Shown here: positions 1 through 64,000 of the stretch, one piece after another
Position numbering within the stretch: the first letter of the stretch is position 1
Layout: each line of letters opens with the position of its first letter
DNA from: Curtobacterium sp. MCBA15_012
Lineage (GTDB): Bacteria; Actinomycetota; Actinomycetes; Actinomycetales; Microbacteriaceae
DNA: 64,000 bases
Assembly: GCF_001864935.2 (NCBI RefSeq)
Contig: NZ_CP126267.1
Span: 1,364,001 to 1,428,000, forward strand
Direction of reading: 5' to 3'
Translations under genes and position numbers: made by a program
The notes under the pieces: generated by a model
What the model was told of the DNA's origin: nothing
Databases searched by the model: none
Seen by the model: only the letters and a program-made list of their open reading frames with translations

Positions 1-956
1 GGGCTCTCGCGGAACGCGTACACGCCGTGGTCGCCGATCGTGCGGGCGGCGCCGTCGGGCACCGGGCGGCCGTCGACGACCGCCGAGGCACCGATCACGA
101 GACCGACACCGGACCGGACGGCGTCGAGCAGCACCCGCGCGTCGGCCCCGAGCACCGCGCCGCCCTCGCGCTTGCCGGTGACGAACGCGATCCCGAGCGC
201 CGGTGCCTGACGCAGGAGCGGCCAGAGCAGGGGACTGCCGAAGTCGTCGAGGTGCACCCAGTCGCTCTCGCCCGGGAGACCCGCGAGCTGTCCGGCGCGG
301 TGCAGTGCGGCGAACTGCAGGAACCACGCGTGCTGCTCGGGGACCAGCCCGAGCCGGTTGACCGAGTAGGGGAGCGTGCCCCACGTGAGCTGCCCGCGCA
401 CCCAGTTGCCCGCGCCGCTGCGCGTGACTGGACGCACCCCGAGCCGCACGCTGCGCGACCGGGTCGGCACCGACCGGCCGGTCTCGCGCGCCCGCGCGGC
501 GAGCCGGGCGGGCACCGCGTCCCGCAGCTCGAACTGCATGCCGAGCGGGGTGCCCTGCGGACCGGCCACCTGCTCGTCGGCACCGGCGAGGCGGGCGAGG
601 TCGTGCCTCCAGTCCGGGGTGGGGGCTGGTTGGGCGGAGGTGGGCCGCGGGGTGGTGGTGACCGTCGACAACGCCCGCGCGTTGACGGTGAGGAGCGCCG
701 CCGCGACGTGCTTGCAGTCGCCCCCGAGCGGACACGTGCACGTGCTGCGCACGGGGCGGACGAAGTCGCCGCGGGCGAGCGTCGTCTCCACACGCAGCTC
801 GTACGGGTCGTCGGCGGAACCGGACACGCTCGCCGTGATGGTGCCGGAGTCCTCGTGCCAGGTGGCGTCCTCGACCAGGCCCGCACGGACGACGTCGCGG
901 GCGCGACCGAAGGTCTGCGGTCCGACGAAGCGGATGACGTCGACGGCGTCGATCAT
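1..956 (-). CDS. SWIM zinc-finger, SNF2-type helicase (N-terminal part, cut by window edge)
   Basis: Only the first ~318 codons are in the window; the frame runs open through base 1, so the helicase core is outside. Residues 73-83 hold a SWIM-type zinc motif (Cys73-x-Cys75, Cys81-x-His83, in CTCPLGGDCKH) followed by a long region typical of what precedes the ATPase in actinobacterial SNF2-family proteins. SWIM motifs bind DNA or protein; the SNF2 engine would remodel or translocate on DNA. The ATG was chosen because the protein begins MIDAVDVIRF and no in-frame start lies just upstream. A perfect 13-bp hairpin sits over the ribosome-binding region. The SNF2 assignment is inferred from family architecture because Walker motifs are not visible here. 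Confidence 0.8.
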   Translation of the reverse strand, partial: MIDAVDVIRFVGPQTFGRARDVVRAGLVEDATWHEDSGTITASVSGSADDPYELRVETTLARGDFVRPVRSTCTCPLGGDCKHVAAALLTVNARALSTVTTTPRPTSAQPAPTPDWRHDLARLAGADEQVAGPQGTPLGMQFELRDAVPARLAARARETGRSVPTRSRSVRLGVRPVTRSGAGNWVRGQLTWGTLPYSVNRLGLVPEQHAWFLQFAALHRAGQLAGLPGESDWVHLDDFGSPLLWPLLRQAPALGIAFVTGKREGGAVLGADARVLLDAVRSGVGLVIGASAVVDGRPVPDGAARTIGDHGVYAFRES

Positions 957-959
957 CGG

Positions 960-992
960 GGCGGCTGGCACGGGACCATCGTGCCAGCCGCC
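960..992. repeat. 13-bp perfect inverted repeat upstream of the SWIM/SNF2 gene
   Basis: GGCGGCTGGCACG (960-972) is exactly complementary to CGTGCCAGCCGCC (980-992), with a 7-base loop. It begins four bases upstream of the ATG of the leftward SWIM/SNF2 gene, so in its mRNA the hairpin would occupy the Shine-Dalgarno region. It could be an operator, a translational control hairpin or, read rightward, an ordinary hairpin ahead of the BLUF gene. Confidence 0.6.
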
Positions 993-1110
993 ACCGACCA
1001 GCAGGATCCTGTCCACACCTTCCCGTTCTGGGGGGCGTCGTCCACAGGGGAACCGGGGCAGGATCAGAGGTGGTCGCGATCGCGGTCGGTCGGGACCGGA
1101 GGGATGGACG

Positions 1111-1560
1111 TTGCTGCACTCGCTGGTCTACATGAGCTCCGCGACCGAGCCCTTCGACGACGACGCGCTCGACGCCGTCCTCGAGCAGGCCCGCGCACGG
1201 AACACCGCCGACGGCCTGACCGGGCTGCTCGTGCACCGCGGCGGTCGCTTCATGCAGCTGCTCGAGGGGCCGCACGACGCCGTCGTGGCCACCTACGCGC
1301 GCATCGTCGGCGACGAACGGCACGACGACGTCCGGCTGCTGGTCGAGGAGTCGATCCACACCCGGCGGTTCCCGGACTGGTCGATGGCGTACGACCGCGA
1401 GGCCGACGGCAACGGCCTGCCCGAGGGGTTCAGCACGTTCCTCGAGGACGGCGACCGCAGTGCCGACGGGAGCCGGCCGCGCGAGCTGCTGCGCTGGTTC
1501 CGCAACCACCCGATGGCCGACCCGACGGCGGCGAAGGGCAAGCACCGGCGCGAGGGGTGA
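1111..1560 (+). CDS. BLUF-domain blue-light sensor protein
   Basis: This 149-residue single-domain protein reads MLHSLVYMSSA at its start, the usual first strand of BLUF (blue light using FAD) domains with the flavin-contacting Tyr7. The motif ARNTADGLTGLL supplies the conserved Asn, FMQLLEGP the conserved Gln, and RRFPDWSMAY the Trp/Met region. These residues form the Tyr-Gln switch that reports flavin excitation. No output domain is fused, so it probably signals through a partner protein. The TTG start was chosen because GGAGGG lies seven bases upstream and because it places the beta-1 strand at residue 2; an ATG at the YMSS motif would delete the key Tyr. The partner cannot be told from the neighbours. 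Confidence 0.88.
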   Translation: MLHSLVYMSSATEPFDDDALDAVLEQARARNTADGLTGLLVHRGGRFMQLLEGPHDAVVATYARIVGDERHDDVRLLVEESIHTRRFPDWSMAYDREADGNGLPEGFSTFLEDGDRSADGSRPRELLRWFRNHPMADPTAAKGKHRREG

Positions 1561-1625
1561 TGGCCGGCGGGGTCGCGATCCGCTCGTCGGGATCACGCCG
1601 CCTCCGGGCGGGCGATACTGGAGTC

Positions 1626-1931
1626 GTGACGACACTCCGAGGCACGATCCGCTCCACCGAGGTCCGCGACTCCGAGGGCTTCGCCGACTCCGTGGTGACC
1701 GCGAAGGAGACCGCGATTGCTTCGCTCGACATCGACGGGTACGCGCTGACCCAGGCGAACGCCGTCGAGAGCAAGGCCACGGGGGAGACGACGATCCGCG
1801 CGACCGCCCGCTCGACCGCGACGCGTGAGCACGAGGCGTCGGGGCCGGACTACGCGTCGGCGCTCGCCGCCTTCCGCGACTCCGTGCCCGAGGGGTGGCA
1901 GGCGCAGCACGTCTGGGTCGTCGAGGACTGA
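1626..1931 (+). CDS. Hypothetical 101-residue protein
   Basis: I do not recognise this family. The protein starts MTTLRGTIRSTEV from a GTG that follows a GATACTGG -10-like element by six bases, suggesting leaderless or near-leaderless expression. It is soluble, Thr/Ala-rich, without a signal peptide or membrane segment, and ends QAQHVWVVED. The middle (about residues 20-75) is repetitive in Ser/Thr/Ala and could be a small beta or coiled fold. Codon use matches neighbouring genes and the frame stays open for the whole length with strong third-position GC, which supports it as a real gene. Confidence 0.6.
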   Translation: MTTLRGTIRSTEVRDSEGFADSVVTAKETAIASLDIDGYALTQANAVESKATGETTIRATARSTATREHEASGPDYASALAAFRDSVPEGWQAQHVWVVED

Positions 1932-2178
1932 GCCGGGGACGCGGACGTCCGGGGCGTCGGGGCGGACCCGGGGCGAGGATGTCCGGGTCGTCGAGGACCG
2001 ACGCGGTGCGGGGACGTCCACTTGCCGCGGATGTGACCGCCGCCGCGCGGTGATCGCAGCCGTTATCCGTTCTCCCAGGTGGAGACCCATGAACGTGACC
2101 TACGGTTCTCGACAAGCGCACGTGCGTGAACTCTCCGGACCGGTCGAAGGACCGCTCACCACAGAAGGTCGGTCCACG

Positions 2179-3288
2179 ATGACGACCACGCCCCTCGCTC
2201 CCGGCTTCACCCGCACCCGTCCGGGGAACGGCAGCCGGAACGGCACCTCCACCTACTCCTCCCTGCTCGCCCAGGTGAAGGAGAACGGCCTGCTCCGACG
2301 GCGCACCGGGTTCTACTGGTCCCTGTTCGGCAGCCTCGTCGCCGGTCTCGCGCTCGCCTGGGTGGCGTTCGCGTTGTTGGGTGACTCGTGGTTCCAGTTG
2401 ATCGTGGCGGGTGCGTTGGGTGTGGTGTTCACGCAGTTCGCGTTCCTGTCGCACGAGGCCGCGCACCGGCAGGTGTTCGACTCGCAGAAGTGGAACGACC
2501 ACGCCGGCCGGTGGATCGGCACGTTCCTGGTCGGGTTGTCGTACTCGTGGTGGATGAACAAGCACACCCGGCACCACGGGAACCCGAACACGGTCGGCAA
2601 GGACCCCGACATCGCGCCCGACGGGATCCGGTTCCTGCCCGAGGACGCCGCCGCTGCCCGCGGTCCGCTGATGCGCACGTTCCTGCGGTTCCAGGGGTGG
2701 TTGTTCTTCCCGCTGCTGACCCTCGAGGGCATCAACCTGCACCGGCACGCGGTCGTGTCGGTGGTGCGTGGTGCCGGGGGTCGTCCGGACACGAAGGGCC
2801 GGGTGCTGGAGGGGGTGCTGCTGGCGGCGCGGTTCGCGATCTACCTGACGGTGGTGTTCTGGTTCCTGCCGTTCGGGATGGCGTGTGCGTTCCTCGGGGT
2901 CCAGCTCGCGGTGTTCGGGGTGATGATGGGTGCCTCGTTCGCGCCGAACCACAAGGGCATGCCCACGATCGCGCACGACGCGAAGGTCGACTTCTTCTCC
3001 CGTCAGGTCCGCACGTCCCGCAACATCCGTGGGGGTTGGTGGGTGTCGTTCCTGATGGGTGGGTTGAACTACCAGGTCGAGCACCACCTGTTCCCGTCGA
3101 TGCCGCGGCCCGCGTTGAAGCAGGCGCGGCTGCTGGTCCGGGACCACTGCGACACGTTGGACGTGCCGTACACCGAGACGACGTTGCTGCGGTCCTACGG
3201 GATCGTCGTGCGGTACCTCAACCGTGTCGGCCTCGCCGCCCGCGACCCGTTCGCGTGCCCGATGGTGGCGCAGCTGCGGATCCACTGA
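2179..3288 (+). CDS. Acyl-lipid/fatty acid desaturase (membrane di-iron type)
   Basis: The 369-residue product carries the three histidine boxes of membrane desaturases: HEAAH (about residue 92), HTRHH (about 131) and QVEHH (about 300). These bind the di-iron centre that inserts a cis double bond into membrane-lipid acyl chains. Paired hydrophobic segments at about 45-85 and 205-255 anchor it. There is no fused cytochrome b5, so a separate ferredoxin or similar donor is needed. ATG at MTTTPLAPG was chosen; an in-frame ATG 30 codons upstream (MNVTYGSRQ) is possible but adds a non-conserved tail. From roughly 2380 to 3200 the gene uses many TTG leucine and GGT glycine codons, unlike its own ends and its neighbours. 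Confidence 0.9.
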   Translation: MTTTPLAPGFTRTRPGNGSRNGTSTYSSLLAQVKENGLLRRRTGFYWSLFGSLVAGLALAWVAFALLGDSWFQLIVAGALGVVFTQFAFLSHEAAHRQVFDSQKWNDHAGRWIGTFLVGLSYSWWMNKHTRHHGNPNTVGKDPDIAPDGIRFLPEDAAAARGPLMRTFLRFQGWLFFPLLTLEGINLHRHAVVSVVRGAGGRPDTKGRVLEGVLLAARFAIYLTVVFWFLPFGMACAFLGVQLAVFGVMMGASFAPNHKGMPTIAHDAKVDFFSRQVRTSRNIRGGWWVSFLMGGLNYQVEHHLFPSMPRPALKQARLLVRDHCDTLDVPYTETTLLRSYGIVVRYLNRVGLAARDPFACPMVAQLRIH

Positions 3289-3304
3289 CCCACGGGTGCA
3301 CATA

Positions 3305-3342
3305 GGGGGCGGGCCGGCGGATCACTCCGCTGGCCCGCCCTC
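3305..3342. terminator. Bidirectional hairpin terminator
   Basis: A stem of 15 pairs (3307-3321 with 3326-3340, one G-T wobble) closes a TCAC loop. It lies between the convergent desaturase and amino-acid permease genes and can serve both strands. There is no long U-tract, as is usual at this GC content. Confidence 0.75.
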
Positions 3343-3399
3343 TACGTGTGCAGCTGTGGCCGGAAGCTCCGGACCGGCCGGCCCAGGGTCCCCGATCGA

Positions 3400-4830
3400 C
3401 TACCGGTCGGTGGTCGGCTCCGCCCCCGTCCGCGCCAGCGCACTGTGCCGCCGCGAGTACCCGAAGTACACCCCGAGCCCGATCGCGAACCACACGGCGA
3501 ACCGCACCCACGTCTCCCACTGCAGGAACGTGACGAGCCACAGCGACGCGATGACGCCGATGGCCGGGACGACGGGCATGAACGGGAGCCGGAACTGCCG
3601 GTCGAGGTCGGGCTGCCGGTAGCGCAGCACGATCACCGCCGAGCAGACCACCACGAACGCGAGCAGGATGCCGATGTTCGTCAGCTCGGCGACGATGCCG
3701 ATCGGCAGCACGCCCGCGAGGACGGCCGACGCCCCGCCGAGGATCCAGGTGACCCGGGTGGGGACGTGCCGCTTCGGGTCGGTCTTGGCGAACCACTTCG
3801 GCATGAGGCCGTCGCGGCTCATCGAGAACCAGACGCGCGAGGCGCCGAGCATGAACGTCACGAGCACGGTCACGATGCCGACGATGGCCCCGATTGCGAT
3901 GACGTTCGCGACGCCGCCGAGCCCGACCGACGCGAACGCCGACGAGAAGCCCGACGCCGGGTCGATGTCGGTGTACTTCTGCATGCCGGTGAGCACGAGG
4001 GTCGCCAGGACGTACAGGACCATCGCGATGCCGAGGGACAGCAGGATCGCCTTCGGCATGTGCCTGCGGGCGTCGACGGACTCCTCGGCCGCGGTCGACA
4101 TCGCGTCGTAGCCGAACACGGCGAAGAACACGGTCGCGGCACCGGTCATCACGCCGCCGAACCCGAACGGGAAGTACGGGTCGTAGTTGGCGCTGTTGAT
4201 GTGGAACACCCCGAGCACGACGATGAGCACCACGAGCGCGACCTTGATGCCGACCGCGACGAACTCGAACCGGGCGGCGCTGCGGATGCCGCGGGTGAGC
4301 ACGAACGCGGTGAGCAGGCAGAGCAGGATCGCGAACACGTCGACCACGTGCCCGTCGCCGGTGCCGGGCGCCCCGAGCATCCACGCGGGCAGGTCGACGC
4401 CGAACTGCCCGACCAGGAAGCCGACGTAGCCGGAGATGCCGATCGCGACCACCGCCACGATCGCGGTGTACTCGAGCAGCAGGTCCCAGCCGATGAACCA
4501 CGCCACGACCTCGCCGAGCACGGCGTACCCGTACGTGTAGGCACTGCCGGCCTTCGGGATCATCCCCGCGAACTCAGCGTAGGACAGCGCGGCCGCGGCG
4601 CTCGCGACCCCTGCGACCAGGAAGCTGATGAGCACAGCCGGCCCGGCCACCCCGTTCGCGACCGTGCCGGCGAGGGTGAAGATGCCCGCGCCGATGATGC
4701 CGCCGATGCCGATCGCGGTGAGTTGCCAGAGGCCGAGGTGGCGTTTCAGGCCGCCCTCGCCCTCGCCGGCCTCGTCGTCGATCGCGTCGATCGGCTTCCG
4801 TCGAAAGATTCCCTGCGTCGTCGTCGTCAC
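3400..4830 (-). CDS. APC-family amino acid permease (cationic amino acid transporter-like)
   Basis: The 476-residue integral membrane protein has about 12 hydrophobic segments. It opens with LTAIGIGGIIGAGIF, the consensus substrate-binding break in TM1 of the APC superfamily, and EFAGMIPKAGSAYTY in TM3. The overall length and the ESVDARRHMPKAI loop fit the CAT/YfnA-like branch, which imports basic or broad amino acids with protons. The GTG start (MTTTTQGIFRRKP) has GGAGGAG twelve bases upstream; the open frame continues further, but that part is not membrane-protein-like. It is divergent from the DUF427 gene across only 45 bases, so their promoters overlap. Confidence 0.88.
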   Translation of the reverse strand: MTTTTQGIFRRKPIDAIDDEAGEGEGGLKRHLGLWQLTAIGIGGIIGAGIFTLAGTVANGVAGPAVLISFLVAGVASAAAALSYAEFAGMIPKAGSAYTYGYAVLGEVVAWFIGWDLLLEYTAIVAVVAIGISGYVGFLVGQFGVDLPAWMLGAPGTGDGHVVDVFAILLCLLTAFVLTRGIRSAARFEFVAVGIKVALVVLIVVLGVFHINSANYDPYFPFGFGGVMTGAATVFFAVFGYDAMSTAAEESVDARRHMPKAILLSLGIAMVLYVLATLVLTGMQKYTDIDPASGFSSAFASVGLGGVANVIAIGAIVGIVTVLVTFMLGASRVWFSMSRDGLMPKWFAKTDPKRHVPTRVTWILGGASAVLAGVLPIGIVAELTNIGILLAFVVVCSAVIVLRYRQPDLDRQFRLPFMPVVPAIGVIASLWLVTFLQWETWVRFAVWFAIGLGVYFGYSRRHSALARTGAEPTTDR

Positions 4831-4875
4831 CCGACCACTCTGCTCCTCCGACGGCGACGGTGGTAGACCCGGGTC

Positions 4876-5367
4876 ATGCGTCGCCCCGAACGAGTCGTCC
4901 CCGGTCCCGGTCAGGAGTCCGTCTGGGACTATCCCCGCCCGCCCGCCGTCGAGGCGCTCCGCGAGCGCGTGGTGGTCCGGCTCGGCGGTGCGGTCGTGGC
5001 GGACACGACCGATGCCGTGCGGGTGCTCGAGACCTCGCACCCGCCGGTGTACTACCTGCCGATGGCGGGCATGGACCTGCGCCCGGCCGCGGGGTCGAGC
5101 ATGTGCGAGTTCAAGGGGCGTGCGCGCTACTTCGACGTGGTCGGCGGCGACGGGGTCGTCGCGCCGCGTGCCGCGTGGAACTACCCGACGCCGGAGCCGG
5201 GGTACGAGGAGCTGCGGGACCGCGTCGCGATCTACCCGTCGGCGATGGACTCGTGCGAGGTTGGTGGCGAGGTCGTCCAGGCACAGGAGGGCGACTTCTA
5301 CGGCGGGTGGATCACCTCGGCGATCGTCGGGCCGTTCAAGGGCGGGGCCGGCACCTTCGGCTGGTGA
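4876..5367 (+). CDS. DUF427 domain protein
   Basis: The 163-residue soluble protein has the DUF427 layout: a domain containing VVVRLGGAVVADTTDAVRVLETSHPPVYYLP, then the conserved W-N-Y-P-x-P segment (AAWNYPTPEPGYEEL) and the CEVGGE..GDFYGGWIT end. The family forms a small beta-tent fold and is often found alone; its biochemical function is not established. A TAGACC -10-like hexamer ends eight bases before the ATG, so the mRNA may be leaderless. It is divergent from the amino-acid permease. Confidence 0.88.
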   Translation: MRRPERVVPGPGQESVWDYPRPPAVEALRERVVVRLGGAVVADTTDAVRVLETSHPPVYYLPMAGMDLRPAAGSSMCEFKGRARYFDVVGGDGVVAPRAAWNYPTPEPGYEELRDRVAIYPSAMDSCEVGGEVVQAQEGDFYGGWITSAIVGPFKGGAGTFGW

Positions 5368-5443
5368 CGGGCGTCGTCCGATCGGAGGACGCCGGGAGGC
5401 GCGTCACGCCTCCTCCGGTCGGCCCGCGTCGGTCACGTGACCG

Positions 5444-5549
5444 GCCTGGAGGCGCGGCTCGCGCCCGCCTGTCGGCTCACCTCCGCGACGTGGCGTGCCT
5501 GGAGGCGCGGCTCGCGCCCGCCTGTCGGCTCACCTCCGCGACGTGGCGT
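5444..5549. repeat. 53-bp perfect tandem duplication in a gene-free stretch
   Basis: Two identical 53-bp units begin at 5444 and 5497, each starting GCCTGGAGGCGCGGCTCG. A third, decayed unit with GCTGGGAGGCGCGCGG follows. The surrounding gap 5368-5803 holds no convincing gene: open frames through it are repeat-derived and Arg/Ala/Pro-rich. The GGAGGCGCGG core recurs in other intergenic hairpins of the window. Confidence 0.85.
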
Positions 5550-5803
5550 GCTGGGAGGCGCGCGGTGCGTCCGCACCGTCCGCCCGCGTCCGTGACGTGG
5601 CGGACCGTCGCCGCGCCTCCCGACCGCTCGTCTGCTCGCTCGGGCGGCGCTGGGCGCCGGTCGCGTGCCTCCGGCCTGACCGTCCGTCGGCGTGACCGGA
5701 GCGGCGGGCGGGTGGCGCGCCTCCCGTCCCGTGGTCTGCTCGCGGGCGCGGCGGGGCGGGCGTCGGGTGCGCCTCCCCATCGTGTCCCGTGGCCCGACGG
5801 TCG

Positions 5804-6136
5804 TCAGCGTCGCGCGTAGGGGGACCAGAACGGCGGCGGGAACGCGCCGTCGGTCGCGAAGGTGAGCAACTGCCAGGCGAGCATCGCGAGCCCCGCGGCC
5901 CCGAGGAGCATCCCGACCCAGGCCCACACGCGGACCGCACGGCGGCGGCCGGCGATGCGGAGCGCCCGGACCCCGCTCAGGACGCACACGAGCCCGAACA
6001 CGAGGCCGAGGAACACGTGCCTCCCCATGCCGGCGGCGGGCACGATGATCCCCATCCACAGCGACAACGGGGCGAGGAGCACGGCCGCGGTGGCCGGGGC
6101 GGCGGGCGGCTCGTGGTCGCGCGTCGCAGCTCCCAT
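5804..6136 (-). CDS. Small integral membrane protein, function unknown
   Basis: This 110-residue protein has three predicted membrane segments: about residues 17-33 (AAVLLAPLSLWMGIIVP), 41-60 (VFLGLVFGLVCVLSGVRAL) and 70-92 (VWAWVGMLLGAAGLAMLAW). A basic RRR linker separates the second and third, and the tail ends PFWSPYARR. I do not recognise a named family; such proteins are common in Microbacteriaceae. It is transcribed away from the DoxX-like gene, and the ~100-base gap between their starts should hold both promoters. Confidence 0.7.
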   Translation of the reverse strand: MGAATRDHEPPAAPATAAVLLAPLSLWMGIIVPAAGMGRHVFLGLVFGLVCVLSGVRALRIAGRRRAVRVWAWVGMLLGAAGLAMLAWQLLTFATDGAFPPPFWSPYARR

Positions 6137-6239
6137 GGCTCGAACCTACCGAGGGGACACGCCGGTGTCCGTCGCGGTGGTCGGGCCGCACCGGGGTGGC
6201 GGTTGGCGAACCGGCCGGTCGGAGGAGCAGCATGGAGGC

Positions 6240-6632
6240 ATGCGTTCCTTCTTCCGGGTCCTCCTCGGCCTCGCGCTCGTCTTCGCGGGGACGAGCCACC
6301 TCACCTTCGCCCGCCGTGACTTCCGCGCACAGGTCCCGGACTTCGTGCCGCTCGACGTCGACACCACGGTGCTCGCCTCGGGTGTCGCCGAGATCGGGCT
6401 CGGCAGCGCGCTCCTGCTCGCACCCCGGGCGCGTCGCCGGACGGTCGGGAACATCGCGGCGCTGTTCTTCACGGCGATCTTCCCGGGCAACATCGCGCAG
6501 TGGGTCAACCGGCGCGACGCGTTCGGGCTCGACACCGACGAGAAGCGCGTCGCCCGGCTGTTCGGGCAGCCGGTGCTCATCGCGTGGGCGCTCTGGTCGA
6601 CGCGCGGGGGCGCCGGGCGCCGGTCGCGCTGA
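6240..6632 (+). CDS. DoxX-like integral membrane protein
   Basis: This 130-residue protein has an N-terminal membrane segment (FFRVLLGLALVFAGTSHL), a short loop with FRAQVPDFVPLD, and further helices including ASGVAEIGLGSALLLAP. The arrangement G-x-x-H-L ... P-D-F-x-P ... E-x-x-x-G-x-x-L is characteristic of DoxX/DoxD-like small membrane proteins, some of which take part in redox-stress complexes. The start is supported by GGAGGAG thirteen bases upstream and a nearer GGAGG. It is divergent from the three-helix membrane protein and followed by a dispersed hairpin element. Confidence 0.75.
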   Translation: MRSFFRVLLGLALVFAGTSHLTFARRDFRAQVPDFVPLDVDTTVLASGVAEIGLGSALLLAPRARRRTVGNIAALFFTAIFPGNIAQWVNRRDAFGLDTDEKRVARLFGQPVLIAWALWSTRGGAGRRSR

Positions 6633-6675
6633 GGCGGGGCTGCGGGGCGGCTTGGCGGCGGCCGCGGGGTCTCTC

Positions 6676-6735
6676 GCACAAGGGAAAGCAGCTCGCGCCA
6701 CGGAATCTCGTGGCGCGAGCTGCTTTCTGTTGTGC
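6676..6735. repeat. 60-bp palindromic element (type A), solitary copy 1
   Basis: This exactly 60-bp unit runs from GCACAAG to GTTGTGC. Its inner stem AAAGCAGCTCGCGCCACG pairs with its complement across a six-base loop. It lies in the gap after the DoxX-like gene and shares length, ends and core (TCGCGCCACG / CGTGGCGCGA) with the copies at 10559 and 31857-32700. No protein is encoded. Confidence 0.85.
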
Positions 6736-6841
6736 GGCGCGATCGGTGCTCGTTCCTGCACAGGGCGGTCAGCAGTCCGCGCTGTCCACAGGTTCGTGGG
6801 CGCGGCCACGACGGAGCGACCCGCCACGGGAGGCTCGTGGC

Positions 6842-7276
6842 ATGACCGGAACAGACGAACTCGACCGCCTCTTCGCCACCCCCGCCCGTACCGACGCCGA
6901 CGTGGTCGCCCTCGTCGAGGGGGTGGTGGGCAAGCCGCTCCGACGACAGTGCTGGGTGCTGTTCCTCGACGCACGGGCGCTGCCGGTGCCGTTCCTGCTG
7001 CCGGTGTCCGACCTGCCGTGGGAGCCCGACGAGCACGTCGAGGACTTCGCCACCCTCGTCGCCGAGGTCTGCGCGGACACCACCGCGGTCGAGGTGGTCG
7101 TGGTCTGGGAGCGCCCGGGGGAGTCGCGGCTGTTCCCGGTCGACTGGGAGTGGGTGGACGCCTGTGCGTGTGCGTTCGCGGAACGGTCCGTCCGGCTCCG
7201 CGGGCAGGTCGTCGTGCACACCGGGGGCGCGTCGATGATCGAGCTGCACGACGCCGAGTTGCCGGAGTCGGCGTGA
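6842..7276 (+). CDS. Hypothetical 144-residue protein
   Basis: I do not recognise a family with confidence. The protein is acidic and soluble, with CWVLFLDARALPVPFLLPVSDLP and VEVVVVWERPGESRLFPVDWEWVDACACAFAE suggesting an alpha/beta fold. It is actinobacterial in style, similar in length to many uncharacterised single-domain proteins. The ATG (MTGTDELDRLF) follows GGGAGG by about nine bases. It stands alone between a 60-bp hairpin element and a 36-bp tandem repeat, and the gene downstream is convergent. Confidence 0.65.
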   Translation: MTGTDELDRLFATPARTDADVVALVEGVVGKPLRRQCWVLFLDARALPVPFLLPVSDLPWEPDEHVEDFATLVAEVCADTTAVEVVVVWERPGESRLFPVDWEWVDACACAFAERSVRLRGQVVVHTGGASMIELHDAELPESA

Positions 7277-7385
7277 GCGCGGTCATCGGACGCACTCGGG
7301 GGAAGGCATCGGTCTGGCGCTCACCCCGGCGGGCGCGGTCAGCCTCCGCTCGTGGGTCGGCGCACGTCCGGCCGTCAGCCCTGCT

Positions 7386-7482
7386 GACGCGCTCGGCGTC
7401 CGCTCGGGGGCCAGCCGTGCGGACGCGCTCGGCGTCCGCTCGGGAACCAGCCGTGCGGACGCGCTCGGCGTCCGCTCGGTGG
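7386..7482. repeat. 36-bp tandem repeat, three copies
   Basis: GACGCGCTCGGCGTCCGCTC starts at 7386, 7422 and 7458, an exact 36-bp period with drift in the CCAGCCGTGCG half. The array abuts the stop codon of the leftward lysozyme-like gene, so it forms that gene's 3' untranslated region. Confidence 0.85.
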
Positions 7483-8097
7483 TCAACCCTGCGGGGCGGT
7501 GTCCGGGACGGTCTGGCCGGTGAGGCCCTCGACGATGGTCTTCGCCTCGGGCCAGAACTTCGCGTAGTGGTCCGGGTCCGAGTTGATCTGCACGGCGTGC
7601 GCCATCTGCGTCGGCGTCATCGTCTTCCAGCCGGGCACCTTGACGAGCTTCGTGTAGAACATCGTCGCCGCCGTGTACGGGTCCATCCGCTGCTCGTAGG
7701 TGCCCCACGCGCCGTTGTCCCGCTGCTGGAACAGTCCGCGGCTGTCCGGACCGGCGGTGTCACCGTGGTCGAGGTTCACCAGGCTCGACTCACCGATCGC
7801 CGTCATCACCCCGACCGCCTGCGTGTGGGGGCCGATGCCCTGGGCCTGGGCGGCCTGGATCACGGATGCGGCGTTGACGAGTCGGTCCTGGCAGAACCCG
7901 GCGATCGGTCCGGCCGGCACCGCGATGCCGCCGACGGTCTTCGTCGGCACGTCCGGGCACGCCGGGGCTGCCTCGACGGACTTCGCTGCACCGGTGAGGG
8001 AGTGCACGGCGATGACGACCACGACGATCACACCGATCACGGCCGCCACGACGCCGGCGCCGAAGACCGAGGCGATCGTGATGCCAGCGCGGCGCAT
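7483..8097 (-). CDS. Secreted/anchored lysozyme-like (transglycosylase-type) protein
   Basis: The 204-residue protein has an N-terminal hydrophobic segment (residues about 6-33) that acts as a signal or anchor. A short Cys-containing linker (APACPDVP...GFCQDR) is followed by a lysozyme-like domain. AIGESSLVNLDHGD holds the candidate catalytic Glu. GPDSRGLFQQRDNGAWG and MDPYTAATMFYTKLVKVPGW match the actinobacterial SLT-like fold found in phage and conjugative cell-wall hydrolases. It probably cleaves peptidoglycan outside the membrane. The ATG start MRRAGITIAS is preceded by GAGAGGACC. It is not obviously co-transcribed with the permease operon, since a terminator-like hairpin lies between them. 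Confidence 0.78.
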   Translation of the reverse strand: MRRAGITIASVFGAGVVAAVIGVIVVVVIAVHSLTGAAKSVEAAPACPDVPTKTVGGIAVPAGPIAGFCQDRLVNAASVIQAAQAQGIGPHTQAVGVMTAIGESSLVNLDHGDTAGPDSRGLFQQRDNGAWGTYEQRMDPYTAATMFYTKLVKVPGWKTMTPTQMAHAVQINSDPDHYAKFWPEAKTIVEGLTGQTVPDTAPQG

Positions 8098-8168
8098 GCG
8101 GGTCCTCTCGTGCGGGTGGTCGACGGGCTGTCAGGCACAGCGACCCTACGGTCACCCGCTGGGAAGCA

Positions 8169-8198
8169 CCACCGCCCGGACGAGGGGCAGGGCGGTGG
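8169..8198 (-). terminator. Hairpin terminator of the permease/microprotein operon
   Basis: CCACCGCCC (8169-8177) pairs with GGGCGGTGG (8190-8198) across a 12-base loop, just past the stop of the leftward 31-residue microprotein gene. Confidence 0.6.
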
Positions 8199-8215
8199 CT
8201 GCCGTCGGCTCCCGG

Positions 8216-8311
8216 TCAGCGCTCCCGACGACCGAAGACCCCGGCGGCGGCGAGGGAACACACCACGATCGAGCCGATTGCGACGGCGAAGATCACCTCG
8301 GAGGCGTCCAT
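8216..8311 (-). CDS. 31-residue single-helix membrane microprotein coupled to the permease
   Basis: The ATG of this short frame overlaps the TGA of the APC permease (TGATG), a classic translational-coupling junction. The product begins MDASEVIFAVAIGS, has one membrane helix (about residues 7-26) and ends in GRRER, giving a cytoplasmic positive tail. Its size and position resemble small accessory subunits of secondary transporters (for example MetS of NSS transporters or KdpF), so it may stabilise or modulate the permease; that role is inference. The frame is too short for standard gene callers and no ribosome site of its own is needed. Confidence 0.7.
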   Translation of the reverse strand: MDASEVIFAVAIGSIVVCSLAAAGVFGRRER

Positions 8312-9954
8312 CACGACGTCCGGTCGTCGTCTCGACCGGGGCCGCGCGAGCCCGAGCCGTGCTGGTCCCCGGTGCCGTGCTGGTCGCCGGTGCCGTGCTG
8401 GTCGCCGGTGCCGTGCGGGTCGCCGGTGCCGTGCGGGTCGCCGGTGCCGTGCGGGTCGGAGCCGTTGAGGTCCCCGCCGCCGTGGCCGCCGTGGTGAGCG
8501 CTGTGTCCGGCGGTCCCGGTTCCCGGCCGGACGACCGCGGTCGGCTCGGTGACCAGGCCGGTGGGGGCCTTCTCCGGGTGCTTGCGACCGTGGGTCAGCC
8601 ACGTGACGATCCAGAGCAGGACGCCGAGCGCCAGCAGGGCACCGGCGATCTGGTACTGCTGCGGGTCGCGGCCGGACGAGAACGGCATGACGAGCCACAG
8701 GCAGGTCACGACGCCGATCACCGGCACGACGACCCCGGCACGGAAGTGCTTGTGGTCCACCTGGTCGCGCCGGAGCACGAGGACGGCGGCGTTCACCACG
8801 GCGAACACGGACAGGAGCAGGAGCGAGGTGGTGCCACCGAGGACCACGACGATGGGGGAGTCGGGGTCGAGCGAGACCCAGCCGATGAGCGCGAGCGAGA
8901 TGAGCGTGGTGAAGACGATCGCGGTCGACGGAGTGCGGCGCGCCGGGGACACCCGGCCGAGGAAGCCCGGCAGCACGCCTTGCTTGCTCATGCCGTACAG
9001 CAGCCGCGACGCCATCATCATGTTGATGAGCGCGGTGTTCGCGACCGCGAACATCGAGATGAACGGCAGCAGGTCGGCGATCGGGAAGTCCGGCGCCGCG
9101 GTCTGCACGACCGTGACGAGCGGGGTCTCGTTGCCGGCCAGCTCACCGATCGGCACGACGGCGACGGCGCAGATGGACACCAGCACGTAGATCACGGCGG
9201 CGATCCCGAGCCCGGTGAGCATCACCTTCGGGAAGATGCGGGAGGGGTCCTTCGTCTCCTCGGCCATGTTCACCGAGTCCTCGAACCCGACCATCGCGAA
9301 GAACGCCAGCGAGGTCGCGGTCGACACCGAGAGCAGCAGGGTCTTGTCCTCGGGGGTGTCGAACATCACGACGCGGGAGAAGTCCGCATTGCCGCCGGCG
9401 ATCGCCCAGAACCCGATGAGGATCACCATCACCAGGCCGGACAGCTCGACGAGGGTCAGGACGACGTTGGTCTTCACGCTCTCGCTGACGCCGCGGAAGT
9501 TCACCGCCATCACCGCGAGCATGAAGCCCATCGCGATGAGCATCACGACGGCGTTCGGCAGCTCGAGACCGAAGCCCGCGCCGAGGTTCGCAGCGAACGC
9601 GCGGGACGCCGTCGACGCCGAGGTGATGCCGGAGCACATCACGATGAACGTGACGATGAACGTGACGAAGTGGATGCCGAAGGCCTTGTGCACGTAGAGC
9701 GCCGCCCCGGCCGTCTGCGGGTACTTCGTGACGAGCTCCAGGTACGAGAACGCCGTGAGGAGCGCGACCGCGAACGCGATGAGGAAGGGGAGCCACGCTG
9801 CCCCGCCGACCTCGGCCGCGACCTGCCCGGTGAGCGCGTAGACGCCCGTGCCCAGGATGTCGCCGACGATGAAGAGCAACAGCAGCTTGGGACCGATGAC
9901 CCGGCGCAGCTCCGTCGGCTGCTGCGTGGGGCGGTCCGTCTCGGTGGTGGCCAT
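8311..9954 (-). CDS. APC-family permease with His-rich repeat tail
   Basis: This 547-residue amino acid/polyamine transporter has 12 predicted helices. TM1 reads LLLLFIVGDILGTGVYALTG and TM3 YPQTAGAALYVHKAFG. The last helix ends near residue 455. The cytoplasmic C-terminus is then unusual: after HSAHHGGHGGG come six near-identical hexapeptides of the form D-P/Q-H-G-T-G, encoded by an 18-bp tandem repeat. The tail has about ten histidines and could bind Zn, Ni or Cu, or act as a flexible sensor. The ATG MATTETDRPTQQP fits the family N-terminus. The stop overlaps the start of a 31-residue membrane peptide. Confidence 0.88.
   Translation of the reverse strand: MATTETDRPTQQPTELRRVIGPKLLLLFIVGDILGTGVYALTGQVAAEVGGAAWLPFLIAFAVALLTAFSYLELVTKYPQTAGAALYVHKAFGIHFVTFIVTFIVMCSGITSASTASRAFAANLGAGFGLELPNAVVMLIAMGFMLAVMAVNFRGVSESVKTNVVLTLVELSGLVMVILIGFWAIAGGNADFSRVVMFDTPEDKTLLLSVSTATSLAFFAMVGFEDSVNMAEETKDPSRIFPKVMLTGLGIAAVIYVLVSICAVAVVPIGELAGNETPLVTVVQTAAPDFPIADLLPFISMFAVANTALINMMMASRLLYGMSKQGVLPGFLGRVSPARRTPSTAIVFTTLISLALIGWVSLDPDSPIVVVLGGTTSLLLLSVFAVVNAAVLVLRRDQVDHKHFRAGVVVPVIGVVTCLWLVMPFSSGRDPQQYQIAGALLALGVLLWIVTWLTHGRKHPEKAPTGLVTEPTAVVRPGTGTAGHSAHHGGHGGGDLNGSDPHGTGDPHGTGDPHGTGDQHGTGDQHGTGDQHGSGSRGPGRDDDRTS
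8359..8464. repeat. 18-bp tandem repeat inside the permease 3' end
   Basis: Five full 18-bp units of the type GTGCTGGTCGCCGGTGCC and a partial sixth run from 8359. In the leftward gene they encode repeats of Asp-Pro/Gln-His-Gly-Thr-Gly. Copies 1-3 and 4-6 differ at one base (CTG versus CGG), which changes Gln to Pro. Copy number is likely to vary by slippage. Confidence 0.9.
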
Positions 9955-10080
9955 GCCCGTCAGCCTGACCCCGGGGGACACGTCGCTGTCCGGTTTCACA
10001 GGAACCTCCCCGAAGACCGCAACACGGCTGTGCCCTGGCCGGTGCGGACGCACTCGGGTGGCATCGCTACGCTCCGACGC

Positions 10081-10509
10081 ATGTACGAGGATTCCGAGAC
10101 CACCGAAGAGCCCGTCGAGTTCGCCGACTTCAACGCGAAGCTGCTGGTGCTCGACGTCCTCTGCTACGACCTCGACGTGATCGAGCCGTACTCCGGCGCG
10201 GACGACGAGGTGTCCGACGAGGACCTCGACGTCGAGGGCCAGGACGACCGGGCGCGGGAGTACTACGACGACATCGACCTGCTGCCGTCGCAGCTCGCGA
10301 TGGTGGTGGAGCTGACCGTCGACTCCGACCTCGAGGTGCTGCAGGACGTGCACCCCGGGTGGGAGGGCTCCGACGACCGCTTCGACCCGCAGAACTGGGA
10401 CGACGTGCTCGACCTCCCGGAACTCGCGGTCGTGTACGCCGCGGCACCGTTGCCCGCGCACGTCGCCGAGCGCCTCGCGGCGAAGGGCGTCGACGTCCGC
10501 TCCGCCTGA
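10081..10509 (+). CDS. Acidic 142-residue protein, DUF6892-like
   Basis: The protein is strongly acidic (about one quarter Asp/Glu) and contains EFADFNAKLLVLDVLCYDLDVIEPYS, which resembles the core of DUF6892 (D-F-N-x-K-L-x-V-x-x-x-L-x-Y). It also has WDDVLDLPELAVVYAA near the C-terminus. DUF6892 proteins are often found in immunity-protein contexts, but no toxin gene is nearby. The ATG sits seven bases after TACGCT, a typical actinobacterial -10, so the transcript is probably leaderless. The family call is from memory of the motif and is tentative. Confidence 0.65.
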   Translation: MYEDSETTEEPVEFADFNAKLLVLDVLCYDLDVIEPYSGADDEVSDEDLDVEGQDDRAREYYDDIDLLPSQLAMVVELTVDSDLEVLQDVHPGWEGSDDRFDPQNWDDVLDLPELAVVYAAAPLPAHVAERLAAKGVDVRSA

Positions 10510-10558
10510 CGGTCCGACGCACCGCGCGCGGTGATCCCGTGCGGTGCGGCATGCTCGC

Positions 10559-10618
10559 GCACAACCGAAGGCACCTCGCACCACGGAAGGACGTGGCGCG
10601 AGGTGCTTCCCGTTGTGC
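10559..10618. repeat. 60-bp palindromic element (type A), solitary copy 2
   Basis: It runs from GCACAAC to GTTGTGC in exactly 60 bp, with GGCACCTCGCACCACG facing CGTGGCGCGAGGTGC. One mismatch lies within the inner stem. It sits between the convergent DUF6892-like and uracil-DNA glycosylase-like genes, where it could also terminate transcription. Confidence 0.85.
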
Positions 10619-10650
10619 GAAGCGCCCCCGCAGGTGCGCCCGGGGGTCAG

Positions 10651-11433
10651 CTACCGCTGCAGCGCGCGCACCTGCTCGGTGAACTGCGCCGCGCCGCCCT
10701 GGGCCGGGTGTCGCACGGCCACCGCGTCGATGCCCGCGAGCGCGAGCGCCCCCTGCGCCTTCCGTCCGACCGCGACGACCCGGACGGGCCGCAGCCCCGG
10801 CCGCGCGGCACCCGCACCGGTCGCGTCCACAGCACCGGTACCGCCGCCGCCGAGCGCATCGAGCAGCGCCAGCGCGACCGGTGCCCCCGCCCGCACCTCG
10901 GCCGGCCGTGGGGTCCGGTTCGTCAGCCGGTCCGGCGCCACGAACGGGTGGTGCGGGAAGATCGCCCACGTCAGCGGCAACGGCCCCCACCAGTCCCGGA
11001 GCGCCGCCTGCACCACACGGGACGAGGCCTCCCACGGTGCGGTCGGCTCCTCGGGCTCGAGCACGTCGAACCCGAGCGACCCGAGCTCCCGCATGCTCGT
11101 GAACGGGATGCCGGTGTTGGTCATGCCCCGCCAGCCCGGGGCCTCGGCGACCAGGACGGTGTCCGCCACGGGTCCGACGTGCGCCAGGTAGCGGGACAGG
11201 TTCTCGCGTCGCAGTCGGCCCGCCGCGGTCGACACGTCGTACAGGGCCTCGGCGTCCTCCGCCACCGGGACGGCGTCGAGCGCAGCCCAGAAGCCGTCGA
11301 ACCCGGACGGGGACGCGGACCCGCCGGCCCCGGACCGGCCGGCCCCGGACCCGGCGGCCCCGGACCCGGCGGCCCCGGACCCGCCGGCCCCGGACCAGCC
11401 GACCCCGGACCCGTCGAACGCAGCCCCGCCCAT
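10651..11433 (-). CDS. Uracil-DNA glycosylase superfamily protein
   Basis: The 260-residue protein holds the two UDG-superfamily motifs: AEAPGWRGMTNTGIPF (residues 96-111, base-pocket and water-activating loop) and VRHPAQGG near the C-terminus (the HPS-like minor-groove loop). It would remove uracil or related bases from DNA, or be a divergent member of the fold. The first ~42 residues are low-complexity Gly/Ser/Ala repeats (GSGAAGSGAAGSG), encoded by a CCGGCCCCGGACC-type repeat at about 11323-11413, and are not part of the enzyme. The ATG overlaps the TGA of the MshA-like gene (TGATG), so the two are one operon. Confidence 0.8.
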   Translation of the reverse strand: MGGAAFDGSGVGWSGAGGSGAAGSGAAGSGAGRSGAGGSASPSGFDGFWAALDAVPVAEDAEALYDVSTAAGRLRRENLSRYLAHVGPVADTVLVAEAPGWRGMTNTGIPFTSMRELGSLGFDVLEPEEPTAPWEASSRVVQAALRDWWGPLPLTWAIFPHHPFVAPDRLTNRTPRPAEVRAGAPVALALLDALGGGGTGAVDATGAGAARPGLRPVRVVAVGRKAQGALALAGIDAVAVRHPAQGGAAQFTEQVRALQR

Positions 11434-12635
11434 CAGCCCCGCCCGAGCACCCGGCGGTAGACGTCCTCGAGTCCACCCGCCGACCGCTCCCAGCTCAACC
11501 GCTCAGCGTGCTCCCGCCCCGCCGCGGCGAGCCCGGACGCGTACGCGGGGTCGGTCAGGATGTGCTCGATCTCCGCTGCCCACACCGCCGGGTCGCGGGA
11601 CTCGAGCACGACCCCGGTCTCGCCGTCGACCACGGCCTCGCGCAGACCTCCGGCAGCGGCGGCCACGACGGGCACCCCGGACGCCGAGCCCTCGAGCGCC
11701 ACCAGGCCGTACGTCTCGGAGTGCGACGGCACGAGCACGGCTGCCGCGCCGCGGAACAGGAGCGCCAGGTCGGCACGCGACTGCGGCCCGATGAAGGTGA
11801 CCCGGTCGGCCACGCCGTGCGCGGACGCGAGCCGACGCAGTTCGGCGAGGTGGTCGCCCGCCTCGCTCGAGGCGTCCCCCGCGATGACGAGGGTGGGGCG
11901 TGCCTCCAGGCCGATGCCGGCGATCGCCTCGATCGCCAGGTCGAGCCCCTTCAACGGCTGCACGCGCGCCGCGGCGACGACGTACGGGACGGCCGCGCGG
12001 CGGGCGCCGGCGGTCGCCGGACGGAAGACGGACCCGTCGACGCCCGGCGGGACGATCCAGACGCGCGACGGGTCGCCGCCCAGGCGGGTGCGCACCGTGT
12101 CTGCCTCCGCCTCGGAGACCACGACGACGGCGTCGGAGTCACGCGCCAGGAGGCGCTCGCCGGCCTCGCGGCCGGCCGACTCCGGACGTTCGCCCTCGGA
12201 CAGCGGGGTGTCGGCGCTCGCCGCGATCGAGTGGAAGGACTGCACGTGCGGGATCCCGCGTTCGCGTGCGATCGGCAGGGCCGCGGCCCCGGAGAACCAG
12301 TGGTGCGAGTGCAGCACGTCGTACGGCCCGAGGTCGGCAAGGGCGTCGCGGAAGGGTGCGATGAACGCGTCGTGCTCGCCCTTCGGCACGGGCTGGGCGG
12401 GGCCGGCGGACAGGAACCGCAGGCACACGCCGGGGAGCAGCGAGACGCTGTCCGGCTGCGTCGGGGCCGATCGCCTGGTGATGACGTCGACCTGGTGACC
12501 GCGGTCGGCCAGGGCCTCGGCCTGGTGGCGGACGACCACGTTCATGCCGCCGACCTCGCCGGATCCGGGCTCGTCGCCGGGGGAGGTGTGCAGCGACACC
12601 AGCCCGATGCGCAGGGGTTCGGTGGTGGTGCTCAC
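11433..12635 (-). CDS. mshA: GT4 glycosyltransferase, MshA-like (D-inositol-3-phosphate glycosyltransferase)
   Basis: The 400-residue protein has the GT-B fold: an N-terminal donor/acceptor loop GSGEVGGMNVVVRHQAEALADRGHQVDV (residues 24-51), the HSHHWFSGAAALPIA acceptor segment, and a C-terminal nucleotide-sugar domain with the retaining E-x7-E motif (SETYGLVALE). The GGMNVVV loop and LHSHHW segment match MshA, which joins N-acetylglucosamine to inositol phosphate in the first step of mycothiol synthesis. At 400 residues it is about 20-80 shorter than the usual MshA, so another GT4 specificity remains possible. It is followed with overlap by the uracil-DNA glycosylase-like gene. Confidence 0.75.
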   Translation of the reverse strand: MSTTTEPLRIGLVSLHTSPGDEPGSGEVGGMNVVVRHQAEALADRGHQVDVITRRSAPTQPDSVSLLPGVCLRFLSAGPAQPVPKGEHDAFIAPFRDALADLGPYDVLHSHHWFSGAAALPIARERGIPHVQSFHSIAASADTPLSEGERPESAGREAGERLLARDSDAVVVVSEAEADTVRTRLGGDPSRVWIVPPGVDGSVFRPATAGARRAAVPYVVAAARVQPLKGLDLAIEAIAGIGLEARPTLVIAGDASSEAGDHLAELRRLASAHGVADRVTFIGPQSRADLALLFRGAAAVLVPSHSETYGLVALEGSASGVPVVAAAAGGLREAVVDGETGVVLESRDPAVWAAEIEHILTDPAYASGLAAAGREHAERLSWERSAGGLEDVYRRVLGRG

Positions 12636-12644
12636 CGGCCAAGC

Positions 12645-13481
12645 CTACCCAGCGGGTCGCCGCTGGGACGGGCGCGCTGGCGCGACGACAACCGGTCTCC
12701 GGCCCGCCTCGTCCACCGGGTCGGACGGGAGGCGCGGATCACCTCCCAGCACCTGCACGCGCTGGTCGCCGTGCCGCTCCCAGAACGCGGCCGTCCAGGC
12801 GCACAGGGCGCCGTCCAGCAGGTCCTCCCGGTGCTTGTGCGTCGGCCCGTGCAGCACGGAGGGCTCGGCGAGCCCGGCCGTCAGCGGGTGCGAGTCGAGG
12901 CGCAGCGGGGGATCGAGCGGGGTCGAGCGGAGCCGGCGCACGAGTTCGTCGAACGCCTCGGCGCGGCGGGCGCGCGCCACCGGGGCGGGGACCTTCAGGT
13001 CGAGCCGCTTGTAGCGGGGACGCTCGTCGTCGTAGCCGAGTTCCTCGACCCCGACGAGCGTCGTGTACGGGTAGCACTCGAACGCCGCCGGACCGGTGCG
13101 CGCCCGCATCCCATCGGTGTCGGACACGTACCCGACGCCGAGCGCGGTCAGCCGGGCGAGCAGCGCGGTGCCGGCGCTCGCCGCGGAGGCCTGGTTCGTC
13201 GGGTTCGCGGCGACCTTCCACCGGCCGTAGCGCTGCCCGACCTGCCGTTCGGCCTCGCGGATGCCGGTGGGGTTCGTCACGACGAGCGAGGCGTCGACGG
13301 CGACGAGCGTGCGTGGACCGAGGTGTCCGGCGATCCAGTCGGTCACGGCATCGACGCCGCGGGCCCACCCGGCGTCGGCGATCGTGCCGTCGGCGTCGGT
13401 CGCGACGAGGCCGGTCTCGTTCGCGGGCTTCCGGTCGCTGCCGAGGCCCCACGCCAGGTCCACTCCGAGGTACGCGGTCAC
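12645..13481 (-). CDS. DUF429 protein (RNase H-fold predicted nuclease)
   Basis: The 278-residue protein starts MTAYLGVDLAWG, the G-x-D-x-A strand of the DUF429 family, continues with VAVDASLVVTNPTGIREAERQVGQRYGRW and has the conserved FECYPYTTLVG and HKHREDLLDGALCAWTAAFW segments. Acidic residues at these strands match the active-site layout of RNase H-like folds; the family is predicted to be nuclease-like but has not been well characterised. The GTG start fits the family's N-terminus. The tail (GGDPRLPSDPVDEAG) contains the GGAGGCGCGGATC repeat core in its DNA, like the end of thiE. It is divergent from the LigD polymerase gene. Confidence 0.8.
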   Translation of the reverse strand: MTAYLGVDLAWGLGSDRKPANETGLVATDADGTIADAGWARGVDAVTDWIAGHLGPRTLVAVDASLVVTNPTGIREAERQVGQRYGRWKVAANPTNQASAASAGTALLARLTALGVGYVSDTDGMRARTGPAAFECYPYTTLVGVEELGYDDERPRYKRLDLKVPAPVARARRAEAFDELVRRLRSTPLDPPLRLDSHPLTAGLAEPSVLHGPTHKHREDLLDGALCAWTAAFWERHGDQRVQVLGGDPRLPSDPVDEAGRRPVVVAPARPSQRRPAG

Positions 13482-13545
13482 CCACCCATCGTGCACCGTG
13501 TGCCTCCTGCTCCCGTCCCCACCCGGGAGGCGTGGCGTGCCCCGA

Positions 13546-13596
13546 TGGAGCAGACGATGTCGGGTCGAGGGCGCCGACCCGACGGTTCCTGCTCCA
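13546..13596. repeat. Interrupted hairpin between DUF429 and LigD polymerase genes
   Basis: Outer arms TGGAGCAG/CTGCTCCA and inner arms GTCGGGTC/GACCCGAC are separated by a symmetric 5x5 internal loop, with a nine-base apical loop. The plan (outer and inner stem with a short internal loop) resembles the 60-bp elements, but the sequence differs. It may be an unrelated palindrome family member or a regulatory hairpin for the divergent genes. Confidence 0.6.
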
Positions 13597-13680
13597 CCGA
13601 CACGGGAAGGGCGGGAGCGTCGCGGGGGCTGCCGGGCGTCATGTGACCTCGTCCCGACGGGTCCGTGTACGGTCCGCTGC

Positions 13681-14700
13681 ATGGCGAGCGAGGCGACGAC
13701 GCTGACGGTCCCGGGGCCGCACGGCGACCGGGAGGTCCGGATCAGCAGCCCGTCCCGGGTGCTCTGGCCCGGGGCCGGGATCACGAAGCTCGACCTCGCC
13801 GAGTACCTCGTCGCCGTCGGGGACGCCTTCGTCCGGGCGAACGGCGACCGGCCGATCTCGCTGCAGCGGTTCGGCGCGGGCATCGACGGGGAGTCGTTCT
13901 TCTCGAAGAACCCGCCGAAGGGCGCGCCGGACTACGTCCGCGACGTCACGGTGACCTACCCGAGCGGGCGGTCGCACCCGCAGCTCGTGGTCGACGAGCC
14001 GGCGGTCGCGGTGTGGGCGGCGCAGATGAACACCGTGGTGTTCCACCCGTGGGCCTCCCGTGCGGAGGACAGCGACCACCCCGACCAGCTCCGCATCGAC
14101 CTCGACCCGCAGCCCGGCACCGACTTCGCCGACGCCGTCCCGATCGCGCACGCGCTCCGCGAGGTGCTCGCCGAGGCCGGCCTGACCGCGTGGGCCAAGA
14201 CGAGCGGCAACCGCGGCCTGCACGTGTTCGCGCCGATCCGCCCGGAGCACGAGTTCCTCGACGTGCGGCACGCGGTGATCGCCGCCGCCCGCGAACTCGA
14301 GCGACGGATGCCGGACCGGGTGACGACCGCGTGGTGGAAGGAGGAGCGCGGGCAGCGGGTGTTCGTCGACTTCAACCAGGCGAACCGCGACCGGACGATG
14401 GCCGGTGCCTACAGCCCCCGCGCCCTGGCGCACGCGAGCGTCTCGACGCCCGTCTCCTGGGACGAGCTGGACGACGTCGACCCGACGCGCTTCACGGTGC
14501 TGTCCGTGCCGGAGCGGCTCCGGACGGTCGGCGACCCGTGGGAGACGATGCACGAGGAGCCGGGGGAGTTGTCCACGCTGCTCGGTTGGTGGGAGCGGGA
14601 CCTGGCGGCCGGGCTGGGCGAACTGCCCTTCCCGCCGGACTTCCCGAAGATGCCAGGGGAACCGCCGCGGGTGCAGCCGTCCCGCGCGAGGAAGTCCTGA
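13681..14700 (+). CDS. Stand-alone LigD-type polymerase domain (NHEJ primase-polymerase)
   Basis: The 339-residue protein is a full archaeo-eukaryotic-primase-type LigD polymerase domain. The metal ligands Asp140 and Asp142 are in QLRIDLDPQ and the third, Asp230, in RVFVDFNQANRDRTM. KTSGNRGLHVFAPI carries the nucleotide-binding Ser/His pair. ISLQRFGAGIDGESFFSKNPPKGAP is the DNA-end phosphate pocket. It would add ribonucleotides at double-strand breaks with Ku and a ligase. The ATG lies seven bases after TACGGT (13668-13673), so the mRNA is probably leaderless. No Ku gene is in the window. The ATP-dependent ligase is convergent 350 bases downstream, so the two activities are split rather than fused as in LigD. 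Confidence 0.93.
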   Translation: MASEATTLTVPGPHGDREVRISSPSRVLWPGAGITKLDLAEYLVAVGDAFVRANGDRPISLQRFGAGIDGESFFSKNPPKGAPDYVRDVTVTYPSGRSHPQLVVDEPAVAVWAAQMNTVVFHPWASRAEDSDHPDQLRIDLDPQPGTDFADAVPIAHALREVLAEAGLTAWAKTSGNRGLHVFAPIRPEHEFLDVRHAVIAAARELERRMPDRVTTAWWKEERGQRVFVDFNQANRDRTMAGAYSPRALAHASVSTPVSWDELDDVDPTRFTVLSVPERLRTVGDPWETMHEEPGELSTLLGWWERDLAAGLGELPFPPDFPKMPGEPPRVQPSRARKS

Positions 14701-14740
14701 CCCAGGAGCGGGTCCGGTCGACCGACCGGACCGATCGGTC

Positions 14741-14881
14741 TCAGACGGCGGAGAGGTCTTCGCGCCGGTCGGGGTCGACCACGCGCGTGGTGTGCATCGG
14801 GAGCGTGACGCTCGCGGTGTGCAGGCGCGTCAGGCGGGACCAGGTGCCGCGGTTCGCGTCGCTGATGCCGTCGATGATCAT
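14741..14881 (-). CDS. 46-residue hypothetical protein downstream of an iron-box-like site
   Basis: A short frame begins MIIDGISDANRGTWSRLTRL and ends DRREDLSAV. GGAG lies six bases before the ATG. It is hydrophilic with a possible amphipathic helix, no membrane segment and no Cys pairs. Its start lies 47 bases from a perfect TAGTTAG-C-CTAACTA palindrome that matches the core of DtxR/IdeR operators, so it may be an iron-responsive small protein. No family is recognised; confidence rests on the ribosome site, the operator and codon use. Confidence 0.5.
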   Translation of the reverse strand: MIIDGISDANRGTWSRLTRLHTASVTLPMHTTRVVDPDRREDLSAV

Positions 14882-14927
14882 GTCCCGCTCCCGTCCCGTG
14901 GCGTCCCCCGCCACGTTCCCAAGTCAC

Positions 14928-14942
14928 TAGTTAGCCTAACTA
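14928..14942. promoter_or_regulatory. DtxR/IdeR-type iron box
   Basis: TAGTTAGCCTAACTA is a perfect 7-1-7 palindrome in an AT-rich island and contains GTTAGCCTAAC, all 11 core positions of the DtxR/IdeR consensus (GTTAGSCTAAC). It lies just upstream of the leftward 46-residue ORF, in the right place to repress it with Fe(II)-bound regulator. The outer positions deviate from the 19-bp consensus. Confidence 0.65.
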
Positions 14943-15051
14943 CTCCCGCAGCATATGAGGGGTCGTCGACCCTCGCAAGCGGACTGGCCAGAAGTCGCAG
15001 TCCCCCGTTCGGGGCGGCGCGCCGGGCACGGTGTGCGGAGTCGGGCGGACC

Positions 15052-16095
15052 TCAGCGCAGCACCTCGCGCAGGTCGTACGCCGTCGGCACCTCGAGCTGG
15101 TCGAACCCGCACGACCGCGCGTCCCGGTCCGGTCGCCAGCGCGCGAACTGCACCGTGTGGCGGAACCGGTCGCCCTCCATCTGGTCGTACCGGACCTCGA
15201 GCACGCGCTCCGGCGCGAGCCGGACGAACGACGTGTCGCGACCCGACGAGAACCGCGACCGTTCCCCGTCACCGGTGACGGGCCTCCCGTCCGCATCGCG
15301 GAGCACGACGGGGTCGAGCTCCTCGACCAACGCGAGCCGCGTCTTGTCGGTGAAGGCGGACACGCCGCCCACCTGCCGGAGCTCCCCGTCGTCGTCGTAC
15401 AACCCGACCAGGAGCGAGCCGACCCCGGTCCCGCTCTTGCGCACGCGGTACCCGATCGCGACGACGTCGGCGGTGCGGTGGTGCTTGACCTTGAGCATGG
15501 TGCGCTTGTTCGGCTCGTAGGGCTTCGTGCGCGGCTTCGCGACGACACCGTCCAGGCCGGCTCCCTCGAAGGTGGTGAGCCACTCGCGGGCGAGCGCGAC
15601 GTCGAGGGTCGTCTGCGTGACGAACAGCGGGTCCGCCAGGTCGGCGCCGAGGTCCTCGAGCCGGGCACGCCGCTCGTCGAACGGCAGGTCGAGCAGCTCG
15701 GACCCGTCGACGGCGAGCAGGTCGAACGCGACGAACTGCGCCGGGGTCTCGACGCTGAGCGTCCGGATGCGTGACGCGGCGGGGTGGATGCGCTGCGACA
15801 GTGCCTCCCAGTCGAGGCATTCGGCCCCGGGCTCGCCCGCGCGCACGACGACCTCGCCGTCGAGCACGACCGGGTGGTCGCGACCGCCGAACTGCGCGCG
15901 GAACGTCTCGACCAGCTCGGGGAAGTACCGGGTCAGCGGCTTCGCGCCGCGGCTGCCGATCGTGACGTCGTCGCCGTCGACGGTCACGATCCCGCGGAAG
16001 CCGTCCCACTTCGGTTCGTAGCGCAGGCCGCCGCGCACGCTGTCCGGGTCGGGGACGGCGGCGACCGCCTTGGCGAGCATCGGTGCGATCTCCAT
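15052..16095 (-). CDS. ATP-dependent DNA ligase (LigC-type)
   Basis: The 347-residue protein has the nucleotidyltransferase motif I YEPKWDGFRG with Lys29 as the AMP-accepting nucleophile, motif III-like VVLDGEVVV, motif IV GLDGVVAKP and motif V NKRTMLKVKHH. The C-terminal ~120 residues form the OB-fold typical of LigC/LigD ligase domains. It would seal breaks in NHEJ or base-excision repair. There is no fused polymerase or phosphoesterase domain. It converges on the LigD-type polymerase gene with the iron-box ORF between them; the three are not one transcript. Confidence 0.93.
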   Translation of the reverse strand: MEIAPMLAKAVAAVPDPDSVRGGLRYEPKWDGFRGIVTVDGDDVTIGSRGAKPLTRYFPELVETFRAQFGGRDHPVVLDGEVVVRAGEPGAECLDWEALSQRIHPAASRIRTLSVETPAQFVAFDLLAVDGSELLDLPFDERRARLEDLGADLADPLFVTQTTLDVALAREWLTTFEGAGLDGVVAKPRTKPYEPNKRTMLKVKHHRTADVVAIGYRVRKSGTGVGSLLVGLYDDDGELRQVGGVSAFTDKTRLALVEELDPVVLRDADGRPVTGDGERSRFSSGRDTSFVRLAPERVLEVRYDQMEGDRFRHTVQFARWRPDRDARSCGFDQLEVPTAYDLREVLR

Positions 16096-16211
16096 GCGCC
16101 CTGTCTACCCGGCACGGGCTGGCGGGCCGGGCGGGCGGGGCAGGCGCGGTGCGAGCGGCCTGGAGGCGCGGTGCGGCCGGTCGGGTCGGCGCGCCTCACT
16201 AGGGTGGTCGC

Positions 16212-17261
16212 GTGACGACCGTGCCCCCGCCGGCAGCGCCGGCACCGGAACCGACCAGTCCCGTGCAGGCCGCCGCCCTCCGCGCGGGCGAGCTGCCGCC
16301 CGTCGAGGAGGTCCGGCCGGGGGTGTGGACCCTGGCGGTGCCGTTCCACGGCGGGGTGCCCGCGGCGACGCTCGCGTACGTGGTCGAGGACGCAGCCGGG
16401 GACCTCACGGTCATCGACCCGGGGTGGAGCGGCGACGGGTCGCTCACCGAGCTGCGTGCGGGCCTGCGGTCGATCGGCCGGTCCCTCGACCACGTTGCCC
16501 TCGTCGCGGTCACGCACCTGCACGCCGACCACCTCGGTGCCGCCGCTGCGGTCCGTGCGGCGTCCGGCGCACGGGTCGCGATGCACGCGGCCGAGGTGCA
16601 CGCCCTCGAGCACGAGCGGGCGGACGCTGCCGCGAACGACGCGGACATCGCGACGTGGGGCCTGCCCGAGGACCTGCGGGCCGGGGTCGTCGCGGCGTGG
16701 GGCACCGGCCGTCGGATCGGTCGCTCCGCGGGGGAGCCGCCGTACGCCGACCTCCTGCTCGGGGACGGCGACGTGCTGCCCGTGCCCGGACGGACGATCA
16801 CCGCGCTCGGGACCCCGGGGCACACCGGCGGGCACCTGTGCTTCGTCGACGAGGCCGACGGGCTGCTGTTCACCGGCGACCACGTGCTGCCGCGGATCAA
16901 CCCGGGCATCGGGCTCGGCGGGCGCACCGCGACGAACCCGCTCGCCGACTACCTGGCGTCGCTCCGACGACTCGACCCGTACGCCGACCTCGAGGTCTGC
17001 CCCGGGCACGAGTACCGCTTCCGCGACGTCGTGACCCGGGCACGCACCCTCGTGCAGCACCGGGAGGAGCGGACCCGCCACGTCGCGGCGGCGCTCGACG
17101 CCCTGGCGGGGACCGACCCCACGCTGTACGAGGTCGCCTCACGCGTGCCGTTCAGCGGCGGGATCGGCTCGATGACCGGGTTCCTGCTCGCGAGCGCGCT
17201 GACGCAGACGCGGTTCCACGCGGACCTGCTCGGTCGTGGCGACGAGGTCCGCCCCGCCTGA
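16212..17261 (+). CDS. MBL-fold metallo-hydrolase
   Basis: This 349-residue metallo-beta-lactamase-fold enzyme contains THLHADHLG (the H-x-H-x-D-H zinc motif), GTPGHTGGHLCFV, LLFTGDHVLP and CPGHEYRF, which together provide the full set of metal ligands. The C-terminal ~80 residues form a helical region as in glyoxalase II-like/RNase-unrelated hydrolases of actinobacteria. The substrate is unknown, probably a thioester or lactone. GTG is the start: TAGGGT ends six bases upstream, indicating a leaderless transcript. Confidence 0.88.
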   Translation: MTTVPPPAAPAPEPTSPVQAAALRAGELPPVEEVRPGVWTLAVPFHGGVPAATLAYVVEDAAGDLTVIDPGWSGDGSLTELRAGLRSIGRSLDHVALVAVTHLHADHLGAAAAVRAASGARVAMHAAEVHALEHERADAAANDADIATWGLPEDLRAGVVAAWGTGRRIGRSAGEPPYADLLLGDGDVLPVPGRTITALGTPGHTGGHLCFVDEADGLLFTGDHVLPRINPGIGLGGRTATNPLADYLASLRRLDPYADLEVCPGHEYRFRDVVTRARTLVQHREERTRHVAAALDALAGTDPTLYEVASRVPFSGGIGSMTGFLLASALTQTRFHADLLGRGDEVRPA

Positions 17262-17328
17262 CGCCCCGCCCGTCAGCGCCGCGCCCGCTGGCGCCGTCCT
17301 GCTGGCGGCGGCGCCGGCAGGCGCGGCG

Positions 17329-17961
17329 TCACACGATCGTCGCGGCGAGTCGTTCGAGCGTCGTGCGGGCGTCGGCGACCTCGGCGGCGGCGTGGTCGGC
17401 GAGCGGTGCGAGCTCCGGGACGCGGTCGGCGAGCGTCGCGCTCACCGTGACCGGGTAGTGCTTCATGCCGAGCGCGGACGCGAGGACGATGTCGAGCACG
17501 GGGGAGCCGTGGTCCCAGGTCTCCGTCGGGGTGCCGACGTCGTAGGTGGCCCCGCGGCTCACCACCGTGACGACCGGTCGACCGGCGAGTGGCTGCACCG
17601 CACCGGCGAGGACCCCGGGCACGTGCACGCGGTCGATCCAGGCCTTGAGGGTCGACGGCACCGTGTAGTTGTACAGCGGCGCCCCGATGACGACGGCGTC
17701 GGCCGCCAGGAGCTCGTCGACGACCTCCTGGCGCAGGCGCTCGGCCTCGGGAGCGACGGCCTCGTCCGGGCGACGGTCGGCGGCCGCCCAGTGCAGCGCC
17801 GAGCTCTCGAGGTGCGGGAGCGGGTCGGTGTGCAGGTCCCGGCGAATGACCGTGTACTCGGGGCCGCGGGCACGCCAGGCGTCGGCGAACGCCGCGGTGA
17901 GGTCGCGGGAGCGGGAATGCGCGAGGTCGGCCGACGAGTCGATGTGCAGCAGGGAGGGCAT
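17329..17961 (-). CDS. azoR: FMN-dependent NADH:azoreductase / NAD(P)H oxidoreductase
   Basis: The 210-residue flavodoxin-fold protein begins MPSLLHIDSSADLAHSRSRDL (the phosphate-binding loop for FMN), followed by APLYNYTVPSTLKAWIDRV, the signature of the AzoR family that stacks on the isoalloxazine, and VVSRGATYD. It would reduce quinones or azo compounds with NADH in a two-electron reaction. Length is that of the family. It is convergent with the MBL-fold gene. The ATG is the first in-frame start consistent with the beta-1 strand. Confidence 0.88.
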   Translation of the reverse strand: MPSLLHIDSSADLAHSRSRDLTAAFADAWRARGPEYTVIRRDLHTDPLPHLESSALHWAAADRRPDEAVAPEAERLRQEVVDELLAADAVVIGAPLYNYTVPSTLKAWIDRVHVPGVLAGAVQPLAGRPVVTVVSRGATYDVGTPTETWDHGSPVLDIVLASALGMKHYPVTVSATLADRVPELAPLADHAAAEVADARTTLERLAATIV

Positions 17962-18026
17962 GGGCCCACGCTACCCACGCCGGGCCCCGGCGGACGGGCA
18001 GCCGACCGGTCGTGTCCGCACGGACG

Positions 18027-18071
18027 CCCACGGCCCCGTCGTGTCCGGGTGGGACACGGCGGGGCTGTGGG
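18027..18071 (-). terminator. Strong hairpin terminator after the surface-protein gene
   Basis: A 20-pair stem, with two G-T wobbles on one strand (18027-18046 with 18052-18071) and a five-base loop, follows the stop of the leftward LAFTG surface-protein gene by about 70 bases. Confidence 0.65.
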
Positions 18072-18140
18072 AGGTGCCTCCGGTCCGGTCCGGTCCGACG
18101 GCCCGACGAACGGGACCGACGGCCGTGCCGAACGGCGGTG

Positions 18141-19772
18141 TCAGCGCTGGGTGCGACGGCGACCGATGGTGCGGGCGCCTGCCAGGCCCGCACCAGCGGC
18201 GATCAGGCTGAGGGCCCAGGCGATCGGCGCGGTCTCGTCGGCGCCGGTGAAGGCGAGCTGGCCCTTCGTCGTCATCGCCGCGGTCGGCGCGGTGCCGACG
18301 GTCGCAGCGGTCGGGACGACCGTCACCGGGAAGGAGACCGAGATGCCGTCCTGCGCCACCGTCAGGCGGTGGGTCGAGGCGTGCGGGAACGTGACCTTCG
18401 TCGCGTACTCGTCCTCGTCGAAGGCGATCTGGTCGGTGGCGACGTCGCTGGTCACGGTCGGCTCGGGACGGTTGCCGTCCGCGTCGTACTGCGTCGTCGA
18501 GTTGCCGAACTCGTCGACCAGCTCCCCGCTGATCCAGAGCGACCCGCCCCGGGCCACGGTCGGGTTGCCGCCCTCCACGATCGTCGGTTCCAGCGAGTCG
18601 TCCGCGGGCTGGGTGGAGCTGGTGATGGTGCCGTCCGGGTGGATGATCCAGGTCTTGACCGGGTGCGTCAGGTGGGCGTCACCGTTCTCGTCGATGGAGT
18701 CGTAGTACTCCGCCGACGAGGTGTCCGTGGCGTAGGCGAGGACACCGACGGCGGCGGCCGGGTCGACCGTGATCTCGACGTACTGGGTCGAGGTCGTCGT
18801 CCCGTCCGTGGCGACGATCGTGAACTCGTAGTCGCCGGCGACGATCGGCGTGCCGCTCAGGACACCGGTCGTCGCGTCGAGCTCCAGGTCGTAGGGCAGG
18901 CGCAACGCCGGGTCGTCGTCGGGGTCCGTCGGGTCGGCGGACGACGGGTCGGCGTAGCCGACGGAGTACGTCACGGCACCGCTGGGCGCCGGGACGGCGA
19001 ACGAGCGCGAGAACGCCTGGCCGGCGGTGGTCGTCAGCGTCAGGGCCTGGGCGACGACGACGGTGTCCTGCGCGAACTGCTCCTGCGTGCTGCCCAGCAG
19101 CGACAGGGTGATCGTCTTGCCGACCAGCTCCTTCGGCACGACGAAGGTGTCGCCGCGTCCGACCTCGTTGCCGTCGACGAGCCAGAAGGCGTCGATCGGA
19201 TCGGTGAACCCGGTGGAGACGTACCCCAGGGTGCTGCCGACGGTGGGCGTGCCGACGATGGTCACCGTCGGTGCGGCCACGGCGGCGGCGGTCGGGCCGT
19301 CCGTCGCTGCGGGGGCGGGGGCGGCCGGGGACGCCGTCGATGCGGCGTCCGACGCCGCCGCGTCCGACGACGTCGGCGCCGCGGTCTCGGTGCCCGACGG
19401 CGTCGAGGGGCTCGTCGAGGAGTCGGACGGCGTCGACGAGGCACCGGACGGGCTCGTCGAGGTGCCGGTCGGGGTCGACGGGTCGGGGGTCGCGCCGGCG
19501 GCGGACGACTGGCCGGCCGGTGCGTTGGTCGTGGTGTCGGTCGGTGCGGCCGTCGACTGCGAGGGGTCGGTCGACGAGACGGCAGCCGTCGTGTCGGCGA
19601 ACGCGGCGGTCGAGGTGAAGACGCCCAGACCGGTGGTCAGACCGATGAGTGCGACGGTGGTCCCCAGCGCGCAGGCGCGGCGGGTCGTGGAGGTGCTGTG
19701 GTGCACTGTTCCCCCAGTGCCCGGTGGGAACGTCGCGGTCTGCCGGGGGACCGGCCGGTCGTCGTGCTGCAT
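18141..19772 (-). CDS. Sortase-type (LAFTG) cell-surface protein with Ig-like domain
   Basis: The 543-residue exported protein has a basic N-terminus, a hydrophobic signal core (CALGTTVALIGLTTGLGVF) and an AFA-D cleavage site. About 120 residues rich in Ser/Thr/Pro/Ala follow as a stalk. Then come Ig-like repeats: one carries the putative-Ig signature LELDATTGVLSGTPIVAGDYEF, and others read HRLTVAQDGISVSFPVTV. The C-terminus is LAFTG, a hydrophobic helix and GRRRTQR, a cell-wall sorting signal; LAxTG is the class E sortase motif of actinobacteria. The ATG (MQHDDRPVPRQ) has GGGAG six bases upstream; a GTG at VHHSTS is an alternative. No sortase gene is adjacent. Confidence 0.85.
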   Translation of the reverse strand: MQHDDRPVPRQTATFPPGTGGTVHHSTSTTRRACALGTTVALIGLTTGLGVFTSTAAFADTTAAVSSTDPSQSTAAPTDTTTNAPAGQSSAAGATPDPSTPTGTSTSPSGASSTPSDSSTSPSTPSGTETAAPTSSDAAASDAASTASPAAPAPAATDGPTAAAVAAPTVTIVGTPTVGSTLGYVSTGFTDPIDAFWLVDGNEVGRGDTFVVPKELVGKTITLSLLGSTQEQFAQDTVVVAQALTLTTTAGQAFSRSFAVPAPSGAVTYSVGYADPSSADPTDPDDDPALRLPYDLELDATTGVLSGTPIVAGDYEFTIVATDGTTTSTQYVEITVDPAAAVGVLAYATDTSSAEYYDSIDENGDAHLTHPVKTWIIHPDGTITSSTQPADDSLEPTIVEGGNPTVARGGSLWISGELVDEFGNSTTQYDADGNRPEPTVTSDVATDQIAFDEDEYATKVTFPHASTHRLTVAQDGISVSFPVTVVPTAATVGTAPTAAMTTKGQLAFTGADETAPIAWALSLIAAGAGLAGARTIGRRRTQR

Positions 19773-19888
19773 GTCTTCTCCCTGGTGTGCGGTGGAGCCG
19801 TGGTGGCTCCTCACCTGGAGGTGTGCAGCACGGCGACCGATCTCACCGACGTCGGGTCACGATCCGGCAACGGCGGGGCGGCAGGGCC

Positions 19889-20815
19889 TCACGCGTGGTC
19901 GCGCTGGACGCTCGCCGCGCCCTCGAGGGCTGCCCGGAGGGCCGTCACGGCGGGCGAGTCCGCGCTCGACATCCGCTGGGCCGTGAAGATCGTGCGGCGT
20001 GCCGGGTCGGGCAGGTCGAGGAGCCGGCAGGACGTCGATCGACCCGCCCAGACGAGGTCCGGCATCAGGCCGACCGCGTTCCCCGACTCGATCAGGCGGA
20101 TCTGCGCCTGCAGGTCGGCGGTCTCGTAGCGGACGTCCGGTTCGAAGCCGGCGCGGCGGCAGGTCTGCTCAGCGAAGTGCCGGGACGCGGCCCCGCGGGG
20201 CTCCATCACCCACGGCATGTCCGCGGCGTCGAGCAGGGCGACGCCGGGGTCGTCGTCGCTGAGCGGTACCAGGCAGACGTCGACGGGCGGGAGCGCGAGC
20301 CGGACCGAGTCGGTGGTGAGGTCGCGACGGTCGAGCCCGGGGAAGCGCGGTGCCGCGTGCGCCGGGTACTGCTCGGCGATCACCATGTCGAAGTCCCGCG
20401 CCCAGGTCTCGTTCAGCGCCGTCTCCGGCTCGCGCTGCACCATCTCGACCCGGACGTCGGGGTGCTCCAGCGCCATCGTGCGGAGTGCCGTCGGCATCAG
20501 GGCGAGGGCTGCGGACTGGAAGACGGCGACGCGCACGCGGCCCTGCACGGACGTCAGGGTCGACTCCACGCTGGCCTGTGCGCGTTCGAGCACGTCGAGC
20601 ACCTCGCCCGCCGCGGCCACGAGGACCTCGGCCTGCGGGGTGAGCTGCAGCCGCCGACCGGAGCGTCGCAGGAGCTGCACGCCGGCCTCCCGCTCGAGCA
20701 CCGCGAGCTGCTGCGAGACCGCCGAGGGGGTGAAGTTCATCGCACCGGCCACGGCGGCGACGGTGCCCCGGATCGAGAGTTCCCGGAGGAGCACGAGACG
20801 GCGGACGTCGAGCAC
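19889..20815 (-). CDS. LysR-family regulator, probably of putA
   Basis: The 308-residue regulator starts MLDVRRLVLLRELSIRGTVAAVAGAMNFTPSAVSQQLAVLEREAG, the winged-helix DNA-binding domain of LysR proteins, then has a linker helix and a periplasmic-binding-like effector domain. It is divergent from the proline catabolic gene, with only 81 bases between the two starts, so it is the likely activator or repressor responding to proline (inference). The GTG start gives the standard LysR N-terminus; frames further upstream are not LysR-like. Confidence 0.85.
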   Translation of the reverse strand: MLDVRRLVLLRELSIRGTVAAVAGAMNFTPSAVSQQLAVLEREAGVQLLRRSGRRLQLTPQAEVLVAAAGEVLDVLERAQASVESTLTSVQGRVRVAVFQSAALALMPTALRTMALEHPDVRVEMVQREPETALNETWARDFDMVIAEQYPAHAAPRFPGLDRRDLTTDSVRLALPPVDVCLVPLSDDDPGVALLDAADMPWVMEPRGAASRHFAEQTCRRAGFEPDVRYETADLQAQIRLIESGNAVGLMPDLVWAGRSTSCRLLDLPDPARRTIFTAQRMSSADSPAVTALRAALEGAASVQRDHA

Positions 20816-20896
20816 GACGGAACAGTAGCAGGACTGAACGGTACGCGTCAGCAGGAGTTGCTTCCGCTTACGCTTCCGGAACTCCACACTGATCCC

Positions 20897-23800
20897 ATGA
20901 CCGACCTCCAGGCACGCGACACCGACGCCGCTCCGACCCCGCACGACGACCTGGCGGACCAGTCCGTCGCGCTGGTCCGGCAGTGGCTGGCCGAGGCGGA
21001 GACGTACCCGGCCGACGGCTCCGCCAAGCAGCTCGCGGGCGTGCTCGCCGACCCGAAGGGCCTGGCGTTCGCGGTCGGCTTCGTCGACGGTGTCGTCCGC
21101 CCCGAGGACCTCGGCGTCGCGGCCCGGCGGCTGCGTGCGATCGCACCCGACGCCCCCGGGTTCCTGCCCGCGGCGCTCCGCGGGCTCGTCCGGCTCGGTG
21201 GCGGCATGGCGCCCGTGCTGCCGAACGTCGTCGTGCCGATCGCCCGCCGTGTGCTCCGCGAGATGGTCGGGCACCTCATCGTCGACGCCACCGACGCCAA
21301 GCTCGGGCCGGCCATCGCGAAGATCAAGCGCGAGGGCGTCCGCCTCAACGTCAACCTGCTCGGCGAGGCCGTGCTCGGCGAGAAGGAGGCGGCCCGGCGG
21401 CTCGAGGGCACCGAGCGCCTGCTCGCCCGCGACGACGTCGACTACGTGTCGATCAAGGTCTCGTCGACCGTGCACCCGCACTCGCCGTGGGCCTTCGACC
21501 ACGCCGTCGAGGACATCATCGCCAAGCTCCGCCCGCTGTTCCGCCGTGCGGCCGCGTCGAGCCCGGCGAAGTTCATCAACCTCGACATGGAGGAGTACAA
21601 GGACCTCGACCTGACGATCGCGGTCTTCACGAAGCTCCTCGACGAGCCCGAGTTCACCGCGCTCGAGGCCGGCATCGTCCTGCAGGCGTACCTGCCCGAC
21701 GCGCTCGCCGCGATGCAGCACCTGCAGGAGTGGTCCGCCGCCCGTCGTGCCCGGGGCGGGGCCGACATCAAGGTCCGGCTCGTCAAGGGCGCGAACCTGC
21801 CGATGGAGCAGGTCGAGGCGTCCGTGCACGGCTGGCCCCTCGCGACGTGGCACACCAAGCAGGACTCCGACACGAACTACAAGCGGGTGCTCGACTGGGC
21901 GCTGACGCCCGAGCGCATCGCGAACGTCCGCGTGGGTGTCGCGGGGCACAACCTGTTCGACGTCGCCCACGCCTGGCTGCTCGCCGGGGAACGCGGGGTC
22001 CGGGACGGCATCGAGTTCGAGATGCTGCTCGGCATGGCCCAGGGGCAGGCCGAGGCCGTCCGCCGGACCGTCGGGTCCCTGCTGCTCTACACGCCGGTCG
22101 TGCACCCCGGTGAGTTCGACGTCGCGATCGCGTACCTCATCCGCCGCCTCGAGGAGGGTGCGTCGCACGACAACTTCATGTCGGCGGTGTTCTCGCTCGC
22201 GTCCTCGCCCGAGCTCTTCGCCCGTGAGGAGTCCCGCTTCCGCGACTCCCTCGTCCCGCTCGGCGAGCCCGGTGGCCTCGACGCGCCGGCCCCGCACCGC
22301 GTCGCCGACCGCTACGCGGCCGTCGAGCGCCCCCGGCCGGGCCACTTCGAGAACACCCCGGACAGCGACCCGTCGGTCGCCGCGATCCGCGAGTGGGGCG
22401 CCGGCATCACCGGCCGGGTCGCCTCGTCGACGCTCGGCGAGCGCGGCGTCCAGGAGGCCCGGATCACCGCCGCCGAGCAGCTCACGTCGGTCCTCGACCG
22501 CGTGCGCACCGCCGGTGCGACCTGGGGGACCTGGTCCGGTGCCGCGCGCGGCGCGGTCCTGCACGCCGTCGGCGACGCGCTCGAGGCGAACCGGGCCGCA
22601 CTCGTCGAGGTCATGGCGGCCGAGGCCGGCAAGACCATCGACCAGGCCGACCCCGAGGTCTCCGAGGCGATCGACTTCGCGCACTTCTACGGTGAACTCG
22701 CGGCGCAGCTCGACGACGTCGACGGTGCCGCGTTCACGCCGGCTGCGCTGACCCTCGTCACGCCGCCGTGGAACTTCCCGGTCGCGATCCCCGCGGGGTC
22801 GACGCTCGCCGCCCTGGCCGCCGGGTCCGCCGTCGTGCTGAAGCCCGCGCCGCCCGCCGAACGTTCGGGTGCGGTGCTCGCCTCGATCATCGAGACCGCG
22901 CTCGACGCGCACGGTGCGCCCGCGGACGTCCTCGCGTTCGTGCAGGTGGCGGAGGACGAGCTCGGTCAGCAGCTCATCACGGCACCGCAGGTCGACCGCG
23001 TGATCCTCACCGGCGCCTACGAGACGGCCGAGCTGTTCCGGTCGTTCCGCCCCGACCTGCCGCTGCTCGCCGAGACCTCGGGCAAGAACGCGATCATCGT
23101 CACACCGTCGGCCGACCTCGACCTGGCCGTGAAGGACGTCGTCGCGTCCGCGTTCGGGCACGCCGGGCAGAAGTGCTCCGCTGCGTCCCTGGTCGTCCTC
23201 GTCGGCTCGGTCGCGACGTCGCGTCGGTTCCGGTCGCAGCTGCTCGACGCCGTGTCGTCGCTCACCGTCGGCCACCCGACCGACCCGACGACGCAGATGG
23301 GCCCGGTCATCGAGCCCGCCGCCGGCAAGCTCCTCGAGGGCCTGACCACGCTCGGCGCCGGCGAGTCCTGGGCGGTCGCGCCGCGGAAGCTCGACGAAAC
23401 CGGCCGGCTCTGGAGCCCGGGCGTCCGCGACGGCGTGGCCCGCGGGTCGGCGTTCCACCGCACCGAGTACTTCGGTCCGATCCTCGGCATCATGACGGCG
23501 AAGACCCTCGACGAGGCGATCGCGATCGTGAACGAGGTCGACTACGGACTGACGTCGGGCCTGCACTCGCTCGACCCCCGTGAGATCGGCACCTGGCTCG
23601 ACCGGATCGAGGCAGGCAACCTCTACGTCAACCGCGGCATCACCGGCGCGATCGTGCGCCGCCAGCCGTTCGGCGGGTGGAAGAAGTCGGCGGTCGGTGC
23701 CGGGACCAAGGCGGGCGGGTTGAACTACCTGCTCGGTCTCGGGTCCTGGACGCCGCGCGAGGCCTCCGCGGGGGTCCCGGCGAGCCGTGCCGTGCGGGAG

Positions 23801-24358
23801 TTCGTCCGCGCCGCGGGGCTGGACAGCGCCTCGCTCGAGCGCGCCGTCGCGTCCGACGAGCACGCGTGGTCGACGCTGTTCGGCACCGCGGTCGACGTGT
23901 CCGCGCTGTCGGCCGAGCGGAACGTCGCGCGCTACCTGCCCTTCCCCGGCGTCCACGTGCGCCTGGCCGACGACGACGTGCCCGCGCTCGTGCGGGTCGT
24001 GGCGGCGGCGCTCCGCGCCGGGACCACCGTCGACGTGTCCGTCGCCGGTGGTCTGCCCACGGCGGTCGCGGCAGCCGTGCGGGCGCTCCCCGTGGTGCGG
24101 TCCGTTGCCGAGAGCGTGAGCGATGCCGCGTTCGCGAAGCGCATCGCCGCCGGGTCGTCCACGCGCGTGCGGCTCGTCGGTGGGGACGCCGCGGAACTCA
24201 CCCGTGCCGTGGGCGGTCGGCCCGACGTGGCCGTGTACGGCGGACCCGTCACCGAGGCCGGTCGGATCGAACTGCTGCCGTTCCTCCGCGAGCAGGCGGT
24301 GTCGATCACGGCGCACCGCTTCGGGACGCCGAACCACCTCACCGACGACCTGATCTAG
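20897..24358 (+). CDS. putA: Bifunctional proline dehydrogenase / P5C dehydrogenase (PutA)
   Basis: The 1153-residue flavoenzyme oxidises proline to pyrroline-5-carboxylate and then glutamate. Residues ~60-470 form the PRODH barrel (RLNVNLLGEAVLG, YVSIKVSS, VRLVKGANLPMEQ, the YLIRRLEEG helix). Residues ~530-980 form the aldehyde dehydrogenase with Glu726 (LLAETSGKNA) and catalytic Cys760 (HAGQKCSAAS). A C-terminal ~150-residue domain is the ALDH-like fold seen in type B PutA. There is no N-terminal ribbon-helix-helix, so transcription must be controlled by another factor, presumably the divergent LysR. The ATG MTDLQARDTD was chosen as the first start after the promoter region. Confidence 0.95.
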   Translation: MTDLQARDTDAAPTPHDDLADQSVALVRQWLAEAETYPADGSAKQLAGVLADPKGLAFAVGFVDGVVRPEDLGVAARRLRAIAPDAPGFLPAALRGLVRLGGGMAPVLPNVVVPIARRVLREMVGHLIVDATDAKLGPAIAKIKREGVRLNVNLLGEAVLGEKEAARRLEGTERLLARDDVDYVSIKVSSTVHPHSPWAFDHAVEDIIAKLRPLFRRAAASSPAKFINLDMEEYKDLDLTIAVFTKLLDEPEFTALEAGIVLQAYLPDALAAMQHLQEWSAARRARGGADIKVRLVKGANLPMEQVEASVHGWPLATWHTKQDSDTNYKRVLDWALTPERIANVRVGVAGHNLFDVAHAWLLAGERGVRDGIEFEMLLGMAQGQAEAVRRTVGSLLLYTPVVHPGEFDVAIAYLIRRLEEGASHDNFMSAVFSLASSPELFAREESRFRDSLVPLGEPGGLDAPAPHRVADRYAAVERPRPGHFENTPDSDPSVAAIREWGAGITGRVASSTLGERGVQEARITAAEQLTSVLDRVRTAGATWGTWSGAARGAVLHAVGDALEANRAALVEVMAAEAGKTIDQADPEVSEAIDFAHFYGELAAQLDDVDGAAFTPAALTLVTPPWNFPVAIPAGSTLAALAAGSAVVLKPAPPAERSGAVLASIIETALDAHGAPADVLAFVQVAEDELGQQLITAPQVDRVILTGAYETAELFRSFRPDLPLLAETSGKNAIIVTPSADLDLAVKDVVASAFGHAGQKCSAASLVVLVGSVATSRRFRSQLLDAVSSLTVGHPTDPTTQMGPVIEPAAGKLLEGLTTLGAGESWAVAPRKLDETGRLWSPGVRDGVARGSAFHRTEYFGPILGIMTAKTLDEAIAIVNEVDYGLTSGLHSLDPREIGTWLDRIEAGNLYVNRGITGAIVRRQPFGGWKKSAVGAGTKAGGLNYLLGLGSWTPREASAGVPASRAVREFVRAAGLDSASLERAVASDEHAWSTLFGTAVDVSALSAERNVARYLPFPGVHVRLADDDVPALVRVVAAALRAGTTVDVSVAGGLPTAVAAAVRALPVVRSVAESVSDAAFAKRIAAGSSTRVRLVGGDAAELTRAVGGRPDVAVYGGPVTEAGRIELLPFLREQAVSITAHRFGTPNHLTDDLI

Positions 24359-24377
24359 GTCGACGAGCCCGACCGGC

Positions 24378-24407
24378 AACGGCCCCCGACCTCGGTCGGG
24401 GGCCGTT
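24378..24407 (+). terminator. Terminator of putA
   Basis: AACGGCCCCCGAC and its exact complement GTCGGGGGCCGTT form a 13-pair stem with a CTCG loop, 20 bases after the putA stop. Confidence 0.85.
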
Positions 24408-24510
24408 CCCGGTTCGTCCCACCGAGGTCCGGACGTCCCGACTGTCCATTGTCCGTACCGGTCGCGCGTTCCCGGACCGGTCCGGACCACGGCTGCGTAC
24501 CGTCGGCGTC

Positions 24511-24666
24511 ATGTGCGAGTCCGTCCAGTGCCCCGTGTGCGGCAAGATCTCGTGGACCGGCTGCGGCGACCACGTCCGCGACGTCCTGCGCGGCACCCGT
24601 CGCCGCGACCGGTGCGGCGGCCACGGGGTCCCGCACCACATGCTCGACGGCGCCGGGTTCCGGTGA
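24511..24666 (+). CDS. 51-residue zinc-ribbon-like small protein
   Basis: The protein begins MCESVQCPVCGKISWTGCGDH, whose C-P-x-C-G-K-x-x-W-x-G-C-G-x-H pattern gives a likely Zn site (two Cys plus Cys/His); a second C-x-G-x-x-G-x-P-x-H follows near the end. Homologous small proteins are widespread in actinobacteria without known function. TACCGT (24498-24503) ends seven bases before the ATG, so it is probably leaderless. Its TGA overlaps the GTG of the VOC gene, so both are translated from the same mRNA. Confidence 0.75.
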   Translation: MCESVQCPVCGKISWTGCGDHVRDVLRGTRRRDRCGGHGVPHHMLDGAGFR

Positions 24667-25145
24667 GCGGGACGGCGTCGGCCGCCGGTGGTGCGGGCAC
24701 GGACGGCATCGTCGACCCGCAGGGCTTCGCGCACGTCCGGCTCACCGTGACCGACATCCGGCGGAGCAAGGCCTTCTACGAACAGCTCCTCGGCAGGCCG
24801 CCCGGGAGCGACTTCAGCGACCAGATCGACGACCCGACGATCCACGACGACCCGTGGCGCACGTACGGCGGCTGCTCGTTCACCTTCCAGGGACAGACAC
24901 TCGGCCTGCGTCCCGTCGCGGCTCCGGGGGACCGGTTCGACCCGGACCGCGTCGGCCTCGACCACCTCAGCCTGCGTGTGCGGAGCGTCGACGACCTGCA
25001 CCGGGCCGTCGAACGCCTCGACGCCGCCGGGATCGAGCACGGCGCAGTGACCGACCTCGAACCGTTCGGCGTCGTCGTCCTGTCGCTCCAGGACCCGGAC
25101 GACATCAACCTCGAGCTCACCGCGCCGAGGCCGTCCGCCGCCTGA
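24663..25145 (+). CDS. VOC (glyoxalase/bleomycin-resistance-like) protein, copy 1
   Basis: The 160-residue protein has two beta-alpha-beta-beta-beta units of the vicinal oxygen chelate fold: HVRLTVTDIRRSKAFYEQLLG near residue 25 and GLDHLSLRVRSVDDLHRAVERLDAAGI near 100, ending DPDDINLELTA. The metal ligands are probably His at the first strand, His at LDHL and Glu in NLEL. The substrate is unknown. The GTG overlaps the previous stop. A shorter paralogue follows 77 bases downstream with about 60% matching residues, so the pair arose by duplication. Confidence 0.88.
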   Translation: MSGTASAAGGAGTDGIVDPQGFAHVRLTVTDIRRSKAFYEQLLGRPPGSDFSDQIDDPTIHDDPWRTYGGCSFTFQGQTLGLRPVAAPGDRFDPDRVGLDHLSLRVRSVDDLHRAVERLDAAGIEHGAVTDLEPFGVVVLSLQDPDDINLELTAPRPSAA

Positions 25146-25222
25146 TCCGGCACGGGTCGCCCGTTGGCCGGTAGCCGCGCTCACCCCGTCGCCGCCCAGG
25201 GCCCGCGCGTTGGCTCGGCACC

Positions 25223-25660
25223 ATGACCGACCAGATCGTCCAGCCCCTCGGCCTCGCCCACGTGCGGGTCACCGTCACCGACATCCACCGCAGCAAGGCC
25301 TTCTACGAGCAGCTGTTCGGCACGGCGCCGGCGATGGACTTCAGCGAGCACATCGACGAGCCCGGCATCGCCGACGACCGGGAGCGCCTGTACGGCGGGT
25401 GCATCTTCCCGGTCGGCGAGCAGCTCTTCGGCCTGCGTCCGGTCGCACCGAGCGGCCAGCGCTTCGACCCGGACACGGTCGGGCTCGACCACGTGAGCTT
25501 CGTCGTCGGTTCGGTCGACGAGCTGCACGCCGCCGCCGAGCGCCTCGACGCCGCCGGGGTCGACCACGGCGAGGTGACCGACCTCGGCGACGCCGGCATG
25601 GTGATCCTGTCCGTGCAGGACCCGGACGACATCAACCTGGAGCTCGCCGCCCAGAAGTGA
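25223..25660 (+). CDS. VOC protein, copy 2
   Basis: The 145-residue paralogue of the preceding gene keeps the same motifs: HVRVTVTDIHRSKAFYEQLFG, GLDHVSFVVGSVDELHAAAERLDAAGV and DPDDINLELAAQ. All three candidate metal ligands are retained, so both copies may be active on related substrates. It lacks the first ~15 residues of copy 1. It has its own ATG with CGCGTTGGCTCGGCACC upstream; no strong Shine-Dalgarno sequence is visible, so read-through from copy 1 is likely. Confidence 0.88.
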   Translation: MTDQIVQPLGLAHVRVTVTDIHRSKAFYEQLFGTAPAMDFSEHIDEPGIADDRERLYGGCIFPVGEQLFGLRPVAPSGQRFDPDTVGLDHVSFVVGSVDELHAAAERLDAAGVDHGEVTDLGDAGMVILSVQDPDDINLELAAQK

Positions 25661-25667
25661 CGTCCCG

Positions 25668-25707
25668 CACCCGGCAGGGGAGGCGCGGCCTGCGTCCCCG
25701 CCGGGTG
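25668..25707. terminator. Hairpin between convergent VOC and thioesterase genes
   Basis: CACCCGGC-A-GGGGA pairs with TCCCC-GCCGGGTG (13 pairs, one bulged A); the 13-base loop contains the GGCGCGG core common in the window. It probably terminates both convergent genes. Confidence 0.65.
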
Positions 25708-25721
25708 TCGCGCATCGGCGC

Positions 25722-26156
25722 TCAGGCGTCGACCGGGACCGCCATCGTGTCCGCGACGAGCGTGCGGAGCTCCGGCGGCACGGGCATCGGCCGACGGGCC
25801 CCCTCGCGGTCGATGATGACGTGCACGAACTCGCCGGTGGCGAGCAGGGTGCCGTCGGACTGCCGGAACAGGCCGAACTCCCACGTCAGGCTGGTGTTCC
25901 CGATGCGCTTCGAGCGCATGCCGACCTCGATCACGTCCGGCCAGACGGCGGACTCGACGAAGTGGCAGCTGGACGTCACGAGCACCGCGATCCAGTCCGA
26001 CGAGAACGGGTCGAGCCCGGCCTCCTCACGGAACCAGTACGTCGACGCGTTGTCCATCGCGCTGTAGTAGATCGTGTTGTTGACGTGGCCGAACATGTCG
26101 TTGTCGTTCCACCGCGTGGGGTAGGTGCGGTGGAAGGGGTACTCGTCGAGGGTCAT
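25722..26156 (-). CDS. Acyl-CoA thioesterase, 4HBT hot-dog fold
   Basis: The 144-residue protein has the hot-dog signature RWNDNDMFGHVNNTIYYSAMDNAS with the catalytic Asp (position ~19) and the Asn-His-Val-Asn-Asn segment of the YbgC/4-hydroxybenzoyl-CoA type. It would hydrolyse acyl-CoA to free acid. It lies near the TetR/QsdR-like regulator and the acyl-CoA dehydrogenase, which suggests a shared acyl-CoA degradation role. The regulator gene ends upstream on the same strand, so the two could be one operon. Confidence 0.88.
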   Translation of the reverse strand: MTLDEYPFHRTYPTRWNDNDMFGHVNNTIYYSAMDNASTYWFREEAGLDPFSSDWIAVLVTSSCHFVESAVWPDVIEVGMRSKRIGNTSLTWEFGLFRQSDGTLLATGEFVHVIIDREGARRPMPVPPELRTLVADTMAVPVDA

Positions 26157-26241
26157 CGAACTCCGTTCCTTCGTCTGCCATCCTCTCGCGCCGACCTCGG
26201 TGTGGGCGCAGGACCTCGTGGGCGCGTCGGACCGGTCGGGC

Positions 26242-26880
26242 TCACGGGCGCAGCACGTACTCGAAGGTCGTGCGTGCCCGGCGGGGGTCGGGTCGGTCGC
26301 CGCTGATCAGGTCGGCGTACGTGAACGACTCCGAGATGCGGACGAGCAGCCGTGCGAGTTCCTCGGCCGTCAGCGGCGCGGGGTCGAACGCCCCGTGGTC
26401 GTGCTCCTCCTGCACGAGCGCGGTGACGACGGCGACGAACCGCCGCTGCACGTCGCTGTCCGTGGTGGTGAGCAGTCGGAGCGCCCGCGCGGGCTCGCGC
26501 GTCAGGAAGGTCCGGAAGTAGGGCGCCTCGATCAGGTCCGCCGTGAAGTGGTCGAGCACGGCCGCGATCCTGGCGGCCCCGGTCAGGTCGGTCGCCGCGC
26601 GGGACGCCGCGTCGAGCGTGGGGACGGCGAGGGACCACAGGATCTCCGAGAGGAGCTGGTCGCGGTTGCCGACCCAGCGGAACAACGACGTGCGGTCGAC
26701 CCCGAGCGAGGACGCCAGCGACCCCATGTCGATCCGTGAGCCGGCGATGAAGGTGCGCCGCGCGGAACGGAACGCGCGTCGTGACTCGGGATGGGCCTCC
26801 AGTCTGGTGGTGAGCGCGCTCGGGACGAGCGCCGCCCCGAGCGCTGCCGTGTCGTGTGCTGTGCGTTCCTGTGAAGGCAC
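26242..26880 (-). CDS. TetR-family (QsdR-like) regulator
   Basis: The 212-residue protein has a short N-terminal extension, the helix-turn-helix IDMGSLASSLGVDRTSLFRWVGNRDQLLSEILW (about residues 50-82) and a QsdR-type all-helical ligand domain ending FEYVLRP. QsdR relatives regulate quorum-signal or acyl-compound degradation. GTG is the best start (AGGGAGG nearby, although close); a TTG five codons upstream is possible. It is divergent from the acyl-CoA dehydrogenase across 45 bases that contain TTGCAACGTTTTCGAGAATG, a likely operator for both. The regulatory link is inference. Confidence 0.8.
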   Translation of the reverse strand: MPSQERTAHDTAALGAALVPSALTTRLEAHPESRRAFRSARRTFIAGSRIDMGSLASSLGVDRTSLFRWVGNRDQLLSEILWSLAVPTLDAASRAATDLTGAARIAAVLDHFTADLIEAPYFRTFLTREPARALRLLTTTDSDVQRRFVAVVTALVQEEHDHGAFDPAPLTAEELARLLVRISESFTYADLISGDRPDPRRARTTFEYVLRP

Positions 26881-26925
26881 GATCCTCCCTTGCAACGTTT
26901 TCGAGAATGATGCACGCTCGGAGGT

Positions 26926-28119
26926 ATGTCAACGACGTCCGTGGTGACCCCCCTCCTCGAATCCGACTTCTACCGGTTCCAGGACGGCCTGACGGAGCGT
27001 GAGCGCGCCTCGCTCGGTGAGCTCCGTGCGTACCTCGAGGCCGAGGTCCGTCCGATCGCCGACGAGTACTGGGCCCGGGCGGAGTTCCCGCGGCAGACCA
27101 TCGCGCCGCTCGCGGAACTCGGCATGTACGGCCCGAGCATCCCGCTCGTGCGGCAGTTCGAGAACTCGGCCGTGTACCGCGGCTGGGCGGCCCTCGAGCT
27201 CGGGCGCGTGGACGCCAGCGTCGCGACGTTCATCGGCGTGCAGTCCGGTCTGGCCATGAACTCGATCGCGGTCGGCGGCAGTGACGAGCAGCAGCGCGAG
27301 TGGCTGCCGCGCATGGCCACCGGCGAGGTCGTCGGTGCCTTCGGCCTGACCGAACCGCTCTCCGGCAGCGACTCCGCCCGCGGGCTCCGCACGACCGCGC
27401 GACGCGAGGGCGACACGTGGGTCCTCGACGGCGAGAAGCGCTGGATCGGCAACGCGACCTTCGCGGACGTCGTCGTGATCTGGGCGAAGGACGTCGCCGA
27501 CGAGCAGGTCAAGGGCTTCCTCGTCACCACGGACACCCCAGGCTTCACCGCGACGAAGATCGAGGACAAGATCGCCCTGCGCGGGGTGCAGAACGCCGAC
27601 ATCGTCATGCAGGGCGTGCGGGTGCCCGAGTCGCGCCGGCTCCAGCGCGCGAACTCGTTCCGGGCGACCGCCGAGGTCCTGCGCCTCACCCGCACCGAGG
27701 TGGCCTGGCAGGCGATCGGCATCGCGGTCGGCGCCTACGAGGCGGCGCTCGACTACGCCCGCGAGCGCGTCCAGTTCGGGAAGCCGATCGCGTCCCACCA
27801 GATGGTGCAGGACCTCCTCGTGAAGTCCCTCGCGAACATCACCGCGTCGATCGCCCTGTGCACGCGCGCGTCGCAGATGCAGGACGAGGGCATCGGCGGC
27901 GACGAGCACTCCGCGATGGCGAAGGCGTTCGCGACCGCTCGGATGCGGGAGACCGTCGGCTGGTGCCGCGAGGTCCAGGGCGGCAACGGCATCGTCCTCG
28001 ACAAGGGCGTCGCGCGGTTCTTCGCCGACGCCGAGGCGATCTACTCGTACGAGGGCACGCGCGAGGTGAACACGCTCATCGTGGGCCGGGCGATCACGGG
28101 CCAGGCCGCGTTCGTGTAG
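26926..28119 (+). CDS. Acyl-CoA dehydrogenase (glutaryl-CoA dehydrogenase-like)
   Basis: The 397-residue flavoenzyme has all acyl-CoA dehydrogenase domains: FGLTEPLSGSDSARGLRTTARREGDTW (beta domain, FAD/acyl contacts), RVQFGKPIASHQMVQDLL, and SYEGTREVNTLIVGRAITG with the catalytic Glu in Y-E-G-T. This E-G-T/E-V-N end and the overall length match the glutaryl-CoA dehydrogenase branch, so a short-chain dicarboxylic or branched substrate is likely. GGAGGT abuts the ATG directly, an unusually short spacing, so a slightly later start such as GTG at codon 6 cannot be excluded. Confidence 0.9.
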   Translation: MSTTSVVTPLLESDFYRFQDGLTERERASLGELRAYLEAEVRPIADEYWARAEFPRQTIAPLAELGMYGPSIPLVRQFENSAVYRGWAALELGRVDASVATFIGVQSGLAMNSIAVGGSDEQQREWLPRMATGEVVGAFGLTEPLSGSDSARGLRTTARREGDTWVLDGEKRWIGNATFADVVVIWAKDVADEQVKGFLVTTDTPGFTATKIEDKIALRGVQNADIVMQGVRVPESRRLQRANSFRATAEVLRLTRTEVAWQAIGIAVGAYEAALDYARERVQFGKPIASHQMVQDLLVKSLANITASIALCTRASQMQDEGIGGDEHSAMAKAFATARMRETVGWCREVQGGNGIVLDKGVARFFADAEAIYSYEGTREVNTLIVGRAITGQAAFV

Positions 28120-28153
28120 CGGGGCGGGTGCGTCTCGCGTCCGCCGCTGCTGG

Positions 28154-28338
28154 GCGACACCGCCGCTGTCGGACGACAGCGGCGGTGTCGCATCATGCGC
28201 ACGCACCGACCGCCGGGCGCTGCGTGCGTCATCTCCGACGTCGTACGACAGCCGCGATGTCGCATCATGCGCGCGCACGAAAGCCCGAGCGGTGGAGGCG
28301 TCATCGTGGACGTCGTACGACAGCGGCGATGTCGTTCC
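28154..28338. repeat. 72-bp tandem repeat with 17-bp hairpin
   Basis: GTCGKACGACAGCSGCGRTG begins at 28168, 28240 and 28312, a strict 72-bp period with CGCATCATGCGC after the first two. In the first copy GCGACACCGCCGCTGTC (28154-28170) pairs perfectly with 28175-28191 around GGAC. It fills the 284-base gap between the convergent acyl-CoA dehydrogenase and patatin genes; no gene is seen there. Confidence 0.85.
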
Positions 28339-28403
28339 GCAGCGGCACCCCACCACGCGACACCGCCCGCTACCCCGCCCGGCCCGCTACCCCCGCCCGT
28401 AGC

Positions 28404-29276
28404 TCAGGCCCAGAACGCCGCGATCGCCTCCGCGACCCCCGCCCCCTGCCGCCGCCCCTCGACGGACGCCGGTGCCTGGGTCGACAGCGACAACGAGTTC
28501 GCGCCGAACGCGTGCTGCGACGCACTGTCCGCGACGATCACCTCGACCGAGCTGCCGCCCGCGCGCAGGGACTCGACCGCGACGTCGAGCCACGGTCCGA
28601 GCGGCGATGCACCCTCGGGCCCGCACGCCACGACGAGCACGCGCTCGTGCCCGGCGGCGACGTCGGCGTTCGTGGCCGAGCGGAGCCCGCCGTCGATGTG
28701 CGGCACCCCGTCGATGTGCACGGGCGACCACACGAACGGCACCGAGCAGCTCGCCGCCACGGCACGCGTCAGGGGCACGCCGGTCGTCGCGGTGAGCACC
28801 TTGAACGTGCCGTCGGTGGCGTCGATCGTCGTGACCCCGAGCGGCTTCTCCGGCCACTCGGTCCCGGGCAGGGTCTCGGCGAAGGTCGCGATGCGCTCCT
28901 CGTCGGTCTGCCCGGTGACGACCTGCTGCGCGACGGCGCCGAGCCGGGCGCGGGCGTCCTGCTCCGAGGTCGAGCCGGCCAGCACCTGCGCGAGGCGCTC
29001 CTGGAAGTCCTCGCCCGCGATCGGCGCCGGCTCCTCGTAGGTGGAGGGCACCGGCGCGTGCAGCTGCTCGTACGCGGGCGCGACCGCGCCGTACCGGACG
29101 AACGTCCCGACGACGCTGCCGGCGCTCGACCCGACCACCAGGTCCGCCGCGTCGAGGTCGACCCCGGCCTCCTGCAGCGCGGACAGGACCCCGACCTCCC
29201 ACGCGATGCCGGCGACGCCGCCACCGCCCAGGACGAGTGCGCGGGTACCGGGGGCTGGGGTGGCGAGTTCGCTCAT
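28404..29276 (-). CDS. Patatin-like phospholipase
   Basis: The 290-residue protein starts with the oxyanion glycine loop LVLGGGGVAGIAWEVGVL and has the nucleophile elbow GSSAG with Ser51, and the catalytic Asp195 in HIDGGLRS, completing the Ser-Asp dyad of patatin-like lipases. It acts on phospholipid or acyl-ester substrates, with no signal peptide, so it is probably intracellular. A perfect 52-bp palindrome lies 25 bases upstream of the ATG, between this gene and the preceding leftward oxidoreductase. Confidence 0.9.
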   Translation of the reverse strand: MSELATPAPGTRALVLGGGGVAGIAWEVGVLSALQEAGVDLDAADLVVGSSAGSVVGTFVRYGAVAPAYEQLHAPVPSTYEEPAPIAGEDFQERLAQVLAGSTSEQDARARLGAVAQQVVTGQTDEERIATFAETLPGTEWPEKPLGVTTIDATDGTFKVLTATTGVPLTRAVAASCSVPFVWSPVHIDGVPHIDGGLRSATNADVAAGHERVLVVACGPEGASPLGPWLDVAVESLRAGGSSVEVIVADSASQHAFGANSLSLSTQAPASVEGRRQGAGVAEAIAAFWA

Positions 29277-29300
29277 TCGACCTGCTTACCAGGTGGGGGA

Positions 29301-29352
29301 AGGACGGACGGGAGGATCGTGGCGGGCCCGCCACGATCCTCCCGTCCGTCCT
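29301..29352. repeat. 52-bp perfect palindrome with no loop
   Basis: Every base from 29301 to 29326 (AGGACGGACGGGAGGATCGT then GGCGGG) is complementary to 29327-29352. It lies between two leftward genes (oxidoreductase, then patatin), so it can end transcription of the first. The GGACGGGAGG arm is shared with the type B hairpins elsewhere. Confidence 0.95.
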
Positions 29353-29421
29353 GTGTCGGCTCGGCCGACCCGTCACCGCCGGTCCGGCGCGGACCGGCCC
29401 CGTCTCGCGAGAGCTGCGGGG

Positions 29422-30450
29422 TCAGTCCGACGCGACGTCGATGAGGACCTTGCCGACCGCGTCGCCCTCGACCGCGTCGTGGGCGGCGGCGGTGTCCTCG
29501 AGCGCGAAGCGCACGAGCGGCAGGCCGGCGTCCTCGCCGACGGGGAGCACACCGTCGCGGAGGGCCGCGGTGACGTCCTCGGCGGCTGCCGTCAGCGCGT
29601 CGTCGCCGATCGTGTAGAGCAGCAGGAACTGGTAGCGGGCGTTCACGCTCATGTTCGGACGGATCGGCAGGGTCGCGTGGTCGCCGCCGTTGTTCGCGTA
29701 GATCGAGACGACGCCGTGGTTCGCCAGGACGTCCGCGACCAGGTCGGCGTTCTGCGGGATCGACACCTCGACGACGATGTCGACGCCGCCGGGGGCGATC
29801 TCGCGGATGCGGGCGGCGGCGTCCTCGTCGCGGTAGTTCACCGTGTGGTGGGCGCCGGCGGCGGTCGCGAGGGCGGCCTTGGCGTCGGAGCTGATCGTCG
29901 TGACGACGGTCGCCCCGGCCCAGCGCGCGAGCTGGACGGCGGCGTGCCCGACGGCTCCGGCGCCACCGGCGACGAGGACCGTGCGGCCCGCGAGTGCACC
30001 GGGGGACAGGCGCGAGGGGCCGTGCTCGTGCGTGGTGAGGGCGCGGTGGGCGGTCATCGCGGGGACGCCGAGCGAGGCGCCGACGTCGAAGCTCGTGCCC
30101 TCGGGCAGACGGACGGCCCGTGCGGCGGGGACGACCGTGTACTCCTGCGCGGTGCCGGTCGGGCGGCTCGCGGCGGCCATGTACAGCCAGACGCGGTCGC
30201 CCTCGGCGAGGTCCTCGACGCCCTCGCCCACGGCGTCGGCCACGCCGGCGCCGTCCTGGTTCGGGGTGATCTCGGGGAAGGGCAGGCCGTCGCCGTACGT
30301 GCCGCCGGCGCGGGCCTTCCAGTCGGTGGGGTTGACGCCGGAGACGACGACGCGGACGCGGACCTCGCCGGGGCCGGGCTGGGGGACCTCGCGGTCGACC
30401 AGGTCGAGGACGCTGCTGTCACCGGGCTTCGTGTAGACGATGGATCGCAT
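29422..30450 (-). CDS. Zinc-type/quinone oxidoreductase (MDR superfamily)
   Basis: The 342-residue protein has the N-terminal GroES-like domain (PGPGEVRVRVVVSGVNPTDWK) and the NADP-binding Rossmann fold (VLVAGGAGAVGHAAVQLARWAGA, a G-x-G-x-x-G/A motif). Catalytic zinc cysteines are absent, as expected for NADPH:quinone reductases of the QOR type. The start at MRSIVYTKPG was chosen because the four residues before it (MPGH) are not family-like. The HxlR regulator upstream on the same strand probably shares its operon or its control. It reduces quinones or enones with NADPH. Confidence 0.9.
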   Translation of the reverse strand: MRSIVYTKPGDSSVLDLVDREVPQPGPGEVRVRVVVSGVNPTDWKARAGGTYGDGLPFPEITPNQDGAGVADAVGEGVEDLAEGDRVWLYMAAASRPTGTAQEYTVVPAARAVRLPEGTSFDVGASLGVPAMTAHRALTTHEHGPSRLSPGALAGRTVLVAGGAGAVGHAAVQLARWAGATVVTTISSDAKAALATAAGAHHTVNYRDEDAAARIREIAPGGVDIVVEVSIPQNADLVADVLANHGVVSIYANNGGDHATLPIRPNMSVNARYQFLLLYTIGDDALTAAAEDVTAALRDGVLPVGEDAGLPLVRFALEDTAAAHDAVEGDAVGKVLIDVASD

Positions 30451-30560
30451 GTGTCCAGGCAACCACCGCGGGGTGCGGGGTCGTCCCGGTGGCGTTCAGC
30501 GCGGTGCGCTGGTGCGCGGCGTGTCGCGCGCCGTTCCGTGCGGCGCGCGACCGGTGCCGC

Positions 30561-30932
30561 TCAGTGCGGGGTGCGCGCGTCGTACTCGTCGCGTGACTCC
30601 TGCACGTCGGCCATGTGGTCGGTCGCCCAGTCCTCGAGCGGCGCGAGCACCGTGCGGAGAGAGCGGCCGCGTTCGGTGAGCTCGTACTCCACCCGTGGCG
30701 GGATCTCGGGGAACACCGTCCGGGTGACGAGGCCGTCCCGCTCGAGCGCACGGAGGGTCTGCGCCAGCATCTTCTGCGACACGCCCTGCACCCGCGCCGC
30801 GAGCGTCGAGTACCGCTGGGGACCGTCCACGAGGGACCCGATCGTGAGCACGCTCCACCGGTCGCCGATCCGGTCGAGGAGCTGCCGCGACGGGCAGTCC
30901 GCGGCGTAGGGGCTGTACTCGAGCGCTGACAT
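30561..30932 (-). CDS. HxlR-family transcriptional regulator
   Basis: The 123-residue winged-helix protein contains CPSRQLLDRIGDRWSVLTIGSL and GVSQKMLAQTLRALERDGLVTRTVFPEIPPRVEYELTERG, the HxlR signature with the redox/electrophile-sensing Cys at residue 13. It is divergent from the NAD(P)-binding oxidoreductase over a 90-base gap that has the related half-sites CCGTTACGC and AGTAACGCGAG, a plausible operator. Downstream is the quinone oxidoreductase. Such pairs typically respond to aldehydes or quinones (family knowledge). Confidence 0.88.
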   Translation of the reverse strand: MSALEYSPYAADCPSRQLLDRIGDRWSVLTIGSLVDGPQRYSTLAARVQGVSQKMLAQTLRALERDGLVTRTVFPEIPPRVEYELTERGRSLRTVLAPLEDWATDHMADVQESRDEYDARTPH

Positions 30933-31022
30933 CGCATCCTCCGTTACGCACCATCAGGTGCCTACTTCCCAGAAGAGAGTAACGCGAGTACGGTCGGGAT
31001 CACCAGTCACGGAAGGACACTC

Positions 31023-31676
31023 ATGACCAACATCGTCGTCTTCGGCGGCACCGGCTACGCCGGCTCCGCCATCGTCCGCGAGGCCCTGTCCCGCGGGATC
31101 GCCGTCACCGCCGTCGCGCGCGACACCTCGAAGCTCGACGCCGCCGAGGGCCTGACCCTCGCGCAGGGCGACGCCTTCGACGCCGACTTCGTCGCGGACG
31201 TGACGAAGGGCGCCGACGTCGTCATCGTCTCGCTGCAGGCGGTCCAGGCCGACGGCAGCGAGCTCAAGGACAAGTTCCAGCACTTCGTCGACGCGGCCGC
31301 GGCTGCCGGCGCACGCCTCGGCATCGTCGGCGGCGCCGGCTCGCTGCTCGTCGCGGAGGGTGGCCCGGCGCTGGTCGACACCGCCGAGTTCCCGGACGAG
31401 GTCAAGCCGGAGGCGAAGAGCCACGGCAAGATCCTCGAGGGGCTGCGGTCGGGCGCCTACACGGGCGACGTCGACTGGTTCTACGTGAGCCCGGCGGCGG
31501 CGTTCGGCAGCTGGAACCCCGGCGAGCGGAAGGGCACCTACCGCACCACGGACGACCTGCTGCTCACCGACGCCGACGGCAACTCGGACATCTCCGGCGA
31601 GGACTACGCCATCGCGATCGTCGACGAGGTCGAGCGCCCGGCGCACCACCGCGCCCGCTTCGGCGTCGCGTACTGA
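31023..31676 (+). CDS. NAD(P)-binding oxidoreductase (NmrA/YwnB-like)
   Basis: The 217-residue atypical short-chain dehydrogenase starts MTNIVVFGGTGYAGSAIVREAL, with the G-x-x-G-x-x-G cofactor loop, and has WFYVSPAAAFGSWNPGERKGTYR, as in YwnB-like NAD(P)H-binding proteins. There is no Tyr-x-x-x-Lys catalytic pair, so it could be an epimerase-like, quinone-sensing or regulatory protein. GGAAGGAC precedes the ATG by six bases. It is divergent from and probably controlled by the HxlR regulator. Confidence 0.88.
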   Translation: MTNIVVFGGTGYAGSAIVREALSRGIAVTAVARDTSKLDAAEGLTLAQGDAFDADFVADVTKGADVVIVSLQAVQADGSELKDKFQHFVDAAAAAGARLGIVGGAGSLLVAEGGPALVDTAEFPDEVKPEAKSHGKILEGLRSGAYTGDVDWFYVSPAAAFGSWNPGERKGTYRTTDDLLLTDADGNSDISGEDYAIAIVDEVERPAHHRARFGVAY

Positions 31677-31727
31677 GGCACGGCGCGCCGCGGGAAACCG
31701 TGGCGCGCAGCGCCCGCGCACAGTCGA

Positions 31728-31767
31728 GAGCACGCCGCACCACGCATCAGCGTGGTGCGGCGTGCTC
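31728..31767. repeat. Diverged leading hairpin of the array
   Basis: GAGCACGCCGCACCACGC (31728-31745) pairs without mismatch with 31750-31767 across ATCA. The core (CGCACCACG) and flank (GCGCACAGTCG) look like a type A unit with changed stem sequence. It may double as the terminator of the NmrA-like gene. Confidence 0.85.
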
Positions 31768-31788
31768 TTCGTGGTCGGGCCGCCCCGT

Positions 31789-31836
31789 GTCGGCCGGGAG
31801 GCGCGTGGCGGCCTGGCCCCGCGCCTCCCGGCCGAC
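31789..31836. repeat. Type B hairpin, array copy 1
   Basis: GTCGGCCGGGAGGCGCG (31789-31805) pairs perfectly with 31820-31836 across a 14-base loop (TGGCGGCCTGGCCC). It is the longest intact B stem in the array; later copies at about 32007, 32206, 32395 and 32576 keep GGGAGGC/GCCTCCC and vary inside. Confidence 0.85.
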
Positions 31837-31856
31837 GTGTGGTGCGTGCTGCTCCC

Positions 31857-31916
31857 GCACAACGGGAGGCACGTCGCGCCACGTGATCCCGTGGTGCGAC
31901 GTGCCCGCGGTTGTGC
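31857..31916. repeat. 60-bp type A palindrome, array copy 1
   Basis: This unit runs from GCACAAC to GTTGTGC around GGCACGTCGCGCCACG and GTGGTGCGACGTGCC, with one G-T type mismatch in the inner stem. Confidence 0.9.
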
Positions 31917-32067
31917 GCCGCGCGCACGGCGGCTGCGCCGCGCCCGCTCGCGCGGCGGCTGCGCCGCGCCCGCTCGCGCGGCCGGTCGGTCCGTCCCGCG
32001 TCCGCCGGGAGGCGCGTGGCGGCCTGGCCCCGCGCCTCCCGTCCGCCGTGTGGTGCGTGCTGTTCCC

Positions 32068-32127
32068 GCACAACGGGAGGCACGTCGCGCCACGTGATTC
32101 CGTGGTGCGACGTGCTCCTGGTTGTGC
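32068..32127. repeat. 60-bp type A palindrome, array copy 2
   Basis: It has the same ends and length as copy 1; the loop is TGATTC and the right arm is CGTGGTGCGACGTGC. Confidence 0.9.
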
Positions 32128-32270
32128 GTCGTGTGCACGGCGGCTGCGCCGTGCCCGTTCGCGCGGCTGGTCGGTCCGCCCCGTGTCGGCCGGGAGGCGC
32201 GCGTCGGACGGGAGGCTCGTGGCGGCCCGGCCACGGGCCTCCCGTCCGCCGTGTGGTGCGTGCTGCTCCC

Positions 32271-32330
32271 GCACAACGCAAAGCACGTCGCGCCACGTGA
32301 TTCCGTGGCGCGACGTGCTTCCCGTTGTGC
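32271..32330. repeat. 60-bp type A palindrome, array copy 3 (best-paired form)
   Basis: Seven outer pairs (GCACAAC/GTTGTGC), a 3x3 internal loop, 17 perfect inner pairs (AAGCACGTCGCGCCACG with its complement) and a six-base loop TGATTC add up to 60 bp. It is identical to copy 5. Confidence 0.95.
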
Positions 32331-32455
32331 GCGGCGCGCACGGCGGCTGCGCCGTGCCCGTTCGCGCGGCCGGTCGGTCCGTCCCGCGTCCGCCGGGAGG
32401 CCCGTGGCGGCCCGGCCACGTGCCTCCCGTCCGACGTGTGGTGCGGGCTGCTGCC

Positions 32456-32515
32456 GCACAACGCAAAGCACGTCGCGCCACGTGATCCCGTGGTGCGACG
32501 TGCCTCCGCTTGTGC
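32456..32515. repeat. 60-bp type A palindrome, array copy 4
   Basis: It has the same plan; the right end reads CTTGTGC instead of GTTGTGC, and the right inner arm carries GGTGC in place of GGCGC. Confidence 0.9.
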
Positions 32516-32640
32516 GCCGCGCGCACGGCGGCTGCGCCGCGCCCGCTCGCGCGGCCGGTCGGGCCGCCGCGCGTCGGACGGGAGGCTCGTGGCGGCCCGG
32601 CCACGGGCCTCCCGGCCGACGTGTGGTGCGGGCTGCTCCC

Positions 32641-32700
32641 GCACAACGCAAAGCACGTCGCGCCACGTGATTCCGTGGCGCGACGTGCTTCCCGTTGTGC
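32641..32700. repeat. 60-bp type A palindrome, array copy 5
   Basis: It is identical to copy 3 over all 60 positions and lies nearest to the MFS transporter gene's stop, after a GC-rich 86-base stretch. Confidence 0.95.
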
Positions 32701-32786
32701 GCCCGCCCCGGCCAGCGCGACCGCGCGCGGCGATCGCGCCCGCGGCGCCGTGCCGCCCGCCGCGCGCGCCGCGACCGCGCGCCGCC

Positions 32787-34112
32787 CTACCGCTGCCCGA
32801 CGATCGCGGGCATCGGCAGGTGGTGGCGCATCCGCACGGCGAGGTGCAGACCGCCCCGCCGGGCGAGGACGAGCCCCACGACGACCGCCGCCGCTGCCGG
32901 GACGCCCCCGGCGACGACCATGCCGACGTGGGCGCCGAAGTGGTCCACGACCTGACCCATCAGCGGGCCGCCGATCGCCTGCCCGCCGAGCAGCACGAGG
33001 ACGTACAGCGACATCACTCGGCCGCGGATCGCCACGTTCGAGGACAACTGCACGAGCGAGTTCGAGGCGGTCATGAACAGCAGCTGCGACATCCCGACCG
33101 CGACGAGCGCGACCGTGAACGGCGCGATCACCGGGATCGAGCCGGACACCACGAGCAGGACCCCGGTCCAGAACACCCCGCCGACGATCGTGCGGAGCCG
33201 CACCACCGCTCGACGGGTCGACAGCAGCGCACCGACCAGGGCACCGACCGCGACGGCCGAGTTGAACGCGCCGTAGCCCGCGGCGCCGACGTCGTAGACC
33301 TTCGACGCGAACGCCGACAGCAGCACGGGCATGGTCAGGGCGAACACCGAGAAGAACACCATGAGCACGACGGGCACCAGGATGGTCGGCTTCCGCACGG
33401 CGTAGCGGAGCCCCTCGACGAGCTGTCCCTTCGTGCGGGGAGCCGGCGGTGTCCGGTGCAGTTCGGACACCCGCAGGAACCCGAGCGTCACCACCACGGC
33501 GACGCACGCGGTCGCGTTGACGCCGAACGACCACCCGGCCCCGACCGCGACGAGCAGGGCGCCGGAGAGCGCCGGCCCGATCATGCCGCCGAGCTGGAAC
33601 ACGCTCGAGTTGACGCTGATGGCGTTGCGGAGGTGCTGGTGCCCCACGATCTCGGTGACGAACACCTGGCGCGCGGGGTTGTCGATCACGGTCACCATGC
33701 CGACGAGGAACGCGATCACCCAGATGTGCCACGCCTCCACCACCCCGGTCAGGGTGAGCACGGCGAGCAGGGCGGACAGCACCGCGAACGCCCCCTGCGT
33801 GATCATCATCAGCGCACGCTTCGAGAACCGGTCGACGAGCACGCCGCCCCAGAGCCCGAAGAACAGCATCGGCGCGAACTGGCACGCGACCGTGATGCCG
33901 ACCTGCGCGACCGACCCGGTGAGCTGGAGCACGAGCCAGTCCTGCGCGATGCGCTGCATCCACCCCGCGGTCATCGCCACGAGGTTCGTCGCCGTGAACA
34001 GGCGGAAGTTCGGGACGGAGAGCGCGATGAGGGTGTGGCGCCACGGCGGCCGTTCGGCCTGGATCGGGAGGGGTTCGGTGGGGGGAGGGAGGGTCGTCGG
34101 TGACGCACTCAC
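32787..34112 (-). CDS. MFS exporter (EntS/MFS_3-like)
   Basis: The 441-residue protein has 12 predicted helices. WRHTLIALSVPNFRLFTATNLVAMTAGWMQRIAQDWLVLQLTGSV is the opening of the MFS_3/EntS-type exporters, and GGVLVDRFSKRALMM is the loop 2-3 motif A. This branch exports siderophores, macrolides or other small compounds; the substrate is unknown. The N-terminus is Pro-rich and cytoplasmic. The region upstream is a 44-bp tandem repeat ahead of the divergent LysR gene, so expression may be co-controlled. Confidence 0.88.
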   Translation of the reverse strand: MSASPTTLPPPTEPLPIQAERPPWRHTLIALSVPNFRLFTATNLVAMTAGWMQRIAQDWLVLQLTGSVAQVGITVACQFAPMLFFGLWGGVLVDRFSKRALMMITQGAFAVLSALLAVLTLTGVVEAWHIWVIAFLVGMVTVIDNPARQVFVTEIVGHQHLRNAISVNSSVFQLGGMIGPALSGALLVAVGAGWSFGVNATACVAVVVTLGFLRVSELHRTPPAPRTKGQLVEGLRYAVRKPTILVPVVLMVFFSVFALTMPVLLSAFASKVYDVGAAGYGAFNSAVAVGALVGALLSTRRAVVRLRTIVGGVFWTGVLLVVSGSIPVIAPFTVALVAVGMSQLLFMTASNSLVQLSSNVAIRGRVMSLYVLVLLGGQAIGGPLMGQVVDHFGAHVGMVVAGGVPAAAAVVVGLVLARRGGLHLAVRMRHHLPMPAIVGQR

Positions 34113-34205
34113 GGTGGTGGGGCTCCGGATCGTCGGGGGCGGATTCGTACCCGTTCGAAACTACGTCACCGCGGCCCATTCGATCCCCGTATGGTGACTA
34201 TCAGT

Positions 34206-34345
34206 CCATTGCGGAACGCAATGACCGGCGCAGCGTCGACCAGCGCCGGCCATCGCGGAACCCAACGACCGGCGCAGCGTCGACCAGCGCCGGCCATCGC
34301 GGAACGCAACGACCGGCGCACCGCCGACCAGCGCCGCCCGACCTG
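34206..34345. repeat. 44-bp tandem repeat, three copies, ahead of the LysR gene
   Basis: Units starting CCATYGCGGAACGCAAYGAC begin at 34206, 34250 and 34294 (exact 44-bp period), each holding an inverted GGCGC..GCGCC with GTCGAC at its centre. It lies in the promoter gap between the divergent MFS and LysR genes, so it may be a set of regulator binding sites. Confidence 0.88.
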
Positions 34346-34384
34346 AGCGACCTCGACCCACCCTCCCGACCAGATGGAGCCCCC

Positions 34385-35242
34385 GTGCTCGACCCCGTCC
34401 TGTTGCAGACCTTCCTCGCGGTCGCCGAGACCGGGAGCTTCACGGTCGCCGGTCAGCGCCTCGGCATCAGCCAGCCGACCGTCTCCCAGCACGTGCGGCG
34501 GCTCGAGACCGCGGTGTCGCGCACCCTCGTCGCCCGGGACACCCGTGGGGTCGCGCTCACCGACAACGGCGACGCGATGGCGGGCTTCGCCCGGACGATC
34601 CTCGCGGCCCACGCCACGGCTGACGCGTACTTCTCGGGGGCGGCCACCCGCGGTCGGCTCCGGTTCGGCGCGGCCGACGACCTCGCGATCACGCAGCTCC
34701 CGCGGATCCTCCGGGACTTCCGGCGCCTGCACCCGCAGGTGAACCTCGAGCTCACGGTGAACCAGTCCGCCCCGCTCCTGCGCCGGGTGCACGCCGGGCA
34801 GCTCGACCTCGTGTTCATCAAGCAGACCGCGGGGGAGTCGGCCGAGGGCACCCGCGTCGCGACCGACCAGATGGTGTGGATGGCGCAGGACGGCATCGCG
34901 CTCGAGCCCGGCGAACCGGTCCCGCTCATCGCGTACCAGGCCCCGAGCATCAGCCGGCAGATGGCGATCGACGCCCTCGAGGCGGCCGGTCGCACCTGGC
35001 GGATCACCTGCAACACGCGTGACGTGAACGGGGTCCTGGCCGCGGTCCGGGCCGGGATCGGGGTGGCGGTGTTCCCGCACTCGCTCATCCCCGCCGACCT
35101 GGTGAAGGTCTCGCAGCGGCTCGCGCTGCCGGACCTGCCGGCCGTCGACTACGTGCTCATCGCGAACCCGACGGTGCAGCGCGAGCCGATCGAGGCCCTG
35201 ACGAACGCGATCACCTCGCGCGGGGTCGTCCGCGCGGTCTGA
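34385..35242 (+). CDS. LysR-family transcriptional regulator
   Basis: The 285-residue regulator begins MLDPVLLQTFLAVAETGSFTVAGQRLGISQPTVSQHVRRLETAV (winged helix), followed by the LysR effector domain with DLVFIKQTAGES and RDVNGVLAAVRAGIGVAVFPHSLI. GTG was chosen with GGAG five bases upstream; it gives the standard N-terminus. It is divergent from the MFS exporter and separated from it by the 44-bp repeats, so it is a good candidate regulator of that exporter (inference). Confidence 0.88.
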   Translation: MLDPVLLQTFLAVAETGSFTVAGQRLGISQPTVSQHVRRLETAVSRTLVARDTRGVALTDNGDAMAGFARTILAAHATADAYFSGAATRGRLRFGAADDLAITQLPRILRDFRRLHPQVNLELTVNQSAPLLRRVHAGQLDLVFIKQTAGESAEGTRVATDQMVWMAQDGIALEPGEPVPLIAYQAPSISRQMAIDALEAAGRTWRITCNTRDVNGVLAAVRAGIGVAVFPHSLIPADLVKVSQRLALPDLPAVDYVLIANPTVQREPIEALTNAITSRGVVRAV

Positions 35243-35258
35243 CGGCGGGCGCTCCGCC

Positions 35259-36920
35259 CTACGGGGCGACGCCCGGCACGACGCCGGTCCCGGTCACGTC
35301 CGGCAGCGCGATCCCACCAGCACCGAGCAGCGCCGCCGCGAGGGCCCAGAGCAGCACGAGCGTCCCGACCCCGCCGAGCACGGCACCGAGGAGGGCGAGC
35401 GGCCGCTGCCACGTCGTGGTCGGGTCCCGCAGGACGGTCGTCGACAGCACGAGCGCGACGATCCCGAGGGCGATCCCCGTCGCGTGCACGGTCGCCGGCG
35501 CGGTGAACCACCACGCGGCGAGCGCGAGGGTCGCGCCGCCGGTCAGGGCACCGAGCAGGCCGCCCGTGGTCGGCGAGACCGCGGGCCGCCGGTCGGTGCG
35601 CGTGGTCGCGGAACCGGCCGGGAGGCGCGGTGCACGTCCGTCGGTCCGGCCCGCGTGGCCGGGACGGTCACCGGTGCTCGCGTGGTCACCGGTGGACGGG
35701 TGGCCAACCGCTCCCGCGCGCGCACCGAGGGCCCGGCTGCGCGCCTCGGGAGCGGACGTCCGGCCGGCCCGTGGCCCGGACCGTCCACGCCCTCGTCGGG
35801 GTCGAGCGGACCGCGCCGCACGTTCGCTCTCGGGCAGGTCGATCGTCTCGAGGGGCATCGTCGCGACGGAGAGGCCGTCCTCGTCGCCGGGGACCGCCGC
35901 TCCGAGGGCACCGGACGCGTCCGTGTGCGGCACGCTCCGGTGCGCCGCGCCGCCGTCGGGTGCGGTGTCGGCCGTGGTCGGGGTGCTCGTCGGGGGAGCG
36001 AGGACGGCCTCGAAGGACGGCGCCGACTGCTGCTGGTCGCGCGGGGCCTGCGGCGCGATGGGGGCCTGCTGTCGGGCGAAGCGTGCGGGGGTGCGGTAGC
36101 CGATCGGCCCGGTCGGCTCCGGTTCGGTGCCCTCCACGAGGACGTGCTCGAGGCCGGGGACCGAGAACCGCGGTCGGCCGACCGCGGGGTCGAGCCCGCT
36201 GTCGGGCACGGCGACCGGGACCGGTGCCGCCGTCGCCGCACGAGCCGGTGCCGAGCGCTCCCGTGCCGGACCCGGTGCGACCGGGACGCTGTCGGTGGGC
36301 GGGACCCGCACCGCGGGCGAGGTCGGGGCCGGCGGCAGGAGGTCCTGCTGCGGCGGGAAGTCCGGGACGACCACGTCGTCGGCCGAGGGCAGCGCACCCG
36401 GCGCCGCTCCGGCGAGGGCAGCCAGGTCGCTCGCCGGGCTGGCCGGACCGGCGCCCCGGACGGACGCCTCGGAGGTAACGGGGACCGGCCATCCGCTCGA
36501 CGCGACCGTCCCGTGCGGAGCGGCGGGACCGTCCGCTGCGTCGATCGCGGTCGGCACGGCGTGCACGACGGACGGACCGGTGCCGGACGGCAGGTGCGCG
36601 GAGACGGCGGCGCCGACCGGGACCGTGCCGGCCAGGGCAGGAGCGGTGTGCGCGGGACCGGACAGCACGGCGTGCGGCGCGGAACCGTCGCGGGCCGGGG
36701 CGTCGACCGGGGCGCCGGACGTGACGGCCGGGGCGGTGGTGACGACGGCGGTCACCGCGAGGGCACCGGAGGGGCGGGCCGGTCCACCGGGGGTGGGGCG
36801 GGCCTCCAGGCCGGGTGCCGGGGACGTGCCGGACGCGACCTCGTCGAGGGGCGGAGCGGTGACCCAGGCGGGGACCGGGCGGCGGGGCCGGTCCCGGTCC
36901 GACATGCGGTGCGACGCCAC
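35259..36920 (-). CDS. Membrane protein with long disordered Pro/Ala/Thr-rich N-terminus
   Basis: This is a 553-residue protein. The first ~420 residues are low complexity (Ala, Pro, Gly, Thr, Val), with a basic RPRRGRGRSGPRAGRTS patch near 375-395. Three or four hydrophobic helices follow at the C-terminus (GGLLGALTGGATLALAAWWF, GIALGIVALVLSTTV, LALLGAVLGGVGTLVLLWALAAALLGAGG). This is a membrane-anchored protein with an extended cytoplasmic or surface tail; the function is unknown. The GTG (MASHRMSDRDRP) has GGAG six bases upstream and is preferred over the inner ATG. The repetitive tail suggests variation among strains. Confidence 0.65.
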   Translation of the reverse strand: MASHRMSDRDRPRRPVPAWVTAPPLDEVASGTSPAPGLEARPTPGGPARPSGALAVTAVVTTAPAVTSGAPVDAPARDGSAPHAVLSGPAHTAPALAGTVPVGAAVSAHLPSGTGPSVVHAVPTAIDAADGPAAPHGTVASSGWPVPVTSEASVRGAGPASPASDLAALAGAAPGALPSADDVVVPDFPPQQDLLPPAPTSPAVRVPPTDSVPVAPGPARERSAPARAATAAPVPVAVPDSGLDPAVGRPRFSVPGLEHVLVEGTEPEPTGPIGYRTPARFARQQAPIAPQAPRDQQQSAPSFEAVLAPPTSTPTTADTAPDGGAAHRSVPHTDASGALGAAVPGDEDGLSVATMPLETIDLPESERAARSARPRRGRGRSGPRAGRTSAPEARSRALGARAGAVGHPSTGDHASTGDRPGHAGRTDGRAPRLPAGSATTRTDRRPAVSPTTGGLLGALTGGATLALAAWWFTAPATVHATGIALGIVALVLSTTVLRDPTTTWQRPLALLGAVLGGVGTLVLLWALAAALLGAGGIALPDVTGTGVVPGVAP

Positions 36921-37019
36921 TCGTGCTCCTTCGCGTTGTCTGATCCATCGTCAGTTCTATCCGGACGCATGGTCTCGGACGAGCCCCAGTTCCGGGGTCG
37001 TCGGTGATGCCGGGACGCA

Positions 37020-37067
37020 CGAGGGCGGTCCTCCGCCGCGCCGTGACGCTGGGGAGGACCGCCCTCG
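37020..37067 (-). terminator. Hairpin terminator of the NADP-dependent oxidoreductase gene
   Basis: CGAGGGCGGTCCTCC (37020-37034) pairs perfectly with 37053-37067 over an 18-base loop, 20 bases after the stop of the leftward gene. Confidence 0.8.
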
Positions 37068-37086
37068 GTGTGCGGTGCCGGGCCGG

Positions 37087-37734
37087 CTACTGGTCCCGGT
37101 AGCGCTTCGCCTCGGCGAGCTTGCCGCGGAGCTCGTCCGCCGTGAAGCGGGGGCCGTAGCCGGGGGTGTCCCGCTGGATGCGCCAGCCCTCGGCGAGCGG
37201 CCCGGCGTCGACGACGTCGAAGCCGAACTCGTCGATGATCGCGGCCACGGTGCGCTTGGCGTCCTCGTCGTCACCGGCGACCACGAGGGCACGACGGTCC
37301 GGGGTGCCGGCCGGTGAGGCGTCGCCGGTGAGCGCGTCGGCTCCGATGTGGTTGAACGCCTTGACGACGTGCGCGCCGCGCAGGTGGTCCTGCAGGAGCT
37401 CGGCGGTCGTCGTGGTCTCGTCGTCGAGCTGCGCGATGTGTCCGTCGCGCTGCGGGTAGTAGTTGTTCGTGTCGATGACGACCTTGCCGACGAGCGGTTC
37501 GACGGGGATGGTCTCGATCGCCGCGAGCGGGGTGGTGACCACGACGACCTCGCCGGCCGACGCCGCCTCGTCGCGGGTGGCAGCGCGGGCGCCGTCGCCG
37601 AGCTCCGCCACGAGGTCCTGCAGCGTCTCCGGTCCGCGCGAGTTCGCGATGACGACCTGGTGGCCGTGCTGCACCGCGAGGCGTGCGAGCTGGGATCCGA
37701 TGTTGCCTGCTCCGATGATGCCGATGACTGTCAT
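37087..37734 (-). CDS. NADPH-dependent F420 reductase-like oxidoreductase
   Basis: The 215-residue protein starts MTVIGIIGAGNIGSQLARLAVQHGHQVVIANSRGPETL, a Rossmann nucleotide loop followed by a NADP-recognising Asn-Ser-Arg. VVVVTTPLAAIETIPVEPLVGKVVIDTNNYYPQRDG and the KAFNHIGADAL helix match the F420:NADPH oxidoreductase/NADP-binding family. It may reduce F420 or simply use NADP in another reaction; no F420 biosynthesis gene is visible here. Its start is 118 bases from the divergent GNAT gene. Confidence 0.85.
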   Translation of the reverse strand: MTVIGIIGAGNIGSQLARLAVQHGHQVVIANSRGPETLQDLVAELGDGARAATRDEAASAGEVVVVTTPLAAIETIPVEPLVGKVVIDTNNYYPQRDGHIAQLDDETTTTAELLQDHLRGAHVVKAFNHIGADALTGDASPAGTPDRRALVVAGDDEDAKRTVAAIIDEFGFDVVDAGPLAEGWRIQRDTPGYGPRFTADELRGKLAEAKRYRDQ

Positions 37735-37852
37735 GCGGGGTGCAACAGGACGAGCGCCTCGCCATTCCCGCGAGCGGGCCGCGGTGTCCGGTGGGGCCGT
37801 CCGGTCGCCGACGCTGCGACATCGACGGCGGGGTGAGGGGCATGATGGCCGC

Positions 37853-38149
37853 ATGGCCCACGAGTTCCGCGACGAGACCGACCGCGACCGCTACGCGATG
37901 TACGTCGACGGCGTGCTCGTGAGCGTGCTCGACTACCGGGTCGGCGAGGACGCGGTGTCGTTCCCGCACACGTACACGGTGCCGGCGCACCGCGGACACG
38001 GCTACGCGGCGGAGCTCGTCGAGCACGCCGTGGCCGACGTCGAGCGCCGCACCACGAAGCGCATCGTCCCGATGTGCTGGTTCGTCGGCAAGTGGTTCGA
38101 CGAGCACCCCGACAAGGCACCCCTGCTCAGCCGCAGTGCCGCGGACTGA
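37853..38149 (+). CDS. GNAT-family N-acetyltransferase, YidJ/Gcn5-like short form
   Basis: This 98-residue compact GNAT reads RYAMYVDGVLVSVLDYRV and VSFPHTYTVPAHRGHGYAAELVEHAVADV, with the R-G-x-G-x-A acetyl-CoA loop at residues ~50-55, and ends PMCWFVGKWFDEHPD. It matches the short single-domain N-acetyltransferase class (about 90-100 residues). Another ATG eleven bases upstream is out of frame. The gene ends 19 bases before the PhnB-like gene, so the two may be co-transcribed. Confidence 0.8.
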   Translation: MAHEFRDETDRDRYAMYVDGVLVSVLDYRVGEDAVSFPHTYTVPAHRGHGYAAELVEHAVADVERRTTKRIVPMCWFVGKWFDEHPDKAPLLSRSAAD

Positions 38150-38168
38150 GCCCGACCGGGAGGCGACG

Positions 38169-38630
38169 ATGCCGTCCATCACCCCGTTCCTCTGGTACGA
38201 CGACCAGGCCGAGGAGGCCGCGGAGCACTACACGAGCCTGTTCCCGGACAGTCGGGTCGACAGCGTCGCCCGGACGCCCGACGGCACCGCGCTCGTCGTC
38301 GAGTTCACGCTGCTCGGCCGGCCCTACCGCGCGATGAACGGCGGCCCCGGGCACCCGCACACCGACGCGGTGTCCTTCCAGGTCGACGTCGACACCCAGG
38401 AGGAGCTCGACCGCGTCTGGGACGCCCTGCTCGCGGACGGCGGGAAGCCGGTCGCGTGCGGGTGGCTCGTCGACCGGTGGGGTCTGTCGTGGCAGGTCAC
38501 GCCGTCGATGATGGGCGACCTGATGACCGGGAACGGTGACCCGGAGGCGAACGCCCGGGTGTTCGCCGCGATGCGCGACATGGTGAAGCTCGACATCCCC
38601 GCGCTGCACGCCGCGGCGGCGGGTCGCTGA
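38169..38630 (+). CDS. PhnB-like VOC protein
   Basis: The 153-residue protein contains ITPFLWYDDQAEEAAEHYTSLFPDSRV and YRAMNGGPGHPHTDAVSFQVDVDTQEELDRVWDALLADGGK, then CGWLVDRWGLSWQVTP, the signature of PhnB/3-demethylubiquinone-methyltransferase-like VOC proteins. The fold is known but the reaction is not assigned. The ATG at MPSITPF has GGGAGG five bases before; a GTG 11 codons upstream is less likely. Confidence 0.9.
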   Translation: MPSITPFLWYDDQAEEAAEHYTSLFPDSRVDSVARTPDGTALVVEFTLLGRPYRAMNGGPGHPHTDAVSFQVDVDTQEELDRVWDALLADGGKPVACGWLVDRWGLSWQVTPSMMGDLMTGNGDPEANARVFAAMRDMVKLDIPALHAAAAGR

Positions 38631-38717
38631 GGGATCGTCGGAGATGGTCGCCGGTAGGGTGACGGGACCGAACGGCGCCGAGCGGCCGGCGCCGTCAGCG
38701 ACAGGCTGGAGACCGCG

Positions 38718-39188
38718 ATGAGCAGCCCCGGGCCCGACCTCCGAGACGCCTCGATCGGCCGCGCGTACACCGAGCTCTCGCGCATCACCCGACGCGCGAG
38801 CATCCGGGCGCGCGGTGACGACGAGGTCCTCAGCATCGTCGACCAGTCCCTCGTCGACTTCGTCGTCCAGCACCCCGGGTGCATGGCGATCGACATCGCC
38901 CGCTACCTGCGCCTGAACCGGTCGACGATCTCGCGGCAGCTCTCCGGGCTCCTCGCGGCCGGGCTCGTGCGGACCACCGACGGCGGCTCGGGCAACGCCA
39001 AGCCGCTCGAGGCCACCGAGGCCGGACGGACCGCCCTCGAACGGTCGGTGCGCCTGCACCGCGACGCACTCGAGGAGCGGCTCGCCGAGTGGTCCGACGA
39101 CGACGTCGCACTGCTCGCCGGCCTGCTCGAACGGCTCGGCGCCGCGGACGAGGCCGGGCTGCCGATGCCCGGACGCGCGGAGTCGTGA
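38718..39188 (+). CDS. MarR-family transcriptional regulator
   Basis: The 156-residue winged-helix protein has DQSLVDFVVQHPGCMAIDIARYLRLNRSTISRQLSGLLAAGLVRTTDGGSGNAKPLEATEAGRTAL (HTH and wing). An N-terminal helix and a C-terminal helical end would dimerise. It ends eight bases before the metallophosphoesterase start, so the two genes are one operon. GGAGACCGCG lies before the ATG. The ligand is unknown. Confidence 0.88.
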   Translation: MSSPGPDLRDASIGRAYTELSRITRRASIRARGDDEVLSIVDQSLVDFVVQHPGCMAIDIARYLRLNRSTISRQLSGLLAAGLVRTTDGGSGNAKPLEATEAGRTALERSVRLHRDALEERLAEWSDDDVALLAGLLERLGAADEAGLPMPGRAES

Positions 39189-39195
39189 GCCGCCG

Positions 39196-39699
39196 GTGAC
39201 GACGTCGTTCGTCCTGCTCTCAGACACCCACCTGCCGAAGCGCGCCAAGGACCTGCCCCCGGGCCTCTGGGCGGACGTGGACGCCGCCGACCTCGTGGTG
39301 CACGCGGGGGACTGGGTCGACCTGGCGACCCTCGACGCGGTGCAGGGGCGTGCGCGGCGGTTCGCGGGCGTCCGCGGCAACAACGACGGCCCGGAGTTCG
39401 ACGACCGCCTGCCCCTCGTGGCGCGCTTCGCGGTCGAGGACCTGCGCTGGGCCCTCGTGCACGAGACCGGCGCGTCGACGGGCCGGGAGCGCCGAGCGGA
39501 CGCGGCGTACCCGGACACCGACGTGCTCGTCTTCGGTCACTCGCACATCCCGTGGGACACCGTCGCCCCGTCGGGGATGCGGCTGCTCAACCCCGGGTCG
39601 CCGACCGACCGGCGCCGGCAGCCGCACCACACGTGGATGCGGGGCACGGTGTCCGGCGCCGACCTGTCCGTCGAGCTCGTGCGGCTGCCGCCGCGCTGA
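39196..39699 (+). CDS. YfcE-like calcineurin-type phosphoesterase
   Basis: The 167-residue protein carries the metallophosphoesterase motifs SDTHLP (D-x-H), HAGDWVD (G-D), GVRGNNDG (G-N-N-D), and FGHSHIPWDT (G-H-S-H), the complete binuclear metal site of the YfcE/MJ0936 family. It would hydrolyse phosphodiesters of unknown substrate. GTG is the start, immediately after the MarR stop. It converges with the leftward thiamine operon. Confidence 0.9.
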   Translation: MTTSFVLLSDTHLPKRAKDLPPGLWADVDAADLVVHAGDWVDLATLDAVQGRARRFAGVRGNNDGPEFDDRLPLVARFAVEDLRWALVHETGASTGRERRADAAYPDTDVLVFGHSHIPWDTVAPSGMRLLNPGSPTDRRRQPHHTWMRGTVSGADLSVELVRLPPR

Positions 39700-39713
39700 C
39701 GCGTGCCGACGGA

Positions 39714-41243
39714 TCAGCCCGTCGGCATGCGGAAGAACGCGAGCTCCCACGCCGTCGACACCCGGAACGCCCGGGCCATGCGGCCGCGCTCCTCGGCGCT
39801 CGCCGCGACCGCGTGCCGCTCGACCCGGTCCGTCGCCCCCGCCGAGGCCGCCGCGAACCCCGGGTCGCCGTACGCTCCGAGCCAGTCGGCGAACGGGTGC
39901 CCCTCCGGCGCCCGGCCGAGCTGCGTCCCGACCCAGGCGTAGACCCGGAAGCACGGCAGGACCGCGGCGGCCAGCACCGCCGCCGAGCCGGTGTCGGCCG
40001 CCCGCTGCAGGTGTGCGAGGTACCCGGCGCACACGGGGTGCACCGGGTCGTCCGCGTGCGTGCCGGCGAGCCGACGGTGGTGCAGGTCCCGCGCCTCGTC
40101 CGCGCAGCCCTGCGCCGCAGCCGCCCAGAAGGCGGACTCCGACCCCGCCGACACCCCGGACCCGGCCGAGCCCGCCGACCCCACCGGCTCCAGCCCCGAC
40201 CCCGACCCGTCCCCGCTCGCCGCCCGCGCCAGCGCCTCGAGGTGCCCCTGGTACGCCCGCAGGTAGTGCACGTCCTGCGCCAGGTACCCCGCGAACACGT
40301 CCGCCGGCAGCGACCCGTCCCGCAGCCCGACCAGGAACGGTGTCGCGAGCGTCTCCTCGCGCACCCCCGCGACGTCGGCCCACCAGCGGTCCGTCCACCG
40401 CCGCTCCGGCAGCAGCGCGCGCACGGCGGCACCGTGGTCGACGGGTCCGTTCCCGCTCCCGACCCGCAGCGCGTCCGCCCCGCCGAGCGCCTGCCCGAGC
40501 CAGTCCTTCGCCTCGCCGACCGCGAGCTCCCAGTCGCCCGAGGCGGCCGCGAGCGTCGCGACCGCGCTCGACAGCGAGCACCCCGTCCCGTGCGTGTTCG
40601 TCGTCGCGACCCGCGGCGCCGAGAAGGTCCGCCGCTCGCCGGACGGCGACACGAGCTCGTCGTCCGCGGTCGGTCCGTCGTCGTGCCCGCCCTTCGCCAG
40701 CACCCGGACGTCCCAGGTCCGCGCGACGAGGAGCGCCGGGTCCGCGGCGTCGGCGTCCCCGGCGAGCTCCGCCAGCACGGCGAGCTCCGGTCGGTTCGGC
40801 GTCACGAGGTCGGCGAGGCCGAGCAGCGCGCGCACCGCGTCGGTGGCGTCCTCGTCGAGCAGCCGGTCGCCGCTCGTGGCCACCATCACCGGGTCGACGA
40901 CGACCACCGGCGGCCGGTGCTCGCGGAGCCACGCGGTCACCTCGCGCACCACGGCCGCGGTGCCGAGCATCCCGACCTTCACGGCGTCGACCTCGACGTC
41001 GTCGGACACGGCGTCGAGCTGCTCCCGCAGGAACCGCACGTCGGGCACGTGCACCGACCGCACGCCGTGCGTGTTCTGCGCCACGAGCGCGGTCACCACG
41101 CCCATCCCGTAGCCGTCGTGCGCCGCGATCGCCTTGAGGTCGGCCTGCAGCCCGGCGCCGCCGGTCGGGTCGGTCCCCGCGATCGCCAGCACGCGCGGCA
41201 CGACCGGACGCGGGTCCCCGCCCGCGACCGTCGGCCGGGTCAC
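39714..41243 (-). CDS. thiD: Bifunctional ThiD-TenA (HMP-P kinase / thiaminase II)
   Basis: This is a 509-residue fusion. Residues ~16-275 are the ribokinase-fold HMP/HMP-P kinase (VLAIAGTDPTGGAGLQADLKA, VVVDPVMVATSG, THGTGCSLSSAVAT). After a linker, residues ~295-509 form TenA (DVHYLRAYQGHLEALARAA, PVHPVCAGYLAHL, LPCFRVYAWVGTQLG). TenA frees HMP from degraded thiamine and ThiD phosphorylates it. An acidic/Gly-Ser insertion (GSGSGLEPVGSAGSAGSG) sits inside the TenA part. The GTG overlaps the TGA of thiE, giving a tight thiM-thiE-thiD/tenA order under the TPP riboswitch. Confidence 0.93.
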   Translation of the reverse strand: MTRPTVAGGDPRPVVPRVLAIAGTDPTGGAGLQADLKAIAAHDGYGMGVVTALVAQNTHGVRSVHVPDVRFLREQLDAVSDDVEVDAVKVGMLGTAAVVREVTAWLREHRPPVVVVDPVMVATSGDRLLDEDATDAVRALLGLADLVTPNRPELAVLAELAGDADAADPALLVARTWDVRVLAKGGHDDGPTADDELVSPSGERRTFSAPRVATTNTHGTGCSLSSAVATLAAASGDWELAVGEAKDWLGQALGGADALRVGSGNGPVDHGAAVRALLPERRWTDRWWADVAGVREETLATPFLVGLRDGSLPADVFAGYLAQDVHYLRAYQGHLEALARAASGDGSGSGLEPVGSAGSAGSGVSAGSESAFWAAAAQGCADEARDLHHRRLAGTHADDPVHPVCAGYLAHLQRAADTGSAAVLAAAVLPCFRVYAWVGTQLGRAPEGHPFADWLGAYGDPGFAAASAGATDRVERHAVAASAEERGRMARAFRVSTAWELAFFRMPTG

Positions 41244-42001
41244 CGTCGGCCCCCGTCCGGCACGGCACCGGCCTGGAGGCGCGGATCGCCGCCCGCGGTC
41301 GGGTCCGGCTCCGTCCCGTGGACGGCTCCGACCCCGTCGCGGAGGTCGGCGACGCCGGCCCACGCCGCCAGGTACGCGACCGCCGCCGCGCCGGGGTCGG
41401 CCGCCGCGCAGATCCCGGACACCACGGCCACCCCGGCGACGCCGGCCGCGTGGAGCGCCGGGACGTCGTCGAGGCCCACGCCGCCGATCGCCACGCACGG
41501 CACGTCGGTGGCGGCCGCGATCCGCGCGACCCCCGCGTGGCCGAGCGGTGCCGGGTGGTCGGGCTTCGTCGAGGTGGGGTGCACGACCCCGACGCCGAGC
41601 AGGTCGACGGTGCCGCGGGGCAGCCGGTCGACGGCGGCCAGGTGCGCCGGCGTGTTCGCGGTGAGGCCGACGTGGGCGTCCGGGCCGAGGAGCGCCCGCG
41701 CGGCCGTCACGGGCAGGTCGGACTGTCCGAGGTGCACCCCGGCGACCCGGTGTCCGGCGACCCGGGCGGCGAGCGCGACGTCGAGGCGGTCGTCGACCAC
41801 CACCGTGGCACGGTCGCCCACCGCGTCGGCGACGGCCGCGGTCAGCGCGAGCAGGTCCCGTGCCGAGGCCGTCTTGTCGCGCACCTGCACGGTCCGGACG
41901 CCGGCCTGTACCGCGGCGCGGACGACGCCGAGCACGCCGACGCCGTGCCGGTCGCAGAGCGCCCCGTCGGTGACCAGGTACACGCCGAGGTCGGCGGTCA
42001 C
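41240..42001 (-). CDS. thiE: Thiamine-phosphate synthase ThiE
   Basis: The 253-residue TIM-barrel enzyme joins HMP-PP and THZ-P into thiamine phosphate. Visible motifs are [22 protein letters not shown] (pyrophosphate loop), [45 protein letters not shown] and [13 protein letters not shown]. Family proteins are ~210-220 residues; this one has a 30-residue C-terminal extension ([19 protein letters not shown]) encoded by a GGAGGCGCGGATC repeat element. The GTG start overlaps the TGA of thiM. Confidence 0.95.
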
Positions 42002-42870
42002 GACCGGACGCCGTCCGTCGTGCCGGCACCGACCGGGGCGGCCGTGACCGTGACGCGGGCCTCGCGGACGACGTCGTCCGGGGTGAGCGCGGCCAGCCGG
42101 TCGAGGAAGAGCGGCTGGAACGTGCCCGGACCGCCGGCGTCCCGGGCGGCGAGCTCGGCCGCGACCGTGTGCACCACGGTGGCCGCGACGGCGGCCGCGC
42201 CGGGGTCGTCCGGGGCGACCGCGGTGAAGGCGGCGACGACGGCGCCGAGGGCGCACCCGCCGCCCGTGATCCGCGTGAGCAGTTCCGTGCCGTTCGCGAC
42301 GCGCACCGTCCCGGTGCCGGGCGCGACCAGCAGGTCGACCGGACCCGACACGGCCAGCGCGCCCACGGTCCTCCCGTCCGACGCGGCGACGGCGGCCGCG
42401 AGCGCGTCGTCGGGGCCGACCGTGCTGTCCACGCCGCGCCCGCCGGCCGAGGCGCCGAGCACGGCGAGGACCTCGGAGGCGTTGCCGCGCAGCACCGTGG
42501 GACGGAGCGCGAGGAGCTCGCGGGCGAGCGCGGTGCGCACCGGGAGCGAGCCGACCGCGACCGGGTCGAGCACCCAGGGGGTGCCGGCGTCGACGGCGGC
42601 GGTGGCGGCCTCGACGGACGCGACCCGCGGCTCCGCGTGCGGCGTGCCCGTGTTCACGAGCAGGGCGTCCGCGACGCGGGCGAACGGCCCGGCCTCGGTC
42701 GGCACGTCGACCATCGCGGCCGAGGCGCCGAGCGCGAGCAGCACGTTCGCGGTCACGTTCTGCACCACCGTGTTCGTGATGCACTGCACGAGCGGTGCCC
42801 GGGCGCGGACGGCCTCGAGCAGTTCGGCGGTGCGGTGTGCCCAGGCAGGGGAGGGCGCAGCGTTCTCCAT
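41998..42870 (-). CDS. thiM: Hydroxyethylthiazole kinase ThiM
   Basis: The 290-residue ribokinase-fold enzyme phosphorylates hydroxyethylthiazole in thiamine salvage. [33 protein letters not shown] is the substrate-binding N-terminus; [15 protein letters not shown] and [16 protein letters not shown] carry the phosphate-binding and catalytic Cys/Gly residues. It is the first gene of the operon: the ATG lies three bases after the end of a TPP riboswitch whose sequence includes the Shine-Dalgarno-like GAAGGGAT. Downstream thiE overlaps by four bases. Confidence 0.95.
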
Positions 42871-42872
42871 GG

Positions 42873-42962
42873 ACGATCCCTTCGCGAGTACGAGCTCGAG
42901 CAGGTTCGACGGGTGTGATCTCAGCCGCCCGGTGGCGGCACCCCGTGTCTCGAGCGTCACCG
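42873..42962 (-). promoter_or_regulatory. TPP riboswitch (thi box)
   Basis: Read leftward, the sequence has the conserved elements in order: ACGGGGTGCC, GGCTGAGATCACACCC, GTCGAACCTG and GCGAAGGGATCG, with helices around them. These are the invariant pyrimidine- and pyrophosphate-sensing loops of THI elements. It ends at the thiM start and overlaps its ribosome site, so TPP binding most likely blocks translation initiation. Confidence 0.95.
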
Positions 42963-43157
42963 TACACGAGCTCCGGGGCCCTGCGGGAGGGGCGTCGGCG
43001 AGCGTCCACCACCGGTCCGCCGCCCGGCCCGTGGTCCGGCCCGCCGCCCGGCCCGCGCTCGGTCCGCGCCCGGTCCTCCGGTCGGGGGACGGGCCGCGCG
43101 GTGACGTCCAGCGACCTCGCCGGACGGACCCGGGGGACCCTGTGCCAGGGTTGACGG

Positions 43158-44072
43158 GTGCAGCGCGCAACGCCTCCCGGACCGCCACCCGGCCCCCGCG
43201 ACCCCGGGGACGCCTGGGCGGTCGGACCCGACGGCACCAAGGCCTGGGGCCGCTTCGGCGCCGCCGGGTTGCTCGTCGACGACGGCGCCGGACGGGTGCT
43301 CCTGCAGCACCGCGTCGAGTGGAGCCACCACGGCGGCACCTGGGGGATCCCGGGCGGCGCCCGCCACCAGGGCGAGGACCCCGTGCGCGCGGCGCTCCGC
43401 GAGTCCGCCGAGGAGGCCGGCGTGCCGGCCGACGGCGTCACCCTGCGGCACACGTCCGTGCTCGACCTGGGGTTCTGGACCTACACGACCGTCGTGGGGC
43501 GCGCCTCCCGGCCCTTCGAACCGGTGATCGCCGACCGCGAGAGCCTCGCGCTGTCCTGGGTGCCCGTCGACGAGGTCGACGACCTGCCGCTCCACCCCGG
43601 GTTCGGCGCCTCCTGGCCCGCGCTCCGTGCCGCGGTGCCGACCACCCCGCACGTCGTCGTCGACGCCGCGAACGTCGTCGGCAGCGTGCCGGACGGGTGG
43701 TGGCGCGACCGGGCGGGCGCGGCCGGACGGCTGCTCGACACCGTGACGGCGCTCGCCGCGGCCGGGTTGCCGGCGGCGTCGCTCGGGCTCGGGTTCACCC
43801 GGTGGTGGCCGCGGTGGACCGTGGTCCTCGAGGGCGAGGCCCGTGCCGCTGCCGACGCCGCGGGCGCGGTCGAGGTCGTGCGTGCCGAGGGGTCCGGGGA
43901 CGACGCGATCGTGGCGGCCGCCGGAGCCGCCGTCGACGCGGGCGACGCGCCCGTCGTCGTGGTCACGGCGGACCGTGGCCTGCGGTCCCGCGTCGAGGCG
44001 CTCGGTGCCGAGGTGCGCGGCCCCGGGTGGTTCCGCGAGCAGGACCACGAGGGCGCTCCGACGACGCCCTGA
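43158..44072 (+). CDS. NUDIX hydrolase fused to NYN/PIN-like domain
   Basis: The 304-residue protein has an intact Nudix box at residues 67-89 (G-x5-E-x7-REUxEExGU, in [20 protein letters not shown]), for nucleotide-diphosphate hydrolysis. Residues ~165-290 have a second fold: [19 protein letters not shown] (Asp169, Asn172) and [24 protein letters not shown], the strand and acidic layout of NYN/PIN-type nucleases with acidic residues near 248-249 and 272. The protein might couple NTP or cap-like substrate cleavage to RNA cleavage. The GTG opens the frame. The second-domain assignment is mine from the strand pattern. Confidence 0.85.
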
Positions 44073-44208
44073 CCGCGATCGCGGGTGGGGGCAGCAGGGT
44101 GCTCCCGCGACGCCCTGACCGCGGATCGCGACCAGATCGCCCACCGGGGCCCCGTCGCCGGTACGCTGGCCCCCACGTCGACGGAGACGTGCCGACAGGA
44201 GGTCCACG

Positions 44209-44958
44209 ATGGAACGCGTCACGAGAGCCGACGACCGTGTCCACCGTCCTGCGGGGCCGTGGACACCGACCGTGCACCACCTGCTCGCGCACCTGCACGA
44301 GCAGGGCTTCGTCGCCGCACCGGAACCGATCGCCCTCGGCGACGTCCTCGAGACGGTGACCTTCGTCCCGGGCACCGCGGGCAACTACCCGTGGACCGCG
44401 GAGATCGCGAGCGAGGCCGCGCTCGTCACCTCGGCCCGGCTGCTCCGGCAGTACCACGACGCCGCCGCCACGTACCCGCGCAGCGCAGCCGACGTCTGGT
44501 CGCAGGCCGAGCGGCTGCCGGTCGAGACGATCGTGCACGGCGACTTCGCCCCCTACAACTGCGTCTACGACGGCATCGCCGCGAGCGGCCTCATCGACTT
44601 CGACACCGCGCACCCCGGCCCGCGGGTCTGGGACGTCGCGAGCGCCGTCTACCGGTTCGCCCCCTTCACGACGGGCGTCGTCGAGGGGAGCACCGCACCG
44701 TCCCTGGGCGAGCGGCTCGCCCGTGCCGCGGAGTTCTGCCGCGCCTACGGCCTGGACGACCGGTCGCGCGGTGTCCTCGTCGACACGATGACGGCGTCCC
44801 TCGTCGCCCTCGTCACGACGATGGAGACCGAGGCCGCCGCCGGCAACCCGAAGTTCGTCAGCGACCTGGAACACGGGCACGCGGAGCTCTACCGCGCCGA
44901 CGTGGCGTACCTCGAGGCGAACGCCGACGCGATCCGGGACGCCGTCACCGCGCCCTGA
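44209..44958 (+). CDS. Aminoglycoside phosphotransferase-like (APH) kinase, short N-lobe
   Basis: The 249-residue protein has the catalytic loop VHGDFAPYNCVYDG (Asp and Asn of H-G-D-x-x-x-x-N) and LIDFDTAHPGPRVWDVAS (the metal-binding D-F-D/D), in the phosphotransferase family that includes choline/aminoglycoside kinases. The N-terminal lobe is short (~80 residues before LETVTFVPGTA), so substrate and ATP contacts may be reduced. AGGAGG lies six bases before the ATG, with TACGCT as -10 about 40 bases upstream. The substrate is not predictable. Confidence 0.85.
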   Translation: MERVTRADDRVHRPAGPWTPTVHHLLAHLHEQGFVAAPEPIALGDVLETVTFVPGTAGNYPWTAEIASEAALVTSARLLRQYHDAAATYPRSAADVWSQAERLPVETIVHGDFAPYNCVYDGIAASGLIDFDTAHPGPRVWDVASAVYRFAPFTTGVVEGSTAPSLGERLARAAEFCRAYGLDDRSRGVLVDTMTASLVALVTTMETEAAAGNPKFVSDLEHGHAELYRADVAYLEANADAIRDAVTAP

Positions 44959-45035
44959 CCGGCGGCAGGCGTCCAGCCGCCGTGCAGCCCGCACGCGGCC
45001 GGCTCCGACCCCGCCTCGGGTACTGTCGCAGGGCC

Positions 45036-45983
45036 ATGACCGACAGCCCGGCCGACGCCACCCCCTACGAGGTCCTCGGCGTCCCCGCGACCGCCGACGA
45101 CGACGACCTGCGCCGAGCCTACCGTCGCGCCGCCCGCGAGTCCCACCCCGACCTCGGCGGCGACCCCCGACGCTTCCGCCAGGTGCAGCTCGCCTGGGAA
45201 CGCATCGGCACGCCCGCGGCACGCCGGGCCTACGACGCGGGATCGCGCGCCACGAGCGGGCAGGGCGCGTCCGGTCCGTCGGGCTCCTCGGTCTGGAGGG
45301 ACGGCTCCGGTCGCGACGAGTACGCACCTCCGGCAGCGCGTCGCGACTCCCGCCCCCGGGCGCGGTCCCACGGACACCCCGGCGGTCGGTCGCGCGAGGT
45401 GTTCCTGCAGGCCGAGCGGGAGTGGGTCGGCCTCGGCGACCCGATCGAGGACCCGTACGACCCCGCGCTCGTCCGCTCCGCCCCGCGGCACGTCCGGCGC
45501 CTCCTCGGCGAGGCCCTGGCAGAGGAGGCCACCGCCGCGATCGTCGCCGGCATGGGCATCGGCGTGACGGTGTGGCACGACCTCGACGCCGGGGCCGAGG
45601 GCAAGCTCGACCACGCGGTGCTCACCCCGAGCGGGCTCTGGGCCGTCGAGTCGATCGACTGGGGCGGTCCGGTGCGCATCGAGCACGGCGAGGTCGTCGG
45701 CGAGACGCTCGCACCGGGGGAGCGGCCGGTCAAGGAACTCGTACGCGCGGCCCGAGCCGTGCAGAAGCAGACGCGGGTCCGCTTCACCGGGCGTCTCCTG
45801 GTCGTCCCCGACGGCGCCGTCGACGAGGACGTGCAGGTCGTCGGCTCCCCGCGGAAGCCCACGGCGTTCGTGGTCCGGCGCAGCGCACTCGGTCAGGTGC
45901 TCAGCGGCGTGTGGTCGCCCGAGGGCAGCGTCGACGTGTTCGACGTCCGCGACCGGATGCAGCAGACCGTCCGCTTCGTCTGA
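45036..45983 (+). CDS. J-domain protein with NERD-like C-terminal domain
   Basis: This 315-residue protein begins with a DnaJ domain (TPYEVLGVPATADDDDLRRAYR..ESHPDL, HPD at residues 37-39), so it can activate an Hsp70. The middle (residues 70-125) is disordered and basic. Residues ~170-290 look like a NERD/nuclease-related domain (DLDAGAEGKLDHAVLTPSGLWAVESIDWGG and LVRAARAVQKQTRVRFTGRLLVVP). J-domain plus NERD-like is an uncommon pairing: the chaperone arm might recruit DnaK to nucleic acid or a processing complex. TACTGT lies nine bases before the ATG, consistent with a very short or absent leader. Confidence 0.8.
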   Translation: MTDSPADATPYEVLGVPATADDDDLRRAYRRAARESHPDLGGDPRRFRQVQLAWERIGTPAARRAYDAGSRATSGQGASGPSGSSVWRDGSGRDEYAPPAARRDSRPRARSHGHPGGRSREVFLQAEREWVGLGDPIEDPYDPALVRSAPRHVRRLLGEALAEEATAAIVAGMGIGVTVWHDLDAGAEGKLDHAVLTPSGLWAVESIDWGGPVRIEHGEVVGETLAPGERPVKELVRAARAVQKQTRVRFTGRLLVVPDGAVDEDVQVVGSPRKPTAFVVRRSALGQVLSGVWSPEGSVDVFDVRDRMQQTVRFV

Positions 45984-46030
45984 CCGACCGGACCGGACCG
46001 ACCGGGCCACGCTGACCGGACTGCGGGGGT

Positions 46031-46393
46031 TCAGTACCCGCGGAGCTTCTCGAGGTCGCGGCGCTCCCGCTTGCTCGGCCGCCCGGTCCCGGGGTCGCGC
46101 ATCGGGACGAACCCGGCCTCCTCACGGGGGAGCCGCGGCGGCGTGCGGTCCTCGAAGTGCTTCGCGGCCTCGGGCGCGCTCGTGCGCTTGAGGATGATCC
46201 CCGTCACGACGACGATCCGGTCGAACCCGGCCTGGCGCACGCGGACCTCGTCGCCCGGACCGACCGTCTGCGCCGGCTTCGCGCGTTCGCCGTTCACCCG
46301 GACGTGGCCGGCCTTGCACGCCGCGGTCGCCGCGGAGCGGGTCTTCGTGATCCGCACCGCCCAGATCCAGCTGTCGACGCGTGCCTTGTCCAT
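46031..46393 (-). CDS. S4-domain RNA-binding protein (Hsp15-like)
   Basis: The 120-residue protein starts MDKARVDSWIWAVRITKTRSAATAACKAGHVRVNGERAKPAQTV, the S4 RNA-binding alpha-L motif, followed by a short basic tail with PREEAGFVPMRDPGTGRPSKRERRDLEKLRGY typical of the actinobacterial Hsp15 group. Hsp15 binds stalled 50S-nascent-chain complexes. It is divergent from the SH3-like gene over a 61-base gap and convergent with the J-domain gene. Confidence 0.9.
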   Translation of the reverse strand: MDKARVDSWIWAVRITKTRSAATAACKAGHVRVNGERAKPAQTVGPGDEVRVRQAGFDRIVVVTGIILKRTSAPEAAKHFEDRTPPRLPREEAGFVPMRDPGTGRPSKRERRDLEKLRGY

Positions 46394-46454
46394 CCGTCCA
46401 CCCTAGGCGTGCCGACCCGGCGCGACCCGGACCGCGCCCGCTACCGTCGGGAGC

Positions 46455-46829
46455 GTGCAGGACCACCCGAGCGACCACACGACCGGCGGCGCGACGGGCG
46501 GCGCGACGGGCGGCGGGGTCGACCACGCCGCGGCCCGTCCGCCGGCGCCGACCGGTCCCGTCGCACCCCCGGCGGCGACCGACCAGGACGCCCTCGCCCG
46601 GTCCCGCGCCCTCGCGGTGCTCCGCGCCGCGGCCCTCGGCGACCGGCTCGTCGTGCGCGCCCGGCACGGTGACGGCGCCCGGGACGCCCTCGGGGTGCTG
46701 ACGGCCCGGACGGCGTCGACCGTCACGGTCGACACCCGCCGAGGCCCGGTCGAGGTCCCGCTCGACGACGTCGTGGCCGCGAAGCCCGTGCCACCGCCAC
46801 CCGAGCGCCGACCCCGCCGGGCACCGTGA
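46455..46829 (+). CDS. Stand-alone SH3-like domain protein (Rv0428c N-terminal type)
   Basis: This 124-residue protein has a Gly/Thr-rich, low-complexity first 40 residues, then GDRLVVRARHGDGARDALGVLTARTASTVTVDTRRGPVEVPLDDVVAAKPVPPPP. That matches the small beta-barrel domain at the N-terminus of the Rv0428c-like GNAT acetyltransferases (R-G-P-V-x-V-P-x-x-x-V-x-A-x-K-x-V-P-P-P-P). Here the acetyltransferase part is missing, so the domain is free-standing. GTG lies seven bases after TACCGT, giving a leaderless transcript. Confidence 0.7.
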   Translation: MQDHPSDHTTGGATGGATGGGVDHAAARPPAPTGPVAPPAATDQDALARSRALAVLRAAALGDRLVVRARHGDGARDALGVLTARTASTVTVDTRRGPVEVPLDDVVAAKPVPPPPERRPRRAP

Positions 46830-46912
46830 GCCACCACCGCCCGACCTCGTGTCCCGGACGCTCCCGGCGAGCCGCGTCCGTCCGCGCAGCACCCCACCCG
46901 TAGCCTCGGGGC

Positions 46913-48067
46913 ATGCCCGCTCCCGTCCCCCTCGGCACCGAGGACCGGACCGCCCGGCTGACCCTCCGCCGCCCCGACCACTGGCGCCGCGAGGAGCACC
47001 CGCAGGCGGACCTCCGCCTCACCGGTGACGACGTCGTGCTCACCGTGCGGTCCCGCCCGAGCGAGCGCACCATCGCCGAGGAGCACACCGGTCTGCTCGA
47101 GCGGCTCCCGGGCTCGGTCGAGGGCCTCCGCCTGGTCGGCTGCGACGCCTGGACGGCCGCCGGTGCCCCCGCGCGCCTCGTCGAGTACGTGCGCCCGGAC
47201 GACGAGCGCGACGTCGCCGGCGCCCACCTGCTGTTCGTCACCGGTCGGCACCGCGTCGACGTCACGGTCGAGCGCCCGCTCGCGCGCCTGCTCGCGACCG
47301 ACGACCTCGTCTTCGCGGTCCTCGACGGCGTGCGGGCCACCGAGCCCGCTCCGGCACGACCGCAGCGGGAGCTCGAACCGCTCCCGGAGGCCCCGCCCGA
47401 GCCGCCCCTCGCCGGTCCGCGCATCAGCGCGGCCGCGCTCGGGACGCTCCAGGGGCTCGTCGGCCGACGCTGGAACCCGACCGTGCTCCGCACCGAGGCG
47501 GGCCGCGAACTCGTCGAGGCCGGCCTGGTCGGCCGGCTCGGCACCCTGCCGGAGCCGACGCAGGCGCTCCTCGTGCCCTGGCAGGACGGCACCGAGCCGG
47601 TCACCCTGGAACAGCAGCTGCCCGACGGGCGCAGGACGCGCCTCCAGGCCTGGTCCGACACCGTCGTCGACGGTGCCGACGACGTCGTGGTCGCGTCCCT
47701 GCCGCCCGAGCGGACGGTCGCGCTCCTGGCCGGGCGGCTCGGCATCGGTCCGACGTGGACCTTCCCGTTCCGCACGGGGTCGCTCCGGGCCGACCTGCTC
47801 GCCCGCAGGGCGGGCGGCGGACCCGACGTGCCGGACCTGCCGCCGGCGGTCGCCGACGGCGACCCCCGCCTCGCCCGCTTCTGGGCCGCTCCGTGGACCG
47901 TGTCGCACCTGCGCCGTCCCGGCCGCCCGGAGCCCGTGACGATCGTGCACGCTGCCGGTCACGGCTTCGCGCGCGTCGGACGCACGGTCGCCGGGGAGAC
48001 GGCCTTCCGGACGGACTCCCCGGCGAACGTGTACCGGAGCGTGGTGCGCGCGGTCCTGACGCCCTGA
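46913..48067 (+). CDS. Hypothetical 384-residue protein
   Basis: I do not recognise this protein. It is soluble with no signal peptide. The first ~145 residues (TARLTLRRPDHWRREEHP...ERPLARLLATDDLVFAVLDGVRA) could form an alpha/beta domain like LpqN/Mog1-type modules, and residues ~170-384 form a second domain with LQGLVGRRWNPTVLRTEAGRELVEAGLVGRLG and FARVGRTVAGETAFRTDSPANVYRSVVRAVL. The middle is a Pro/Glu-rich linker (LEPLPEAPPEPPL). The repeated pattern of Arg-containing strands hints at duplicated folds. TAGCCT lies six bases before the ATG, so it is likely leaderless. Confidence 0.6.
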   Translation: MPAPVPLGTEDRTARLTLRRPDHWRREEHPQADLRLTGDDVVLTVRSRPSERTIAEEHTGLLERLPGSVEGLRLVGCDAWTAAGAPARLVEYVRPDDERDVAGAHLLFVTGRHRVDVTVERPLARLLATDDLVFAVLDGVRATEPAPARPQRELEPLPEAPPEPPLAGPRISAAALGTLQGLVGRRWNPTVLRTEAGRELVEAGLVGRLGTLPEPTQALLVPWQDGTEPVTLEQQLPDGRRTRLQAWSDTVVDGADDVVVASLPPERTVALLAGRLGIGPTWTFPFRTGSLRADLLARRAGGGPDVPDLPPAVADGDPRLARFWAAPWTVSHLRRPGRPEPVTIVHAAGHGFARVGRTVAGETAFRTDSPANVYRSVVRAVLTP

Positions 48068-48123
48068 CGCCCTGACCGGGTCGGCGGCGGTCGTCCCGGT
48101 CCGGGGCGGCCGTCGCTCCGCGG

Positions 48124-49725
48124 CTAGGCGGCGGGGCCGGCCGTCAGGGTCACCGTCACGGTCTTCGCCGCACCGGTGGCGTCGGTGTAGCCGACCTGGA
48201 CGCGGTCACCGACGGCGTGGGTGCGGACCGCGGCGGTGAGGGCGTCGCTGCTCGTCACGGCGGTGCCGTCGAGGCTCGTCACCGTGTCGCCCGCGACGAG
48301 ACCGGCAGCGGCCGCGCCGGAGCCCTCGACGGTGCCCGCCACCGCGACGCCCGTCCCCGTGCCCTGCGCCGAGGACACCTCGACGCCGAGGAACGCCGGC
48401 AGGCCGATGGTGACGGTGTCGGACGCCTCGCCGGACAGGATCTGCGAGGCGATCGCCTTGGCGGTCGCGATCGGGATCGCGTAGCCGGTGACGTCGGCCG
48501 AGCCGGAGGACGCGGCCGTGGCCATGCCGACGACCTCGCCCTCGGCGTCGACGACCGGGCCGCCGGAGTCGCCGGGCACGATGTCCGCGGCGACCTCGAT
48601 GAGGCCCTGCAGCGACTCGGTCCCGGTGCCGGACTCGCTCTGCACCTGGATGTCCTGACCGAGTGCGGTCACGGTGCCCTGCGCGGCGACGAGGTCACCG
48701 GTCCCGCCCGCGTTCCCCACGTCGGTCACGGTGTCGCCGGTCCGCGGCTCGCCGTCGTCGTCGAGCGTCACCGTCGACAGGCCGGAGGCGCCCTGCAACC
48801 GGAGCACGGCGACGTCGTGCGTGGCGTCGGTCCCGACCACCTGGGCGGTGTACTGCTTCCCGGTCGTCTCGTCGGTGGCCGTGATGCTCGTCGCGCCCTG
48901 CACGACGTGGTTGTTCGTCAGGACCGTGCCGTCCGCCGTCAGCACCATGCCCGTACCGGCCGCGCGGGACGAGTCGTCGTACCCGACGACGGTGTCGATC
49001 GTGACGACGCCGCGCTGCTGCGCCGCGGTGGCCGGGGTCGCGGCGGACTCGGTGCCGGTCCCGCTGCCGGTGCTGCCACCGGTGCCGGAGCTGCCGCCCG
49101 TGCCGCTCCCGCCCCCGGGGACGGTGAAGCCGTTCGTGCCGGAGCCGCTGCCGGTGCCGGTGCCGGGCAGGGTCGTCGACCCCTGCGACTGGCTCGAGGT
49201 GGTCGTGGTGTGCTGCGAGGACAGGCCGAACGCCGTGCCGCCGGCCGCACCGACGATCGCGAGGGCCGCGACGCCCGAGCCGATCGCCAGGCCGAGGCGG
49301 CGCCTCCGGCCACGCCGGTCCGCGGTGCCGCCCCACGCGGGGGAGGCGTGGTCCGCGCTCGCGGCCGCCGTCGCCCACCCCGCGGACGTGGAGCCCGCGG
49401 CCGTGCCGGGCGTCGTGGTCCCGGAGCCGGCCGTACCGGGCCCGCCGACGCCGCCGAGCGCCGTGCTCCCGACGAGGAAGGGACCGCGGCCGTCCGACGC
49501 GTAGGCGTAGGGGCCGGAGCCGTCCTGGCCGTACAGCCACGGGCCGCTGCCGTCGAACGCGTACGCCGCGCGGAGCGAGGCCCGGTCGGCGTGCGGCGCC
49601 TCCGGTCCGGACCACGGTCCGCGTGCCGCACCGGGGGCCGGCTGTGCGGTCGCGGAGCGGTCGGCGTCGTGCTGACCGAGGCCGTGCTGGTCGTCGGCCG
49701 GTGCGGGGTTCGTGGTCTCGTTCAT
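48124..49725 (-). CDS. Membrane-anchored HtrA/DegP-type serine protease with PDZ domain
   Basis: The 533-residue protein has a cytoplasmic N-terminus, a single helix (residues ~144-168) and a Gly/Ser/Thr linker. A trypsin-like domain follows with the triad His273 (LTNNHVV), Asp304 (THDVAVLRL) and Ser387 (PGDSGGP), then a PDZ domain (about residues 435-530). It acts outside the membrane in protein quality control or signalling. Three decapeptides in a row (D-G-S/R-G-P-x-x-x-x-x at residues 58-87) are unusual. The ATG (MNETTNPAPAD) has GGAGAGCACCG upstream; the long cytoplasmic tail is shared by actinobacterial HtrA. Confidence 0.9.
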   Translation of the reverse strand: MNETTNPAPADDQHGLGQHDADRSATAQPAPGAARGPWSGPEAPHADRASLRAAYAFDGSGPWLYGQDGSGPYAYASDGRGPFLVGSTALGGVGGPGTAGSGTTTPGTAAGSTSAGWATAAASADHASPAWGGTADRRGRRRRLGLAIGSGVAALAIVGAAGGTAFGLSSQHTTTTSSQSQGSTTLPGTGTGSGSGTNGFTVPGGGSGTGGSSGTGGSTGSGTGTESAATPATAAQQRGVVTIDTVVGYDDSSRAAGTGMVLTADGTVLTNNHVVQGATSITATDETTGKQYTAQVVGTDATHDVAVLRLQGASGLSTVTLDDDGEPRTGDTVTDVGNAGGTGDLVAAQGTVTALGQDIQVQSESGTGTESLQGLIEVAADIVPGDSGGPVVDAEGEVVGMATAASSGSADVTGYAIPIATAKAIASQILSGEASDTVTIGLPAFLGVEVSSAQGTGTGVAVAGTVEGSGAAAAGLVAGDTVTSLDGTAVTSSDALTAAVRTHAVGDRVQVGYTDATGAAKTVTVTLTAGPAA

Positions 49726-49987
49726 CGGTGCTCTCCGGTGGTCCGTCGCCGACCCGGGGCTCGCGCCGCCGGTGTCGATCCGTCCTCGACGACCCGGGCG
49801 GGTGTCGATGGAGCAAGTACAGGAGCCGAACCCATGACGACCCTATGAGCGAGCCACGTGTGACCTCCGCGCTCGCCACGAGGAGGCCGCACGCGGCGAC
49901 GACCGTGCGGGCACCTCGTCCCCGGCCGTCGTCGTCCGTGCCCGCGCGGTCGGGGGACCCGCCCCACCGGTCCGGCTCGGCGGCCGC

Positions 49988-49999
49988 GGTTAGGCTGAC
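49988..49999. promoter_or_regulatory. DtxR/IdeR-like site before fecCD
   Basis: GGTTAGGCTGAC matches the core GTTAGSCTAAC of the iron box with one change (A to G) and lies 10 bases upstream of the first permease start. TAGGCT inside it is also a -10-like hexamer, so repressor and polymerase would overlap. Confidence 0.5.
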
Positions 50000-50009
50000 G
50001 ACACCGCCC

Positions 50010-51062
50010 ATGCGCACGTCCTCCTCCCGAACCCCCGCACGCCGCCCGCGATCCGCACCGGCGTCGCGCAGCCGTCTCGTCCTCGCCACCGTGCTCGCCG
50101 TGGTCGTGCTGCTGGTCGCCGTCGCACTGTCGGTCGCCCTCGGGTCCCGTCCGATCCCGCTCGGGACCGTGGTCGACACCCTGCTGCACCCCGGCAGGCA
50201 GGACGAGGTCGGGCTGATCGTCCTCGGCAACCGCGTCCCCCGCACCGTCGTCGGGCTGCTCGCCGGTGCCGCGCTCGGGGTCGCCGGCGCCGTCATGCAG
50301 GGCGTCACGCGGAACCCGCTCGCCGACCCCAGCGTGCTCGGCATCAACGCCGGTGCAGCACTCGCCGTCGTCGTCGGCATCGCGGTCCTCGGGATCAGCG
50401 GGACCGCCGCCTACCTGCCCTTCGCGTTCGTCGGCGCCGGGCTCGCCGCGCTGCTCGTCTACGGCGTGGCCGCGGTCGCCCGCAGAGGCCTGTCGCCCGT
50501 GGGCCTCGCGCTCGCCGGGGCCGTCGTCGCGGCCGCCCTGTCCTCGGTCACCACCGCGGTGCTCGTGACGAGCCAGAGCCTGCTCGACCAGCTGCGGTTC
50601 TGGCAGGTCGGGGCGCTCGCGGGCAAGGACCTCGGGACCGCCGGGGTGATCGCCGTGCCGGTGCTCGTCGGACTCGTCGTCGCCGCCGCACTCGGGCGCT
50701 CGTTGAACACCCTCGCGCTCGGCGACGAGCTCGCGGCGTCGCTCGGACAGCGTGTGGTGCTCGTCCGCGTCGTCGGCGGCGTCGTGACGGTCCTGCTGGC
50801 GGGGTCGGCGGTCGCCGCCGCGGGGCCGATCGCGTTCGTCGGCCTCGCCGTGCCGCACGCCGTCCGTCGGCTGAGCGGATCCGACCAGCGCTGGACGATC
50901 CTCCTGTCCGCCCTGGTCGCGCCCGCGCTCCTGCTCGTCGCCGACGTCGTGGGCCGTCTCGTGGCGTACCCGGGGGAGCTGCAGGTCGGCATCGTGACCG
51001 CGCTCATCGGTGCCCCGGTGTTCATCTGGCTCGTGCGCGCCCGGGTGGTGACCGGCCTGTGA
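50010..51062 (+). CDS. FecCD-family iron-siderophore ABC permease, subunit 1
   Basis: The 350-residue membrane protein has ten predicted helices and the FecCD signatures IPLGTVVDTLL, RVPRTVVGLLAGAALGVAGAVMQGVTRNPLADPSVLGINAGAALAVV and GPIAFVGLAVPHAVRRLSG (the ATPase-coupling loop). It pairs with the next gene to form the transmembrane channel. The N-terminal ~25 residues are Arg-rich and cytoplasmic. The stop overlaps the GTG of subunit 2. Neither the ATPase nor a substrate-binding protein is in the window, so they must be encoded elsewhere. Confidence 0.92.
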   Translation: MRTSSSRTPARRPRSAPASRSRLVLATVLAVVVLLVAVALSVALGSRPIPLGTVVDTLLHPGRQDEVGLIVLGNRVPRTVVGLLAGAALGVAGAVMQGVTRNPLADPSVLGINAGAALAVVVGIAVLGISGTAAYLPFAFVGAGLAALLVYGVAAVARRGLSPVGLALAGAVVAAALSSVTTAVLVTSQSLLDQLRFWQVGALAGKDLGTAGVIAVPVLVGLVVAAALGRSLNTLALGDELAASLGQRVVLVRVVGGVVTVLLAGSAVAAAGPIAFVGLAVPHAVRRLSGSDQRWTILLSALVAPALLLVADVVGRLVAYPGELQVGIVTALIGAPVFIWLVRARVVTGL

Positions 51063-52039
51063 CCGCCGTCCGTCGCGAGGTCGCCGTCCTCGGCGGGGTC
51101 CTCCTGCTCCTCGTGGCCCTCGTGCTCGTCGGTCTCGGCGTCGGGGAGATCCCGCTGTCCCCGCTCCAGGTCGCCGGAGCGCTCGTCGGGCACGGCGACA
51201 CCGTGTCGGACTTCGTCGTCGGGCAGCTCCGCGGGCCCCGGGTCGCCGGTGCGGTCCTCGTCGGCGCGGCGCTCGGCGTCGCGGGCGGCATCGTGCAGAG
51301 CGTCGTGCGGAACCCGATCGCGAGCCCCGACGTCATCGGGGTGACGTCCGGGGCGAGCGCCGCCGGGCTGACCGCGATCGTGCTGTTCGGTGCGAGCGGC
51401 GGCACCCTGTTCGCGGCCGTCGTGGTCGGGGCCGTGCTCGTCGCGGTCGTCATCGCCGCGCTGTCCTGGCGGCGGGGGATCACCGGCAACCGGGTGGTCC
51501 TCGTCGGCATCGGCGTCGCCGCGGTCTGCCTGAGCGTCACCGGCTGGCTCCTCACCTCCGGGTCCGTGCAGCAGGCCGGGACCGCGCTCCTCTGGCTCTC
51601 GGGTAGCCTCAACGCCGTCGACCGGACGCTCGTCGGCGTGCTCGCGGTCACGGTGGTCGTCCTGCTCACGGCGGCCCTGCTGCAGTCCCCCCGGCTCACG
51701 GTGCTCGCGCTCGGGGACGACGTCGCCGCCGCGCTCGGACTGCGGCCGGACCGCGCGAAGGTGCTCCTCCTGCTCACCGCCGTGTGCCTGACCGCGGGGG
51801 CGGTCGCGACCGCGGGGCCGGTGTCCTTCGTCGCGCTCATGGCCGCGCCGATCGCCCGACGGCTCGTCGGCAACGGTCGGGTCGCCCTCGGGCCGATCGC
51901 GGCCGTCGGCGCCGTGGTCACGCTCGCGAGCGACCTCGTGGCGCAGTTCGCGATCCCGGGGAACGCGCTGCCCGTGGGCGTCGTGACCGGGGTCGTCGGC
52001 GCGCCGTACCTGCTCTGGTTGCTCGCGCGGGGGCGCTGA
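51059..52039 (+). CDS. FecCD-family iron-siderophore ABC permease, subunit 2
   Basis: This 326-residue second half of the permease contains LRGPRVAGAVLVGAALGVAGGIVQSVVRNPIASPDVIGVTSGASAAGLTAIV and GPVSFVALMAAPIARRLVGNGRVALGP, the FecCD consensus and coupling loop. GTG overlaps the upstream TGA by four bases, indicating coupled translation and equimolar subunits. Similarity between the two subunits is moderate, typical for the heterodimeric FecC/FecD type. Confidence 0.92.
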   Translation: MTAVRREVAVLGGVLLLLVALVLVGLGVGEIPLSPLQVAGALVGHGDTVSDFVVGQLRGPRVAGAVLVGAALGVAGGIVQSVVRNPIASPDVIGVTSGASAAGLTAIVLFGASGGTLFAAVVVGAVLVAVVIAALSWRRGITGNRVVLVGIGVAAVCLSVTGWLLTSGSVQQAGTALLWLSGSLNAVDRTLVGVLAVTVVVLLTAALLQSPRLTVLALGDDVAAALGLRPDRAKVLLLLTAVCLTAGAVATAGPVSFVALMAAPIARRLVGNGRVALGPIAAVGAVVTLASDLVAQFAIPGNALPVGVVTGVVGAPYLLWLLARGR

Positions 52040-52206
52040 CCGACCGGTCGGAGCGGCCGGGTACCTGTCCGTCGTCGGTGTGCGGGGCGGGCATCTTCGA
52101 TGCGTTCCCTGGGCGTCGGCTGTCGCTTTCTCCACAGCCTCGTTCGGGGCTCCCGCACGGTCACCGGTTTCCGATACGCTGGGGCGCCAAGAGGAGGAGG
52201 TCCACG

Positions 52207-52686
52207 ATGCCAGATCCAGTGGTCCCGCAGCACGGCGGTCAGAAGACCCCGGAGCAGCGGCTGGTCGACACCACCCTGACCTTCAGCATGGACATGGGGG
52301 CGGCACTCACCCCCGAGTCCGGGGTGTCGGTCGAGGAACGCGACGCGATCAACGCGTTGCCCTCCGGCTCCGCCCTGCTGGTGGTCCGACGCGGTCCGAA
52401 CGTGGGCGCGCGGTTCCTCCTCGACTCCGACGTCACGACGGTCGGTCGGCACCCCGACGCCGACATCTTCCTCGACGACGTCACGGTGTCCCGCAAGCAC
52501 GCCGAGTTCCTCCGCCAGGGCACCGCCTTCAGCGTCAAGGACAACGGCTCGCTCAACGGCACGTACTTCGACGGCGTCCGGATCGACGAAGCGCTGCTCA
52601 CCGACGGGGCCGAGGTCCAGGTCGGCAAGTTCCGCCTCACGTTCTACGCATCACGGGTCGACCTGGCGCGCCTGGCGAACGCGTAG
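52207..52686 (+). CDS. garA: FHA-domain protein, GarA/OdhI-like
   Basis: The 159-residue protein has a C-terminal FHA domain (VGRHPDADIFLDDVTVSRKHAEF and NGSLNGTYFDGVRI: phosphothreonine-binding Arg, Ser, His and Asn). An N-terminal tail contains VDTTLTFSMDMG, where Thr22/Thr23 correspond to the kinase-phosphorylated ETT motif of GarA/OdhI. The family inhibits 2-oxoglutarate dehydrogenase and glutamate dehydrogenase until phosphorylated by PknB-type kinases. AGGAGG lies six bases before the ATG. TACGCT (52175-52180) is its -10. The stop overlaps the start of the MerR-type gene. Confidence 0.9.
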   Translation: MPDPVVPQHGGQKTPEQRLVDTTLTFSMDMGAALTPESGVSVEERDAINALPSGSALLVVRRGPNVGARFLLDSDVTTVGRHPDADIFLDDVTVSRKHAEFLRQGTAFSVKDNGSLNGTYFDGVRIDEALLTDGAEVQVGKFRLTFYASRVDLARLANA

Positions 52687-53390
52687 TGGCCGGGCGGTCC
52701 GCCGCGGCCCTCACCGGTGCCGCGGTCCCGGACCTGCTCACCATCGGGCAGGTCCTCGCTCGTCTCAAGCCCGAGTTCCCCGACCTGTCGAGCTCGAAGC
52801 TGCGCTTCCTCGAGGAGCGCGAGCTGGTCACTCCCGTGCGCACGGCGAGCGGGTACCGCAAGTTCTCGGCGGCCGACGTCGACCGGCTGCGGATCGTCCT
52901 CGGGCTGCAGCGTGACCACTACCTGCCGCTCAAGGTCATCAAGGACTACCTGGCCGACCTCGACGCCGGGCGCGATCCGGTGTTGCCGGGCGGGGGAGAC
53001 GCACCGAAGCCCTCGATCCTGGGCCGCGAGCGTCGGTACACCCGTGACGAGACCGTCCGTGCCGCCGGGGCGTCGCCGATGCTGCTCTCCGACGCCGTCT
53101 CCGCGTCGCTGCTACCCGCGGCCGACACCTACACGGACGACGCCGTCGCGGTGCTCAAGGCGCTCGTCGACCTCCAGCGCACCGGGATCGAACCGCGCCA
53201 CCTGCGCAGCATGCGCGGCGTCGCGGAGCGCGAGGTCGGGCTCATCGAGTCGGCGCTCATGCCGGTCTCCCGCCGCGGGGACGCCACGTCGCGCGCCAAG
53301 GCGACCGAGATGGCCCGCGAGATCGCCGCCCAGCTCGAGGTGATCCGGTCGAGTCTCATCCGGTCGGCCATCGGTCGTCTCGACGCATGA
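52686..53390 (+). CDS. ftsR: MerR-type regulator FtsR
   Basis: The 234-residue protein begins with a MerR-type winged helix (LLTIGQVLARLKPEFPDLSSSKLRFLEERELVTPVRTASGYRKFSAADVDRLRIVLGLQRDHYLPLKVIKDYLADLD) and has a helical effector part (TYTDDAVAVLKALVDLQRTGIEPRHLRSM). Adjacent to the FHA protein in the same order as Corynebacterium odhI-ftsR, it is the FtsR regulator of cell-division gene expression. The GTG overlaps the TAG of garA (TAGTG), so translation is coupled. The C-terminal end is Ser/Arg-rich. Confidence 0.88.
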   Translation: MAGRSAAALTGAAVPDLLTIGQVLARLKPEFPDLSSSKLRFLEERELVTPVRTASGYRKFSAADVDRLRIVLGLQRDHYLPLKVIKDYLADLDAGRDPVLPGGGDAPKPSILGRERRYTRDETVRAAGASPMLLSDAVSASLLPAADTYTDDAVAVLKALVDLQRTGIEPRHLRSMRGVAEREVGLIESALMPVSRRGDATSRAKATEMAREIAAQLEVIRSSLIRSAIGRLDA

Positions 53391-53589
53391 GCAGCAGATC
53401 CGCGCCGGTCGTGACTGCTCCCGCCCCTGTCGGCGGTCGGCGGTCGGGGCGTATCCTCGACACGCCGGACGCGCCGAGCCGGATGTGCCGCGTGCGGAGC
53501 ACCCGAGTCGCTACCGTGGACCCCGGAACAACTCTCAACCCGTCGTTGAACCTTCGGGTGGGAGCTCGAACGTCGTGGAAGGCATGCAC

Positions 53590-54150
53590 ATGAGTGGGAC
53601 TGACACCCCCGGTACCGAGTCCGACATGACTCGGTACGACCTCGGTCTGCTCTTCACCGACGGTCTCCCCGAGCACGACGAGCAGAACGGCTACCGCGGC
53701 ACCGTCGCCGCCCGAGCCGCCGGCATCTCGTACCGCCAGCTCGACTACTGGGCCCGGACCGAGCTCGTGCAGCCCACCATCCGCGGTGCCGCGGGGTCGG
53801 GTTCGCAGCGGCTCTACGGGTTCCGCGACATCCTCGTCCTCAAGCTCGTCAAGCGACTGCTCGACACCGGCATCTCGCTCCAGCAGATCCGCACCGCCGT
53901 GAACCAGCTCCGTGAGTCCGGCGTCTCCGACCTGGCCCAGACGACGCTCATGTCCGACGGCGCCTCGGTGTACCTGTGCACGTCGGACGACGAGGTCATC
54001 GACCTGGTCTCGCGCGGGCAGGGCGTGTTCGGCATCGCCGTCGGCAAGGTCCTGCGCGAGGTCGAGAGCTCGCTCGTCGAGCTCGACGCGACCCCGGCTG
54101 CCGACCCCGACGACGAGCTCGCCGCCCGCCGGGCATCGCGCGCTTCCTGA
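53590..54150 (+). CDS. MerR-family regulator (Rv1828/HspR-like type)
   Basis: The 186-residue protein has ISYRQLDYWARTELVQPTIRGAAGSGSQRLYGFRDILVLKLVKRLLDTGISLQQIRTAVNQL, the MerR DNA-binding domain, followed by a small helical C-terminal domain (YLCTSDDEVIDLVSRGQGVFGIAVG) like that of Rv1828 from the same genomic order in mycobacteria. GGAAGG precedes the ATG by seven bases; a second ATG two codons earlier is less well spaced. Upstream CTCAACCCGTCGTTGAACC contains an inverted TCAAC..GTTGA, a candidate autoregulatory site. Confidence 0.85.
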   Translation: MSGTDTPGTESDMTRYDLGLLFTDGLPEHDEQNGYRGTVAARAAGISYRQLDYWARTELVQPTIRGAAGSGSQRLYGFRDILVLKLVKRLLDTGISLQQIRTAVNQLRESGVSDLAQTTLMSDGASVYLCTSDDEVIDLVSRGQGVFGIAVGKVLREVESSLVELDATPAADPDDELAARRASRAS

Positions 54151-54217
54151 TCCGACCGGGTCACCCGCGCCGCGCCCGTCCGCGAGTGCCACGTCCGGTC
54201 CGTTACGCCCGAAGCGC

Positions 54218-54338
54218 GCACGTTCCTGAGCGCCATACTTGTCACCCTCGACGCACGCACGTTCCTGAGCGGGCCACATCCGTCACCCTGAACGCACGCA
54301 CGTTCCTGAGCGCGCCACATCCGTCACCCTGGACGTGC
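54218..54338. repeat. 39-41 bp tandem repeat, three copies
   Basis: GCACGTTCCTGAGCG starts at 54218, 54257 and 54298 and is followed in each by a diverged ..CCATA/CACATCCGTCACCCT stretch. It fills part of a 920-base gap (54151-55070) after the MerR gene. Confidence 0.85.
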
Positions 54339-54445
54339 GCACGCGCCGGATTCCGCGCGCTCAACGGAACCCGTGCGGCGCGTCCTGCTCGCTCGACGGC
54401 GTTGGCAGTACGCGGTCGGGATCGGGGTCCAGGACCTTGGGGGCC

Positions 54446-54508
54446 GGATCAGTGAGTGACGCCGCCCGGGCGAGCTGGATCAGCCAGTGACGCCGCCCGG
54501 GCGAGCCG
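54446..54508. repeat. 31-bp near-identical tandem pair
   Basis: GGATCAGTGAGTGACGCCGC (54446) repeats as GGATCAGCCAGTGACGCCGC at 54477, followed by CCGGGCGAGC in both. GGGCGATCGAGGCG repeats follow to about 54565. Confidence 0.8.
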
Positions 54509-54643
54509 GAACGCGACCCGGGCGATCGAGGCGTCCCGGTGGTGAGCCGGGCGATCGAGGCGACCCGGTTGCGAGCCGAGCACCCGCGGTCGTGACCCGC
54601 CGTCGCAACGGAGGTCGTGCCTCCCGGACGCACCGTCGAGCGC

Positions 54644-55010
54644 GAGCGAGCAGGACGTGCCGCGTGCGCGTCGTCGCGTGGGCGGTCGACGTCGCTGCCG
54701 GGCCGCGAGCGTGACAGGAACGGCCCGTTCGGCTGAGGGCCGCCCCGCCCGTCGTCTGCCGTCGGGAAGGAGCGAGCGAGCGAGGGCGAGCGAGCAGGAC
54801 GTGCCGCGTGCGCGTCGTCGTGTGGGCGGTGCACGTCGCTGCCGGACCGCGAGCGTGACAGGAACGGCTCGTTCAGCTGGGCCCCGCCCGTCGTCCGCCG
54901 TCGGGCACGAGCGAGCACGACGTGCCGTGTGCGTGTCGTGCCGCGGGCGCGGTACGTCGCCCGCGGGCCGCGAGCGTGACGGAAGATGCCCGCTCGGCGC
55001 TGTCGACCGA
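54644..55010. repeat. Three degenerate ~120-145 bp repeats
   Basis: GAGCGAGCAGGACGTGCCGC begins at 54644 and 54788, and a changed form GAGCGAGCACGACGTGCCGT at 54909; each contains GGGCCGCGAGCGTGAC or GGACCGCGAGCGTGAC and is followed by GCCCGTCGTC. Similarity falls with distance. The frames across them are shadow reading frames; no gene is seen between the MerR gene and parA. Confidence 0.75.
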
Positions 55011-55070
55011 CGCCGACCGGCAAGCCGGCCAGACGACCGCAGGACGGCCGACAGGCCGCCCCCGCGCGCC

Positions 55071-55910
55071 CTACGCCGTGACGGCCCCCGCGGCAGCCCC
55101 GGCCCCGCCACCGTCGGCGTAGGGACCGATCTTGCCCGTGCGCATGATGCGCTCGAGCAGCTGGTCGAAGTTCCGCGCCATCTCCTGCGCCGACTCGCCG
55201 GGCCAGACGTGCAGCGGCTTCGCGGCACCCTGCGCCTGCTGCAGCGACGTGCGCTCCGGCAGCTGCGGGGAGAGCACGAGCGGCCCGAACATGTCGCGCA
55301 GCTCCTTGATGCGGAACTGGTGCTCGAGCGACTGCACGCGGGCACGGTTCACGATGATGCCGAGCGGCTGCAGGCGGGGGGAGAGACCGCGGCGGATCTC
55401 CTCGATCGCGCGGAGGGCACGGTCGGCGGCGGCAACGGAGAACAGGCCCGGCTCGGTGACGACGGTCACGCGGTCGGACGCGGCCCACGCGGTGCGCGTG
55501 AGGGCGTTGAGCGACGGCGCGCAGTCGATGAGGACGAGCTCGTAGTCCTGCTCGACGTTGGCGAGTGCCTCCTCGAGCTTCCAGATGTCGCGGATCGACG
55601 GGTGCGGCCCGTCGAAGTTGATCGCCGAGGGGGAGCCCACGAGGACGTCGACCTTGCCCTGCGAGCCCTTCGTCCACCCCGACGGTGCGATCGCCTGACG
55701 GACGATCTTCTCCTTCGGGTTCTCGAGGACGTCGGCGACGTTGAGGTGGCCGGAGATGTCGATGTCGAGGCCGGTCGAGACGTCGGACTGCGGGTCGAGG
55801 TCCACCACCAGCGTGCGCAGTCCCCTGGCGAACGCGGCCGAAGTCAGGCCGAGCGTCACCGTCGTCTTGCCGACACCACCCTTGAGGGAGCTCACGCTGA
55901 GTACATGCAC
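55071..55910 (-). CDS. ParA-family ATPase
   Basis: The 279-residue protein starts MHVLSVSSLKGGVGKTTVTLGLTSAAF, the deviant Walker A motif (K-G-G-V-G-K-T-T) with Lys10 as signature lysine. It also has LVVDLDPQSDVSTGLD (Walker A') and LVLIDCAPSL (Walker B). Such ParA/Soj-like proteins position chromosomes or other cargos on the nucleoid. The GTG used here lies eight bases after TAACGT (a -10), suggesting a leaderless mRNA; a GTG seven codons upstream is also possible. It shares a ~30-base promoter region with the divergent small gene before def. No ParB or parS is seen. Confidence 0.85.
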   Translation of the reverse strand: MHVLSVSSLKGGVGKTTVTLGLTSAAFARGLRTLVVDLDPQSDVSTGLDIDISGHLNVADVLENPKEKIVRQAIAPSGWTKGSQGKVDVLVGSPSAINFDGPHPSIRDIWKLEEALANVEQDYELVLIDCAPSLNALTRTAWAASDRVTVVTEPGLFSVAAADRALRAIEEIRRGLSPRLQPLGIIVNRARVQSLEHQFRIKELRDMFGPLVLSPQLPERTSLQQAQGAAKPLHVWPGESAQEMARNFDQLLERIMRTGKIGPYADGGGAGAAAGAVTA

Positions 55911-55938
55911 GGTGAGCCACGTTACCGCCACTAGGGTT

Positions 55939-56196
55939 GTGACACCTCAACCCGCGCTGGGAGGGTCGTCGAGTCCAGCAGGTTCCCCGTCGCGCGACGG
56001 AGGGCGGATCGCCGTCCCGGCCGCCGTCCGGCAGGGTCTGCACCGGGTCCCGACGGCCACCGACGGACCGGTCCGTCCGGGCGTGGTCGAGGTGAAGGAA
56101 CACGCGGCCGCCGACCGGTACCGACGGCCGTCCCGCGACCCCGACGGTGCCGTGCGCGCCCGTCGACGACCTCCTGGTGGTGCTGCAGCAACGTGA
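55939..56196 (+). CDS. Hypothetical 85-residue protein, overlaps def
   Basis: A short frame begins [30 protein letters not shown] and ends [10 protein letters not shown]. It has no recognised domain; the centre ([25 protein letters not shown]) is charged. It is divergent from parA, and its TGA overlaps the GTG of def (GTGA), a common coupling signal, which is the main reason for calling it a gene. The start GTG lies very close to TAGGGT, so transcription start and translation start do not fit well; a later start is possible. Confidence 0.45.
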
Positions 56197-56696
56197 CCGT
56201 CCGTCCCATCCGCCTGTTCGGTGATCCCGTCCTCCGTTCGCCCGCCGACCCGATCGCGCCGGCCGCGCTCGGCTCGCAGGGCATCCGCGACCTCGTCCAG
56301 GACCTCCTCGACACCGTGCGCGAGCCCGGTCGGGCCGGTGTCGCGGCGCCGCAGATCGGCGTCGGGCTCCGGGCGTTCTCGTACAACGTCGACGGCGTGG
56401 TGGGGTACGTCCTGAACCCCGAGGTGGTCGCAGTCTCCGGCGAGCCCGAGCTGATGGACGAGGGCTGCCTGTCGGTGCCCGGCCTCGCCTACCCGACCCG
56501 GCGCCACCCGCACGCCCGCGTGGAGGGCGTCGACGTCGACGGCCAGCCGGTCGTGCTCGAGGGCGACGGCCTCATGGCGGAGGCGCTGCAGCACGAGGTC
56601 GACCACCTCGACGGCACGGTCTACGTGATGACGCTCGACCCCGAGCTCCGACGGCAGGCGCTGCGGGACATCCGGTCGCAGGACTGGTTCCACTGA
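56193..56696 (+). CDS. def: Peptide deformylase
   Basis: The 167-residue metalloenzyme removes the N-formyl group from nascent proteins. It has all three motifs: GVAAPQIG (motif 1, with Ala-Ala-Pro in place of Leu-Ala-Ala), EGCLSVPG with metal ligand Cys, and QHEVDHLDG with the two His ligands and catalytic Glu. The two substitutions in motif 1 are typical of actinobacterial Def. The GTG overlaps the stop of the preceding small gene. Confidence 0.95.
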
Positions 56697-56864
56697 CCGC
56701 GTGCCGGTGACCCGGCGGAGCCGAGGGCGCACCGACACCGCACGTTCGCGTGCGGGGAACCGTGACACCCCTTCGCGGGATTGCCACGGGGGGCCCGACG
56801 CGAGGTACGGTGTCCGCGTCGGCACCCACCGACGCGTCACCCCACCCCCATCAGGACACCCCGC

Positions 56865-56996
56865 ATGACCGTTCAGAACGACGAGCTCAGCTCGCACCGC
56901 ACCCGCACCAACCGTCGCCCAGACCCCACCCCGGTGGCGACCTCCTCGATCGCCGTCCTCGACGTCGCCGACGCGTCGCAGGAGCCGCAGCGCTGA
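56865..56996 (+). CDS. 43-residue hypothetical small protein
   Basis: A short frame starts MTVQNDELSSHRTRTNRRPD and ends VLDVADASQEPQR. It has a charged N-terminal half and one short hydrophobic strand (PVATSSIAVLDVA) but no membrane helix. AGGA lies eleven bases before the ATG, and TACGGT, a likely -10, is at about 56812. The gap before it (56697-56864) also holds a typical promoter-like sequence. Nothing is known of its role. Confidence 0.5.
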   Translation: MTVQNDELSSHRTRTNRRPDPTPVATSSIAVLDVADASQEPQR

Positions 56997-57109
56997 CCCC
57001 GCGCGGGTCGTGCCCCGCGGACAGCCCAGCACGGACCGGACCCGGTGCCCCTCCCACGAGCGGCACCGGGTCCGCTGCCGTCCGGCAGCCCGTCCGGGCG
57101 CAGGCCGGG

Positions 57110-57262
57110 AGGCGCGGTGCCGGTCCCGGGACCGGCCGCCGGTCGTCCGCCTGACCGACCGCACGACCCGGTGCCGGCCCGGGACCGGCCGCCGGTCGTC
57201 CGCGGGACCGCCCGCGCGACCCGGTGCCGGTCCCGGGACCGGCCGCCGGTCGTGCTGGTGAC
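57110..57262. repeat. 53-54 bp tandem repeat, three copies, with CCCGGG palindromes
   Basis: CGGTGCCGG starts at 57115, 57169 and 57222. Each copy contains CGGTCCCGGGACCGG or CGGCCCGGGACCGG and GCCGCCGGTCGT. It lies in the gap after the 43-residue gene, with a strong hairpin next to it. Confidence 0.85.
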
Positions 57263-57265
57263 GGC

Positions 57266-57310
57266 CTGGAGGCCCGGTGCCGGCCCGACGGACCGGCACC
57301 GGGCCTCCAG
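57266..57310 (-). terminator. 18-bp perfect hairpin after the FadD15-like gene
   Basis: CTGGAGGCCCGGTGCCGG (57266-57283) pairs completely with 57293-57310 over a nine-base loop, 26 bases past the stop of the leftward ligase. It has the GGAGGC/GCCTCC ends of the type B family. Confidence 0.85.
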
Positions 57311-57336
57311 GCGGTCGCCCCGGCCCTGACGGGCCG

Positions 57337-59181
57337 TCAGCCGCGTCGCCGCCGCGAGGTCACGACCGGCGTCGCGGTGGTCTGCACCGCAGACCCCGAG
57401 TAGATGTGCTCGACCTCCGCGGCGAAGTCCTTCATCACGACCGCGCGCTTGATCGTCAGCTTGGGCGTGAGGTGCCCGGACGCCTCGGTGAGCTCGGTGT
57501 CCACCACGGTGAACGACCGGACCGACTCGGCGCGCGACACGCGCTGGTTCGCGGCGTCGATCGCCTCCTGCACGGCCTGGTGGACACGCTCGTCGTACGC
57601 GGCCTCGCGCGCGGTGAGCACGGGGTCGATGCCGCGCGAGCGGCACCAGCCGGGCAGCATCTCCCGGTCGAGGGTGACGAGGGCGGCGACGAACGGCTTG
57701 CCCTCGCCGACCACGACCACCTGGCCGACCAGCGGGTGCTCGCGGATGCCGTCCTCGAGCGGGGCGGGGGCGACGTTCTTGCCGCTCGCGGTGACGATGA
57801 GCTCCTTGGCCCGACCCGTGACCGTGAGCACGCCGTCGGCGTCGAGTCGTCCGAGGTCGCCGGTGCGGAACCAGCCGTCGGCGAACGCCTTCGCGGTGGC
57901 CTCCTCGTTGTGCCAGTACCGGTCGAAGACGTCGACGCCGCGGATGAGGATCTCGCCGTCGTCGGCGATCCGCACCTCGACGCCCGGCAGGGCCCGTCCG
58001 ACGGTGCCGATCCGGAGTTCGGCGGCACGGTTGACCGTGGCGGGCGCGGTGGTCTCCGTCAGTCCGTAGCCCTCGAGGATGTTCACGCCGATCGACCGGA
58101 AGAAGTGCGACAGCCGCGGGGAGAGCGGCGCGGAACCACTGATCGCGTACTCGACCCGTCCGCCGATCGCCGCGCGGAGCTTCGAGAAGACGAGCTTGTC
58201 GAACAGCGCGTAGCGGGCGCGGAGGCCGAACGGCACGCGGCCGGCGGCCACCGCCTCGGAGTGCGCGACCGCGACCGCAGCGGCCGCGCGGAAGACCTTG
58301 CCCTTGCCGCCGAGGTCGGCCTTCTGCTCGGCCGAGTTGTAGATCTTCTCGAACACGCGCGGGACCGCCAGCAGGAACGTCGGGCGGAACGTCGACACCG
58401 CCTGCATGAGGTCGCGCGTGTCCGGTTCGTGGCCGACGAGGACCCCGGTGTGCACCGACATCACCGCGATGAAGCGCGCGAAGACGTGCGCCAGGGGGAT
58501 GAACAGCAGCGTCGACGAGCCCTCGGCGACGACCTCGGGCATGGCCTCGGTGGCGCCCTCGACCGTCGCGGTGAAGTTGTCGTGCCGCAGGACGCAGCCC
58601 TTGGGCCGCCCGGTGGTGCCCGACGTGTAGATGATCGTCGCGTCGTCGTGCCCGTGCACGTCGGCGGTGCGGGCGTCGAGCTCGGCGTCGGTGACGGTCT
58701 CGCCGAGCCGCACGAGGTCGTCGAGTCCGCCGCCGTCGATCGTCCAGTGCTGGCCGAGGTGCGGCAGGTCCGGCGCGATCGAGGCGACCCGGCGCGCGTG
58801 CTCCTCCTGCTCGACCACGATCGCGACGGTCTCGGAGTCGGACAGGATCCAGCGCACCTGGTCGGGCGAACTCGTCTCGTAGACCGGGACCGACACGAGG
58901 CCGGCGGTCCACACCGCGAAGTCGACGAGGGTCCACTCCAGCCGCGTGCGGGACAGGATCGCGACGTGCGACCCGGGCTGCAGGCCGGCGGCCACGAAGC
59001 CCTTGGCGATGCCGCGCACGCGTGCGAGCACGTCCGACGCGGTGATCGGCGTCCAGGTGTCGCCGTGGCGCTCGGCCAGGATGTGCCGGTCGGGCGTGCG
59101 TCGGGCCCGCTCCGAGAGCAGGCGGGCCGCTGACCCGTGGTCGGGTGCGGAGGTGGGTGCGGGCTGCCGCTGATCGTTCAC
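57337..59181 (-). CDS. fadD15: Long-chain fatty-acid-CoA ligase (FadD15-like)
   Basis: The 614-residue enzyme activates fatty acids with ATP and CoA. Motifs: IIYTSGTTGRPKGCVLRHDNF (AMP/ATP signature, A3), SGSAPLSPRLSHFFRSIG and LEGYGLTETTAPATVN (A5), DGWFRTGDLGRLDADGVLTVTGRAKELIVTASGKNVAP (A7-A8, with Asp and Arg for the adenylate). The ~600-residue length and gene order match FadD15. ATG MNDQRQPAPTSAP fits the family. It is divergent from the ROK kinase gene. Confidence 0.93.
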   Translation of the reverse strand: MNDQRQPAPTSAPDHGSAARLLSERARRTPDRHILAERHGDTWTPITASDVLARVRGIAKGFVAAGLQPGSHVAILSRTRLEWTLVDFAVWTAGLVSVPVYETSSPDQVRWILSDSETVAIVVEQEEHARRVASIAPDLPHLGQHWTIDGGGLDDLVRLGETVTDAELDARTADVHGHDDATIIYTSGTTGRPKGCVLRHDNFTATVEGATEAMPEVVAEGSSTLLFIPLAHVFARFIAVMSVHTGVLVGHEPDTRDLMQAVSTFRPTFLLAVPRVFEKIYNSAEQKADLGGKGKVFRAAAAVAVAHSEAVAAGRVPFGLRARYALFDKLVFSKLRAAIGGRVEYAISGSAPLSPRLSHFFRSIGVNILEGYGLTETTAPATVNRAAELRIGTVGRALPGVEVRIADDGEILIRGVDVFDRYWHNEEATAKAFADGWFRTGDLGRLDADGVLTVTGRAKELIVTASGKNVAPAPLEDGIREHPLVGQVVVVGEGKPFVAALVTLDREMLPGWCRSRGIDPVLTAREAAYDERVHQAVQEAIDAANQRVSRAESVRSFTVVDTELTEASGHLTPKLTIKRAVVMKDFAAEVEHIYSGSAVQTTATPVVTSRRRRG

Positions 59182-59360
59182 GGTTGACTCCCTTGTCGGC
59201 CGGTTCGATTCGAGGACGCCTCAGCGACGAGGTGTCCCGATCAGCATATGGCGAGCAGCCGGGGATCCGGTGCGAACCGGGCGGGTGGTCGCCGTGGAGC
59301 CCGGCGGCCCGGTCCGCCGCCGTCCCGGTCGGGTGCAGGGAGGCGGTAGGCTCGGTGCTC

Positions 59361-60314
59361 GTGCATGCCATCGGAATCGACATCGGGGGCACCAAGATCG
59401 CGGGAGCGGTCGTCACGGAGCTCGGCGAGATCCTCGCCGAGGACCGCGTCGCCACCAACGCGGCTGACCCGGACGCCATGCTGGACGACGTCGTGACGAT
59501 GGTCACGCGTCTCCGCGCCGCCCACGACGTGGGAGCGGTCGGCGTCGCGGCGCCGGGCTTCATCGACGCCTCGCAGTCGATCGTCTACTACACGCCCAAC
59601 ATCCGGTGGCGGAACGAGCCCCTGCGGCAGAAGCTGCAGGAGCGGCTCGGCGACCTGCACATCACGGTCGACAACGACGCCAACGCGGCGGGCTGGGCGG
59701 AGTTCCGCTTCGGCGCCGGTCGGCTCGTGTCGGACATGACCATGCTCACGATCGGCACCGGTGTCGGCGGGGCCATCGTCACCGAGGACCGCCTGTTCCG
59801 CGGTGGATTCGGCACCGGCGGCGAGATCGGTCACCTCCGGATCGTGCCGAACGGCCTGCCCTGCGGCTGCGGTGCGCGCGGCTGCATCGAGCAGTACGGC
59901 TCCGGTCGTGCCCTGCAGCGCATGGCGAACGACGTCGCTGACGCCGGCGGCATCGGCTCGGCCCTCGCCGACGCCCGCGAGCAGAACGGCGGGCAGCTCG
60001 ACGGCGGCATCGTCGGGGACCTCATCCTCGCCGACGACCCGGGCGCCCTCGCTGCCCTGCGCCGCCTCGGCCGGCACCTGGGCGAGGCGTGCGCCTCGCT
60101 CTCCGCCGTGCTCGACCCGCAGCTCTTCGTGTTCGGCGGCGGCGTCGCGAGCGCGGGGGACCGGCTGCTCGAGCCGATCAAGCAGGCGTACCTCGCGAAC
60201 CTCCCGGCCCGCGGGTACCACCCGGAGCCCGACTTCGTCATCGCCGAGCTGGTCAACGACGCCGGCGTCGTCGGTGCCGCCGACCTCGCCCGCATCCACG
60301 CCCGCACGGCGTAG
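59361..60314 (+). CDS. ROK-family sugar kinase (glucokinase-like)
   Basis: This is a 317-residue ROK protein. DIGGTKIAGAVV is the ATP phosphate loop, VTVDNDANAAGWAEF and TMLTIGTGVGGAIV are the catalytic and substrate segments, and CGCGARGCIEQYGSG is the ROK zinc motif. The family phosphorylates glucose or similar hexoses; placement beside fadD15 and plsC, as in mycobacteria, favours a glucokinase. GTG is the start: TAGGCT (59347-59352) ends eight bases upstream, so it is leaderless; a GTG two codons earlier is possible. Confidence 0.93.
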   Translation: MHAIGIDIGGTKIAGAVVTELGEILAEDRVATNAADPDAMLDDVVTMVTRLRAAHDVGAVGVAAPGFIDASQSIVYYTPNIRWRNEPLRQKLQERLGDLHITVDNDANAAGWAEFRFGAGRLVSDMTMLTIGTGVGGAIVTEDRLFRGGFGTGGEIGHLRIVPNGLPCGCGARGCIEQYGSGRALQRMANDVADAGGIGSALADAREQNGGQLDGGIVGDLILADDPGALAALRRLGRHLGEACASLSAVLDPQLFVFGGGVASAGDRLLEPIKQAYLANLPARGYHPEPDFVIAELVNDAGVVGAADLARIHARTA

Positions 60315-60352
60315 GGTCCCACCGGCACGTCCGTCGCGAACTGGAGTCGATG

Positions 60353-61078
60353 ATGACCTACTGGCTGCTGAAGAACTTCCTGCTCGGCCCGCTCATCCTC
60401 ACCCTCTTTCGCCCGTGGGTGATCGGCCGCGAGCACGTCCCCGCGAAGGGGCCCGTGATCTTCGCGTCGAACCACATCTCGTTCATCGACTCGGTGGTCC
60501 TGCCCGCGGTGCTCGACCGGCGCATCTCGTTCCTGGCGAAGAGCGACTACTTCACCGGCCGCGGCCTCAAGGGCTGGGCCACGAAGACGTTCTTCAACGC
60601 CATCGGTCAGCTGCCCATCGACCGGTCCGGCGGCAAGGCGTCCGAGGCGTCGCTGCACACCGGCCTCCAGGTGCTCGCCCGGGGTGAGCAGCTCGGCATC
60701 TACCCCGAGGGCACGCGCAGCCCCGACGGCAAGCTCTACCGCGGGCGCACCGGCATCGCGCGGATGATCCTCGAAGGCCGCGTCACGGTCGTCCCGGTCG
60801 CGATGATCGGCACCCGCGAGGTCCAGCAGATCGGGCAGCGGTTCCCGAAGCCGAAGCGCGTCGGCGTCGTGTTCGGCAAGCCGCTCGACTTCTCGCGCTT
60901 CGAGGGGTTCGAGACCGACCGCTTCATCCTGCGCAGCGTCACCGACGAGGTCATGCACGAGCTCGCCGGCCTGAGCCGCCAGGAGTACGTCGACGTCTAC
61001 GCCACGAGCGTCAAGGAGCGCGCGAGCTCCGCACGCGAACAGGTCATGCAGACCCGTCGGGGTCCGGCCGCCCGCTAG
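60353..61078 (+). CDS. plsC: 1-acylglycerol-3-phosphate acyltransferase (PlsC-like)
   Basis: The 241-residue membrane-associated enzyme has NHISFID (H41 and D46 of N-H-x4-D, catalytic) and YPEGTRSPDG (phosphate-contact motif), plus an N-terminal amphipathic/hydrophobic segment (LKNFLLGPLILTLF). It would place an acyl chain at sn-2 of lysophosphatidate, feeding phospholipid synthesis. Two consecutive ATG codons exist; GGAG is six bases before the second, which I use. The gene follows the ROK kinase by 38 bases, in the same operon. Confidence 0.88.
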   Translation: MTYWLLKNFLLGPLILTLFRPWVIGREHVPAKGPVIFASNHISFIDSVVLPAVLDRRISFLAKSDYFTGRGLKGWATKTFFNAIGQLPIDRSGGKASEASLHTGLQVLARGEQLGIYPEGTRSPDGKLYRGRTGIARMILEGRVTVVPVAMIGTREVQQIGQRFPKPKRVGVVFGKPLDFSRFEGFETDRFILRSVTDEVMHELAGLSRQEYVDVYATSVKERASSAREQVMQTRRGPAAR

Positions 61079-61151
61079 GATCTGAGGACCCCGGCACCCG
61101 CCGGACGACCTGTCCCACCAGGTCTGGAACCCAGAACTCCGAGGTACCGCC

Positions 61152-62537
61152 TTGCCCGAGACGCTCGACCCCGTCGCCCTGCACGATCCGGACGTCATCG
61201 AGGGCCTCGACCACTGGCGCACCCTGCCGATCAAGCAGCAGCCGACGTGGCCGGACGCCGCCGAGGCCGAGGCTGCCTCGGCCGAGATCGCCACGCTCCC
61301 GCCGCTCGTCTTCGCGGGCGAGGTCGACAAGCTGCGCGACCGGCTCGCCGCCGCGGCCCAGGGCCGGGCGTTCCTGCTCCAGGGCGGCGACTGCGCCGAG
61401 ACCTTCGCCGGTGCCACCGCCGACTCGATCCGCGACCGCGTGAAGACGATCCTGCAGATGGCGGTCGTGCTGACGTACGGCGCCTCGATGCCGGTCATCA
61501 AGATGGGCCGGATGGCGGGACAGTTCGCCAAGCCCCGGTCGAGCGACTTCGAGACCCGCGGCGACGTCACGCTGCCCGCCTACCGCGGCGACATCGTCAA
61601 CGGCTACGACTTCACGCCGGAGAGCCGCCGCGCCGACCCGCGCCGCCTCGTGCAGGGGTACCACACCGCCGCGTCGACCCTGAACCTCGTCCGCGCCTTC
61701 ACGCAGGGCGGGTTCGCCGACCTGCGCCAGGTGCACTCCTGGAACAAGGGCTTCGCGTCGAACCCGGCCAACGCCCGGTACGAGCACCTGGCGAAGGAGA
61801 TCGACCGCGCGATCCGCTTCATGGACGCCTGCGGTGCCGACTTCGAGGCGCTCAAGCACACCGAGTTCTACGCCTCGCACGAGGGTCTGCTCATGGACTA
61901 CGAGCGCCCGATGACCCGGATCGACTCCCGCTCCGGCCAGGCGTACGACACCTCCGGCCACTTCATCTGGATCGGGGAGCGCACGCGCGACCTGGACGGC
62001 GCACACGTCGACTTCCTGTCCCGTGTCCGGAACCCGATCGGCGTGAAGCTCGGCCCCACCACCTCGGTCGCCGACATGCAGGCCCTCGTCGAGAAGCTCG
62101 ACCCCGAGCGCGAGCCCGGGCGCCTGACGTTCATCACCCGCATGGGCGCCGGCAAGATCCGCGACGAGCTCCCGAAGCTGCTCGAGGCGATCAAGGGCAT
62201 GGAAGCCAACCCGCTCTGGGTCACCGACCCGATGCACGGCAACGGTCTGACCACCCCGACGGGCTACAAGACCCGCCGGTTCGACGACGTCGTGGACGAG
62301 GTCCTCGGCTTCTTCGAGGCGCACCGACAGGTGGGCACGTACCCGGGCGGCATGCACGTCGAGCTCACGGGTGACGACGTCACCGAGTGCCTCGGCGGCT
62401 CGGAGCAGATCGACGAGGCGACCCTGGCGACGCGCTACGAGTCGCTGTGCGACCCGCGCCTGAACCACATGCAGTCGCTCGAGCTCGCGTTCCTCGTGGC
62501 CGAGGAGCTCGGCGCGCACCCGTACGTGCGCGCGTAG
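61152..62537 (+). CDS. aroG: Class II DAHP synthase (AroG)
   Basis: The 461-residue class II 3-deoxy-D-arabino-heptulosonate-7-phosphate synthase carries out the first step of aromatic amino acid biosynthesis from PEP and erythrose-4-phosphate. It contains LQGGDCAETFAG, VIKMGRMAGQFAKPRSSDFE, GYHTAASTLNLVRAF, WVTDPMHGNG and GGMHVELTGDDVTECLGGS, which hold the metal and substrate ligands. TTG is the start (MPETLDPVALH), after GAGGTACCGCC. The family in mycobacteria forms a complex with chorismate mutase; none is present here. A 24-bp hairpin terminator follows. Confidence 0.95.
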   Translation: MPETLDPVALHDPDVIEGLDHWRTLPIKQQPTWPDAAEAEAASAEIATLPPLVFAGEVDKLRDRLAAAAQGRAFLLQGGDCAETFAGATADSIRDRVKTILQMAVVLTYGASMPVIKMGRMAGQFAKPRSSDFETRGDVTLPAYRGDIVNGYDFTPESRRADPRRLVQGYHTAASTLNLVRAFTQGGFADLRQVHSWNKGFASNPANARYEHLAKEIDRAIRFMDACGADFEALKHTEFYASHEGLLMDYERPMTRIDSRSGQAYDTSGHFIWIGERTRDLDGAHVDFLSRVRNPIGVKLGPTTSVADMQALVEKLDPEREPGRLTFITRMGAGKIRDELPKLLEAIKGMEANPLWVTDPMHGNGLTTPTGYKTRRFDDVVDEVLGFFEAHRQVGTYPGGMHVELTGDDVTECLGGSEQIDEATLATRYESLCDPRLNHMQSLELAFLVAEELGAHPYVRA

Positions 62538-62552
62538 TCCCGACGCGACCCG

Positions 62553-62604
62553 ACGACGGACGGGAGGCGCGGTGCCAGCCGGCACCGCGCCTCCCGTCCG
62601 TCGT
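62553..62604 (+). terminator. 24-bp perfect hairpin after aroG (type B family)
   Basis: ACGACGGACGGGAGGCGCGG and the next bases (62553-62576) pair completely with 62581-62604 around an AGCC loop. It immediately follows the aroG stop and also faces the leftward pknL-like gene, so it can serve both strands. The 3' flank (CGTGTGGT) repeats the flank of array type B units. Confidence 0.9.
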
Positions 62605-62713
62605 GTGGTCGCGCCCCACGCGCCGGCCGTCGGCCCGCCTGGTCCGGCTCACCCCGGCCTGCCTGCCCTGGCCCCGCCCGGTCCGACCCACCCCGCCCGC
62701 CTGTTCGCGAAAG

Positions 62714-62750
62714 CGACAGATCGCCGCGGACCATCCGCGGCGATCTGTCG
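62714..62750. repeat. 17-bp perfect hairpin, variant of the 60-bp plan
   Basis: CGACAGATCGCCGCGGA (62714-62730) pairs perfectly with 62734-62750 around a three-base CCA loop; GCGAAA before it and TTTCCGC after it extend the symmetry. It lies ~110 bases after the aroG type B hairpin, the same B-to-A spacing as in the 31.7-32.7 kb array. Confidence 0.8.
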
Positions 62751-62795
62751 TTTCCGCGGACACGTCGGCGCCGGGAGGACGAGGACTGTCGCCTT

Positions 62796-62904
62796 CGCCG
62801 CACGGCGGCGCACCCGCGCCGCACGGCGGCGCACCCGCGCCGCACGGCGGCGCACCCGCGCCGCACGGCGGCGCACCCCGCGCCACACGGCGGCGCCCGA
62901 CGCC
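62796..62904. repeat. 21-bp tandem repeat, four copies and a fifth diverged
   Basis: GCACGGCGGCGCACCCGCGCC begins at 62800, 62821, 62842 and 62863, and a changed ACACGGCGGCG at 62885. It is the direct 3' flank of the pknL-like gene. Frames across it code Arg/Ala repeats and are not called. Confidence 0.9.
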
Positions 62905-62925
62905 GCGCCCCGCGCGAGCCGGTGG

Positions 62926-64000
62926 CTAGAGGTCGTAGCGGAGCGTGATGGTGTCGCCGCGGTGCACGGTCGTGCCCTGCACCGGGTCGGTGGAGGACAC
63001 CGGCAGGACCGACTTCCAGTCGCCGATGCGGCAGAGCAGGTTGGTGCACTCCGGGACCGAGACCTCGAGCCCGAGGTTCTCGAGCGTGGCGGTGGCCTCG
63101 TCGATCGTCTTGCCGGCGACGTTCGGCAGCGTGATCGGGGTCGGACCGCGCGAGACGACGACGTTCACCGCGCTGCCCTGCACGACGGGGGAGCCCTCGG
63201 CCTCGGCGGAGATCACCTGCCCCTTCGGCACCGAGTCGTCGTACCGTTGGGTCTGCTCGCCGAGGGTCAGTCCCACGCTCTCGAGCGTCGTCGACGCGTC
63301 GGCGACGGTCTTGCCCCGGACGTCCGGCACCGGGCCGAGCGAGACCGTGAGGGTCACCGGGCCGCGCTCCCCGTACTCGGGCACCTGGGCGAGGTCGACG
63401 GTCTGGCCGTCGGTCCCCACCCCGGTGGCGGCGATGACGGTGTCCTTCGGCGCGTCGGCCGAGAACTCGTAGCGGTCGTCCTGCAGCTGGAAGTCGTCGT
63501 CGAGCGCCGCGGTCACGGTGGACACGGGTTGGCCGACGATCGCCGGCAGGGTGATCATCCGCGGGCCGTCCGAGACGACGATCTGCACCGAGGTGCCCTT
63601 GCGGACCTCGCGTGCTGCTGCGGGCTTCGTCGTCGAGACCTGGCCGCGCGTGACGACCGCGTCGAACCGGCTCGCGGTGGCCGCTGCGGTCCGGAGGCCC
63701 TGCGCCTCGAGCAGCTGCCGGGCCTGGGAGACGGACTTGCCCGCGACCTCGGGGATGCGGACGTTGCCCCACGGGCCGGGGCCGAACGCCCAGCCGACGA
63801 CGCCGGCCAGGACCGCGAGGACGACGACGATCGTGAGGACGATCCACCCGCGGCGTCGACGCTTGGCGGACTTGTCGGCGAGGCGCTGTCCTGCGGGGGA
63901 GAGCGCGCCGGGCTGGGAGCCGGTGCGGCGGGGGCCGGGAGCACCGCGACGGACCGGGGCGGACGGGGCGTCGGCGGTGGCGCGGGGGATGACGCTCGTC
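62926..64000 (-). CDS. pknL: PknL/PknB-type Ser/Thr kinase, C-terminal transmembrane and PASTA part (cut by window edge)
   Basis: The frame is open to the window end, so the kinase catalytic part is outside. What is seen is a juxtamembrane basic/Pro region, a single membrane helix (RGWIVLTIVVVLAVLAGVVGWAF) and about four PASTA repeats with the typical P-x-V-x-G/A-x-x-x-x-x-A start (for example VRIPEVAGKSVSQARQLLE, LPNVAGKTIDEATATLENLG). PASTA domains sense peptidoglycan fragments outside the cell. The final repeat contains ECTNLLCR, two Cys that may form a disulfide. Position beside aroG matches pknL of other actinobacteria, although PknB cannot be excluded. Confidence 0.88.
   Translation of the reverse strand, partial: TSVIPRATADAPSAPVRRGAPGPRRTGSQPGALSPAGQRLADKSAKRRRRGWIVLTIVVVLAVLAGVVGWAFGPGPWGNVRIPEVAGKSVSQARQLLEAQGLRTAAATASRFDAVVTRGQVSTTKPAAAREVRKGTSVQIVVSDGPRMITLPAIVGQPVSTVTAALDDDFQLQDDRYEFSADAPKDTVIAATGVGTDGQTVDLAQVPEYGERGPVTLTVSLGPVPDVRGKTVADASTTLESVGLTLGEQTQRYDDSVPKGQVISAEAEGSPVVQGSAVNVVVSRGPTPITLPNVAGKTIDEATATLENLGLEVSVPECTNLLCRIGDWKSVLPVSSTDPVQGTTVHRGDTITLRYDL

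Follow-up and report, generated by a model that had tools for sequence, protein, structure and literature searches.

The locus studied here raises a simple question: what is an array of two alternating hairpins that fills a 1110-bp gap between convergent genes for an NAD(P)-binding protein and an MFS transporter, and is it peculiar to its spot? The array occupies positions 31677-32786 of the window, by which we mean the whole 64,000-nucleotide stretch of Curtobacterium DNA that was analysed. An earlier note, made from the letters of this window, had interpreted it as a composite unit grown by duplication and possibly mobile, an interpretation that is partly supported as a whole.

Architecture of the array

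Five A palindromes (64 bp) alternate with five B palindromes (48 bp) between 31789 and 32702, and the A-to-A start steps are 211, 203, 185 and 185, so that the alternation and the spacing described earlier hold. The tandem repeat finder TRF scored the array at 865 and 875, and it far exceeds chance expectation. The features of the gap and its two flanking genes are as follows.

31023-31676, + strand: gene for an NAD(P)-binding (NmrA-like) protein, ending directly 5' of the array (PF13460, 5.1e-19; gene call)
31678-31714, no strand: small hairpin 3' of the stop codon (fold -29 kcal/mol; weak R1 match)
31716-31778, no strand: leading A-like hairpin with a 19-bp perfect stem at 31727-31768 (R1 49.9 bits; fold)
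31789-31836, no strand: B1 hairpin (R2 64.4 bits)
31855-31918, no strand: A1 palindrome (R1 79.6 bits)
31918-31982, no strand: 26-bp tandem duplication in the A1-B2 linker (TRF; linker comparison)
32000-32047, no strand: B2 hairpin (R2 52.8 bits)
32066-32129, no strand: A2 palindrome (R1 79.3 bits)
32185-32202, no strand: 18-bp partial copy of the B left arm (linker comparison; sequence)
32203-32250, no strand: B3 hairpin (R2 68.2 bits)
32269-32332, no strand: A3 palindrome, identical to A5 (R1 84.2 bits; sequence)
32388-32435, no strand: B4 hairpin (R2 60.2 bits)
32454-32517, no strand: A4 palindrome (R1 73.9 bits)
32573-32620, no strand: B5 hairpin (R2 66.1 bits)
32639-32702, no strand: A5 palindrome (R1 84.2 bits)
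32716-32783, no strand: GC-rich imperfect repeat between the array and the MFS stop codon (TRF; fold -42 kcal/mol)
32787-34112, - strand: gene for an MFS transporter (MFS_3), pointing at the array (PF05977, 3.4e-47; gene call)

The two longer steps are accounted for by the linkers: 211 is 185 plus 26 because of the 26-bp tandem duplication between A1 and B2, and 203 is 185 plus 18 because part of a B arm, 18 bp long, is present as an additional copy. A copies 3 and 5 are indeed identical: of the 77 nt compared, the first 70 are the same, and these span the whole element. Other details of the earlier description needed adjustment. A is present in five copies, as stated, with a measured length of 62-64 bp instead of 60 bp; the inner GTGGC/GCCAC stem of B is intact in B3-B5 and reads GTGGC/GCCCC in B1 and B2; and A and B are not the sole content of the region, which also holds the leading hairpin at 31716-31778 and the small one at 31678-31714. 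The letters of the leading hairpin are identical in a draft genome of the same species (G043). Predicted fold energies of the ten A and B copies range from -33 to -58 kcal/mol, and the stems form very stable predicted folds on both strands.

Genes were called with a codon-based caller trained on the 64-kb window and independent of any annotation. Long open frames cross the array, but the caller finds no gene between 31676 and 32787 and the steps of 211, 203 and 185 are not multiples of three, so we take the array to be non-coding, in agreement with the earlier reading. The five window units are 0.86-0.98 identical over 130 nt; a CRISPR array was rejected, the units being alike throughout, lacking unique spacers and flanked by the MFS and NAD(P)-binding genes, not by cas genes. 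The array sequence found no match among plasmid records. Rfam at gathering score gave no match in the array, its sole match in the window being a TPP riboswitch aptamer outside the array (42859-42955, minus strand, 56.9 bits).

Two hairpin families at gene ends

Both A and B are dispersed hairpin families of the Curtobacterium genome, and the array is no isolated oddity. In the strain's own genome of 3.58 Mb, the 185-bp unit has at least 129 matches when both strands are counted (40 of 602 candidates scored), and a covariance model of A has at least 148 both-strand matches, at about 74 places (150 of 9252 candidates scored). We also took an unbiased sample of the genome, made up of 20 stretches of 20 kb at even spacing (400 kb, 11% of the total). 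It contained 30 B copies by strict criteria and nine places at which A scores over 60 bits; scaled up to the whole genome, these counts correspond to about 270 B and 80 A, and the two estimates together put A at about 74-80 places. As genome-wide families at gene ends, A and B were invisible to the earlier reader, who had the letters of the window alone. The window itself holds further copies outside the array, of A at 6674-6737 and 10557-10620 and of B at 29303-29350, 57260-57316 and 62555-62602.

By DNA similarity, A is present in 33 of 60 Curtobacterium genomes and absent in 27. B was found at E 1e-6 in at least three of 120 Microbacteriaceae genomes, all of them Curtobacterium (50 candidates scored per genome, with stricter filters), and weak matches to its model R2 occur outside the genus at two Frigoribacterium loci (L111, 4.9e-5; L112, 7e-4); B is not strictly confined to Curtobacterium. 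Long palindromes, mostly of other sequence, were found in 11 of 132 gaps of fourteen loci in sister genera, and the hairpin style may therefore extend beyond Curtobacterium. Frigoribacterium has long palindromes of its own (L108 9839, L125 9752, L108 1853 and L125 1857), some of which recur between records.

The placement of the hairpins is markedly uneven. Of the gaps in the 400-kb sample, long hairpins of any family occupy 30 of the 57 between convergent genes (9839 bp of gap in total), 22 of the 210 between same-direction genes (27354 bp) and 1 of the 61 between divergent genes (21733 bp); the same scan returned three further long hairpins inside genes and four that were unplaced. Ten dinucleotide shuffles of the 209 sample gaps of at least 60 bp yielded none, versus 53 observed. 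By motif, 33 of these 53 gap hairpins are A or B, 20 of them in convergent gaps and 13 in same-direction gaps, with none in divergent ones; the remaining 20 are different hairpins. The long hairpins of same-direction gaps lie closer to the upstream stop codon in 18 of 22 cases, and A/B hairpins occur also after single genes in such gaps. A second set, drawn from the window and from stretches selected for A and biased to that extent, comprises 61 A copies, the weak leading hairpin of the array counted as one, in 39 gaps: 25 convergent, 12 same-direction and 2 divergent, against background gaps of 54, 120 and 49. None of the 61 copies in the window and A-selected stretches falls inside a called gene.

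Hairpins and the array gap in related genomes

Changes in the two arms tend to preserve their pairing. The covariation score of B is 0.173 versus 0.060 +- 0.010 in shuffles, none of 500 as high (21 pairs, 32 sequences), a score inflated by the picking of B rows with a pattern that requires both arms. For A the score is 0.128 versus 0.101 +- 0.006, again with none of 500 shuffles as high (29 pairs, 59 sequences), and two of the five measures applied to A showed no excess, namely pairs changed on both sides, for which 429 of the 500 shuffles reached the observed value, and pair types, for which 418 of the 500 did.

Comparison of single A sites between genomes extends this picture and shows a stronger effect. 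Near position 3348452, a hairpin is present in the called gap in 26 of 30 genomes and, when 280 nt 3' of the stop codon are scanned, in 29 of 30. Twenty-seven genomes, among them the strain's own and the same-species genome, entered the pairing test, one without a hairpin and two with odd-length centres having been dropped. Left arms are on average 0.488 identical between genomes; pairing is 0.912 with a hairpin's own arm and 0.600 with an arm swapped from another genome (highest of 500, 0.674). Because each hairpin is the best of its 280-nt stretch, own-arm pairing is high by construction and only the drop on swapping is informative. The families at this site include A variants with different middles and hairpins of the ACACCGGTGT, GGAACCAGGTTCC and CGCACCCCG types, and 15 of the 26 hairpin-bearing gaps carry no motif label. 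Near position 1134979, 27 of 30 genomes have no hairpin and two of the three that do belong to the strain's own species, so the hairpin is dispensable there and hairpins at one site are also gained or lost. Between species, hairpin shape thus persists while sequence changes at one tested site and is mostly absent at another. A has conserved letters at its outer and inner ends, which suggests that recognition may involve sequence in addition to shape.

What stands in the gap of the array in other species? We examined 57 MFS-related loci, 35 of which are other Curtobacterium loci with the NAD(P)-binding gene next to it, the same-species locus excluded. The gap measures 109-337 bp at these 35 loci, lengths that reach to the edge of the tblastn match (the stop codon of L122 was set by hand). 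A B hairpin is present in the gap at 25 of the 35, and an A-type hairpin with CGCACAAC ends was recognised by eye at six, all of which also have B. The A-B array is absent from all 35, and three loci (L084, L100 and L102) carry shorter repeats of their own kind. Across L070-L124, unlike palindrome families (ACACCGGTGT, GGAACCAGGTTCC, CGCACCCCG and others) were seen by eye in this gap in different species.

The number of units is five in the window and three in the same-species draft G043, in which unit 1 most resembles window unit 1 (0.96), unit 2 window unit 4 (0.95) and unit 3 window unit 3 (0.97). Since the only two N's of the G043 contig fall inside the array, its assembly may be collapsed there, and the difference in copy number from the related strain, present as it is, has to be read with that in mind. 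A copies have flanks that are on average 0.693 alike within clusters versus 0.406 between places, with two of seven clusters, L041 and one in L045, as exceptions (0.37 and 0.45). Shared flanks within arrays and the five units against three (in a draft possibly collapsed) both speak for the proposed growth by duplication of a composite unit. The strain's own genome has six more clusters of at least three A copies (L033, L040, L041, two in L045, and L051), and those in L045 are ordered A-A-B-A-B and A-B-A-B-A.

When the window and the sample are pooled, tandem arrays of any kind with a period of at least 30 occupy 12 of 72 gaps between convergent genes, 11 of 238 between same-direction genes and 1 of 76 between divergent genes; the 400-kb sample alone gives 6 of 57, 9 of 210 and 0 of 61, respectively. 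The gap of the array is thus not the only gene-end gap with tandem duplication. The suggestion of a recombination hot spot is plausible in the loose sense of a duplication hot spot, given arrays in 12 of 72 convergent versus 1 of 76 divergent gaps. The convergent gaps of the window with tandem arrays number 6 of 15 including the main array, and its five other arrays lie at 7376-7494, 28145-28334, 54637-54916, 57115-57320 and 62804-62877. The array is best read as a tandem amplification of a gene-end A-B pair.

Possible roles of the hairpins

We observe that A and B are dispersed, that they lie at gene ends, that changes in their arms preserve pairing and that related species have hairpins in the corresponding gap; a bidirectional transcript-end hairpin appears the most likely role of A and B. 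The fuller proposal, which we consider moderately probable, is that A and B are dispersed gene-end palindromes that end or protect the transcripts of facing genes, and that the array is a tandem-amplified, near-neutral A-B pair. Transcribed from either strand, A and B would form highly stable RNA hairpins by which the transcripts of the two facing genes would be terminated, as at an 'I-shaped' bidirectional terminator that lacks a U-tract, or shielded, as by a 3'-end stabiliser. An ancestral A-B pair would have stood in the gap, as at 6 of the 35 other Curtobacterium loci, and could have been duplicated in tandem by slippage or by unequal recombination between units. Because extra copies would change read-through little, the array is probably a near-neutral amplification and not a new device.

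The base profile 3' of 14 A and 39 B hairpin ends shows no T-run after the whole hairpins, and classical terminators with a U-tail were rejected for this reason; the outer 3' arm of A itself contains T's. The stems of A and B, at 21-29 bp, exceed the length that a terminator needs. A study of Streptomyces clavuligerus describes strongly stemmed transcript ends that lack a U-tract and likens them to I-shaped terminators or else to Rho-dependent ends (PMC8269248), and the missing T-run fits these structured, U-lacking ends better than it does classical terminators. Like I-shaped terminators, A and B place a strong GC hairpin shortly after the stop codon, have no U-tract after the stem and are symmetrical enough to serve both strands. 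Unlike them, members of A and B share sequence as repeat families and have stems of 21-29 bp, and their function is putative.

Could the hairpins instead be miniature mobile palindromes of the REP/BIME or MITE kind, moved by a transposase acting in trans and landing at gene ends, with the array as a BIME-like cluster? We consider this unlikely. Like REP and BIME elements, A and B are palindromes dispersed outside genes in high copy and in clusters, with a gene-end role proposed; B at E 1e-6 is confined to Curtobacterium among the 120 Microbacteriaceae genomes (at least three, 50 candidates each), and the low occupancy of the A site near 1134979 (3 of 30 genomes) would also suit movement. REPs measure 20-40 bp, carry at one end a GTAG or CGTC tag that stays unpaired (PMC3733652) and are tied to RAYT transposases (PMC2817692, PMC3733652). 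At 64 and 48 bp, A and B are longer; neither has a GTAG tag, and the GACG/CGTC at the two ends of B are paired. The Y1/RAYT domain was not found in the strain's own genome or in 60 Curtobacterium genomes in a search with PF01797 only, which was positive in 5 of 14 control genomes. Two REP-defining features, size with tag and the RAYT partner, thus fail for A and B.

ERIC, MITE and similar miniature palindromes are intergenic and without coding capacity. A and B resemble them in this; they differ, as far as a light test with PF01797 and at one locus goes, in that no partner transposase or target duplication was found. The marks of MITE insertion, a target-site duplication and an empty site, were sought at one locus, near 1134979, in 10 genomes whose gaps there are not alignable, and no clean empty site was seen. 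A search of G043 with A gave 129 both-strand matches, about 65 places; of these the best-scoring 20 were compared with the strain's own genome (G000), and 20 of 20 lie at places that also hold A there. Mobility of A is not supported at this short range, and, given these shared loci and a Y1 domain not found in the 60 genomes, neither is the earlier suggestion of a mobile non-coding unit.

Two further readings are possible. One attributes the symmetry of the arms to mutation and not to selection: template-switch repair of quasipalindromes would keep the arms matched, and near-neutral copies would survive in promoterless gaps. Templating of one arm by the other can yield compensatory changes, so those of A and B could have arisen in this way, and divergent gaps are poor in hairpins and tandem arrays alike, as this reading would have it. 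Promoter avoidance alone fails to explain why, for 18 of 22 hairpins in same-direction gaps, the stop codon of the upstream gene is the closer boundary, or why the gap near 3348452 keeps a hairpin in 26 of 30 genomes, and we hold purely mutational upkeep to be quite improbable.

The other reading, which we rate as having only a slim chance, holds that A and B are sites for protein binding or supercoil relief, of the gyrase or nucleoid-protein type, at convergent transcription, with the array as a stronger site. The strong convergent bias of the hairpins favours it, and so does the precedent of Escherichia coli, in which BIME-2 arrays bind gyrase, REPs there also aiding Rho-dependent termination (PMC2817692). 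Within one arm of the A consensus, moreover, the outer CGCACAACG and the inner CGCGCCACG agree at seven of nine letters, 19 bp apart. A fixed double-strand site would need neither covarying arms nor pairing kept between genomes (0.912 own versus 0.600 swapped). Also against this reading, in which positive supercoils would pile up at A and B places through convergent transcription, hairpins are found after single genes in same-direction gaps.

In Neisseria and Pasteurellaceae, paired DNA uptake signals serve as terminators. That A and B are of this kind is very improbable: they share with paired uptake signals the repeated arms set as inverted pairs and the enrichment in tail-to-tail gaps (PMC1852404), and some half-arms do lie outside an exact inverted pair (24 of 78 for B, 9 of 23 inner arms for A), but most are paired (54 of 78 and 14 of 23), several families exist in the genus, and the arms are concentrated in gaps and not scattered singly throughout genes, the B 10-mer GGACGGGAGG occurring, on both strands, 65 times in 58.7 kb of gaps versus 10 times in 319 kb of genes.

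We return to transcript-end hairpins as the preferred reading. If the hairpins do end transcription, about a third of the sampled convergent gaps (20 of 57 with A or B) would use two stock families, which, if true, would provide a rule for how transcripts end in actinobacteria of very high GC content. A broader and tentative proposal, to which we would give less than an even chance, is that Curtobacterium, and perhaps other Microbacteriaceae, possess a gene-end element set by place and shape and not by sequence: a palindrome of about 60 bp, with arms mostly of 25-33 bp and a loop of about 4, whose sequence family is swapped between species at the same site, which spreads without a REP transposase and whose symmetry is upheld by some further process, the array being such a pair in amplification. 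With unlike palindrome families at the same site across species and a REP-type Y1 transposase not found, the spread and symmetry of dispersed palindromes can be put to the test within a single genus for which many genomes exist, and the families to which the hairpins belong are of more interest than the array itself. Such repeats in Curtobacterium or Microbacteriaceae were not described in the best-ranked titles and abstract openings, which cover few subscription papers, and the word Curtobacterium is absent from the main text of PMC12306157.

Two minor observations concern additional repeats in the strain's own genome. Hairpins whose arms resemble GGATGGAGCAG form a third family, found at L129 14896, L140 10435, L141 8107 and L144 1088. 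Finally, an extra half-arm resembling GCGACGTGCT lies just outside several A copies (for example G000 1254233, 2855618 and 969156), so that a larger unit with alternative hairpins is possible.
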